39,786 nucleotides of DNA from a virus. Each line of letters opens with the position of its first letter. Within the stretch, counting starts at the first letter, position 1. Below the pieces are notes generated by a model, which was not told where the DNA came from, did no database searches, and saw only the letters and a program-made list of their open reading frames with translations. Both the position numbers and the translations under genes were made by a program. Of this stretch, positions 1-39,786 are shown one piece after another. The stretch spans positions 1 through 39,786 of the IMG/VR virus record IMGVR_UViG_3300030060_006119. One strand, written 5' to 3'.

Positions 1-1
1 G

Positions 2-200
2 TCTGACAGCGGCGAGGACAGCGGCGAGTCTGACAGCGGCGAGGACAGCGGCGAGTCTGGCAAGGACAGCGGCGAGGACAGCGGCGAGTCTGGCGAGGAC
101 AGCGGCGAGTCTGGCGGCGAGTCTGGCGGTGAGTCTGGCGAGGACAGCGGCGAGTCTGGCGGTGAGTCTGGCGAGGACAGCGGCGAGTCTGGCGGTGATT
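2..200. repeat. Degenerate tandem repeat encoding the S-D-G-E linker
   Basis: Units of roughly 12 to 21 bp (core GAGGACAGCGGCGAGTCTGGC) repeat through the first 200 bases. GGACAG occurs seven times. The repeat stays in frame and encodes alternating S, G, E and D, so it may simply be a coding linker prone to slippage. Its hexamer GGACAG is the reverse complement of the CTGTCC hexamer repeated in the non-coding array downstream. Confidence 0.85.
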
Positions 201-970
201 ATACTCGGGGAGATTTCGGCGGCGGACATAACGATTTCGCCGAGCCCGATCTTGAGGAGGGCGAAACCCTGCAGGAGTATTTCGAGGAAATCCGCGAGGA
301 GAATCGGCGCGAGATTTACGAGGCCCGCCTAAACGAAAAGAAAAATGTCGGGACCGGAAGCGGGCTCGGGTCTTTCGTTTATCAGGACACCGCCCGCACG
401 TATGATCCCGTCGCATGGCAGGAACACCTCGGCGATTGGTTCCGGCGGAAGGACGATGAGAAACACGAGCGCCCGCTCGATCTCCGCGAGTTTAGAAACA
501 AGGGGATTGTGAGAAAGGCACGAGGCGGCCGTTCCGCCGGTGATCTTGTTTTCCTTGTGGACACTTCCGGAAGTAATGTGGACAAGGTCCCCGCCATGCT
601 GGACAAGGTGCAAGAGGTCCTCGACCTTTTCGCCCCGCGCATGACATACCTTGTCCCGTGCGATGACAGGGTGCAAGCGGTGCATGAGATCCCCGAGGGC
701 GGACGGGTTCCCGAGAGTCTGGAGGGCGGCGGCGGAACGCTCCTCACTCCCGCTCTCGATTGGGCTCGGGACAATGTCCCGCACGCGGACGGGATCATAT
801 ACCTAACGGATGGCTACACTTGGGAAACCGATTGGCAGAATATGGAAGAGCCCGAGCGCCCTTTGCTCTGGCTCTGCTTTGGCCATCACCGCGAGGAGGC
901 TATCGGGGAGAGCGTCTATCCTTTCGGGGAGCGCGTGCCGGTCCTCATCCTCCCCGAGTCCCGCCGCTAG
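2..970 (+). CDS. VWA-domain protein, C-terminal part (5' end outside window)
   Basis: The frame is open from base 2, so the start lies left of the window. The first ~65 codons are a low-complexity acidic linker built from S-D-S-G-E, S-G-E-D and S-G-G-E units. After ~80 charged residues comes a von Willebrand A-type fold: a hydrophobic strand ending in D-T-S-G-S (Asp at 560-562, Ser at 566-568 and 572-574), the DxSxS metal-ion-dependent adhesion site, followed by a G-G-G-G-T-L-L-T-P segment and the strand L-T-D-G-Y (Asp at 809-811). This order resembles the VWA half of DUF2201-type proteins, whose N-terminal half is metallopeptidase-like; that half is not visible here. Such proteins are usually paired with a MoxR-type AAA ATPase. 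Family assignment is from memory; the role in the phage is unknown. A strong terminator follows the stop codon. Confidence 0.75.
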   Translation, partial: SDSGEDSGESDSGEDSGESGKDSGEDSGESGEDSGESGGESGGESGEDSGESGGESGEDSGESGGDYTRGDFGGGHNDFAEPDLEEGETLQEYFEEIREENRREIYEARLNEKKNVGTGSGLGSFVYQDTARTYDPVAWQEHLGDWFRRKDDEKHERPLDLREFRNKGIVRKARGGRSAGDLVFLVDTSGSNVDKVPAMLDKVQEVLDLFAPRMTYLVPCDDRVQAVHEIPEGGRVPESLEGGGGTLLTPALDWARDNVPHADGIIYLTDGYTWETDWQNMEEPERPLLWLCFGHHREEAIGESVYPFGERVPVLILPESRR

Positions 971-988
971 GCGGGCCGAGAGTTAAGC

Positions 989-1022
989 AGGCCCCGCTGG
1001 CGATTGCTGGCGGGGCCTTTCC
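989..1022 (+). terminator. Rho-independent terminator after the VWA gene
   Basis: AGGCCCCGC (from 989) pairs with GCGGGGCCT (to ~1018) across a short loop and is followed by a T-rich stretch (TTTCCTTT). It lies about 20 bp after the VWA stop codon and separates that gene from the next transcription unit. Confidence 0.75.
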
Positions 1023-1026
1023 TTTG

Positions 1027-1134
1027 CTCCTGTCCCCTGTCCCCTGTCCTGTCCCCTGTCCTGTCCTCCTGTCCTGTCCTCCTGTCCTGTCCCCCGATTG
1101 CGTATCCTGTCCCGTGCATCCTGTCCCCCGAAAC
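1027..1134. repeat. CTGTCC short direct-repeat array
   Basis: Twelve copies of CTGTCC in one orientation, ten in a nearly unbroken run (units CCTGTCC and TCCTGTCCTGTCC) and two more set apart by short spacers. The array is non-coding, sits between a terminator and a promoter, and is extremely C/T-rich on the plus strand. It could be an iteron-like protein-binding site, a strand-asymmetric element or a product of slippage. Nothing in the sequence decides between these. Confidence 0.85.
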
Positions 1135-1231
1135 CTTAAGCCAGAAAATAATAACACGGTTAAGGTTCCCCGCTTTTGGCCTTAGCCTCTGGCCGCATTT
1201 GCAGCTGGGATAAATAATTTGCAGAAAGCTA

Positions 1232-1259
1232 TTGACGCCCCGACCCGATCCTGTATGGT
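1232..1259 (+). promoter_or_regulatory. Sigma70-type promoter giving a leaderless transcript
   Basis: TTGACG at 1232-1237, a 16-bp spacer and TATGGT at 1254-1259. The next gene's ATG is at 1266, only six bases after the -10 box, so transcription would begin at or next to the start codon. The rest of the 971-1265 gap holds the terminator, the CTGTCC array and an A/T-rich stretch (about 1150-1230) in which I see nothing else. Confidence 0.6.
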
Positions 1260-1265
1260 GCCGCC

Positions 1266-1808
1266 ATGCTTAGCCCCGTTTCTTGTATCCAAGTTCATTT
1301 GAAGCTGGTCTCCGTAGAAGAGACCATCGCCTTTGATCCTAAGCAGGGGGAAGTCTTTGAAGCAATTGCAGGTGAGCTTGAAGTAGAACCTTCTGATCTG
1401 AAAGCGGATCATCTGTTTTTCATTTGGGCGAAAAACTATTTCACGGATCTTGCCAAGGACCCCGAGTCAGATTTCCCTTTGGAGTTACGAGATATCAAAC
1501 CCAGCTCTTACGGTGATGATAATATCACACTCGAATTTGTGTCGCGCTTTTGTGACGATGACGATTGCGATTGCGGGAGGGAGGAGGGCTCTTCTCTTGT
1601 ATCCTCCGAGTCCATCATCGAGCTGGTGCATGTTCACCTGTGCAAGAGGGGGATCAATAGCTTCACCGTAGAAGCGGCCCCCTCTGAGATATTGCGTGTG
1701 AGGAATTCGGATGCCCTCTCCCACGAGTCCAACGAGGAGACCATTTCGGTGCAATCAGATTTCTGGTGCCACTTCCGGAACCGTGTTCCCACGGATGACG
1801 CCAGCTAA
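1266..1808 (+). CDS. Unknown protein, 180 residues, first gene of the small-gene operon
   Basis: I do not recognise this protein. It is soluble and acidic, without membrane segments. A notable stretch near residues 97-106 reads D-D-D-D-C-D-C-G, a possible metal-binding cluster, and there are further Cys residues near the N terminus and in the C-terminal third. The start is chosen because the upstream promoter places the transcription start at this ATG, and no ribosome-binding site is present. It is the first of about eight small same-strand genes, an arrangement typical of phage early or host-takeover genes; that role is inference. Confidence 0.6.
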   Translation: MLSPVSCIQVHLKLVSVEETIAFDPKQGEVFEAIAGELEVEPSDLKADHLFFIWAKNYFTDLAKDPESDFPLELRDIKPSSYGDDNITLEFVSRFCDDDDCDCGREEGSSLVSSESIIELVHVHLCKRGINSFTVEAAPSEILRVRNSDALSHESNEETISVQSDFWCHFRNRVPTDDAS

Positions 1809-1836
1809 AACCAATAAATAAAAATACAACTAAGAC

Positions 1837-2058
1837 ATGATCAGTTCATCATTGACCGCCGCCTTTGAGGCAGCCCGCCCTAAGAATCTCCCGCCCGCCT
1901 CGGTGGTGTCCAAGATTCTCGCCGAGGTAACAGCGCCCGAGCCGTGGTGCCAGTCGCAATACGAAGCCCCCGAAGGGTGGGAGGTTGCGGAGACCTCTAC
2001 CGAGGACACCCGAGATGAGCAGCTGAAGGACTTTCTTAGAAGGGAGACTCAAGCATGA
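1837..2058 (+). CDS. Unknown small protein, 73 residues
   Basis: Acidic, soluble, unrecognised. It begins after an A-rich leader (AATAAATAAAAATAC) and lacks a Shine-Dalgarno sequence. Its TGA stop overlaps the ATG of the next gene (ATGA at 2055-2058), which supports both genes and suggests translational coupling. Confidence 0.5.
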   Translation: MISSSLTAAFEAARPKNLPPASVVSKILAEVTAPEPWCQSQYEAPEGWEVAETSTEDTRDEQLKDFLRRETQA

Positions 2059-2225
2059 GCCGCTTCAGTAAGCCACCTAGCGCGAAGGCCTCTCGCATAA
2101 TCGGTATGATACGGGGATCTATGGGAGGGATTGACGGGTCGGGCGACCGCCACCTGTCAGAGAGCAAACATGCCAAGGGACGCAAGAGCCCCATAGCTAA
2201 AAAGAAAAACAAAAAGAAGAGATAA
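2055..2225 (+). CDS. Unknown small basic protein, 56 residues
   Basis: Starts at the ATGA overlap with the previous stop. The product is rich in Arg, Lys, Ser and Gly and ends in a strongly basic tail (about nine Lys/Arg in the last twelve residues), so nucleic-acid binding is plausible. Not recognised. The next gene starts two bases after the stop codon. Confidence 0.45.
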   Translation: MSRFSKPPSAKASRIIGMIRGSMGGIDGSGDRHLSESKHAKGRKSPIAKKKNKKKR

Positions 2226-2227
2226 CA

Positions 2228-2425
2228 ATGGACACGCCCTTCAGCGAATTCTTTGCCGATGTCGTTTACTACGATCGCCAGATCAAGCAGATCAACATTG
2301 CTGATGAGGAGCTCTATCAAAATGTTTTGACCCAGTTCGGTAGCGCATGTCGCCACATGCCGAGCATGGTCCCTCAACAATTGTCCGCGTCCGTCGAGCG
2401 TTACGGACACATCCTGTTAAGTTAA
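2228..2425 (+). CDS. Unknown small protein, 65 residues
   Basis: Unrecognised, probably helical and soluble. It follows the previous stop by two bases. Its stop is followed by the A-rich tract AAAAATAAAAT, which recurs in front of the gene at 2776. Confidence 0.45.
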   Translation: MDTPFSEFFADVVYYDRQIKQINIADEELYQNVLTQFGSACRHMPSMVPQQLSASVERYGHILLS

Positions 2426-2475
2426 AAAATAAAATCAGTATTAAAGTAAGTATGTTATACAACAATCATATCCTA

Positions 2476-2760
2476 ATGGCGAAGCCCTTCCGGTTAGATG
2501 AAAAAGTCGTGGCGCGGCTCAGTCCCGTCGAGCGCTTAGGCGCTATGCTATTCCTTTCAATTACCGCTCCGGATGATGACGCGCATAGACGGGCCTCTCA
2601 GAGCGCTTGGCTCATGGTCTCTTACTTTGACATGGAGACTAATGAGGTGAGAGAAAGCAAAGCCATTTGCCGTCAGCTGCACCAGCAGCACCCCGAGTTT
2701 CCTGTTAGAGATATGTATGATTCTTTTGTGAGCCCACCGAAATCAAGCGGCAACTCTTAA
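2476..2760 (+). CDS. Unknown protein, 94 residues; C terminus lies in a duplicated 32-bp segment
   Basis: The start at 2476 (M-A-K-P-F) is preferred; an in-frame ATG at 2452 would add eight residues. Longer extensions would overlap the preceding gene out of frame. The product is helical, soluble and not recognised. Its last part, V-R-D-M-Y-D-S-F-V-S, is encoded by a 32-bp segment repeated at 3067-3098, where the same peptide (D changed to N) is in frame with the small gene at 3078. After the repeat this protein ends with a short unrelated tail. It therefore looks like the 5' part of an interrupted gene. Confidence 0.5.
   Translation: MAKPFRLDEKVVARLSPVERLGAMLFLSITAPDDDAHRRASQSAWLMVSYFDMETNEVRESKAICRQLHQQHPEFPVRDMYDSFVSPPKSSGNS
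2702..2733 (+). repeat. 32-bp direct repeat, copy 1
   Basis: Begins CTGTTAGAGATATGTAT and ends TCTTTTGTGAGC; 31 of 32 bases match copy 2 at 3067-3098 (single G/A difference). The two copies bracket the gene at 2776-3057. Confidence 0.9.
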
Positions 2761-2775
2761 AGTAAAAAATAAAAT

Positions 2776-3057
2776 ATGAAATTGTATCAAGTGATAAGCA
2801 AGCAAGAGCCATGGCGGCGCGAGTTCTTTGGAACAAAAGCAGCCGCTAACAAAGCCGCCAAGGAAACGAACAGCGATGTGATGCCGTTCGATCTAGGCAC
2901 CGACAAGAAAAGCCTCGTCGATTTCTGCGCTTCTTTCTGGACGCTCGCAGTCCAGACTGCAGACGAAAAGCCACGAGGTGTCCGGCGTCCAACCGCCGAT
3001 CAGTTCCGTTTCGGTAGCGCCCATGCTAACGCGACCTCCGCGCTTGCCAAAAAGTAA
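2776..3057 (+). CDS. Unknown protein, 93 residues, cassette flanked by direct repeats
   Basis: Soluble, mixed-charge protein with an Ala/Lys-rich segment (residues ~20-30), not recognised. It follows an A-rich leader (AAAAAATAAAAT) with no Shine-Dalgarno sequence. The gene sits entirely between two near-identical 32-bp direct repeats, so it may have been inserted into, or captured by duplication within, an older gene. Confidence 0.5.
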   Translation: MKLYQVISKQEPWRREFFGTKAAANKAAKETNSDVMPFDLGTDKKSLVDFCASFWTLAVQTADEKPRGVRRPTADQFRFGSAHANATSALAKK

Positions 3058-3066
3058 TTGGACATT

Positions 3067-3098
3067 CTGTTAGAGATATGTATAATTCTTTTGTGAGC
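3067..3098 (+). repeat. 32-bp direct repeat, copy 2
   Basis: Second copy of the segment at 2702-2733 with one mismatch. It covers the first codons of the small gene at 3078, in the same reading frame relative to the repeat as in copy 1. Confidence 0.9.
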
Positions 3099-3248
3099 AA
3101 AATTATTAATGTAGTTAAGTGGCTACCCATCCTTAAAAAAAGGTCCGCAATGTATGTGATCAATGAGGAGCTGAAGTCACTCGCGGAAGAAAACTCCGCG
3201 CTATCCCCGAGGATAGAGGCCATACGATATTTGCTCCGCACCCTGTAA
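3078..3248 (+). CDS. Small protein, 56 residues, probable 3' remnant of a split gene
   Basis: The ATG lies inside direct-repeat copy 2. The first residues M-Y-N-S-F-V-S match the end of the gene at 2476. The remainder has a short hydrophobic stretch (I-I-N-V-V-K-W-L-P-I-L) and a C-terminal charged helix. If the 365-bp segment between repeat starts were removed, the 2476 gene would continue in frame into this one. Function is unknown; it may be expressed independently or be a leftover fragment. Confidence 0.4.
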   Translation: MYNSFVSKIINVVKWLPILKKRSAMYVINEELKSLAEENSALSPRIEAIRYLLRTL

Positions 3249-3263
3249 CCCGATCCCTGAACA

Positions 3264-3425
3264 ATGGAAGGAGCTACCCTAAACATCACCACCGATAATG
3301 AAACGCAAGCCCGTCTCATCCTGTCGCTACTCACGAGAGCTGAAGAGGACGGCGAGCTGGACTTCGCTTTCGGATGCCGGATATCGCAAGTCAGAGAGAA
3401 AGTCGAATTCGACCACGCGCTTTAA
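3264..3425 (+). CDS. Unknown small protein, 53 residues
   Basis: ATG 15 bases after the previous stop, no Shine-Dalgarno sequence. Acidic helical product, not recognised. It is followed one base later by the ATG of a small membrane protein, which supports it as an operon member. Confidence 0.4.
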   Translation: MEGATLNITTDNETQARLILSLLTRAEEDGELDFAFGCRISQVREKVEFDHAL

Positions 3426-3426
3426 C

Positions 3427-3540
3427 ATGAAAAAAGAATTATCTGTTTACGAAGCTGTGCCCTTGGTGGCCGCTGTCTTCGTTGCGTCACTCCTCTTGAT
3501 TCATGCAGGACTTTCGCTTATCTCATATTTAAGTTCTTAA
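3427..3540 (+). CDS. Small membrane protein, 37 residues
   Basis: M-K-K-E-L start followed by one clear hydrophobic helix (residues ~11-34, V-P-L-V-A-A-V-F-V-A-S-L-L-L-I and onward). The positive N terminus suggests it faces the cytoplasm. It is the last gene before the structured RNA element. Small single-pass proteins in phage early regions often act on host membranes or exclusion, but nothing here shows a specific role. Confidence 0.45.
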   Translation: MKKELSVYEAVPLVAAVFVASLLLIHAGLSLISYLSS

Positions 3541-3544
3541 CTTT

Positions 3545-3620
3545 AAGTCGCACGGGCATGGTGCGCGGGGAGATCCCGCGACGGGGTAGCTTAGTCCCCA
3601 ATGAAACACCCGTGCGACTT
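3545..3620 (+). ncRNA. Predicted three-way-junction RNA element, unrecognised
   Basis: A perfect 12-bp stem (AAGTCGCACGGG at 3545-3556 with CCCGTGCGACTT at 3609-3620) encloses two further hairpins. One is CGCGGG/CCCGCG (3564-3569 with 3575-3580, loop GAGAT); the other is GGGG/CCCC (3583-3586 with 3596-3599, loop of nine). The region lies between the small-gene operon and the helicase promoter and contains no gene. It could end the upstream transcript, although no proper U-run follows (ACTTTCTT), or be a stable small RNA or processing site. I compared it from memory with tRNA, hammerhead, purine and glutamine riboswitch patterns and found no match. Confidence 0.6.
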
Positions 3621-3647
3621 TCTTAAAAAGATTATACCAAAAAGGGG

Positions 3648-3675
3648 TTGACATATTATTTCCCCCAGATATACT
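3648..3675 (+). promoter_or_regulatory. Sigma70-type promoter for the SF2 helicase
   Basis: Perfect TTGACA at 3648-3653, 16-bp spacer, TATACT at 3670-3675. The helicase ATG at 3693 follows by 17 bases, giving an expected leader of about ten nucleotides with no Shine-Dalgarno sequence. It lies immediately after the structured RNA element. Confidence 0.75.
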
Positions 3676-3692
3676 AAGCCCACTTAAAACTA

Positions 3693-4991
3693 ATGAAGAC
3701 ATTATTCCCTAAGCAAGTTGGTATCTTTCAGTTCTTCCTCGGCCGTTTGTTACGGCGCAAGTCTACCTTAGATCAGTCTGACACTGGCACAGGCAAGACG
3801 GTTGTCGCCTGCAAGCTGGCGTCCGCTTTGTCTCCCCGCCCCGTCGCAGTCATTTGCCCGAAGGCGGTGATCCCATCTTGGGAGAGGGAGCTAGAAGAGG
3901 AGGGAGTCCAACCAGTGTTTGTCCTTAACTTAGAAAGTTTACGCACAGGTAAGACCGCTCACGTTTCCAAGGTAGGAAAGAAATCGTTCAAGTGGTTGCT
4001 CGATCCAGACACGGTTGTCTTTGTGGATGAGGTTCACAAGTGCAAAGGCCCGTTCACTCAGAACGCCGCGCTGTTCATCGCGCTCGTTAAACAGGGATTT
4101 ACTATTCACAGTATGTCCGGCACCAGTTGCGAAGACCCTACCGAGATGCGTCCCCTCGGGTGGGCGCTCGGACTGCACAGCGGAGATGTCAAGGTGGACG
4201 GGATGAAACGGTGGTGGCCATGGATGCGCCAGTATGGATGCGAGAAGAATGAGTGGGGTGCTTGGGTTTTACAGGACGGGTATTACCTACCAAAGCTACG
4301 AGCAAAGATGTATGCCGAGAGCACTCACCGTTTGACGGTGGATGATTTCCCCGCTGCCTTCAAAGAGAACCGCGTGTTCACCGTGCCAATAAATTTCCGC
4401 GAGAACAAAAAGATCATCAAGGCGTATGACGATCTTGGTATCACGCCAGATATTGTTGAGGATTACATCGAGAAGGGCACGGTCACTGATCGGGATCACG
4501 TCCTCGCTAACATCACTCGGGCTCGCCAGCTGGCCGAATCATTCAAGGTGGTGGACCTCGCCGAGATGGCCGAGGACTTGATGGATGAGGGTAAGTCAGT
4601 AGTTATATTTGTGAATTACAGCGCGACCATTGAAGCGCTACGCATCCGACTCAAGTGCGAGTTCATCGACGGGACTCAGACGGCGGCGGATCGTCAGCGG
4701 GTGATCGACGATTTCCAAGCGGACAAGACCCACTGCATCGCGGTCAATGCTGCAGCTGGCGGGACGGGCATCTCGCTCCACGATACGATTGGCAACCGCC
4801 CTCGCGTCTCACTGATCTCGCCGACGTTCAACTGCAAGACATACAAGCAGGTGCTCGGGCGTATCCACCGCAACGGTGGTAAGAGCGATGCGCTCCAGAA
4901 AGTTCTGGTCGCTAACGATTCAATCGAGGAGCACGTCATGCGGTCTATCGGACGGCGGCTCAATAACCTCAAAAGTTTACATGGAGTTTAA
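3693..4991 (+). CDS. SF2 DNA/RNA helicase (SNF2-like)
   Basis: A 432-residue superfamily 2 helicase. The first RecA lobe has Walker A D-T-G-T-G-K-T (residues 30-36), motif Ia around I-C-P-K-A-V-I-P-S-W (54-63), Walker B D-E-V-H (112-115) and motif III S-G-T-S (about 145). The second lobe has the F-V-N-Y segment, the D-G-T-Q ... R-Q-R-V-I-D-D-F-Q stretch, a G-G-T-G-I-S-L motif V and motif VI Q-V-L-G-R-I-H-R (386-393). These are the hallmarks of SNF2/UvsW-like phage helicases, which remodel branched DNA or displace proteins during replication and recombination. Compact size suggests a core motor without large accessory domains. It has its own promoter and overlaps the next gene by 11 bases. Confidence 0.9.
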   Translation: MKTLFPKQVGIFQFFLGRLLRRKSTLDQSDTGTGKTVVACKLASALSPRPVAVICPKAVIPSWERELEEEGVQPVFVLNLESLRTGKTAHVSKVGKKSFKWLLDPDTVVFVDEVHKCKGPFTQNAALFIALVKQGFTIHSMSGTSCEDPTEMRPLGWALGLHSGDVKVDGMKRWWPWMRQYGCEKNEWGAWVLQDGYYLPKLRAKMYAESTHRLTVDDFPAAFKENRVFTVPINFRENKKIIKAYDDLGITPDIVEDYIEKGTVTDRDHVLANITRARQLAESFKVVDLAEMAEDLMDEGKSVVIFVNYSATIEALRIRLKCEFIDGTQTAADRQRVIDDFQADKTHCIAVNAAAGGTGISLHDTIGNRPRVSLISPTFNCKTYKQVLGRIHRNGGKSDALQKVLVANDSIEEHVMRSIGRRLNNLKSLHGV

Positions 4992-5211
4992 GCACATTGT
5001 CCGAGAGCTCTACCCGAACGGGATGCCCATGCTGATCCAAGGAGAATACTTTGATGACGATCCCGTGGACCCTGAAACCTGCAAACTGTATCCTGTCTTT
5101 GATGACAAGGTGCTCCCCGCATCTCCGATCACGGACAAGAAGACTCGGAACAATATAGCCGCCCGCCTTAACAAGATTTTATTTTATGACGATACACCAA
5201 CTAATAGATAG
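4981..5211 (+). CDS. Unknown protein, 76 residues
   Basis: The ATG at 4981 overlaps the helicase stop by 11 bases; upstream in-frame starts lie deep within the helicase and are unlikely. The product is acidic in the middle (F-D-D-D-P-V-D-P-E) and basic at the C terminus. Not recognised. Overlap with the helicase suggests coupling. Confidence 0.5.
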   Translation: MEFKHIVRELYPNGMPMLIQGEYFDDDPVDPETCKLYPVFDDKVLPASPITDKKTRNNIAARLNKILFYDDTPTNR

Positions 5212-5380
5212 CCATGCTGTTGAGCACTCCGAGCTGGAGGATTCCATCCTCGGGAACGTCGCCCAACGCAACTGGACACGGCAGCAATTGCGCGAGAAGC
5301 TGAGTAACCTTTACCTCATGGGGTTCCGGCACGGGGTCTCCGCTAGAAAGAACGTAGAAGATACCCATGAAAAATCCTAG
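5186..5380 (+). CDS. Unknown protein, 64 residues
   Basis: ATG at 5186 overlaps the previous gene's end by 26 bases in another frame. The product is helical (T-R-Q-Q-L-R-E-K-L-S-N-L), soluble and unrecognised. Its end overlaps the next start by 14 bases, a chain of overlaps typical of phage operons. Confidence 0.45.
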   Translation: MTIHQLIDSHAVEHSELEDSILGNVAQRNWTRQQLREKLSNLYLMGFRHGVSARKNVEDTHEKS

Positions 5381-5630
5381 AATAGAAGAGATCCTGAACA
5401 TCTTACAGACCGCCGCTGTTGACGGGGGATTCAAACTGTTCGTAAACAACGGGGAGATTGTAGCCGAAGACCTCTTGTCCGAAGCGCCCCTTATGTTTGA
5501 AATTTGTTTTAGAGGTAAAGACCTATCCGACCTCTCGGTTTTAGGGGCTTATTCTTTTGATGAAGGTTGGGCTAACCACTCTCGCGAATGGGAAGAACAT
5601 ATAGCTGATTACAGGGAGCGGGGTAATTAA
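5367..5630 (+). CDS. Unknown protein, 87 residues, last plus-strand gene of the left module
   Basis: Acidic alpha/beta-looking protein, not recognised. Its TAA stop (5628-5630) overlaps the TAA of the converging giant gene on the minus strand (5627-5629), and no terminator is visible between them. Confidence 0.55.
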   Translation: MKNPRIEEILNILQTAAVDGGFKLFVNNGEIVAEDLLSEAPLMFEICFRGKDLSDLSVLGAYSFDEGWANHSREWEEHIADYRERGN

Positions 5631-8600
5631 TCATCCAGCCGGAGGAACCGAGGGTTCTCTTGCTGTATGTCCATGATCCACTGCAGGCGCTGTCTCCCCT
5701 GCTCCGACTGCAATAGCTTATTGACCAGCTCGCGTGACGGAACGGGGTTCTCCATGAAGTCAGTGAACAAGAGCTTGGTCCGCCGGTCTCCATATTTCGC
5801 ACGCCTTAGTTCTCCGTAGAGGTCTTTAGCGGAGGCACCGAATCCGTTGAACCCTCGCAGGGCTTGCCGAAGTTTTAGATTTATTCTGGTCCTCGACCGA
5901 AGAACGTCTTCGTAAACTCTCTGAGTTTCTCCCTCTCCCATTGCGCCTTTGTTAAGCAGAGAATTAAATCTGCTATTAACACGTTGCTGCTCCGACTTCA
6001 TTCTGAATATGACATTGCGGAACTGGTCCGTTGAGTTCACTTGACGGAATCTCACGGGGTAAAACTCGCTCATCAGTATCCCGAAGGGTGAGTCCCCGAA
6101 CTTCTCGGTCACGCCTCCAGCGGCTTGGACTGCTTCAATTGCTTTCAATGCCGTCCGTGGGCCGTAGGCTTCCTTGCCGACATAGAGTAGCTGCTTGGCT
6201 AACTTTGTATGCACGGCGTCGGTCTCTTCAAAGATCGGCTTGTTAGTTCTGGCGTCTCGGTTTTCCCTAACGTCCATGATAGAGCCCGCCAAGATTTGAT
6301 CCCCAAGGTAAGGCTCAAGGAAAGCAGTGGTGATTGCTTTCTCGATTGCCTCGACAGGTTCCCCCCGAACAATGTGCTCGGTTGCTCGCAAGATGGGGTC
6401 AGCTATAACTGCAAAAGGATTTAGATAGGTAAGGTCCAACGTGACAAAGTCCCCATCGGTTGTCTTCATACCGCCCGCCAGTTTTCCAACCAAGCCAGCG
6501 AACTTGCCAAGAGGAGCGTCAGAAGTTCTAAAGTAATAGAACGTATGGTTTCTTAGGTATGGTGGCAGTGACATACGATACGCTTCGTCTTCCTCTTCCC
6601 CTATGTCAGAAACTAATTTAGCGATTAAGGCGGGTATCGCAGTAGAGAAAGCCATGACAGATGTGAAGCCTGCCAGTCTCTTCTGCCCTCTCCGCTTGAT
6701 AACGCGGTTGTCGTTTTTCATTTCCCTCAAAGCGAGAGTGAATGTATTCACCGCGATTCGTGGAACCTCGGCCGTGAACCTGACGAACGGAGCCACTACC
6801 AAACCAAGCGAGCTGCCTGTAAACTTCTTAATAACTGGCAGAGCTCTGGCATAAGACTGAGCTGTAGCTGAGATGATGTCCGCTGCATATTGCTTACGTT
6901 GAAGCTCGGTCATGTTCGTAAACGTCCGCTTGCTTTCCGGCATGGACTTCTCGGCTTTCATGGCTTCCTCAATAGTCGCCATCTCACTCTCGAAATAAGA
7001 CACCTTGTAAAAAGAATCCATAGCCGAACCGAGTCTCGCCGCCATAGCGCCTGCTTCGCTAAGCACCTTTTTACTTTTTGATTTAAGGGCTCGGTTGTTC
7101 AGGTCTTCAAGTTGATCTTGCAAGTTCGCAAAGCTCTCTTCTCCGCGCATGAGCTTGATCATTACTTCAGATCGAACCTCATCTCCGAATACTCCAAGCG
7201 CTTCCAGACTTCTCAGATATGCGCTGGTCTCTGCTTTCGTTCCCTTGAACGCACGCATAGCTGCGCTCCCGAATGATAGTCCGGTCCCTTTCAAGGGGTC
7301 GCCTTTAGCTAGAGCTGCGAATGAGGAGAACACCCGACCTTGTGCGGGTCCAAAAAACAGCACGTTACTGAGCGCGTTCCTCAGATAGAACCCAATCGAA
7401 CCTAGAGTTTTCAGCGCCATCGCACTACCCGTTGCTTTCTGAGCGCCCCGTAGGAGAGTCGCCATGAGTTGAGAGGATGCGTCTTCTGGTGCGCGGACTG
7501 TTTGTTGGAACAACGGCAACAGCCCTTCGAGGATTTCTTTGTCCACATACAATCCAGCCAGAGGATTCAACGGACTGTCAGATCCTTGCGGAACAATTGG
7601 TTCCATAGCCGAAAACTTTTGAAACTCCTCGTCTGTCTTTGCGTCATCTCGCTTTTGCTTTCGTTGAGCGCTAGTAAGAAGCCAAGGATTCTCCCCTTGA
7701 GTTCCGTAACGCCTCATCGAGTTCAAGAAAGTTTGATGTGATCCGATCTTAGCGACAGTCCCCATCGTGTATAGCAGCGCGTCTACACTTTCTTCAGGGA
7801 TGTTGTTAGCCCCCATCAGGTCCGCCAGCGGCTTAGGGATGTTGGCGCGTCCCTCCAAGTTCTTGGTCAGAGCTTTGAGTTCTCTGCTGGAGAACTTGTC
7901 GCTCCTCGTTTGTGTCTTATCTGTAAAATCAAACGCGGACTTAAAGTCAGCGGCCCCTTGCTCGGTGTCATACGAGTTCAAGAACTCTGCAATCATTTGG
8001 TGCCCCAATGATCTTTGGCCCCTAGACTTTTTATTGTAGCTATCTTCAGCTGCTTTTTGAGCATCGGCTAGTGACAGCTGAGCGCTGTTCTTCATCAGCG
8101 AATCTGTCTCTACCCTGATGTAATGGTCGCGCATGAACTCGATAGCGGCCTCTCGTATTTCAACGTCTGCCTGTCTAGTGGAGCTCAAGATTCTGTCTAC
8201 GTAGTCAGCTTCGTAGAACATCCTGTATCTACGGGTAACGTAAAGCCCCATGTTATTATCGAACTTTACGCTGATATCTTTCTTGCTGTATTTACCGAAG
8301 GCTCGTTTGGCCTGCTTCGATAGGTCGTCAGTAAGCCGCCGGAGGTCTAGCAAGATCGGGAACAAAGAAGGTGCCTTCTCTCGCAAACTAGAGAACGCTT
8401 GGTTGCGGAGCACAATCGCGTCTGCCTTCTTTGCATTAAAGGAAGTGTCGATGTCTTGTTGATAGGTATTATCTGCGGCCTCCGCAGCTGCTTCTCTGTT
8501 TAGCTTCAGCGCTTCCTTCGCGATCTTCTTCTTATCCCGAGTTTCTTTTCTAATCTTAGAGATCAGTTTCTTCTGTTTGTCGGGGTCGGGTTCTGTGGCG

Positions 8601-11600
8601 ATAGCTACGGTGATGTCGGCCTGCTCGGCAGCATCGAGTGCTTTGTATTGTGCGGCCATATCCGACTGATACTTTTGGCTCGCGGCTACCTTGGCCTTGT
8701 CTCGTTTTCCTATCAGTGCAAAGTCAGGGTCGGGGTCGATGTTATCTAACGATCCTACTGCTGCTTGTATCTCCTCCCACGGGATGTCGTTCTTGTCGGG
8801 GAAGTCCGACTCTAATGCGCGTTTATATTTATCGTGATACTCCTCCACCATCTTCTCAGATGTCCGAAGAAAAGCGTCACGCTGCCTAACAAACCTTTGC
8901 ACAGTAGGATCAGTTTCTCCTACAAATAGTTTCTTGAACTTGCTTCTGACTACCTTGAACGGACCGGCTTCAATGTAGGGAAGCTCCAGCACAGAAACAA
9001 AATCGCTGTAGTCTACCCCCTCTGAATTAAACTCAGATGGAAGATTCGACGCTGTCCCAAACGAACCAGCCTGCCCCGTGATCCCTGTCTCCAGAGTCAC
9101 GTCCTCTGGCGCTTGTTCCTCTGTCTGTTCTTCTTCCGTCTGTTCTTCTTCTGTCTGTTCTTTCTGAACTTGTTGTGGTGTATCTGGCCGCTCAACAGGC
9201 TTGTTCATATTAACCTGTTTTCTAAATTGTTCGATAAGAGCATCGGGGCTGTTGGCATCGAAAGCCATCATGGTAGGTTGATACCTGAACCCTGATTCCA
9301 TAGCCCTGATCTCGTTGACCACGCGCCCCACTGCCTGACGAAGTTGGGGGGTTATGTTCTTAGCTTCTCTGTAATAGCCCAGCCTCTTGAGGAATCTCTT
9401 AAAGTATCTGATTACATACTGGAGGATGCTTGGGTTCTGGGACAGGAAGATGACTTCTTCTTCAGTGGTGAAACCACGGACTACTTTCTGAGCGTGTTGT
9501 CTCAGATACTCTTCCATGATTGTGACTTGAGAAGAACGATTCCCCTGTTCCCATCCGGCGAGAAGTTCTTCCCGAGTAGTAGCGTTGCCCTCGTCGCCAT
9601 AGTTACTCATGGCTTGCTCCGCGTCAGCGAACGTCATCGACTCGATGATGGCGTCTTGCTCTTGAGTCGTGTTTGTTTTTACTGCAGCCGCGTGAGCTAT
9701 TTCTTCGTTAGAAATAACTGCCATTACGTTTAGCTGAGTCCTCAAGGGCATGGGGTCGCCACCGTTCTGAGCATTCAACGATGCTAAGTAAGCCGCTATT
9801 TTGATCGGGTTGATCGTCATAACGCCAGTGTCATTACTAACCGACATCATTGATATCGAGTTAGTGTCCACTACGACTTCTACTTCTGGTGGGACGATCT
9901 GATTTCTCAGATACTCAATAGTCCTCTCGACATTTTCAAATCCTTCTATCGCGGTAGTTTCTGTAACGCCTGTAGCCGCTCCGAGTCCTGACGCCAGACG
10001 AACGGAATCCCCCTGCTCTTGTGCGACCGACTCCGCGATCTGGCCCATGATTGCTTTTGTGGACAGAGGTTCTCTGGGTGCGCGGGGAGAAGCGATGAAC
10101 TTCTTCTGTGTTTCCGCAATCGAGGATTTAGATAAATCTAATACAGCAGAGAACGCGGAATCAAATGTCGGGTTGCTGCCTTTGATCAGTGACCTTATGT
10201 AAGAAATAATTTTCTGGAATATATTTCCGTCCGCCTTTGACGAAGCCGTCATCGACTTCACAAACTTTTGGAAGTCCGTTGAAGTTAAGAAGTGAGCAAT
10301 GAACTCATCTACGTTCGCGAGCCCATCATAAACACGAGTGTCGTGAAACTTGTAAACTTTGCGGTCAAACTTAACTGGATTGAACGGGTCCAACATCCTG
10401 ATGAAATCCGGTTCAAGCGCCTTAGATGACGTAGACTTAAAGTCTTCTTTTAGCTTTACGATTAAGTTAGTCAGGTTGTTGATCGCGGCTGCTTCTTTCC
10501 TACTCTGTTGTGACTGCGGTTTACGAGTCACTTGCGTAACATACGCATGGATCAATTCATGGATCAGAGTGTTGCCCACTCCTCTTGGGTTATACCCAGA
10601 AATGTTTATTGAGATAGACGGAGTGCCATCAATGAGCATTTCAAAGTCCCCAGCGTATTCGAGCGACGTGTCGTCGATGGTCAAATCGACGGTGGCTAAA
10701 AAGTCAGGAGATTGCAAAAGCAGCTTTGCCACTGCTTTTATATTAGCGTCGTAGTCTACTCCCCCTTCCTTTGAAACTCCGGCGATACGCTTTACAGCTT
10801 CGACCAAGGAATCACTGTCGTTAGATTTTAATCCTAGTTCTTCGATAGCTTGAGTATTTACTTCCCTATCATGTGCCCGAGACATTCCCGAGGGCTGCGA
10901 TCTAAGCAAGAGTTTGCCCACGGATCGCTTGACCTGACTGTGAAAGGCAATCACTTCGCTGTCGGTTATGTCTCTATCGCCAGCTATTTTACTGAGTTTA
11001 CTTTTCAGTGTGGCCCGATAGCTCTCGTTCGTTTTAGGCGAGCCTTCTACTGAGGCAGACGAAAGAGCCATGAGTTGAAGCGCCTCCCGCACTGGACCTC
11101 CGAGTCTATAGTTACCTGTTTTAAGTGCTTGCTGAAACTCAACCGAAGCAGGGTTGGCTCGATTGTTTCCTTGAGCCATCCACTGCATAGTAAGCCCGAG
11201 CAATTTTCTAGTAGAGGTATTGCCTATATCTTTCTTAGAAGAAGAGAACACCTCCGTATTAACCAAATTAACTATTGTTTGTTTAAGCGGTCTATCGGCG
11301 TCGATCGCAGCAATTGCGTTGGCCTCTGCTTCTTTCAAGATAGAAGCTATCCCTGTTTCTGAGAAAGCCCGAGTGCTCTCAGGGAAAGCTGTGTAAGAAT
11401 CTTCGGCCTCTGCCGAAGGATTAAACTCCTCATTCTGTTGTAGTGCTGAAGCAGATGTGACGCTAACTGTAGAAACAAAAGCAGCGTTAGAATATTTGAT
11501 ACGGTCTTTTTGTTCTTGGAGATACAGATCAGAAATCTCTCTCCCTAAAGATACCAAAGAAACATTCTGATTAGTGAACAGTGCATCCTGTGCCCTTAAT

Positions 11601-14600
11601 CGTAGTTCAATCAGCGCGGACCTTTGGAAGTCTGGGGATAGTTCTCCGGATGACGGAGCCACAAACTGCTCCATACCCAACCCAGAATCTAATCGAGCAA
11701 GCAAATCTTTTTTTGTTATCCTCGCGTCTGGAGCAAACGGTGATGGGATAAACTCATCAGGGTCAGTTAATCCTTCAGCTCTAAATGCTACTACTCTTTC
11801 TAGCAATTCTACAGTTCTCGTGTAGTCCGGTTGCAAGGTAGCCACCCGATCAAACGGGGTTAATGCTGAAACTACTCCACCATTTTGGGCGATCAGAATA
11901 TCCGCGACAAAAAAGTTATCCCCTATCTGCGAGAATCTAAAAGCAGGATTTACAGTAGCTGATCTCACAACGCTTTCTGGCACTACAATAGGAGTGCCTT
12001 GCTCGAACAAACCAAGCATGTTGGCTGGATTGTTATCGAACTGTCCGTTACCAAATCTATCGAGGTAAACTTTACCGCTGCCATACGTTGAGCTTAACGT
12101 GAGTCCGCCTTGTGGCTCACTTACTTTAACGTCAGGAAACTTTTCCGAGATACCGTCGCTAATCTTTTTATTTGTCGCCGCGATGAACTCGTCAGAAATT
12201 GTTCGCTCATTGACGGGTATGCCCAGCCTCTTCAGTTTTGACGCTGCGATTACTTCAGAGAAACCTTTGTCGATGACCGACTGCACAGCGGACTCTTCTT
12301 CGGGGTCCGCTTGCAATTCCTCAAACGAAATCTCTTCGTCTATCTTCAGTCCTTCTAACTCAACCACTCTCTTCTTGAAAGCGTCCCCCCTTAAATCTAC
12401 AGCTTCTTCTGGGGATACGGCGGTGCCTTCGTTTACATTCTTTTGCAGCGCCCGCATAGCAGGCGACTCGGATGAAAGGTCTCCTGCTTGAGCTTGCCGA
12501 TCTAGTTTTTTGTAGAGCGCTTCGGCTGCGTCGATTTCTTGTATGATCTGTCTGAACCCAGCTTCGATTGCTTCCGCATCTTCTTTCTTACTGGGGTCGA
12601 TGACTCGCTGTGTTTTTACAGTAGCCGAATCTACAAACTGATTGCGATTAAACTTAGGTGACTCTTTTTGTCCTGCGATAAGCCCACGAATAATCGCATG
12701 ATCCGAGTTTTCGTTAGAGCTGCTTTCCGCTAAGGGCAGTTCTAGCTGACGCATCATGTCTCCCTTTGCTTCAATAGTAGACGGGTCTAGCCCAGAAACG
12801 ACAGGGGTGTCTTCCGCCAATACTTCAGAGATAGCTTTAGCTGTAGTAGTCGGATTTACTCTTTCAGTTAAGCGGGCCTCGAACTCTGGGTTCGATGTAA
12901 TACCCGACGCAAGTTTCTCTGACTCTGAATCTGTTTCTTGGGTGTCTCCCGTTAATAACTGAACTGCTTCTTCAGGGGTAGGGACTTCGGACCTTCTTTG
13001 ATCCCGCCTGCCCCGCTCAGATATTATCGCTCGGAAAACATCTGCAGTTATAGGCGACCCACTTTCAGTTAAGTCACGGGAAGCGTCTTCTAAAATTTGA
13101 TCCAAGAACATGCTTTGTTCTCTCTGCTTGAGAACATCTGGCTGAAGTCGGCTGAGCCCTCTCCGAACAAGAGGAACAGACCCACCCATAACTCCCCCTA
13201 GAGCTACTGCATGGAAAGTCTGTTGCATCCTTTCGAGCATCGGAGTGTTCTCGTCGAGAGCAGCATCAGTAATCAGAGTGTTTACAAACTCATCAATGCC
13301 CTCTTCGATTCCTTCGTCTACAACATTTTTACCAATGCCTTTGGCGGTGCCAAACGCATGTTTCTTCATGGCAGATTTTATTGCCTTTCCGGCTGCATCA
13401 AGAAGGTCCCCCTCGACCATATTTGTTACCGACTTAGCAACCGTGTTCATTTGCTTTGTTGTCAACCCTCTGAGCAAGGCGTCTTCAAAACCTCCTTTGC
13501 CGATTAAACTAAAACCTGATACCAAAGACCCAGTAAATGTCATGGCCATAAGCCCTGAACCAAGTGCTCTGTCATGCGCCTCTTCAGGAGTTACATTGGG
13601 ATTCTGCTTCAGCTGATTGTAAACCGCGCCATAAGTTGCCGCCCCAGATCGTGTGCCCGCAGGAATAAATACCGCCGGAAGATTACCTAACTGAGCAGAT
13701 AATTTACTGTTATACGCTTTTAGAATATCAATCGCACCTTCTTTTGAGCCTTTGATAAAGTTGGCCGCGATCAGGTCTTCCGCTTGATCAGCTACTGACT
13801 TAGCCGAACTTGTCCTAAGTGTATTAGAAGTTATCGCTTTAATAATCCCCTTGCCTGTCAAACTAGCAGAAGATTTTCCGCCTGCTTTCAGGGCAGCATA
13901 AGCAATACCCCCCGCTCCACCAGCGGGTGCGGTGCCTGCGGCTAACAACGCCGTTGCACCAACGTCAATTAACATAGGAAAAGCGGTCTCTCCTAAATCT
14001 TGAAAGAACCCAAACTCTTGTCCGAAGACAGAAGCGAGTTGTCTACGGTCGGAGTTCGCCTGACTGACTGACGCTAAGTAATCTTTTGCTGGGTCAGCCC
14101 CAAGAGCAGCTGGCAGTGCGGCGACTAATTGCCCGAATCCGTTTATAAACGACATACCAATTCCGGCTGCCCGTTGGGCGAACTCGTTGTAGTTGTCTTT
14201 ATCCGCTACAAAGCCTTCTAGTATTTTGTAGTCATCAACTCCTGCTGATCTACCAACGACTAACGATTTATTCCATTCATCAGAGACAGCTGACTTTGAG
14301 AGGAACTTATCCAGATCAACAAATTGTGTTTTAAGAACGCTGATACGTTGCTTGTTAAGCATTGTCTTAACGTCATCACTCAAGTCGGGGTTTGCTGCAA
14401 GCGTCTTGTCGAAGACATCTTTGTTTATCATGGCCTGCATCGACATTGTCGGTAAGCCATACCCTCCCATCCTAAGATTTTTCCCAACATCAGCGTCGTC
14501 CGCATCGTGGAACTCGAACATTTGTTTGTTCGTGGCGTTTTCCAAAACCATTTGTTCCAACGCCAGCTGCATATCTTCAGGGCGCACATCATATTTAACC

Positions 14601-15379
14601 GCATACTTCGCGGCTAATTGATCCATATCAATACCCCTAGCTTCGTCCACCGCTTTGCGCCTTTTTTCCGCTTCGTCTACCGCATCTCCCCGACCCATAA
14701 CTCGGCTCAAAATATTAACTCCAAAACGTCCTATAGAGTTAAACTTGTGCTCGACCCAGTCCATTGTGCTATACTCGCTTTGAGCCGCTTCCGTGGATAG
14801 TCCGTCGAGTTCGATATCAAACTCAGTGTTTTGCTTGCGCTCTTCTTCGAGAAATCTTTGCGCGGCGGCAATTCTTTTTACCTTATACAGAGGCTCTTTA
14901 AAGCCATCGGGAATAGCGAGCTGCGCCTGCGCTGCCAGTGCATCCTGCATCCGGACTCCTGCATCCGAAGATATTTTAAGTGCGCTAACTAGATTCATGT
15001 CAGCTGCAGCATCCCCAACATACAGCTCTCCTGTGGACAAGCGAGCCATCGGCAACTCACCCGAGTCTACTTGTGCCCTGAACGAATCGTCTTTACTATC
15101 GTCAGACGGTGCGCCCTCTAATTCAGAGATTTGTTTTTGGACCTCTTCAAAGTTAGACCCATCATCATTCAGAATTTTGTCCCGTCTAAGAACGTCTACA
15201 AATCCTTTTCTAAAACCTTCTTCTATCTCAGCAGTGTAAGCATCTGCTTTGATGTATTCTTCGCGGAGATAATCCCCGAACTTTAATCTACTCTCCAAAG
15301 GATTGTCGTAGACGTTGGCACTAGACCACTCGGAAAACCCGAGGGTATTAACAGTTGGGGTATCAGTTTGCTCTGTCAT
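5627..15379 (-). CDS. Giant virion-type protein with zinc-metallopeptidase motif, 3250 residues
   Basis: One uninterrupted frame of 3250 codons, about a quarter of the window. Hydrophobic Gly/Ala-rich stretches occur near residues 405-500 and 590-620 and again near 2660 and 2910. A canonical zincin motif H-E-L-I-H (H1607, E1608, H1611) is followed by V-D-E-F-I-A-H (E1692), a plausible third-ligand region. A second segment at 1891-1896 reads N-E-E-I-A-H, like the same motif with its first His lost. A repeated T-E-E-E-Q linker lies at about 2070-2092, followed by a long charged region. The layout resembles large polyvalent or ejection proteins of phages, which enter the cell with the DNA and can process host or virion proteins. 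No T7-type RNA polymerase motifs were seen, so an N4-like virion polymerase is not supported. It ends the terminase/internal-protein operon. Role is inferred. Confidence 0.8.
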   Translation of the reverse strand: MTEQTDTPTVNTLGFSEWSSANVYDNPLESRLKFGDYLREEYIKADAYTAEIEEGFRKGFVDVLRRDKILNDDGSNFEEVQKQISELEGAPSDDSKDDSFRAQVDSGELPMARLSTGELYVGDAAADMNLVSALKISSDAGVRMQDALAAQAQLAIPDGFKEPLYKVKRIAAAQRFLEEERKQNTEFDIELDGLSTEAAQSEYSTMDWVEHKFNSIGRFGVNILSRVMGRGDAVDEAEKRRKAVDEARGIDMDQLAAKYAVKYDVRPEDMQLALEQMVLENATNKQMFEFHDADDADVGKNLRMGGYGLPTMSMQAMINKDVFDKTLAANPDLSDDVKTMLNKQRISVLKTQFVDLDKFLSKSAVSDEWNKSLVVGRSAGVDDYKILEGFVADKDNYNEFAQRAAGIGMSFINGFGQLVAALPAALGADPAKDYLASVSQANSDRRQLASVFGQEFGFFQDLGETAFPMLIDVGATALLAAGTAPAGGAGGIAYAALKAGGKSSASLTGKGIIKAITSNTLRTSSAKSVADQAEDLIAANFIKGSKEGAIDILKAYNSKLSAQLGNLPAVFIPAGTRSGAATYGAVYNQLKQNPNVTPEEAHDRALGSGLMAMTFTGSLVSGFSLIGKGGFEDALLRGLTTKQMNTVAKSVTNMVEGDLLDAAGKAIKSAMKKHAFGTAKGIGKNVVDEGIEEGIDEFVNTLITDAALDENTPMLERMQQTFHAVALGGVMGGSVPLVRRGLSRLQPDVLKQREQSMFLDQILEDASRDLTESGSPITADVFRAIISERGRRDQRRSEVPTPEEAVQLLTGDTQETDSESEKLASGITSNPEFEARLTERVNPTTTAKAISEVLAEDTPVVSGLDPSTIEAKGDMMRQLELPLAESSSNENSDHAIIRGLIAGQKESPKFNRNQFVDSATVKTQRVIDPSKKEDAEAIEAGFRQIIQEIDAAEALYKKLDRQAQAGDLSSESPAMRALQKNVNEGTAVSPEEAVDLRGDAFKKRVVELEGLKIDEEISFEELQADPEEESAVQSVIDKGFSEVIAASKLKRLGIPVNERTISDEFIAATNKKISDGISEKFPDVKVSEPQGGLTLSSTYGSGKVYLDRFGNGQFDNNPANMLGLFEQGTPIVVPESVVRSATVNPAFRFSQIGDNFFVADILIAQNGGVVSALTPFDRVATLQPDYTRTVELLERVVAFRAEGLTDPDEFIPSPFAPDARITKKDLLARLDSGLGMEQFVAPSSGELSPDFQRSALIELRLRAQDALFTNQNVSLVSLGREISDLYLQEQKDRIKYSNAAFVSTVSVTSASALQQNEEFNPSAEAEDSYTAFPESTRAFSETGIASILKEAEANAIAAIDADRPLKQTIVNLVNTEVFSSSKKDIGNTSTRKLLGLTMQWMAQGNNRANPASVEFQQALKTGNYRLGGPVREALQLMALSSASVEGSPKTNESYRATLKSKLSKIAGDRDITDSEVIAFHSQVKRSVGKLLLRSQPSGMSRAHDREVNTQAIEELGLKSNDSDSLVEAVKRIAGVSKEGGVDYDANIKAVAKLLLQSPDFLATVDLTIDDTSLEYAGDFEMLIDGTPSISINISGYNPRGVGNTLIHELIHAYVTQVTRKPQSQQSRKEAAAINNLTNLIVKLKEDFKSTSSKALEPDFIRMLDPFNPVKFDRKVYKFHDTRVYDGLANVDEFIAHFLTSTDFQKFVKSMTASSKADGNIFQKIISYIRSLIKGSNPTFDSAFSAVLDLSKSSIAETQKKFIASPRAPREPLSTKAIMGQIAESVAQEQGDSVRLASGLGAATGVTETTAIEGFENVERTIEYLRNQIVPPEVEVVVDTNSISMMSVSNDTGVMTINPIKIAAYLASLNAQNGGDPMPLRTQLNVMAVISNEEIAHAAAVKTNTTQEQDAIIESMTFADAEQAMSNYGDEGNATTREELLAGWEQGNRSSQVTIMEEYLRQHAQKVVRGFTTEEEVIFLSQNPSILQYVIRYFKRFLKRLGYYREAKNITPQLRQAVGRVVNEIRAMESGFRYQPTMMAFDANSPDALIEQFRKQVNMNKPVERPDTPQQVQKEQTEEEQTEEEQTEEQAPEDVTLETGITGQAGSFGTASNLPSEFNSEGVDYSDFVSVLELPYIEAGPFKVVRSKFKKLFVGETDPTVQRFVRQRDAFLRTSEKMVEEYHDKYKRALESDFPDKNDIPWEEIQAAVGSLDNIDPDPDFALIGKRDKAKVAASQKYQSDMAAQYKALDAAEQADITVAIATEPDPDKQKKLISKIRKETRDKKKIAKEALKLNREAAAEAADNTYQQDIDTSFNAKKADAIVLRNQAFSSLREKAPSLFPILLDLRRLTDDLSKQAKRAFGKYSKKDISVKFDNNMGLYVTRRYRMFYEADYVDRILSSTRQADVEIREAAIEFMRDHYIRVETDSLMKNSAQLSLADAQKAAEDSYNKKSRGQRSLGHQMIAEFLNSYDTEQGAADFKSAFDFTDKTQTRSDKFSSRELKALTKNLEGRANIPKPLADLMGANNIPEESVDALLYTMGTVAKIGSHQTFLNSMRRYGTQGENPWLLTSAQRKQKRDDAKTDEEFQKFSAMEPIVPQGSDSPLNPLAGLYVDKEILEGLLPLFQQTVRAPEDASSQLMATLLRGAQKATGSAMALKTLGSIGFYLRNALSNVLFFGPAQGRVFSSFAALAKGDPLKGTGLSFGSAAMRAFKGTKAETSAYLRSLEALGVFGDEVRSEVMIKLMRGEESFANLQDQLEDLNNRALKSKSKKVLSEAGAMAARLGSAMDSFYKVSYFESEMATIEEAMKAEKSMPESKRTFTNMTELQRKQYAADIISATAQSYARALPVIKKFTGSSLGLVVAPFVRFTAEVPRIAVNTFTLALREMKNDNRVIKRRGQKRLAGFTSVMAFSTAIPALIAKLVSDIGEEEDEAYRMSLPPYLRNHTFYYFRTSDAPLGKFAGLVGKLAGGMKTTDGDFVTLDLTYLNPFAVIADPILRATEHIVRGEPVEAIEKAITTAFLEPYLGDQILAGSIMDVRENRDARTNKPIFEETDAVHTKLAKQLLYVGKEAYGPRTALKAIEAVQAAGGVTEKFGDSPFGILMSEFYPVRFRQVNSTDQFRNVIFRMKSEQQRVNSRFNSLLNKGAMGEGETQRVYEDVLRSRTRINLKLRQALRGFNGFGASAKDLYGELRRAKYGDRRTKLLFTDFMENPVPSRELVNKLLQSEQGRQRLQWIMDIQQENPRFLRLDD

Positions 15380-15416
15380 AGCAGATGCGATTGGATATGT
15401 AGGTTAAGAGAGAATA

Positions 15417-16412
15417 TTATTCTTTTGTATAAGCGTCTTTTCCTGCGCTAGTGTCGGCGCTACCGCCAGCGGTATTCAAATCATTAAGGAATGAAAAAAC
15501 AATACCGTTAAGTTTGTTAAGAAGATAACTCTTACGGGAAGCGTCATCGTAAAATCCACCGTCTTCGTATTCCTTGCTTTCAAGGTCCACATACGCCTCA
15601 AACTCTTTGGGACTAAGATGACGCCCAGCGATGCCCCGCATTCTTTCGTTCTGGTCTTTATCAAGACGAAACTCACCAGCGCCTCCGCGCACTCTCGCGT
15701 CTTCTACTTGATCGGTAGGCATGTCAATACCAGAGCCTTTGTCATATCCTACAAACCTAGAAATAGTGTCGATGTCTTTCTGCAGTTGCCTAGAAAGGTT
15801 GGACCTCCGCTCACTAAGACCGCTTGCCCGCGCTTTTGCTTTGTTGTCTGAATCGACAGACTTGGCAACTTCGAGCAGCCCTCGTTCGGTATCCGTAACC
15901 CTACCGTCTTCGTTGGCAAGAGCAGTCGCCCTGTCTACATCTCCTATATTAGCCAACGCAGTGATATTCCTAGCCTGCGCTTCTTCTTTGGCTTTAAGGG
16001 CGGACGAAGTAGACGCCGCTGTATCAAATACTGTTTTCAACAAAGAGCTACCCGCCATCAATGGGTTCCTTGCAAAGACGTTTTGTCTTCTGTCGTTAAT
16101 GGCTTGAACCTTTTCAAACGAATCAAGTTCAGGATTATTGCGAATCTCTGTAAGAGCAGAAGATTCTTCGGCAATAATTTCAGCCTCTATGTTTTTTCTC
16201 TGATTCTCTTCTTTAATTCTTTGAAGATCCAACTGAGCTTTTTCAAAAGCTAGTTGTTGTATTCTATCTTTGCGTCGATCCGCAAGGATTTGCATACGGG
16301 GGGCACCGTAAGTCTCATAAAGATATGCTGAATTAGCATCTGATATAGGACGGCCAAAATGCTTTCCCTCCATAGAGGCAAAGTCATCTTGATAAGAAAT
16401 AGAATCTGACAT
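15417..16412 (-). CDS. Predicted internal virion protein, coiled coil, 331 residues
   Basis: Mostly helical and highly charged, with a strong coiled coil around residues 45-115 (R-K-D-R-I-Q-Q-L-A-F-E-K and following). A segment at 165-176 (L-A-N-E-D-G-R-V-T-D-T-E) fits an EF-hand loop except that the first acidic residue is Leu. The ATG overlaps the previous gene's TAA by one base (TAATG). It lies between two other presumed internal proteins and the giant protein, the usual position of ejected core proteins in podoviruses. Not recognised as a named family. Confidence 0.55.
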   Translation of the reverse strand: MSDSISYQDDFASMEGKHFGRPISDANSAYLYETYGAPRMQILADRRKDRIQQLAFEKAQLDLQRIKEENQRKNIEAEIIAEESSALTEIRNNPELDSFEKVQAINDRRQNVFARNPLMAGSSLLKTVFDTAASTSSALKAKEEAQARNITALANIGDVDRATALANEDGRVTDTERGLLEVAKSVDSDNKAKARASGLSERRSNLSRQLQKDIDTISRFVGYDKGSGIDMPTDQVEDARVRGGAGEFRLDKDQNERMRGIAGRHLSPKEFEAYVDLESKEYEDGGFYDDASRKSYLLNKLNGIVFSFLNDLNTAGGSADTSAGKDAYTKE

Positions 16413-18325
16413 TATGAAAGAGTTTTAATATTATCCGCCCCTTTTTCAACAAGTGCGTCGTTTGTTTGTTTATCGGCGAGAGCCCTCTCTTGTTCTTCGC
16501 GGAGTTTTCTTCTTTCTTCTGCTTCTCTTCTACGGAACTCTTGCGATTTAATACGAGGCTCGCGGCTAAGGGCGGCCTGCAATCGAAGTTTTCCAGCTTC
16601 TGTCCTATACCCAATGCGCTCTAGCGCACGAGCTTCTTTTAGATACCGCCCTCGGTCAGACATGAGCTGACGAGAGGGAGCGTTTAGTCCTCCAACAGAA
16701 CCCGCAAGCGCACTTCCTCTTTCGGGTTGACCCTCTTCACGTTTTACACGCGCTTCTTTCCGGTCGATTGCGGCTAAGAACGTAGCATCATTAGCAAAGT
16801 CTTGCCGACGTAGCCCAAGCTCAACAGCACGTTTTCTTTTTTTATCCTCTTCTTCTTTTCGTTTTAGCTCTTCGACAATCGCGGTTGGAGTGACCCCTCC
16901 TTCGGGGTCATCAACATCCACTTCAGTCATCGGAGGAAGTCCGGTCTCTTCTACTTCGACTTCTCCAGATCCGTCTACTTCGTCTTCAAGATTAGACGGG
17001 TCTAGCATAACCGGAGGTGTCTCGCCAAATATAGCGTCTCGCGTGATTGCCTCACCGTAGTCAGCGGCACCCGTTTTTGGCAAACCTTCTGTTGCCAAAC
17101 CGGCTTTAGCCACAAACCCTTCGGGGCCAGCTAAGAAGAATTTCTTACGTTCTTCTTTAGAAAGTTTTCCGTCCCCGTCTTCGTCAAACATCTCTACTAA
17201 CTCACCACTTTTTTGTGCCTTAACAAAGGCTTCACGTTCTTTTTTGCCAAACGCAACTTTTCCTTCTTTCTTTAAGCGGTCTGCCAATTGTTGGCCTTGC
17301 CGCTCAAGTAGCGCTTTGTAACTTCTAGGTGCCGTGGCAAATCTTTTCTCCTCGGCATCTTTGAACTCAGCATCGTCGGCAGCTCCCGCAAACAACGCTC
17401 TGTCTGCTGGACGAATTCCGCTAAGGATAGACGAATCGTAAGCATCACGAAGTGCTTGTCCTCTTTGTTTTTGGAACTCAGTATTAAATCTACTATCAGC
17501 TGATCCTTGATCCGGACCAAACTCCGGATCGTCACCTCTATTAAAATCAAGAACTTCTTTGGCCGTTTTAAAACTAGCAGCCGCAGAGCCTACAGGATCT
17601 AGTCCTGCCATGGCGGCCCTGCCAATATTAGATGCGGAAAATACATCAGGGATTCCGTCTCCATCAGAATCTGGTAGCGGTTCGTCTAATACTCCTCTTG
17701 CACCCCCACGGTAGCTATCAAGAACTTCTCTCCTGTAGCTGTCATCCCCTGCCATCTTACGGGCTTTCAATGCTTGAGCCGCTATCTGAACCGGCACGAT
17801 TGCTTTGCCCGCTATTTTAGCGGCGGGCTTTACTAGCTTAGCCGCAGGCTTTACTAGCTTAGGCGATTTAGCAACAGCGCGAGCTGTGTCTTTTGGTAGA
17901 TCGCGGAGCCGTCTCTGTTTTGTAAGAACCTCTCTTGCGCGGCTTGGCTTTTTAGCTGCAGGTTTTTTGGTATCAGGAGTTTCAGTTTTAGCTTTAGCTT
18001 TAGCTTTAGGTTTTTTTGGTGGTGCTGGGCGTTGTCCTCCTGACAAGGTTTTTTCCATTTTAGGGGGCTGTGCCTTACGCGCTCCCCCCGACAAGGTTGT
18101 CTCTTTACCTTTGCGTAGCTGAGCTTGTTTTCTTTGAAACTTCTCTAAAGATGCTCGTTTTTGAGCGTCCCCTCCCTGCTGCGCCATTCCTTTGCCTCCG
18201 TCGCCTTTCACCCCTTTCATATTAAGAGGACCCGAAGGCTTGGAGGTTTTTTTACGCCTAGCCTTATTGGCAATATTCTTACCTACGTTTAGTAACGACT
18301 TGGCTATCTTTTGTTTTACGCTCAT
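16412..18325 (-). CDS. Predicted internal virion protein with H1-like basic tail and EF-hand site, 637 residues
   Basis: Residues 1-190 are rich in Lys, Ala and Pro, with the repeats T-L-S-G-G and L-V-K-P-A-A-K, much like histone H1 or bacterial DNA-condensing tails. Two calcium-type loops follow: D-S-D-G-D-G-I-P-D at 219-227 (a dockerin or thrombospondin-3-like loop) and D-E-D-G-D-G-K-L-S-K-E-E at 381-392, a complete canonical EF-hand loop. The C-terminal third is an acidic stretch (430-490) and then charged coiled coil. The protein probably sits inside the capsid and touches DNA. The downstream gene overlaps the stop by one base. Function is inferred from composition and position. Confidence 0.6.
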   Translation of the reverse strand: MSVKQKIAKSLLNVGKNIANKARRKKTSKPSGPLNMKGVKGDGGKGMAQQGGDAQKRASLEKFQRKQAQLRKGKETTLSGGARKAQPPKMEKTLSGGQRPAPPKKPKAKAKAKTETPDTKKPAAKKPSRAREVLTKQRRLRDLPKDTARAVAKSPKLVKPAAKLVKPAAKIAGKAIVPVQIAAQALKARKMAGDDSYRREVLDSYRGGARGVLDEPLPDSDGDGIPDVFSASNIGRAAMAGLDPVGSAAASFKTAKEVLDFNRGDDPEFGPDQGSADSRFNTEFQKQRGQALRDAYDSSILSGIRPADRALFAGAADDAEFKDAEEKRFATAPRSYKALLERQGQQLADRLKKEGKVAFGKKEREAFVKAQKSGELVEMFDEDGDGKLSKEERKKFFLAGPEGFVAKAGLATEGLPKTGAADYGEAITRDAIFGETPPVMLDPSNLEDEVDGSGEVEVEETGLPPMTEVDVDDPEGGVTPTAIVEELKRKEEEDKKRKRAVELGLRRQDFANDATFLAAIDRKEARVKREEGQPERGSALAGSVGGLNAPSRQLMSDRGRYLKEARALERIGYRTEAGKLRLQAALSREPRIKSQEFRRREAEERRKLREEQERALADKQTNDALVEKGADNIKTLS

Positions 18326-18327
18326 CG

Positions 18328-18720
18328 TTATAGTCCAACTCCGGACCCTTGTTGAATGTTAGAATCAGGGTTGCGTCCGAGTCCTCGATAAGAGGACGCT
18401 TGCCCAATATTAGAATTAGGGTTGGGGCCTAACCCCTGATAGCGGCCAAACGCACCTCCACCCGATTCCTCTCTCGCCTTCATGAGCGCCTCTTTTTTAC
18501 TTTTTTGCTTCTGCTCCTCTTTGCGTTTTTTCTCACGCTCGGGATTAACGAATTTTTTTTGTTGCAGCTTGCGCTCAGGTTTTGGATCAGCTGCGGGAGC
18601 AGGGGGTTTATCATCTTCATCAGCCACGGGATTGGCTGCAAATTTTGGAGCTCCCGCTAAATTAAACATAGCCGGTGGAACGGCAAAAGTTGTGGGGTCA
18701 AAGAATCTAAATTCAGACAT
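18328..18720 (-). CDS. Small virion-associated protein with C-terminal GLG-N-P repeats, 130 residues
   Basis: The ATG at 18720 is chosen. An upstream TTG at 18774 is actually the -35 box of a promoter, so a start there would not be transcribed. Residues 1-35 are hydrophobic/proline-containing (F-A-V-P-P-A-M-F-N-L-A-G), 36-85 are strongly charged, and the C terminus has two copies of Y-x-G-L-G-x-N-P-x-S-N-I-x-Q (94-107 and 111-124). It is the first gene behind the promoter and precedes the internal-protein genes. Not recognised; it may be a scaffold, linker or capsid-associated factor. Confidence 0.55.
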   Translation of the reverse strand: MSEFRFFDPTTFAVPPAMFNLAGAPKFAANPVADEDDKPPAPAADPKPERKLQQKKFVNPEREKKRKEEQKQKSKKEALMKAREESGGGAFGRYQGLGPNPNSNIGQASSYRGLGRNPDSNIQQGSGVGL

Positions 18721-18745
18721 CCTTAAAAGGCTAAAGTGCGGAATA

Positions 18746-18774
18746 AGAATATGAATTAAAGGGTTTTGTGTCAA
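18746..18774 (-). promoter_or_regulatory. Strong sigma70-type promoter for the internal-protein operon
   Basis: On the minus strand: TTGACA (18774-18769), 17-bp spacer, TATTCT (18751-18746). It overlaps the last four bases of the large terminase gene and points into the 130-residue gene, whose ATG is 25 bases beyond the -10 box. It would allow the virion-protein genes to be expressed more strongly than the terminase. Confidence 0.75.
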
Positions 18775-20558
18775 TCCAGCAAAACGGCATCGCGGTTTTG
18801 TAAGGCCTGCCCTAACTGTTTAATCGTAGTTCTCCGATATGGCTTTCCGTTCTTTGGATCGTCAGGTGGGTCTACGGCTACCAGCCCAAGTCTTTGGCGG
18901 GCACAATCTAGTGCTAGAAATGCAGCATCTGCAAGGTCAGGGCTCCTTCCAAAACGAGCTTTGAATTCTGGTTTTGTTTCAATTTTAACTTTTAAGGTGC
19001 CGCTCTTCACCATGTCGTAGTTACGACTAGTAATTTCTTGAGCTAAATCAGCGTTAATTCCAAAGACTTGACGAGTTCGCATCAACTCTTTGCCCACGAA
19101 CCAAAGCTCTGACACCCTATTAACGTATAGTTCAGTGCCTATTGCCTGACTGTTAGCGCTTACTCGCTTGTCGCTTGCTTTGCCTCCGAATCCTACGCGC
19201 AAGAATCCACTAGCCCATTCTCCAGCAAGCACGTCACAAAACGGAGCCCCCGCTCCTGTTGCGTCTACGGCAACATTCTCAGCAGGTATGTTGTGCTTAA
19301 CACAATAATTTTTTATCTGTTTAACTATTTGGTATGTTCTAGGAATTGATTTGTTTGTCGCGTCATCATTCAGATGAACGGCGTCCCCAAACTCAATAAC
19401 ATACTGTCCTGTTATGTCATACCCCACAGCTGCCGTGTAAAGAATGGTTCGGTCTCCTCCATTTGTAAATGCGGGGTCGATTCCTGCTACAAAAGTAGGC
19501 TTACCTTGCCACTGAACTTTATTCATGGCTTTGCTTAATGTTAATTCATTTTCTCCATATATGCCTGTTGTTTCATCCGAATCAAAGAATATGGCCCGAA
19601 CCATTCGCATGTAGCCCCTAGACTCTGGACCTAACAAACCTTTATCCTCGTCAATTTTTTCTTGGGTAGGAAGCCAAGGATAAAGAACTTCTCCGGCTAC
19701 AATATTAGGGGACCGCTCTCCATCTAAGCGTATGTAGTCGCCACCCCATTTAGTAGCCCACCCGTCGTCTTGATTAGTGTCTACTGAGTCCCATCCGTTG
19801 ATCGGCTCTGACCAGATCCCAAACGCATCAAATCGCGAGTTGGGGTTGCTCATGCCAATAAGCTGGAACTCAGGGTTTTTTGAGAGGTTAGATAGGCCAG
19901 CCTGCAAGATCGCTTCTGATAACTCCGATAACTCATCTCCGATTAAGATGACTCTCTTTTGTTTAATACCGATAAATTTACCAACTGCTTCTCGCGTTTT
20001 GCTTTTCTCAGCCGCGATCAAAGATATCCCAGCTCGTTCTATCAGTGTTCCTTTTTCGTCAATGTAGGCTGCGTTGCCAATTGAATCCCGAATCTTGATC
20101 GGTGCGCCATCAATCACGGAAAGCAAAGACATGACAGACCCCCAAATTCGCTTGCGTGCTTCGCGCAGCGTAGTCGAAGTCATCAAGACTAATGTGTCTT
20201 TGGGCTTAGAAAGCCAATTAACAATCCCCCAAGCCGCCATGGTGTGAGACTTTCCCGATGATGCGGAGCCCCCAACAGCTAAGTATTTATTGTTTAGTGC
20301 CGCCCAAACCATTTGTTCTGCCCAAGGGTGGCGTATCATTAATTTTTCAGGCAGGTCTTCGTGGTTCCAGAGCTCGTCGCAGATTCTCCAAAAATAATAC
20401 TCTTTTGCTCTAAGATGCTCGTGGTTTGCAAACCCATACAACAAACCAGTTATCATACTGGTAGGAGGAATTGACAACCCGCCTATGACCATGCGTTTCG
20501 TTTTTGCATCTATTCGGGGCTCTAGTATCTGCTTGATGCTTGCGTTGCTTACGGCCAT
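18771..20558 (-). CDS. terL: Terminase large subunit
   Basis: ATPase-nuclease motor that cuts and packages phage DNA into the prohead. With the ATG at 20558 the protein has 595 residues; an upstream GTG at 20570 would add four. Walker A G-G-S-A-S-S-G-K-S is at about 96-104, Walker B V-I-L-I-G-D-E (~203-209) and a coupling-type segment G-M-S-N-P-N-S at ~235. The C-terminal RNase H-like nuclease shows V-A-G-I-D-P-A-F, then V-A-V-D-A-T-G-A-G and D-L-A-D-A-A-F, giving three acidic positions. Length and motif order fit TerL. It is transcribed away from the small subunit. A promoter (TTGTCA/TAATCT) places the transcript start about five bases before the ATG. Confidence 0.93.
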   Translation of the reverse strand: MAVSNASIKQILEPRIDAKTKRMVIGGLSIPPTSMITGLLYGFANHEHLRAKEYYFWRICDELWNHEDLPEKLMIRHPWAEQMVWAALNNKYLAVGGSASSGKSHTMAAWGIVNWLSKPKDTLVLMTSTTLREARKRIWGSVMSLLSVIDGAPIKIRDSIGNAAYIDEKGTLIERAGISLIAAEKSKTREAVGKFIGIKQKRVILIGDELSELSEAILQAGLSNLSKNPEFQLIGMSNPNSRFDAFGIWSEPINGWDSVDTNQDDGWATKWGGDYIRLDGERSPNIVAGEVLYPWLPTQEKIDEDKGLLGPESRGYMRMVRAIFFDSDETTGIYGENELTLSKAMNKVQWQGKPTFVAGIDPAFTNGGDRTILYTAAVGYDITGQYVIEFGDAVHLNDDATNKSIPRTYQIVKQIKNYCVKHNIPAENVAVDATGAGAPFCDVLAGEWASGFLRVGFGGKASDKRVSANSQAIGTELYVNRVSELWFVGKELMRTRQVFGINADLAQEITSRNYDMVKSGTLKVKIETKPEFKARFGRSPDLADAAFLALDCARQRLGLVAVDPPDDPKNGKPYRRTTIKQLGQALQNRDAVLLD

Positions 20559-20561
20559 AAT
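20533..20561 (+). promoter_or_regulatory. Possible promoter for the terS/replication operon
   Basis: TTGATG (20533-20538), 17-bp spacer, CATAAT (20556-20561), inside the first codons of terL. Expected start is near 20568, 20 bases before the terS GTG. Weaker than the opposing promoter, but no other candidate is visible in the 30-bp gap. Confidence 0.4.
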
Positions 20562-20570
20562 AAAAATCAC

Positions 20571-20599
20571 AGATTACGCCCTTCAACCGTGCCTGACAA
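20571..20599 (-). promoter_or_regulatory. Sigma70-type promoter for terL, near-leaderless
   Basis: On the minus strand TTGTCA (20599-20594), 17-bp spacer, TAATCT (20576-20571). The terL ATG at 20558 begins after a 12-base gap, so the untranslated leader would be only about five bases. It overlaps the first codons of the divergent small terminase gene. Confidence 0.6.
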
Positions 20600-21152
20600 A
20601 CCTAAAGACTCTCTTCAACAACGGGCCTTATCCATGTATAAGGCGAACTGGAAGACTGTTTCGATTGCTAAAGAGCTCGGGGTTCACCCCGGCACGGTGC
20701 GAAGATGGTTCAAAAAACTTGGCCTCCCAGCTAAGAAAAATGGCCTGCATCCTCCGGTTGTAGAAGAAACTGATGAGTCACCAAAAGACTCTATAGAACA
20801 GAGACTAGAGGCTACTACCGATGAAGCTATTCTTCGCGCGAGCCATGACGCGAGGCAAAAAGAGGACGAAACTATTTTGGAGATTGCTGAGAGTCAGTCA
20901 ACTCCGGCTGACAAATACCAACACTACGCTGCGGCAACCGGCATCAAACTGATGCGGGACAGCGTAAAAAATTTAAGAGCTCCTCGAACAATACGAGAAC
21001 TCTCTGAACTAGATCAGTTTATTCGTAGGAATCTGGGCCTAAACGCAAAATCTGGGGGTAGCAGTAAAATGCAAATTGATATCTCCATTTTAAATAACAC
21101 TAAAGCAGATAGAGGAAAAGGAGCTGTAGCGCCAATAATCGACGTAGACTAA
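20589..21152 (+). CDS. terS: Terminase small subunit (probable)
   Basis: 187 residues from a GTG start; the first in-frame ATG is 14 codons later and would cut into the DNA-binding domain. Residues ~15-45 form a helix-turn-helix (S-I-A-K-E-L-G-V-H-P-G-T-V-R-R-W-F), followed by charged helices and a short C-terminal segment (I-D-I-S-I-L-N-N ... I-I-D-V-D) of the kind seen in TerS proteins that contact the large subunit. The role would be recognition of the packaging site on phage DNA. It lies back to back with terL and is the first gene of the replication operon; its stop overlaps the next ATG (TAATG). A transcription regulator is the main alternative. Confidence 0.65.
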   Translation: MPDKPKDSLQQRALSMYKANWKTVSIAKELGVHPGTVRRWFKKLGLPAKKNGLHPPVVEETDESPKDSIEQRLEATTDEAILRASHDARQKEDETILEIAESQSTPADKYQHYAAATGIKLMRDSVKNLRAPRTIRELSELDQFIRRNLGLNAKSGGSSKMQIDISILNNTKADRGKGAVAPIIDVD

Positions 21153-21514
21153 TGATCTTTGATTTCGATTCGGGTGCTCCAGAGTTTGAAGGCGCGAACT
21201 ATCATCCGTCTGATGATCCTTACTTCTATAGACAAACTGATCCGACTTGTTATCAAGGATTTTACGAAAAGGTCGAGTCTAAGAAAACAAGTATGCTCAT
21301 GTTTAGTGAGCTAAAAGACGCTTACATAGGTGTTGTCGAGCACCCGAGACATCCAACAATTGCGTGCTACTCAATAGCGGGGACTAGAATAATTCTTAAA
21401 GAGAAACACGGACTTACTGAGGACGAAGTCGATTTAGCCTTAGATCAGTTAATGTCCTGTGACTTAGGCCCTGCCACTCCTTGTTTTTTAGATTCAACCG
21501 TCTTGAACAAATGA
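21152..21514 (+). CDS. Unknown protein, 120 residues
   Basis: Acidic soluble protein with aromatic residues near the N terminus (Y-F-Y-R-Q-T-D, Y-Q-G-F-Y). Not recognised. Starts at a TAATG overlap with terS and ends in an ATGA overlap with the next gene, so it is a true operon member. Confidence 0.6.
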   Translation: MIFDFDSGAPEFEGANYHPSDDPYFYRQTDPTCYQGFYEKVESKKTSMLMFSELKDAYIGVVEHPRHPTIACYSIAGTRIILKEKHGLTEDEVDLALDQLMSCDLGPATPCFLDSTVLNK

Positions 21515-21762
21515 GCCAACTATTCCCAAACAGGGCGATTGAGACGAACCCGAAAGTCTTAATAAGAAAAGACGATATTTCTAGTAACGATTTTGGGTTT
21601 GTAAAAAAGACCTTAGTCGGAACTTTTTTTAGAGTCACGCCTAGCAACGCGAAAGAAGTTATTTTTTTGCAGGGCCTTCCTAAGAACTACATCGTGTTTA
21701 CCCCAGAGCACGGCAACGGTCTCATCATATCTCCGTCATGTCTGAAGAACCAATCGTCATAG
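21511..21762 (+). CDS. Unknown protein, 83 residues
   Basis: The ATG at 21511 overlaps the previous TGA (ATGA), and is preferred over an upstream TTG at 21481. The middle has beta-strand character (L-V-G-T-F-F-R-V-T-P). The end overlaps the RuvC-like gene by 25 bases. Not recognised. Confidence 0.55.
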   Translation: MSQLFPNRAIETNPKVLIRKDDISSNDFGFVKKTLVGTFFRVTPSNAKEVIFLQGLPKNYIVFTPEHGNGLIISPSCLKNQSS

Positions 21763-22244
21763 TTGGAATCGACAACGGATTGGACGGTGGGCTGTGCGCT
21801 ATTTCTAGCCACGGATTAATCGTCGATAAGATGGCGATGCCATGCAAACAGCTCAGCAAAAAACGAGAGGTCGATACCAAGAAAGTTTACGACTGGTTGG
21901 TAAACCTACACAGCCCATTTTGTCTCGCGGTAGAAGAACCACTCGCACACGCAAAAAGTTCGCAAGCGGTTAGGTCTATGGCCATCAGCTTTGGAAAAAT
22001 TGTAGGCATGGCTGAAGCAAAGGAGTTTGAGCTTTTCCGAGTATCCGTTCATAAGTGGCAAAAGAAAATGTTGGGTAACGTGCCAAAAGGAATGTCTAAA
22101 GTGGCGGCTTTAAACGTAGCTGAACGGCTCGCCCCTTCAGAGAACTGGCTAAAAAACAAACGCTGCCGCACTCCGCACGACGGAATGATCGACGCTTTTT
22201 TAATTGCTCAATATATTTTGACAGGGCGGTCTAAGGATGTATGA
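21738..22244 (+). CDS. RuvC-like Holliday junction resolvase
   Basis: 168 residues with an RNase H fold. Strand 1 carries G-I-D-N-G (D12), the second acidic site is A-V-E-E-P (E66/E67), and the C-terminal helix carries H-D-G-M-I-D-A (D148, D152). This D-E-D-D order and the length match RuvC-type and phage resolvases, which cut four-way junctions made during replication and recombination and clear branches before packaging. Between them is a Lys-rich segment suited to DNA contact. The gene stop overlaps the nuclease ATG (ATGA). Confidence 0.8.
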   Translation: MSEEPIVIVGIDNGLDGGLCAISSHGLIVDKMAMPCKQLSKKREVDTKKVYDWLVNLHSPFCLAVEEPLAHAKSSQAVRSMAISFGKIVGMAEAKEFELFRVSVHKWQKKMLGNVPKGMSKVAALNVAERLAPSENWLKNKRCRTPHDGMIDAFLIAQYILTGRSKDV

Positions 22245-23371
22245 TCGGGGCTATGCCCGATTCTCACTCAGATAGAGACCACGCAGAATTTTCTCCGTCC
22301 GCTTTAAAATACATAGCCGGTTGCGCGGGGTATCACGGTAAAGAAGGAACAAGCGCAGCAGCCGAAAAAGGCACACGAATTCACGAGGCGCTAGAGATTA
22401 ATGACACGACTAACTTAGAGAGCGAAGAAGAAGTTAGTATCTTTGAGCAAATCGTCGAAGAAGAGGAGTCGTTTATTTTTAACTACGCACAAAACGGTAG
22501 AGCCGAAAAACGCGACTACAAAGAAGTCCAGCTTACTGTAGAGCTAGAGGGCACGTCAACGTGGGGCACTTGTGACCGGCTAACTATGTTCGATGACGGA
22601 ACAGGGATACTGGCAGATTACAAAACAGGGATTAGTATGATTGATCCCCCAGAAAAAAATTGGCAAGCGCAAGCATACACGGTGGGCGCATTTCAAAAGT
22701 TCCCTGAACTAAACGAGATTGTGTTTGTGTTTTACGTTCCGGTAAGGAACGAAACTTTGTTCTACACTTTCACTAGAGATGATCTCCCCGTCTTAGTCAG
22801 AAAACTTTCTGAGGTAATTAAAAAAGGAGAACGGGTCCGACCAAAATGGCAAACGGGAACTCCTGAGTTATCTGATCTTACACCTACAGTTAATTGCAGA
22901 TTTTGTCGCCACGAAGATGCGTGTCCGGCTCTTGGGGGGCTGGTTATCTCTGTAGCTAAAAAGATAAACACGGAACTTCCCGACGTGGATATACATGATG
23001 TTAGTGATCCGGAAGTCATCGAACAGCTTTGGCTTATCGCAAAGATGGTTTCTAACTGGGCGGACCACATAAAAAAGAAAGCTATTGGGATGGCAAAAGA
23101 GGGGGTTGAGTTCCCAAGTCTTAGACTAAAGAGTATGGGGTCTCCTAAAAAAGTAGACGACAACCTCGGGGTTCTCGGAGTCGCTGAAAAGTTTGGCATG
23201 ACCGCCGAAGAACTAATTGAAGCGGCCAATCTTCCACTAGCTAAGATCGCAAAAGCAGTCGGGGAAAAAGCGGAAAAAGGGCAGCGGAAAAATATTTCTC
23301 AAGAATTTGTTGACGAGTGCCTCGCAGAAGGTATGGTCTCGATCAGTCCGGAGAGACACACTCTCTCCTAA
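22241..23371 (+). CDS. Cas4/RecB-type PD-(D/E)XK exonuclease with Fe-S cysteines
   Basis: 376 residues. Nuclease motifs are G-T-R-I-H (H48), T-C-D-R (D112), A-D-Y-K-T-G (D126, K128) and Q-A-Q-A-Y (Q142, Q144), the RecB-like PD-(D/E)XK pattern. One Cys near the N terminus (C28) and a cluster C-R-F-C-R-H-E-D-A-C (C219, C222, C228) make the four-cysteine set that binds a 4Fe-4S cluster in Cas4 and AddB-type nucleases. The family resembles phage DUF2800 proteins found just upstream of DNA polymerases. It probably makes single-stranded ends for recombination or degrades host DNA. The start overlaps the resolvase stop; a second in-frame ATG at 22253 is possible. Confidence 0.8.
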   Translation: MIGAMPDSHSDRDHAEFSPSALKYIAGCAGYHGKEGTSAAAEKGTRIHEALEINDTTNLESEEEVSIFEQIVEEEESFIFNYAQNGRAEKRDYKEVQLTVELEGTSTWGTCDRLTMFDDGTGILADYKTGISMIDPPEKNWQAQAYTVGAFQKFPELNEIVFVFYVPVRNETLFYTFTRDDLPVLVRKLSEVIKKGERVRPKWQTGTPELSDLTPTVNCRFCRHEDACPALGGLVISVAKKINTELPDVDIHDVSDPEVIEQLWLIAKMVSNWADHIKKKAIGMAKEGVEFPSLRLKSMGSPKKVDDNLGVLGVAEKFGMTAEELIEAANLPLAKIAKAVGEKAEKGQRKNISQEFVDECLAEGMVSISPERHTLS

Positions 23372-23397
23372 ACAAGAAACACGAAACACGAAACACA

Positions 23398-24045
23398 ATG
23401 GCAGGAAAAATTAAGGAAGCCACCACGACGGAAATCATGTCCCCAGCGGCCATGATGATTGAACCAAGCGACATCGAGATCCCTCGGATCAACGTGGTGC
23501 AAAAAACGTCTGAGATTGATGCGCCCTTTGGCAGCATCGTTTTGGACAAACAGTTCGTTATTGCGGAAGCAGAAACAGACCCAGAGAACTCTCTCAAAGC
23601 TGTGCCGGTTTCTGTAATGAAGGGCTGGCGGGAAGACATCCCATATGATGATGACGAAGTCCCTCGGATTGCTAACTCGCAAGAGGAGCGCGATCAGATT
23701 GCGAAGTCATCTGATTATCCGATGCTTGAGTTTGCGGATATTACTCTGGCAATTGCAAAACCAGAGGACACATCTGTAGACCACGCATTCCCGTTTCCGA
23801 TTGGAGATGAGTTCTTTGCACTCGGTCGCATCAATGTGGCCAAGGATGCGTATCGTCAGACCTTTAAGCGTCTCGCTACGTTTACTCTGTTCAATCCTGA
23901 TACCCCCGCGTTTATGAGATACTGGGACTTTACGTCCGCTCTCATCTCTCGGGGCAAGTATTCATGGTATGCTCCATCTCTCACGTTTACCGAAAAGGAA
24001 ACGAGTGAGGCCGTGCAGAAATTTGCCAATAACTTTTCAAGATAA
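23398..24045 (+). CDS. Candidate single-stranded-DNA-binding protein, 215 residues
   Basis: ATG at 23398 is preferred: an upstream in-frame start at 23317 lies inside the nuclease gene. The leader is A/C-rich (ACGAAACACGAAACACA) without a Shine-Dalgarno sequence. The N-terminal third (I-P-R-I-N-V-V-Q-K-T-S ... G-S-I-V-L-D) resembles, from memory, a family of phage proteins with a P-R-x-x-x-x-Q-x-x-S signature placed beside replication nucleases. A central acidic loop (Y-D-D-D-E) and aromatic C-terminal half follow. The position between nuclease and polymerase suits an SSB or recombination mediator. Function is an inference. Confidence 0.55.
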   Translation: MAGKIKEATTTEIMSPAAMMIEPSDIEIPRINVVQKTSEIDAPFGSIVLDKQFVIAEAETDPENSLKAVPVSVMKGWREDIPYDDDEVPRIANSQEERDQIAKSSDYPMLEFADITLAIAKPEDTSVDHAFPFPIGDEFFALGRINVAKDAYRQTFKRLATFTLFNPDTPAFMRYWDFTSALISRGKYSWYAPSLTFTEKETSEAVQKFANNFSR

Positions 24046-24275
24046 TGGCAGATTTTGACCACATCACAATCGAGGAGGAGATCAAAATGCTGACTAGCAT
24101 GATCGCCGAACTTGATGACCAATTGGAGCAAACTAAACAGGGAAGGATTAAGCTCATTAACATTCGAGCAGCTCTTGCTTCTTCGATCGGAGAGGAATTG
24201 AAAGTTGAAGACAAAGATCAGTTGAGTCTGACTTTTGTTGTAGACGGAAAAGAAACCGAGATAGGAAGCGAGTAA
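24045..24275 (+). CDS. Small coiled-coil protein, 76 residues
   Basis: Starts in a TAATG overlap with the previous gene. Residues ~8-40 form a probable coiled coil (I-E-E-E-I-K-M-L-T-S-M-I-A-E-L), then a short beta-like tail. Not recognised; possibly a partner of the adjacent DNA-binding protein. It is the last gene before a strong terminator. Confidence 0.55.
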   Translation: MADFDHITIEEEIKMLTSMIAELDDQLEQTKQGRIKLINIRAALASSIGEELKVEDKDQLSLTFVVDGKETEIGSE

Positions 24276-24357
24276 CCATTCGGGTATTGTGGCGGACTAG
24301 TTCGGTCTGGTTATCAGCATCGCCCTCGCCGTAACCACATAAAAGCGGCGGCAGCTT
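24276..24357 (+). other. Non-coding leader before the polymerase terminator
   Basis: 82 bases without a gene. GGTTA and TAACC (about 24308-24336) can pair, as can GCCG and CGGC nearby, so the RNA may fold before it reaches the terminator. No promoter is visible. A superficial tRNA likeness was examined and rejected. Confidence 0.4.
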
Positions 24358-24402
24358 ACCCCCCTACTGGGTTTGTTCAGTGTCCAGTAGGGGGGTCTTT
24401 TT
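24358..24402 (+). terminator. Rho-independent terminator or attenuator directly before the DNA polymerase gene
   Basis: A perfect 13-bp stem (ACCCCCCTACTGG at 24358-24370 with CCAGTAGGGGGGT at 24384-24396) followed by CTTTTT. The polymerase ATG is at 24408, six bases after the T-run, leaving no room for a promoter in between. The polymerase and primase genes must therefore depend on read-through, or on a promoter located upstream of the hairpin. Confidence 0.85.
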
Positions 24403-24407
24403 AAGAC

Positions 24408-26183
24408 ATGAAAACTTATGCACTCGACTACGAGACTTATTATGACAAGCGCTGTAGCATACGGACGCTCGGGCCTATGGGTTACTTTACCCACCCAGAT
24501 TTTGACGCCTACATGCTCACAGTCAAAGGGACTGACGGGACAGAATTTATTGGGCACCCCAAGGAGTTTAACTGGGATTTATTAATTGGTAATAGAGCGA
24601 TTAGTCACAACGCTGCTTTTGATGAAACCTTATATCTACATGGAGCTACCGAAGGATGGTGGCCGGAAGTTAAGCCCCTCGAATGGCACTGCACGGCCGA
24701 CTTGGCAGCGTATGTTCGGCTTCCTCGCTCTCTTAAAGGCGCGACTAATAAAGCATTTGGGATCGAAGTAGATAAAAGCACACGCGACAATATGAGCGGC
24801 AAGCGTTGGGAGAACATGACCGACGAGTTCCGCGAAGAGGTAAGTCGTTATGCTATGGTAGATGCCGAACTATGCCTTCGTTTATGGGAAGAATTTAGTG
24901 ATCAATGGCCCGACCATGAAAGAGAGATAAGTATTCTTAACCGAAAAATATCTCAAGGAGGTATCCCGATAGATACGTGCCTCCTCAAACAGCAACTAGA
25001 GGTAGTCAAAGAAAAGCTGTTTGAAGCGGAAGCAGCAATTCCTTGGCTCGGCAATAAGCCATTGTTAAGCCGTGCCGCATTTGACGAAGAGTGCCAAAAG
25101 GTAGGTATTGAGCCCCCAGCTAGTCTGGCAAAGACTAATCCAGAAAGTCAAAAGTGGATAGACTTCAATAGTCGAAAACACGATTGGATAGAAGCCACAC
25201 AAAACTGGAGAAGAATCAACGCGCTCAAAAAGAAGATAGAATCTTTTGATGTCGCTACAATGCCAGACGAACGGTATTACGGGGGCTTCATGTATTTCGG
25301 AGCGCACACCGGACGTTTCAGTGGAAGTGGTGGCAATCTGAACCTACAGAATCTTCCTAGAGAAGAAATGTTTGGGGCGAACCTTCGTCACTTAATATCA
25401 ACAAAAGAAGACAAGCGCTTAGTTGTGGCCGACTTGAGCCAGATTGAAGTCCGGACTCTTTGTTGGCTGGCAGGAGACAAACAGATGCTGGCTGAAATTG
25501 AAGAGACCGAAGACATATACGAAGCGTTTGCTATTCGTTTTGGTAGGTGGGCCAAAGAAAAAGGATCTTTGAAACAAGACCCTAAACTTCGGCACAAAGT
25601 TAAAGCTATGGTGTTGGGGTGCGGGTATGGCGCGGGCAAAAAGCGTTTCGCGGAAATGTCCGGCATGACTCAAAAAGAAGCTGACGCAGCTGTTGACTTG
25701 TATCGGGCGTCAATGGAAACAGTTACTCGCTTATGGCAGGATTATAATTCTGATATAAGGGGGGCTTACACTTTGTCAGATCAAAGTGTGCCCACTCCTT
25801 TTACTGTCGATCTTCCGAGCGGACGATCGCTAGACTATGGACTAATATCAGCGGATAAAGTTGAGGGGGGAAGGTTACAATACGTCGCTCATTTTCCAAA
25901 AGGGGCGAAGATGATTCCGATAAAACTATGGGGAGGATTTGTCGCAGAGAACGCATCGCAAGCGTTAGCCAGAGATATTTTTTCGGACATGCTTGTCAGA
26001 GTGAATGCAGCAGGCCATAAAATTATCATGCACGTCCACGATGAAATCGTTGTCGAAGCTGATGCTGATAAAGCAGAAACTGTTTTATCAGAACTATTGG
26101 ATATTATGTCTACTCCTCCGGATTGGATTACTGATATCCCTCTTGCTGCTGATGGGGCAATCTTAACTCGATACACTAAATGA
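24408..26183 (+). CDS. Family A DNA polymerase with 3'-5' exonuclease, Leu at the 762 equivalent
   Basis: 591 residues; replicates the phage genome. The N-terminal DnaQ-type exonuclease shows Exo I D-Y-E-T-Y (from residue 6), Exo II S-H-N-A-A-F-D-E and Exo III Y-A-M-V-D-A-E. The polymerase part has motif A A-D-L-S-Q-I-E-V-R, motif B R-H-K-V-K-A-M-V-L-G-C-G-Y-G and motif C H-V-H-D-E. The residue matching E. coli Pol I Phe762 is Leu403. Variation at this site among marine phages has been linked to polymerase speed and fidelity and proposed to track lifestyle. The gene follows a terminator, has no Shine-Dalgarno sequence, and its TGA overlaps the start of the primase gene (ATGA). Confidence 0.93.
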   Translation: MKTYALDYETYYDKRCSIRTLGPMGYFTHPDFDAYMLTVKGTDGTEFIGHPKEFNWDLLIGNRAISHNAAFDETLYLHGATEGWWPEVKPLEWHCTADLAAYVRLPRSLKGATNKAFGIEVDKSTRDNMSGKRWENMTDEFREEVSRYAMVDAELCLRLWEEFSDQWPDHEREISILNRKISQGGIPIDTCLLKQQLEVVKEKLFEAEAAIPWLGNKPLLSRAAFDEECQKVGIEPPASLAKTNPESQKWIDFNSRKHDWIEATQNWRRINALKKKIESFDVATMPDERYYGGFMYFGAHTGRFSGSGGNLNLQNLPREEMFGANLRHLISTKEDKRLVVADLSQIEVRTLCWLAGDKQMLAEIEETEDIYEAFAIRFGRWAKEKGSLKQDPKLRHKVKAMVLGCGYGAGKKRFAEMSGMTQKEADAAVDLYRASMETVTRLWQDYNSDIRGAYTLSDQSVPTPFTVDLPSGRSLDYGLISADKVEGGRLQYVAHFPKGAKMIPIKLWGGFVAENASQALARDIFSDMLVRVNAAGHKIIMHVHDEIVVEADADKAETVLSELLDIMSTPPDWITDIPLAADGAILTRYTK

Positions 26184-28333
26184 CATACCGATATATTAAA
26201 AATCTACGCAACTCTGACGCTCACAAGTCATCTGACTTGTCTAAACTTTCTCACCCTATCCCAGCCTTTAAAACAAAGGCAGAGTATCGTTCTTGGTGTG
26301 CGAACATAAATACAAACCATGTTTTTTACAGCGCCTTAGAAGGAAGAGCTCCGTCTAAAAGAATATCTGGAGAAAATCCAGTGAACAAAGTTCACGGCAT
26401 CGTAGCTGATTATGACGCACCTGTGAACTGGAATGGGATTGATGTTAAGATCGCCGCTATGTGCGGTAATAATCTCCCAACATGGAGGACTAAAACATAC
26501 AGCGGATACCTTCGTCTTGTGTGGGAGTTTGAATCGCCCCTTCCTATTTCGCCGGAGATGTTTGGGGAGTTTTCTAAACAGATAAAATCTATTCTTAACC
26601 TTAAAAAAATTACTGCAGGGTTTGACGAAACTTCATTGAACCCGTCCCAGTATTTTGAACTGGGGGTTGACTGGACAAAGATTGGCCCCCCGCTGCCAAA
26701 AGCAGTGTTCACTACAGCCCTGTTAAAAGCAGCAGAAAAATCGCCCCCTCAGTCCGGCGACACGCTTATCCCAATAGATGTTGTTTCAGATAAGGTTCTT
26801 TCTGACTACGGCCACAGATGGGTCGGAGACTTTGATATTGGGGCTCGCGGTCCCCTATTTTGGATCGACGATGGCATTGATAGAGAAGGGTGTCAGGTCT
26901 CAGAAGAGGGCATGATATGCTACTCCGATAGGGCCGGAAGAGGCTTTATGTCTTGGGCGGATATATTTGGGCAAAATTTTGTATCGGCCTACGAACAAAA
27001 GAAGATGGGGTCTTTACTCGATGAGTATTGGTTCAACGGCAAAAAGTTTTTCAAGCTGCTAGACAATATCGCGGTCGAAATACCCAGAGAACAACTCGTA
27101 TTAGAACTTAGACAAATGGGATTTTGCCCTAAGCAAAAGAAAGGCAAACCATTATCGGAAGTAGAAGCAGCTATTCTAGTAGTAAGCAATCAGAACAGGA
27201 TTACTGAAATTGCTCCGGTAGTCTTCTCGAAAGAGAGAATTGTAGAAGAAAGTGGAAATCGGATACTCAATACTTCAACCGTAGAACCAGTCGAGCCTGC
27301 TGAAGATGGCGACCCACAATATTGGCCGTTCATCCACGCATGGCTGCACCAACTTTTTGAGAACTCTACGTCTCGCCCCACGGTAGAATACTTCTTTGCG
27401 TGGCTAAAAAGATTTTATGAAGCGATACTAGAAAGAGAAACAAGACAGGGACAGGCGCTGATTTTAGTAGGGCCAACAAATAAAGGTAAAAGTTTACTAT
27501 CTAACCGAGTTATTTCTGGTCTTGTAGGGGGTTTTTCTGACGCATCTGACTACCTATCGGGCCACACAAAATTTAATAAAGACCTTGGTCGAGTCGCGTC
27601 GTGGGTTATTGATGACACCACCAGTGCGAGTTCTTTCCAAGATCAACGTAAAGCAACTGAGCTAATTAAGAGGGCTGTCGCAAACCCACGCATCGAGTAT
27701 ATGGCTAAGTATGCCGATTCTATTTCAATCCCATGGGCGGGCCGAGTTATCATGTCGTTGAATATGGACGCTAATAGCCTGTCTGTCATTCCCGCACTTG
27801 ATAGCAGTAATCGCGATAAACTAATGGCCCTGCGTGTTAGTGACAACGCTACTAGCAACTTTCCCCCAAACAAAATGTTGGAAGCGACAATTAAATCTGA
27901 GCTGCCTCACTTTGGTAAGTGGCTTCTTGATTGGAAGGTCCCTCAAGAAATCGAGTCTTATGGACGGTTTGGCGTGACGAGTTTTATTGACGTGTCGGTT
28001 TCTTCTGCAGCTTACGATAACTCAAGCCGGTCTGCCGTCGCAGAACTGGTCGAGTTCTTTGCAAAGAAATGCCGAGGACTTAACGACACGTTAAGAACGT
28101 GGGAGGGGACACTTACAGAGTTTCAAGTAACCCTCCACGATTTTAACAACGGAAGGAACGTCGGTATGTCCAACAATCTTGAGTTTGTTCGACGGGGGAT
28201 GTCTGCCTTGGAAGAAGCTGGCAAAGCTAACAGTAACATACGGCCCGTGAAATCTGTGGGGCAAGGAGGTGGGAAGGTGTGGACGATAAGCGTTGAAGAG
28301 AAATATGATATTCTTCCGGCTACAGTCTCATAA
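26180..28333 (+). CDS. Primase-helicase (AEP-like primase plus SF3-type helicase)
   Basis: 717 residues. The N-terminal ~170 residues resemble an archaeo-eukaryotic primase: G-I-V-A-D-Y-D (D77, D79) as the metal motif, then T-Y-S-G-Y-L-R and G-F-D-E further on. The C-terminal half has Walker A G-P-T-N-K-G-K-S (431-438), Walker B S-W-V-I-D-D-T (474-480) and a strand ending in M-S-L-N-M-D, in the manner of D5/SF3 phage helicases. It would prime and unwind DNA for the adjacent polymerase. The usual His of primase motif II is not obvious, so primase activity is less certain than helicase activity. It overlaps the polymerase at ATGA and ends across the stop of the converging nuclease gene. Confidence 0.8.
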   Translation: MTYRYIKNLRNSDAHKSSDLSKLSHPIPAFKTKAEYRSWCANINTNHVFYSALEGRAPSKRISGENPVNKVHGIVADYDAPVNWNGIDVKIAAMCGNNLPTWRTKTYSGYLRLVWEFESPLPISPEMFGEFSKQIKSILNLKKITAGFDETSLNPSQYFELGVDWTKIGPPLPKAVFTTALLKAAEKSPPQSGDTLIPIDVVSDKVLSDYGHRWVGDFDIGARGPLFWIDDGIDREGCQVSEEGMICYSDRAGRGFMSWADIFGQNFVSAYEQKKMGSLLDEYWFNGKKFFKLLDNIAVEIPREQLVLELRQMGFCPKQKKGKPLSEVEAAILVVSNQNRITEIAPVVFSKERIVEESGNRILNTSTVEPVEPAEDGDPQYWPFIHAWLHQLFENSTSRPTVEYFFAWLKRFYEAILERETRQGQALILVGPTNKGKSLLSNRVISGLVGGFSDASDYLSGHTKFNKDLGRVASWVIDDTTSASSFQDQRKATELIKRAVANPRIEYMAKYADSISIPWAGRVIMSLNMDANSLSVIPALDSSNRDKLMALRVSDNATSNFPPNKMLEATIKSELPHFGKWLLDWKVPQEIESYGRFGVTSFIDVSVSSAAYDNSSRSAVAELVEFFAKKCRGLNDTLRTWEGTLTEFQVTLHDFNNGRNVGMSNNLEFVRRGMSALEEAGKANSNIRPVKSVGQGGGKVWTISVEEKYDILPATVS

Positions 28334-28864
28334 AGAAGATGGGGATCGTAAAGCTGAGATCGGAATATGATATCCTGAAACTTTGTATTTGAATCCGTAA
28401 TCGTCTTCTTCTCCTTTACGCTTGAACTCTCCTTCAGCAATGAGTCTATTTTTTGTGACCCAGCCTAGCATCCACGCTCGGGTGAGGTCCTTACGGACGC
28501 GGACGAAAAAATAATGGCTTGCCTTGAGGGGCTTGCCTTCAGGACAAACTACAGAAGCGGTGTAGTGTGGGCGGGGTTTATCACAGCATGTCTTGGACTT
28601 TACGTCGATTTTTCTATTTCCAAGTAAGTAGTCATGCGTGAGGGAAAAATTTCCCACATACTTTGACTCTGGGAAAAGAAGCTCAAACCCAATCTCACCC
28701 AAGAAGCCAGTCATTCGACCAGCTCCACGGGTGAATGAATTAGGAAGCACCCCAAGATTTTGGCTTCTCTCGAAGGCCTGCTTGACGTTTTCAGAGTTCG
28801 GGATGAACTTAATAAGTTTGCTCCGTCCCTCTTTAGAAAATTGACGGGGCAGTTTTTTCTTCAT
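28328..28864 (-). CDS. PD-(D/E)XK nuclease-like protein, 178 residues
   Basis: The pattern G-F-L-G-E-I-G-F-E (E57) ... T-H-D-Y (D78) ... K-I-D-V-K-S-K (D87, K89) fits a small PD-(D/E)XK endonuclease fold; the strand H-Y-F-F-V-R-V follows as expected. Such stand-alone nucleases in phages degrade host DNA or resolve branches. Substrate is unknown. Its stop overlaps the end of the primase gene on the other strand by six bases. It is the last gene of the right-hand minus-strand operon. Confidence 0.6.
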   Translation of the reverse strand: MKKKLPRQFSKEGRSKLIKFIPNSENVKQAFERSQNLGVLPNSFTRGAGRMTGFLGEIGFELLFPESKYVGNFSLTHDYLLGNRKIDVKSKTCCDKPRPHYTASVVCPEGKPLKASHYFFVRVRKDLTRAWMLGWVTKNRLIAEGEFKRKGEEDDYGFKYKVSGYHIPISALRSPSSL

Positions 28865-29158
28865 CTACCAGAGATGCTTACACGCCCAATATCTTGCTGT
28901 AGTTTTGTCCTTTGCGGTGGCGCAATTATGCCGAGCTCTAAAGTTCGCTCGACGTTTTGGGTTCTTGTGCTTTCGGAAATCAGAATAATCTCGATGCCCG
29001 TAAGACACTTTTTTAATTTTGTCCCCTTGTTTGCCGAGGACAACAAACTTCTTCTTACTCCCTTTTGGAGCTCGTTTTGGTTTGTTGAACCCAGCAAACG
29101 TCTCGCCGAGATATGATATCCGACCAGAGGGCAAACGCTTGAATCGTTTGGAAGACAC
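28865..29158 (-). CDS. Small basic protein, DUF5754-like, 97 residues
   Basis: Begins at GTG overlapping the preceding TAG by one base (TAGTG). Strongly basic, with the C-terminal signature F-R-A-R-H-N-C ... T-A-R-Y-W-A-C-K recalling, from memory, DUF5754 proteins found in many phages. Two Cys and two His there could bind zinc. The function of the family is not known; likely DNA-associated or virion-packaged. Confidence 0.65.
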   Translation of the reverse strand: MSSKRFKRLPSGRISYLGETFAGFNKPKRAPKGSKKKFVVLGKQGDKIKKVSYGHRDYSDFRKHKNPKRRANFRARHNCATAKDKTTARYWACKHLW

Positions 29159-29331
29159 TACATCATGCCGCCTTTTGCGGCTTTCTTTTTAGCCATCTTC
29201 ATGGATGGTTTGCTATGACCAAAACCTTTGGCTTTCAGGGCCAAGTGTTCTTTTTTGTTCTTAGCCATAACAGCTTTTTTGCCGTCAGGCGAATACATCA
29301 TGTGTGGCTTAACTTCGTCTTTTCCTTTCAT
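29158..29331 (-). CDS. Very small basic Lys/Met-rich protein, 57 residues
   Basis: ATG at 29331, TAG at 29160-29158 overlapping the next start. Rich in Lys, Met and Ala, with P-H-M-M-Y-S-P-D-G near the N terminus and K-K-K-A-A-K-G-G-M-M at the end. Similar tiny basic genes sit beside structural genes in other phages. Function unknown. Confidence 0.55.
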   Translation of the reverse strand: MKGKDEVKPHMMYSPDGKKAVMAKNKKEHLALKAKGFGHSKPSMKMAKKKAAKGGMM

Positions 29332-29334
29332 GGT

Positions 29335-29613
29335 CTATTTTTTAGTTTTACGTTTTCGTTTTGAGGGAGATTTACCTGATGCCCTCAAAAATGCTCGGCG
29401 CTCTGCTTCTGTGTATTTAGCGCGGGTCTTGCCGCTGGCTTTGGCTTTACGCTTCCTCTTAGTTCCAGCCGCGTATTCAGAGGCAGACAAAGATTTTATC
29501 GCGGCGTCTGGCAAATATCGCTCTCCTGTTTCCGAAGACTTCTTGCCTGATTTGGTTCTCCACTTTTGCTTTGTCCAATTGCGGAGGGATTGTTGTGATT
29601 TTCGTAAAGCCAT
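29335..29613 (-). CDS. Small basic protein, 92 residues (K-W-T-K-Q-K-W type)
   Basis: Residues 10-45 contain R-N-W-T-K-Q-K-W-R-T-K-S-G-K and T-G-E-R-Y-L-P-D-A-A, a signature I recall from small phage proteins of unknown function. The rest is Lys/Arg-rich. It is adjacent to another basic protein whose signature (W-S-A-R-K-A-Q) I recall being joined to this one in a single protein elsewhere; the two may be halves of one unit. Confidence 0.65.
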   Translation of the reverse strand: MALRKSQQSLRNWTKQKWRTKSGKKSSETGERYLPDAAIKSLSASEYAAGTKRKRKAKASGKTRAKYTEAERRAFLRASGKSPSKRKRKTKK

Positions 29614-29618
29614 AATTT

Positions 29619-29810
29619 TTAATTACGGTATCCTCCACCAGCTTTTTTATATCTCAAACTTAGCAACTGCGCTTTACGCGCCGACCACACTCCACGAGGT
29701 CCGCCCTTTGAACCCGCTTTAATCCGCTGAAACAGCCGCTTTCGCATAGCTGGTTTCGTGTAGTTACCAGCTTCGTTGACGCGGGATTTAGATTTTTTCT
29801 TTTTAGCCAT
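29619..29810 (-). CDS. Small basic protein, 63 residues (W-S-A-R-K-A-Q type)
   Basis: ATG at 29810 overlaps the preceding TAA by one base (TAATG). The start M-A-K-K-K-K-S-K is basic; the core A-G-S-K-G-G-P-R-G-V-W-S-A-R-K-A-Q-L-L and end Y-K-K-A-G-G-G-Y match a widespread small phage protein known to me only as a conserved hypothetical. Probably DNA-binding. Confidence 0.65.
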   Translation of the reverse strand: MAKKKKSKSRVNEAGNYTKPAMRKRLFQRIKAGSKGGPRGVWSARKAQLLSLRYKKAGGGYRN

Positions 29811-30121
29811 TATACTTTGAATCTTTTGCAGAATCTTTCCCACGCAGGGAAGAACAGTTCTTCAATGCAGACTACCAAACTTTCTTCCTCGAAGGAATCC
29901 AATCTATCGAGTCCGCTAAAAGCAAGGCAAGCGTGGAGCATCTCATGTCGAACAGTTGTTTTCACGTCTGCGGGTTTTAAATTTTGATCAATGACTATCG
30001 TTTTACGTTCGTGTGAGTAGTATCCATAATATCCCTTTGAACGATTATTCTCATCGCTTAAATCTTCTTTGATTATCTTAACGGGAACTCCCGCTATGTG
30101 GATACTTTTGGGGAGGCTCAT
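29810..30121 (-). CDS. SprT-like small zinc metallopeptidase, 103 residues
   Basis: H-E-M-L-H (H59, E60, H63) with a following acidic stretch F-E-E-E-S is the zincin pattern of short SprT/ImmA-like phage proteins. Length is minimal for the fold. Its substrate is unknown; related domains cleave DNA-bound or regulatory proteins. It overlaps the amidase stop by four bases (ATGA), so it is expressed with lysis genes. Confidence 0.7.
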   Translation of the reverse strand: MSLPKSIHIAGVPVKIIKEDLSDENNRSKGYYGYYSHERKTIVIDQNLKPADVKTTVRHEMLHACLAFSGLDRLDSFEEESLVVCIEELFFPAWERFCKRFKV

Positions 30122-30675
30122 CCGTCTGCGAATTTATTTAAGGCTCTAGCATAAACCCCAGCTAGTTTTCCGCGATTGTTATTAATCATCATCCACTCTT
30201 CGCAGTTGCTCCCGAAGAACGGTTCTGCGATAACCGCTATGGGGCGCACTTTGCGGAGAAAATATGACCCACGTTGCTTGGCTGCTCTAGGCTTCGCTCC
30301 TCTGGATTTCATATCAGGATAAGATTTCTCCATCTCTTCCTTCAGGGCGTAAGCTAACTTGCTGCCACCTTTGCTGGCGTGCCAGTAAAGCCACTCATGC
30401 CCTTCAGCTTTTGGGGTGGCTGAGTTGAAGTGCAGCTCGACGACGGCATCTATATCGTCGTCGATAAGTTTTTGGGCGAGGTAATCAACAGCGCCAACAT
30501 AGGTGGGGTCTTTGTAGTCGTTGTAGATCACATAGTCCATAGTAAGAGCAGGGGCTATCCTACGAACTAAATCAGAGTTAAACGTAAACTCTGAAATAGA
30601 ATAACCAGACTCGCGAGAAGTCATGGCTCCTTCGTCTCCTTGACGAGAATGCCCTACTGCCAACCCAATCTTCAT
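30118..30675 (-). CDS. Endolysin, N-acetylmuramoyl-L-alanine amidase (Amidase_3)
   Basis: 185 residues. G-H-S (H9), an acidic site near residues 22-29, V-V-E-L-H-F-N-S (H82) and I-A-E-P-F-F (E151) are the zinc-binding and catalytic positions of Amidase_3 enzymes, which cut the amide bond between N-acetylmuramic acid and the peptide stem of peptidoglycan. No signal peptide is seen, so release needs a holin. The ATG overlaps the stop of the small membrane gene just upstream (ATGA), consistent with a lysis cassette. Confidence 0.85.
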   Translation of the reverse strand: MKIGLAVGHSRQGDEGAMTSRESGYSISEFTFNSDLVRRIAPALTMDYVIYNDYKDPTYVGAVDYLAQKLIDDDIDAVVELHFNSATPKAEGHEWLYWHASKGGSKLAYALKEEMEKSYPDMKSRGAKPRAAKQRGSYFLRKVRPIAVIAEPFFGSNCEEWMMINNNRGKLAGVYARALNKFADG

Positions 30676-30836
30676 TTATTAATCAAACGATAAAGGGATG
30701 CTATTCCTACCGCGATACCTACAACCAGTGATCCTACCCTCAACCAATACTCAAATTGCTCCTGCATACTTGTGACCAAACCTATGACGGGGGCGGCCAT
30801 TCCAATCAATGAGTCAAAGATGCGTGTGTTAATCAT
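30672..30836 (-). CDS. Holin candidate, 54 residues, two hydrophobic segments
   Basis: Short gene from ATG at 30836 (overlapping the upstream TGA) to TGA overlapping the amidase ATG. Hydrophobic segments lie at about 9-23 (S-L-I-G-M-A-A-P-V-I-G-L-V-T-S) and 34-49 (V-G-S-L-V-V-G-I-A-V-G-I-A-S-L-Y), with a charged hairpin between. Size, two-pass layout and direct coupling to the endolysin support a class II holin. Confidence 0.65.
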   Translation of the reverse strand: MINTRIFDSLIGMAAPVIGLVTSMQEQFEYWLRVGSLVVGIAVGIASLYRLINK

Positions 30837-31063
30837 TTGTTACCTATAATAATTGCTCTTCGATATGAGTAGTCGCTGTGGAATCTGTGATTCGGGCGAC
30901 CAACTAAGCTACCTTCGCAGAAGTGATACAACTCCCCTTCAATCAACGTGATCGTTGGGGGATCGAATAAGGCGCTCGCGTTCGCGTTTGATTCGTTGGG
31001 CAATCCTTTCGATCCGCAACTTGCTAGCAGGGCTGCCATCAGCGGCCAGCCTATCAAGCTCAT
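30833..31063 (-). CDS. Lipoprotein, candidate outer-membrane spanin (Rz1-like)
   Basis: 76 residues from ATG at 31063; an alternative ATG at 31120 adds 19. A hydrophobic stretch W-P-L-M-A-A-L-L-A-S-C ends in a lipobox (L-A-S-C, Cys16), so the mature part would be a short lipoprotein. The gene overlaps the preceding one in a different frame, as Rz1 genes do with Rz, and its stop overlaps the holin ATG. It lacks the proline richness common in Rz1, so the assignment is provisional. Confidence 0.5.
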   Translation of the reverse strand: MSLIGWPLMAALLASCGSKGLPNESNANASALFDPPTITLIEGELYHFCEGSLVGRPNHRFHSDYSYRRAIIIGNK

Positions 31064-31157
31064 CGTAAAGATCGTCGAGGCGCGTGTCACGCTTGAGTCG
31101 GATGTGTTCGATGTAAGCATTGAGGGCAGCGGTAAGGAGTCTGATGAATGCGCTCAC
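30939..31157 (-). CDS. Candidate inner-membrane spanin (Rz-like), 72 residues
   Basis: GTG start overlapping the upstream TGA (GTGA). A weakly hydrophobic N-terminal helix (F-I-R-L-L-T-A-A-L-N-A-Y) is followed by a charged coiled coil (R-L-D-D-L-Y-D-E-L-D ... R-I-A-Q-R-I-K-R). The lipoprotein gene starts inside it out of frame. Spanin pairs fuse inner and outer membranes at lysis. The membrane helix is weak, so it may instead be a cytoplasmic lysis-associated protein. Confidence 0.45.
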   Translation of the reverse strand: MSAFIRLLTAALNAYIEHIRLKRDTRLDDLYDELDRLAADGSPASKLRIERIAQRIKRERERLIRSPNDHVD

Positions 31158-31333
31158 TTACTTTTGGCCTTACCCACGTTAAGAGCGAGCCATGAAATGA
31201 CTGCTGAAGCGCGGGATACCCACTTATTGTCGCTTTCGTTTGGAGTCAGTGTAGCCACAAGAGAAGCTACGGCGATGACACTAGCTGCAATTTGAAGCAG
31301 GGTGTCTACGTTTTCAGTGATGTATTCGATCAT
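31154..31333 (-). CDS. Small membrane protein, holin- or antiholin-like, 59 residues
   Basis: From ATG at 31333 to TGA at 31156-31154. Residues 12-30 are hydrophobic (L-L-Q-I-A-A-S-V-I-A-V-A-S-L-V-A) and residues 39-52 are moderately so; the end is basic (V-G-K-A-K-S-K). It heads the lysis cassette and is coupled to the Rz-like gene. With another candidate holin downstream, one of the two may be an antiholin. Confidence 0.55.
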   Translation of the reverse strand: MIEYITENVDTLLQIAASVIAVASLVATLTPNESDNKWVSRASAVISWLALNVGKAKSK

Positions 31334-31344
31334 AAGGGTAAAAG

Positions 31345-32682
31345 TTACATTATATTTAAAACAGTCCCGCCGGAACCAGCGGGATCAAATCGGACGGCGG
31401 GCTTGGCGGCACCGCGATGGGCGTCGAGTTGTTCGTCGAGAATATTCCGACAAACGCTCCAGTGGTAGTTAGCTCTCTCAAGGTCTGCGTTCTCTTCAGC
31501 AATATTGCCGAGCATCGCGTGCTTTATTGCGCTCAAACTTGAGATGTGAATCAGGTCAGTTGGCTCTAACAGAACTGTAAATTTACGCTTTAACAAAAGA
31601 CGAAGAGATGCTTTTTGATTATTAACATCAACCCTATACCGGCGATAACGACCGACTTTGTTTGGCTCTCGTAATGTAGCTAACTTAGTCGAAGGAAAAT
31701 GAAAAATACTTTCCCCTCCGGTCGCGGTCCAAAGATTATACTCGCTAGTAGAGCGATAGATGTAGACTTCTTTTTTATCCGTATCAATTCCGGTAACTGG
31801 ATAATAATTACTCGCAGGGTCTATTTCGGCACCGGATGATCCTCCGTCTGAAGCAGCGTTAGCCCAACCGTTAAAACTAAGAACATCACCAACTTCTATC
31901 CCGCTTACGTCAGTTAGAGGGACAATAATAGTTGTCGAAGATCCTGCGCCCACTGCAGGTATTGTTTGTTTAATAGTTGTTCCGTTTAAAGTTACTGCTT
32001 GATCGCTTGGTGTTAGCGTCACTGGGATAGCGACCACATCTACATTTGCCCCTAGATCAGTCCCACCTGTCTTAACTTGTTCAACTGACGATATATCTAT
32101 ATCTGTAGTAGATAAAAATGCTTCACCATTTAAAGCAAATCTCTCTGTCTTAGATCCGGCGGCGACTGTAAAATCAACTTCTATAAAGGCATCACTAACT
32201 CCTGTAGGTAGCCCCAGAGAAGGAAAAACAGGAAGAACAACGAGCCCATATCCTGTGGGGGTTGTGTAAGAAAAATCTGAGATGGGCTTTATTTGTTCAA
32301 TAGTTGGCGAATAACCATCGTCCACAATACCAAAAGCAGCCAGCGTGTTTTCTCCGTCACGGTCGTTGCGACCTACGATATTATAATCGTGGAACTGAGA
32401 GCGCACTTTTTGAGGGTATGAGTAATCTACACTATCCCCAGTCGGGTCGAGAAGCGCTGCAACAATAGACTCGGCGTGGTCGGGAATTGTGAATGTCCCG
32501 TCAGAAGTAGAAACAACGTGCTCAAACAAAAGGTCTCGCCACATACCCATATTGTAGAGGCGGGGAAGGGCAAGATTCAGTTCTTTCCTAAACTGTGGGG
32601 CACCTTCAGCACCTTGCGCTGCGGGTGATCCGCACACAGATTGAAGGGCGTCAGTTACCCCTTGGGCAGTCAACGTGGCCAT
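31345..32682 (-). CDS. Tail/neck structural protein (tail tubular A- or adaptor-like), 445 residues
   Basis: ATG at 32682; an upstream TTG at 32697 is less likely. The N-terminal helical part (R-K-E-L-N-L-A-L-P-R-L-Y-N-M-G-M-W) and C-terminal part (V-L-L-E-P-T-D-L-I-H-I, then helices with W-S-V-C-R-N-I-L) recall adaptor or tail tubular proteins of podoviruses; the middle 200 residues are beta-rich, like an inserted Ig-type domain. Position next to other tail genes agrees. Identification is by resemblance only. Confidence 0.5.
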   Translation of the reverse strand: MATLTAQGVTDALQSVCGSPAAQGAEGAPQFRKELNLALPRLYNMGMWRDLLFEHVVSTSDGTFTIPDHAESIVAALLDPTGDSVDYSYPQKVRSQFHDYNIVGRNDRDGENTLAAFGIVDDGYSPTIEQIKPISDFSYTTPTGYGLVVLPVFPSLGLPTGVSDAFIEVDFTVAAGSKTERFALNGEAFLSTTDIDISSVEQVKTGGTDLGANVDVVAIPVTLTPSDQAVTLNGTTIKQTIPAVGAGSSTTIIVPLTDVSGIEVGDVLSFNGWANAASDGGSSGAEIDPASNYYPVTGIDTDKKEVYIYRSTSEYNLWTATGGESIFHFPSTKLATLREPNKVGRYRRYRVDVNNQKASLRLLLKRKFTVLLEPTDLIHISSLSAIKHAMLGNIAEENADLERANYHWSVCRNILDEQLDAHRGAAKPAVRFDPAGSGGTVLNIM

Positions 32683-32726
32683 AACCCACGCTAACAAATT
32701 TTGAGTTAAGGGTCAAGAAACAGGGA

Positions 32727-33731
32727 TTAAACCCGAACCCTGTCCATTACAATTGGTTGCCACGACACGTCACTAGAAATCTTTTGAACAACACGCTCGT
32801 TAAGATTAACGGTGCCAATGTGGGCATGGTAGGTGCTAACTGCAAAGTCATCAGGAGGATCTGTTAATCTTCCCGTTGTAGTGTTTCCAATTGATACAGC
32901 TCCTGTAACGGAGCCAACCGGCACCCCTATTTGCACCCAACATTTTTGAACATTAGGCGATTCTTCAAAGTCTACTTCCCAACACAAATATACTTCGCCG
33001 TAGCCATCAAGCTGATGAAACGTGTGGACTCCGTCGAGTTTTGAATCCATCGCTTCCCCATCTTTTTCATTAATGTTGGGGACCTGTTGCGTGATATTAT
33101 TGATCGAGCTCTGTCCGGCCCCGTCGCAATAAGTGATCACGTTGCCTGCTCCTTCTAATCCTGTGACCGTGTGGTTCAGAACTCCGGCTGGCGCAGAGGA
33201 TGTTCCGTCAGAGACATCTTTGACCCCTGAGTGCTCTAATACACCGTCTTCGGCTGTAACCGAACTCGTGTTTGATGAGCTAGTCGATTTAACCCCAGAT
33301 GTATGATCTGTGGTATTTGATTGTGTGTTACCCCCATGGTCGTGCTGATATGACCCTCCCCCTCCTGTAGTCGTTCCTATTCCCGTAGTTCCCGTGTGCC
33401 CACTATGCTCGTCCATATCAATGGGATGCGTGTGGGTTGCTTGCGAATGCTTGTGGTCATTGTGCGGCTCGTGAGTGTGGTCGGGGTGCGGGTCTACCGC
33501 GACCGTTTTTTGCTGGAACTGTAAGGTAATCGTGTCTACCCGCCAGTGGAGTTCTCCGTAGGCAATCTGCGCCCCGTCGTCTCCGTGACGCAAAGCAAAT
33601 GCGTGGGGGCGATACAAATGCGGGTCGTCGTAATCGACGTTAGCACAATCTAGGCTCCCAATAGATCCTCCGTCGGGAAGATTCGGGTCGTCAATCTGGT
33701 CAGATAGAACGTCTGGGATATTTTCTTCCAT
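32727..33731 (-). CDS. Tail protein with histidine-rich metal-binding segment, 334 residues
   Basis: ATG at 33731 overlaps the upstream TGA by one base. Residues 82-112 hold ten His, many as H-x-H (H-T-H, H-K-H, H-T-H), with a further H-D-H at 130-132, then Ser/Thr/Gly-rich beta-like repeats. Phage tail spikes and baseplate tips use H-x-H sites to hold metal ions in trimers, so a metal-stabilised fibre or tip is likely. Not assigned to a named family. Confidence 0.55.
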   Translation of the reverse strand: MEENIPDVLSDQIDDPNLPDGGSIGSLDCANVDYDDPHLYRPHAFALRHGDDGAQIAYGELHWRVDTITLQFQQKTVAVDPHPDHTHEPHNDHKHSQATHTHPIDMDEHSGHTGTTGIGTTTGGGGSYQHDHGGNTQSNTTDHTSGVKSTSSSNTSSVTAEDGVLEHSGVKDVSDGTSSAPAGVLNHTVTGLEGAGNVITYCDGAGQSSINNITQQVPNINEKDGEAMDSKLDGVHTFHQLDGYGEVYLCWEVDFEESPNVQKCWVQIGVPVGSVTGAVSIGNTTTGRLTDPPDDFAVSTYHAHIGTVNLNERVVQKISSDVSWQPIVMDRVRV

Positions 33732-35092
33732 CAAGAAGGATGGTGGATTTGCACAATCTCAAGAAGATAGCCTCCCCTAAATGGGCGCTGACTAGCGGCA
33801 CCAACAAAAGGATTAGAAAGATTAGCCCAATCGGTTGGTGTTGACGGGCCAACAAAGGGTTTGGGGAATGCGTATTCTCCTAGTTTGTAAACCGGATCAT
33901 TCGTTCCGATAAAGTCGGTGAGCGTAATTGCTTCAGTCAAGACGTTGCTTACGCGCACAGAAAACTGCACACCAGCATACGAGCCGCTCACGGTTTTAAA
34001 TATTACTGGAGCAGGAGGGGTCATGGCTGTCCGCTTCCATATCTGCGTGACAGTCATTTTTGTTGGCCCACTGAATCCGTCTTTGCCTTCTTTGTTTTTT
34101 ACAGTGACTACTGTTTTTCGAGAGCCGTCTTTTTTCTCAACCGTGGTAAAAACCAAACCGCCGACAACGGATGGCCATGTGTAATTCTTATACGTTGTGT
34201 AGGTTCGCAATACTTTGCCAGTAGTGCTGTGCGTAGAATCGTCATCCAGTCCTTGTGGAATTACATCTTGAATAGTCAATTGCCACCAATCATGGCTCAG
34301 CTGGCGGCAGTCTATGTTCTGGCCCGTGTCCATGAGCCCCCAGTTTTGTTTATCAATCCACTGTTTAGATCCGGCTGTCCGATCAGTGACGCTGCCATTG
34401 AGAGAAGGAGTGGGGGTTTTGAACGTCTCACCCCGTCGGATTAATTTAACTACCGTCTTCAAAGACCCTTCGGTAGTTGGGTCGAGGCGCTGAGTAACAA
34501 TATCTACTCTGCGGAAATACAGCTTCTGCTCGACGACAAACAATCCGTCGAGCTCTTTGTTTCCGATTCGTTTTTGCTGCCTACTGTAAAAAATATAATC
34601 CGTGCTAAAGTCATCTACTTCATCAACGCCCGCAACGTAGACGTTGTCATGGTTTACCACATCCTCCGCGTTGAACTGACTCGTTGGATCGGGCATCGCG
34701 TCTCCTGCGGCAGACCCGCCGGTATCACTAAAAGAAGAACGTAAGCTAACGTATGTCCTCGTTACTGTGTCGTATTTGTTACCGCCAAGATCGGCTTGTG
34801 AATACTCAAAGTTGTAATCGTCTTGAGATTCGCGGTCTGCTGCGTAGTAATACTCATACAGAAGGCCATTCGCATCGGCCTGTTTTACAAAGCACAACTT
34901 GTGGTTTGGGAAGTTTTCTGTATCAGGGTGCGCGGTCCCGTAAGCGGGGAGGTTGGCCTTTATTTCTGCCGGAGTATTGCCAATCTTTTGAGCGTCAACC
35001 GTCTCGAAAAACAGAAGGTCGCCTACCTTCGGAGAGACGAAGGAGAGGACGGACTGCCGCTGTGGGCTGGGCTGATTCCTAGATACAGGCAC
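33731..35092 (-). CDS. Structural/tail protein, unknown, 453 residues
   Basis: Beta-rich, acidic, with many Tyr, Thr and Asp residues and no motif I recognise. Conserved-looking segments include the F-V-S-P-K-V-G-D-L-L-F-F stretch near the N terminus and a Gly/Pro-rich C terminus. Coupled to the His-rich protein downstream by a TGATG overlap. Presumed tail or fibre component from position. Confidence 0.5.
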   Translation of the reverse strand: MPVSRNQPSPQRQSVLSFVSPKVGDLLFFETVDAQKIGNTPAEIKANLPAYGTAHPDTENFPNHKLCFVKQADANGLLYEYYYAADRESQDDYNFEYSQADLGGNKYDTVTRTYVSLRSSFSDTGGSAAGDAMPDPTSQFNAEDVVNHDNVYVAGVDEVDDFSTDYIFYSRQQKRIGNKELDGLFVVEQKLYFRRVDIVTQRLDPTTEGSLKTVVKLIRRGETFKTPTPSLNGSVTDRTAGSKQWIDKQNWGLMDTGQNIDCRQLSHDWWQLTIQDVIPQGLDDDSTHSTTGKVLRTYTTYKNYTWPSVVGGLVFTTVEKKDGSRKTVVTVKNKEGKDGFSGPTKMTVTQIWKRTAMTPPAPVIFKTVSGSYAGVQFSVRVSNVLTEAITLTDFIGTNDPVYKLGEYAFPKPFVGPSTPTDWANLSNPFVGAASQRPFRGGYLLEIVQIHHPS

Positions 35093-35105
35093 CTGTCGAG
35101 TATAT

Positions 35106-35792
35106 TCAAACGAACGCAGGTTTCAAGTGATTAACCTTTATGCGGGGAACCACATGGGGTCGTATTCCGGTGGCTTTGTAACAATTTTGACAAAAGCTAA
35201 TATCCTCAAAAACTAGGTCTTTTGCTCTGAATTTCCCTTTCTTGTGCCTGTAAAAAGTTTCGGGGATATCAAAACCGTTGAGCGTGTAATAAGGGTAGTC
35301 CATCGCCTCATATATTGAGCGATGGACTTTAGTAAAACCAAATCCGCACCAGTCTACAGGCAACACCTTATCTGGATTAGTCTTTACTAGTTTACGGAGC
35401 CCGTTGGCAGACAAGAACGGCATGTGGTGATTTTTGCGGAAATAATCTTCATTCCAGTCACCTGCCATGACAATGTCATTATTTGAAGACCGATACCATC
35501 CTGTGACAAATTTCTTTTCAGGATCTATGTTGAGGAGATCCTCTATCTGCTCAATCGTGAAATGGATGTCAGAGTCGATCCAGAATAACCACTCCGCTTC
35601 CGGTGGGTCAGGTTCCGCGAAGCCACCGCCGCCAGAAGCAAGATGGTTACGGGCAAAATTAAGGAACATCCCGTCCACCGACAGGATCGCGGAGTCGTTC
35701 GCATCACACCACTGCTGCAAGCGCAGCCATTGGGGGAACAACTTGCCCGGTATCCCGCGATGATCTATCGGGACAAGAAAGGCGCACTTCAT
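35106..35792 (-). CDS. Glycosyltransferase, GT-A type, 228 residues
   Basis: W-I-D-S-D (D73, D75) is the DxD sugar-nucleotide/metal site of GT-A glycosyltransferases, preceded by the N-terminal strand C-A-F-L-V-P and the motif N-F-A-R-N-H, and followed by V-T-G-W-Y-R-S. Length fits a soluble GT2-like core. It may modify the phage tail or fibre, the host receptor, or hydroxymethylated DNA bases; context within tail genes favours protein or surface modification. Its ATG overlaps the previous TGA (ATGA). Confidence 0.75.
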   Translation of the reverse strand: MKCAFLVPIDHRGIPGKLFPQWLRLQQWCDANDSAILSVDGMFLNFARNHLASGGGGFAEPDPPEAEWLFWIDSDIHFTIEQIEDLLNIDPEKKFVTGWYRSSNNDIVMAGDWNEDYFRKNHHMPFLSANGLRKLVKTNPDKVLPVDWCGFGFTKVHRSIYEAMDYPYYTLNGFDIPETFYRHKKGKFRAKDLVFEDISFCQNCYKATGIRPHVVPRIKVNHLKPAFV

Positions 35793-35974
35793 TCAGCATA
35801 TTCTGATTCCTGCTCTTCGGCCTCTCCCTCTTCTTCAGGCTTAGGATCATCCATAAACTTAGACGCAAGGATCGCTGCGGGTTTACTAATACTCAAACCT
35901 TTTGCTTTAACAGCAATGTCGATCAGTTGGATGATAGCGTTTCTCTCTTGGTCCGTAAACTCAATCGTTTTCAT
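35789..35974 (-). CDS. Unknown small acidic protein, 61 residues
   Basis: ATG at 35974 is preferred over a TTG at 36010. Helical N-terminal half (D-Q-E-R-N-A-I-I-Q-L-I-D-I-A) and a Glu-rich tail. Not recognised. Lies between two tail-region genes and overlaps the glycosyltransferase start. Confidence 0.5.
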   Translation of the reverse strand: MKTIEFTDQERNAIIQLIDIAVKAKGLSISKPAAILASKFMDDPKPEEEGEAEEQESEYAE

Positions 35975-36006
35975 CGCAGTGAAAGTAGAGGGCCAACCGA
36001 TTGGAT

Positions 36007-36297
36007 TCAACTATTTTCTTCATCTAATTCAGCCATGTATTCATCAGGCTGATAAATCTGCCGCCACTGTTGATACGTGTCCTCGTCCTCCAGTGCATCG
36101 GTCTCCGATTCGGTAAGCAAGGTGCCCTCATCAGGAATCAGGAGGTATGATCCTCCATTAGAAATCTCAGCAACAACGAACGGATAGAGCGCAGAACTTA
36201 CGTCCTCATCTCTCTTGTCTCTGCCTAATGTCTCTTCCCAAAGCTGGGCGCTTCTTTCTTCGGCACCGTCGAGGGTGTTGAATTTTAAATACCTCAT
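36007..36297 (-). CDS. Unknown protein, 96 residues, acidic C terminus
   Basis: Overlaps the upstream gene by ATGA at 36294-36297. Acidic (many Asp and Glu), with a beta-like core (P-F-V-V-A-E-I-S). Not recognised; such small proteins next to fibres are often chaperones, but this is a guess. Confidence 0.55.
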   Translation of the reverse strand: MRYLKFNTLDGAEERSAQLWEETLGRDKRDEDVSSALYPFVVAEISNGGSYLLIPDEGTLLTESETDALEDEDTYQQWRQIYQPDEYMAELDEENS

Positions 36298-37241
36298 GCC
36301 AGATCGACGTTGTTGTATATTGCTGAATTACGTTCTAAGGAGATTTGCAAAGCCTGAGAAAGCTGGCTCTCGAACACAAAGACTTCACGAATGTTGCCGT
36401 CCAAAGCGTTACTCGTAGTTCTCCTTACACCAATTCTAAAACGGTCATCGCGGCCAACGTGTTTATCCTCGTTGGTATCTTTTGTAGACTCGCTCCCGTT
36501 TAATCTAAGAATCTGAGAGCTGCCGTCTCCCCCCTGTCCAGAAGCCCTTGTTCTGTCATAAGATCCAATACTAATCATGTTCACCCCTGTTTGGGAATTA
36601 CTTATATCAAGGTCGTGGCTATCTAAAGCTATTCGATGGATATTGAACCCCGCGATTAGTTCTGCACCATCGTTGAAATTGTCTAGGTTAGAGATAAGCC
36701 CCTGCGTAGTATCATGGTCGTTAAGTTTAAAACAACAAAACAGAGTAAACGAATCTCCTGTGTTGGCATTAGGAAGTCGATAGTCGTCTACAAGAAAGTA
36801 TCTGGTGTTGGAGGAGGTGCCAAAACTAATGCCGTCATTCATAGAACCTGACGTTATTAATTCTGGTTGGTAACTTGTAACCGTCTGGGCTGCGTCAGGG
36901 GCGGTCGGAAACCCACTCCATTTACCGCCGCCAGCTTGCGTGCTGCTGTTGCCACTCTGGTTATACCACTTAGTAACGTAAGCAGTGTTTGCCCCAACAA
37001 AATCTCGCAGTGTCCCACCCGCAGTAACCGTGCTGTTAAGTGTAACTTCTTTTGAATTATAGAACTCTACGTCTGTCTCCGTGTTGTCTGATGATCTTCT
37101 AACTCGCAGTGCGTATCCACTGTAAGCCGCTCTCAGCTTTCTCAAGCCATAGGCCAAGCGGCACGTTGGCATACTAGAGATGTCCAGCGGAGTGGGGACG
37201 TTCTTTTCTGTTAGCCCACCGAGTGAAGGTCTGATTATCAT
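36294..37241 (-). CDS. Tail protein with arabinofuranosidase-B/lectin-like fold, 315 residues
   Basis: The segment L-R-A-A-Y-S-G-Y-A-L-R-V-R-R-S-S-D-N followed by V-T-K-W-Y-N-Q-S-G-N is the signature of the alpha-L-arabinofuranosidase B catalytic-type (concanavalin-like) domain that occurs in many phage tail proteins. The later beta-rich part (S-F-T-L-F-C-C-F-K-L) fits a lectin-type sandwich. Probably binds or cuts surface polysaccharide. Overlaps the fibre stop by four bases. Confidence 0.65.
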   Translation of the reverse strand: MIIRPSLGGLTEKNVPTPLDISSMPTCRLAYGLRKLRAAYSGYALRVRRSSDNTETDVEFYNSKEVTLNSTVTAGGTLRDFVGANTAYVTKWYNQSGNSSTQAGGGKWSGFPTAPDAAQTVTSYQPELITSGSMNDGISFGTSSNTRYFLVDDYRLPNANTGDSFTLFCCFKLNDHDTTQGLISNLDNFNDGAELIAGFNIHRIALDSHDLDISNSQTGVNMISIGSYDRTRASGQGGDGSSQILRLNGSESTKDTNEDKHVGRDDRFRIGVRRTTSNALDGNIREVFVFESQLSQALQISLERNSAIYNNVDLA

Positions 37242-39786
37242 AGCAAGTTACCAAACACCATGTAGGTATTAGAAGACACCCTGAGTATGGTAGCGGGCTG
37301 ATACCCTTGCGCCACAGTCACGGTTCCATTAGTTGTGCCGTTGATTGACATACTGTTGGATGCAACGATATCTACATCTCCGTTGGGATTCACAACCGTT
37401 GCGTTAAACCCTACCATAATATCTCCGGTTATGGATATTTGATCAAACGAAGCGGATGTCCCATTCAGGAATGTTCCGTTGTCTCCAGATGACAGAGTGA
37501 AGTCTGCGCTCTTATCAACAACGTAAGCGCCAGCTTTAAGCGGTCCAGCGACCTCAAGAGTTGTTGCAGGGGCAGCAGTTCCGATACCCACCGCAGAAGC
37601 AGAGCCGAGGGCAGACTGTATATTAGTGATGTCGGTAACGTCTGCACTGGCCTCGATCCCATCGAGTTTTGTGTGATCCGCATTGGTGAAGTTGTTGTCC
37701 GTCTGAGACGCTACACTGAAGTCAATCGTGCCATCGCTGTCTTGGTATGTGACGGTAATCCCACTTTCTGTGTTACTCGATACCATCGCGCCGACGATAT
37801 CTTGAACCTGCTCATCACTGAGCTGAGTGTTCGTATTAGTATCAGTAGATGAAATCGTTCCGTCCGCTCCGATTGTAATGTTGCTGCCAGCGGTGAGAGC
37901 GGCGACTACGTTAGTCGTGTCAGTAACGTCCGCACTAGCTTCGATGCCATCAAGTTTTGTATGGTCGGCATTGGTGAAGTTGTTATCAGTCTGAGACGCT
38001 ACACTGAAGTCAATCGTGCCATCGCCGTCTTGGTAAGTTACCGTTATACCGCTCTCCGTGTTACTGGAGACCATCGCACCGATAATGTCCTGAACTTGTT
38101 CGGTAGAGAGCTGTGTATTCGTGTCAGTAGACGAGATCGTTCCGTCTCCCGCTATCGTAATGTTGCTACCAGCGGTGAGAGCAGCGACGACATTAGTCGT
38201 GTCAGTAACGTCCGCACTAGCTTCTATTCCGTTTAGCTTGCTGTGGTCAGCGTCTGTAAAGACATTCGAGTCAGATGCGGACTCTACAAGTGTGCGGATC
38301 TCAGAAGCTGTCTGGTCTGCTGTAGCTGACGCTTCGATACCGTCTAGCTTGCTGTGATCAGCATCGGTGAAGTTATTGTCTGTTTGCGAAGCGACACTGA
38401 AGTCAATCGTGCCATCACCGTCTTGGTAGGTTACGGTAATCCCACTCTCCGTGTTACTGGAGACCATCGCTCCAACAATGTCTTGGACCTGCTCGTTAGA
38501 AAGCTGAGTGTTCGTATCAGTCGCGGTAATCGTTCCATCACCTGCGATAGAAATATTACTACCCGCAGTCAGCGCAGCTACGACATTGGCTGTGTCAGTA
38601 ACGTCTGCGCTGGCTTCTATCGCATTTAGCTTACTGTGGTCAGCGTCTGTAAATACGTTGGAGTCAGACGCGGACTCTACAAGTGTGCGGATCTCAGAAG
38701 CTGTCTGGTCTGCTGTAGCTGATGCTTCAATGCCATCTAGTTTTGCTCCATCAACAGAAAGATCGCGCCCGTCTACGGTCTCAGAACCAGACATGACGAT
38801 GTTACCTGTCAGTGTCCCTCCAGATAACTCAAGGAACCTAGAGTCTAAGTCTACCGAACCAATTCCAGTAACGTGGCCGTAGGTATCAATAGTGAGGTCT
38901 TGGATTACAAAACCGTTGCTTAGATCCGCAGAACTAGCGGAAGATGTATCGTTGTGAACGAAGTCTATCGTTCCGTCTCCATCTTGGTAAGTAACTGTAA
39001 TACCTGTTTCAGTATTACTCGACACCATCGCCCCGACGATATCTTGGACTTGTTCGGTCGAGAGCTGGGTGTTCGTGTCGGTGGACGAGATAGTTCCGTC
39101 ACCTGCTATGGTAATGTTGCTGCCAGCGGTGAGTGCTGCGACGACATTAGTAGTGTCGGTAACATCAGCACTAGCCTCGATCCCGTCGAGTTTCGAGCCG
39201 TCAGTAGCTAAGTCCCTACCGTCTACAGTCCCCGAGACTGTTATCGCTGTAGGCGTAATATTTAATAAGTTTGTAAAAGAACCGCCACTTTTTCTTCTGA
39301 ATGTAAAAGTCCCAGAATCTCCGTCATTGTCATTATCAATGTCGAAGAAAACACCACTGTCATCCATGTGGATGTCCATGATGTCATCGCCATCAGTAGA
39401 ACCAGAATTTCTTTTTATTCTAAGTTGACCACCACCAGTTCCCGAAAGGACAGTTAATCCTCCGTTAAGGGTAAGAAGTCCAGTAGCAGTGTCAGCAGCA
39501 TCACTCCTCAAGAACGAGGCAGAACTAATCCCGTCAAGGGTGTCGGCGTCTAAGCCCGACCCAGCGCCATCAACAGTTTTGATAAGGGTAAGAATCTCAG
39601 AAGCTGTCTGGTCTGCTGTAGCTCCGCTTTCAATACCATCTAGCTTTGTATGATCCGCGTTAGTGAAGTTGTTGTCCGTCTGGGACGCAACACTGAAGTC
39701 AATCGTTCCATCTCCATCTTGATAAGTAACGGTGATGCCGGACTCAGTGTTACTAGATACCATCGCACCGACGATATCTTGAACCT
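37238..39786 (-). CDS. Repetitive tail fibre protein, 3' part (5' end outside window)
   Basis: Open through the right edge; the first Met visible (39763) is inside a repeat, so the true start lies beyond. The protein has ~90-residue repeats carrying Q-V-Q-D-I-V-G-A-M-V-S-S-N-T-E, G-I-T-V-T-Y-Q-D-G-D-G-T-I-D-F and H-T-K-L-D-G-I-E-A; five copies of the first motif fall in the window. This repeat is typical of long phage fibres. The last ~90 residues differ (A-T-I-L-R-V-S-S-N-T-Y) and are likely the trimerising tip or receptor end. Confidence 0.85.
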   Translation of the reverse strand, partial: VQDIVGAMVSSNTESGITVTYQDGDGTIDFSVASQTDNNFTNADHTKLDGIESGATADQTASEILTLIKTVDGAGSGLDADTLDGISSASFLRSDAADTATGLLTLNGGLTVLSGTGGGQLRIKRNSGSTDGDDIMDIHMDDSGVFFDIDNDNDGDSGTFTFRRKSGGSFTNLLNITPTAITVSGTVDGRDLATDGSKLDGIEASADVTDTTNVVAALTAGSNITIAGDGTISSTDTNTQLSTEQVQDIVGAMVSSNTETGITVTYQDGDGTIDFVHNDTSSASSADLSNGFVIQDLTIDTYGHVTGIGSVDLDSRFLELSGGTLTGNIVMSGSETVDGRDLSVDGAKLDGIEASATADQTASEIRTLVESASDSNVFTDADHSKLNAIEASADVTDTANVVAALTAGSNISIAGDGTITATDTNTQLSNEQVQDIVGAMVSSNTESGITVTYQDGDGTIDFSVASQTDNNFTDADHSKLDGIEASATADQTASEIRTLVESASDSNVFTDADHSKLNGIEASADVTDTTNVVAALTAGSNITIAGDGTISSTDTNTQLSTEQVQDIIGAMVSSNTESGITVTYQDGDGTIDFSVASQTDNNFTNADHTKLDGIEASADVTDTTNVVAALTAGSNITIGADGTISSTDTNTNTQLSDEQVQDIVGAMVSSNTESGITVTYQDSDGTIDFSVASQTDNNFTNADHTKLDGIEASADVTDITNIQSALGSASAVGIGTAAPATTLEVAGPLKAGAYVVDKSADFTLSSGDNGTFLNGTSASFDQISITGDIMVGFNATVVNPNGDVDIVASNSMSINGTTNGTVTVAQGYQPATILRVSSNTYMVFGNLL
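37670..39786 (-). repeat. Fibre-gene tandem repeats (~250-300 bp units)
   Basis: Near-identical DNA units within the fibre gene, for example the segment around 37730-37810 recurring near 38010-38090, 38400-38480, 38950-39030 and at the right edge. They could recombine and change fibre length, and they make assembly of this region less certain. Confidence 0.8.

Follow-up and report, generated by a model that had tools for sequence, protein, structure and literature searches.

A structured RNA family with a conserved three-way junction is widespread in uncultured phages and recurs in bacterial and archaeal genomes

We analyzed a 39,786-nucleotide stretch of viral DNA (IMG/VR record IMGVR_UViG_3300030060_006119), here called the window, and focused on a gap between the end of a small open reading frame (ORF) at position 3540 and the start of a helicase ORF at 3693. 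A preliminary description, made from the sequence alone, had placed a folded RNA element in this gap and considered the gap free of genes, which it is. The small gene upstream is best read as coding for a 37-aa protein with a single membrane span (3427–3540, + strand); it is conserved in related phages, and in the window its stop codon lies 4 nt before the first stem of the element. Two tiny ORFs, at 3264–3425 (~53 aa) and 3427–3540 (37 aa), end shortly before the element in this phage group. Downstream lies a gene for a 432-aa superfamily 2 DNA helicase (3693–4991, + strand), preceded by a sigma-70-like promoter, TTGACA-16-TATACT (3648–3675, + strand), matching the pattern at 11 of 12 positions. 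The strong promoter reported just downstream of the element is thus real as a pattern, but it lies outside the RNA and is part of the helicase unit, not of the element; relatives have comparable promoters downstream of their copies. Elsewhere in the window, a single 3250-aa ORF (5627–15379, − strand) takes up about a quarter of the phage window, and a VWA-like DUF2201 protein (Pfam 1.5e-11) is encoded near the left end (2–970, + strand), an unexpected neighbor for a phage early region.

The element is on the + strand, and the 76 bases at 3545–3620 fold in RNAfold as a three-way junction with an MFE of −40.3 kcal/mol. Dinucleotide shuffling gave a mean of −25.8 kcal/mol, and none of 200 shuffles was as good (z = −4.41), in agreement with the earlier judgment that the stems are far better than chance. 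The outer stem, P1, pairs AAGTCGCACGGG (3545–3556) with CCCGTGCGACTT (3609–3620) over the perfect 12 bp reported before, and both strands are assigned from the fold and from covariation. Next come the junction strand J1/2, CAUG (3557–3560), which is near-invariant across the family, and P2 (3561–3582; fold and family covariation), made up of GU, a bulged G3563, 6 bp, a GAGAU pentaloop (3570–3574), and AC. P3 (3583–3599; fold and alignment) is a GGGG-loop-CCCC hairpin, and the remaining junction strand, J3/1, is AAUGAAACA (3600–3608), in which GAAACA is near-invariant in the alignment and in a scan that was not anchored on GAAACA. The two GC-rich hairpins proposed within the outer stem are both present, and P2 is strong, with its 6 bp and the GU/AC beneath the bulged G, but P3 is weaker than had been described, a short and modest hairpin of four G-C pairs with a 9-nt loop. 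The covariance model of the family, R1, has a single match in the window, at 3543–3622 (+ strand; 78.7 bits, E 1.6e-18), a score that the window copy has by construction, having served as the first of the model's seed sequences.

At the helicase locus of related phage contigs (L001–L004), the element occupies the corresponding position; its stems differ by compensatory changes, and its core is unchanged. When viral contigs were scanned with CATGGTG...GGAGANCC and the 3′ part was left unconstrained, many matches also had AC after P2, GAAACA, and P1 pairing of unrelated sequence. Matches without GGGAGA in a scan anchored on CATGGTG...AATGAAACACC were mostly coding repeats or chance, and were rejected as members. 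The combined pattern occurs in at least 119 viral stretches and in 33 stretches in genome contigs, and a complete scan anchored solely on GGGAGANCC...AC...ATGAAACACC found 78 stretches. Among the 62 distinct members from this last scan, which lacks the CATGGTG anchor, 55 have exactly CATGGTG, six have one-base variants, and one has it shifted by one base, and all 50 of the loci newly fetched from it match the model with E < 1e-9; because CATGGTG is recovered in a scan that did not use it, the conservation of the core is not an artefact of the search strings. In total, there are at least 164 distinct member sequences in at least 160 loci, mostly uncultured phage contigs. The preliminary description had suggested looking for homologs with compensatory changes in the 12-bp stem, and many such homologs exist. 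The window element almost certainly belongs to a new and widespread family of structured RNAs. A mobile repeat as the sole explanation is rejected, with stems that are unrelated across the family while the core holds.

The consensus runs from P1 (~8–14 bp, with a mean of 10 contiguous bp) through CAUG, a P2 of the form GUG[4 bp, GG-GAGAN-CC, 4 bp]AC, a variable P3, and (A)UGAAACA to P1′. P2 thus consists of GU, the bulged G, four variable pairs, GG, the GAGAN loop, CC, the partners of the four variable pairs, and AC, of which the GG/CC, the GU/AC, and the loop are conserved. Some 20 bases of junction and P2 loop are near-invariant, and the stems vary freely; P3 is variable in both length and sequence and is nearly lost in some archaeal copies. 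In an alignment of 52 sequences, standard pairs make up 86.3% of pair cells, two-sided changes are present at all 14 P1 pairs and at the four variable P2 pairs, and covariation is 0.731, compared with 0.186 +/- 0.013 for shuffled controls and 0.13–0.18 with slid partners. Covariation is similarly high (0.671 versus 0.172 shuffled) in 44 distinct members outside the model, in a held-out alignment that was itself fitted to the model, and RNAalifold recovers the same fold without a constraint. Members found without P2 anchoring have the loops GGAAU and GGGAU in addition to GAGAN, and in one (L310) the loop-closing pair of P2 is swapped; these variants suggest that the P2 loop is a GNRA+N-type pentaloop.

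The pairs also tell the strands apart. G·U pairs outnumber A·C mismatches 37:5 in P1 and 14:2 in P2, and therefore it is the sense RNA that carries the structure, not the DNA or the antisense strand. A DNA site, such as an attachment site or an origin hairpin, is rejected by this asymmetry and by the orientation of the element relative to genes. Compensatory changes, tolerance of G·U on the sense strand, and orientation to genes together mark the element as a functional structured RNA rather than a chance hairpin or a DNA site.

The earlier view that no known family matches is upheld: none of the 4227 models of Rfam 15 matches at the element at gathering thresholds, and permissive searches (E up to 10 or 1) with the window copy and other members gave scattered chance matches and no recurring family. 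Neither a matching motif nor the core strings turned up in a literature search. One large automated screen for viral RNA structures reportedly yielded over ten thousand candidates from IMG/VR, and the family may already be an unnamed cluster in large screens of this kind. The c4 antisense RNA, found upstream of ant genes in proteobacterial phages, has no match at any threshold used (RF01695). Along with c4, other orphan motifs of phages and metagenomes (manA, wcaG, and GOLLD/ROOL) resemble the element in being structured RNAs recognized by covariation, but none of their Rfam models matches it, and those that are known differ in fold or size or are bound to a fixed gene context. The phi29 pRNA is also a phage RNA with a three-way junction, but it belongs to one phage group only, is larger, and is tied to the packaging ATPase, and the element has no similar context. 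REP/BIME and other 3′-UTR stabilizers likewise lie shortly after stop codons, have a strong stem, and occur in several copies per genome; REPs, however, are simple palindromes of one clade, whereas the conserved three-way-junction core of the element is shared across phyla and domains, and its stems vary freely. A tRNA or tRNA-like reading was prompted by GGGGUAGCUUAGU in P3, and was rejected because P3 is the variable part.

Two ribozyme classes deserve closer comparison. Hammerhead ribozymes share with the element a three-way junction, an invariant core with GAAA, and variable stems, but the element lacks the CUGANGA strand and its junction strands measure 4/0/9, compared with 7/4/2 in the hammerhead, which cleaves at NUH; the consensus junction (CAUG / none / (A)UGAAACA), the lack of an Rfam hammerhead match, and the lack of permuted forms led us to reject this identity. 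Theta and other HDV-like ribozymes form a nested double pseudoknot with a catalytic C and self-cleave next to the 3′ end of a tRNA, whereas the element is a three-way junction with another core, located mainly at gene ends. Theta ribozymes are HDV-like ribozymes of gut phages, small structured RNAs in Caudoviricetes that often lie directly beside tRNA genes (PMC10879173). The element resembles them in being a small structured phage RNA with tRNA adjacency, but no HDV-type Rfam model matches it, and most of its tRNA-adjacent members lie 5′ of the tRNA or face it.

Genome contigs with members come from Acidobacteria, Verrucomicrobia, Planctomycetota, Actinobacteria, Myxococcales, one proteobacterium, and Thaumarchaeota/Nitrososphaerales MAGs, so that about six bacterial phyla are represented; cultured carriers include Terriglobus albidus DSM 26559, Geminisphaera colitermitum TAV2, and Acidobacteriaceae KBS 83. 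Carriers number 2 of 247 in an Acidobacteria sample and 3 of 289 in a Verrucomicrobia sample. One Thaumarchaeota MAG has 17 copies and a second has five, and in a sample of 300 Thaumarchaeota genomes members were found solely in the 17-copy MAG. The copies in this MAG fall into groups with shared P1 sequences, several are beside similar surface-protein genes, and many lie ~65–125 nt after a stop codon, past a hairpin and a T-rich tract. The genes before many of these copies encode proteins ending in a shared hydrophobic anchor and basic tail; in the Thaumarchaeota loci L189, L192, L202, L204, L214, and L304, this C-terminal hydrophobic segment and basic tail (~GVLFSRRKKV*) look like a surface-protein anchor or sorting signal, and the element may have spread together with this gene family. 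Among cultured phages (50,697 phage records), blastn with the window region and with three core consensus sequences found no convincing member, only short chance pieces. A weak R1 match (20.9 bits) in Microcystis phage Mwe-Yong1318-1 (L313:1481–1562) sits close to the gene for the small terminase, within a gap of 440 bp, and has P2, AC, and an AUUGAACAC strand in common with the family, but not CATGGTG; it could be a distant branch or chance, and is doubtful. The patchy distribution, with a core that is constant everywhere, fits an RNA borne by mobile elements, and its occurrence in bacteria, phages, and archaea favors a role that rests on the RNA itself or on machinery that is universal.

Members have a preferred orientation relative to genes. 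ORF ends lie within 20 nt upstream of 22 members in the same orientation and of none in the opposite one, and within 100 nt the counts are 42 co-oriented and four opposite, although gene calls are mechanical ORF picks and these counts are approximate. The held-out set has the same trend in weaker form, with 5 of 46 contexts in the 0–20 nt bin; many members are more than 100 nt from the nearest long ORF, so the tight link to an upstream stop codon holds for part of the family only. A second association is with tRNA genes, which lie within 60 nt of 12 of the 164 members, mostly at 1–13 nt (0.8 expected). These members are located 5′ of phage tRNA-Arg(UCU), just 3′ of tRNAs, or facing a tRNA-Phe, and certain members are directly 5′ of a tRNA or gene rather than behind one. 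In a Xylanimicrobium pachnodae contig (L191:1437–7742), 26 tRNA genes stand in a row with long, strongly folded spacers, and the spacer directly after tRNA-Ala holds a member of the family, the only copy found when the array's spacers were searched for divergent members. Another spacer of this array (6497–6577) folds as a different three-way junction, and others hold tRNA-like pieces.

The genes next to members are diverse, both upstream (RusA, SSB, replication initiation, a sigma-like factor, endolysin, and head protease) and downstream (helicases, Erf, integrase, and others), and there is therefore no single gene partner. Because members neighbor many unrelated genes as well as tRNAs, and because they extend to bacteria and archaea, a site special to this phage operon is not supported, and neither is the packaging-type RNA suggested in the preliminary description. 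The window's terminase gene (18771–20570) is also ~15 kb from the element.

The comparisons establish the family, its fold, the strand that carries it, and its position relative to genes and tRNAs. Our best explanation, which is tentative and could well be wrong, is that the element is an autonomous cis-acting RNA-boundary or 3′-end module. Transcription would place it at an mRNA end or beside a tRNA, and it would fold alone into a compact three-way junction, with a long P1, a P2 of fixed length bearing a GNRA+N-type loop, and the conserved GAAACA strand. The folded element would then fix and protect the end of the upstream RNA, or set that RNA apart from the sequence behind it; in the window, the message of the small upstream genes would have its end at the element, before the promoter of the helicase. 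We speculate that P2, with its fixed length and GNRA-type loop, lies along the long P1 to form a compact cap. The simplest account is that the element protects or defines the end of the RNA upstream, and we infer both the action in cis and protection or processing as its effect. Many archaeal copies also follow gene ends, in favor of a boundary module; against it, the stop-codon link is partial and the archaeal copies are ~65–125 nt distant from the stop. Simple protection by a stem would not call for this many invariant bases, and the account therefore lacks something, be it catalysis, a protein contact, or a tertiary contact.

The leading alternative, although on balance unlikely, is that these small RNAs cleave themselves and constitute a new ribozyme class, with a predicted active site at the three-way junction (CAUG / GU-G...AC / GAAACA) and stems that serve as scaffolding. 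Its size (~80 nt), the invariant core with freely varying stems, the tandem pairs of members that occur, the lack of a fixed gene partner, and the scatter in phages, bacteria, and archaea all speak for such a ribozyme. The tRNA adjacency recalls that of phage theta ribozymes (PMC10879173), and by analogy with what is proposed for them, cleavage might, again improbably, free mRNA ends or trim tRNA neighbors. However, no known ribozyme family matches, and circular permutants, which are frequent in known small ribozymes, are absent from the viral collection; apparent permutants were rejected, being tandem copies, ordinary members with GAAACA ahead of them by chance, or coding repeats. The long P1 would also keep the cleavage products together.

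Less probable still is a trans-acting small RNA freed from a 3′ UTR or tRNA transcript, which might bind a protein or host RNA through the GAGAN loop or the GAAACA strand; the element may also be a stable phage small RNA, as had been proposed before. The element is compact, stable, often last in its transcript, and has a conserved apical loop at a constant position, and a terminator-like site follows 6 of 97 phage and bacterial members (1.8 expected). Nonetheless, no consistent promoter of its own was found, phage genomes hold about one or two copies each, many of which directly abut gene ends, and it would be unusual for hosts from different domains to have a target in common, unless that target is universal.

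We consider it very unlikely that the element works in cis on the downstream RNA, either as a riboswitch-like regulatory switch or as a put-like antiterminator. The junction has an aptamer-like core with conserved unpaired bases, and many members lie ahead of co-oriented genes, but the downstream genes do not have the common function by which a riboswitch would be recognized, at the loci read (L046 and L061) there is no competition between P1′ and the terminator that follows, certain members face a tRNA on the opposite strand, and the window has a promoter lying between the element and the next gene. An elaborate intrinsic terminator or a simple RNase III hairpin is the least probable reading of all: a perfect GC-rich outer stem is followed by TTTCTT in the window and 21 of 97 members have a T-run close to where P1 ends, but a terminator tool calls none at the window element, the closest relatives (L002–L004) have no U-run after P1 and already largely refute a terminator, as the preliminary description had anticipated in noting the lack of a proper U-run, and neither role, including the plain RNase III processing site suggested there, would need ~20 near-invariant junction and loop bases.

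With these ~20 core bases, stems that are freely exchanged, and no curated family to which it belongs, the element points to a function that depends on the exact shape of the RNA, and its placement at gene ends and tRNAs makes it a candidate for a new ribozyme or RNA-end device. The consensus and covariance model make the family directly testable. Should self-cleavage prove true, phages of many bacterial phyla and some Thaumarchaeota would be using this ribozyme to cut, or to define, the ends of their mRNAs and tRNA transcripts. More generally, culture-based collections miss RNA families that are common in uncultured phages.
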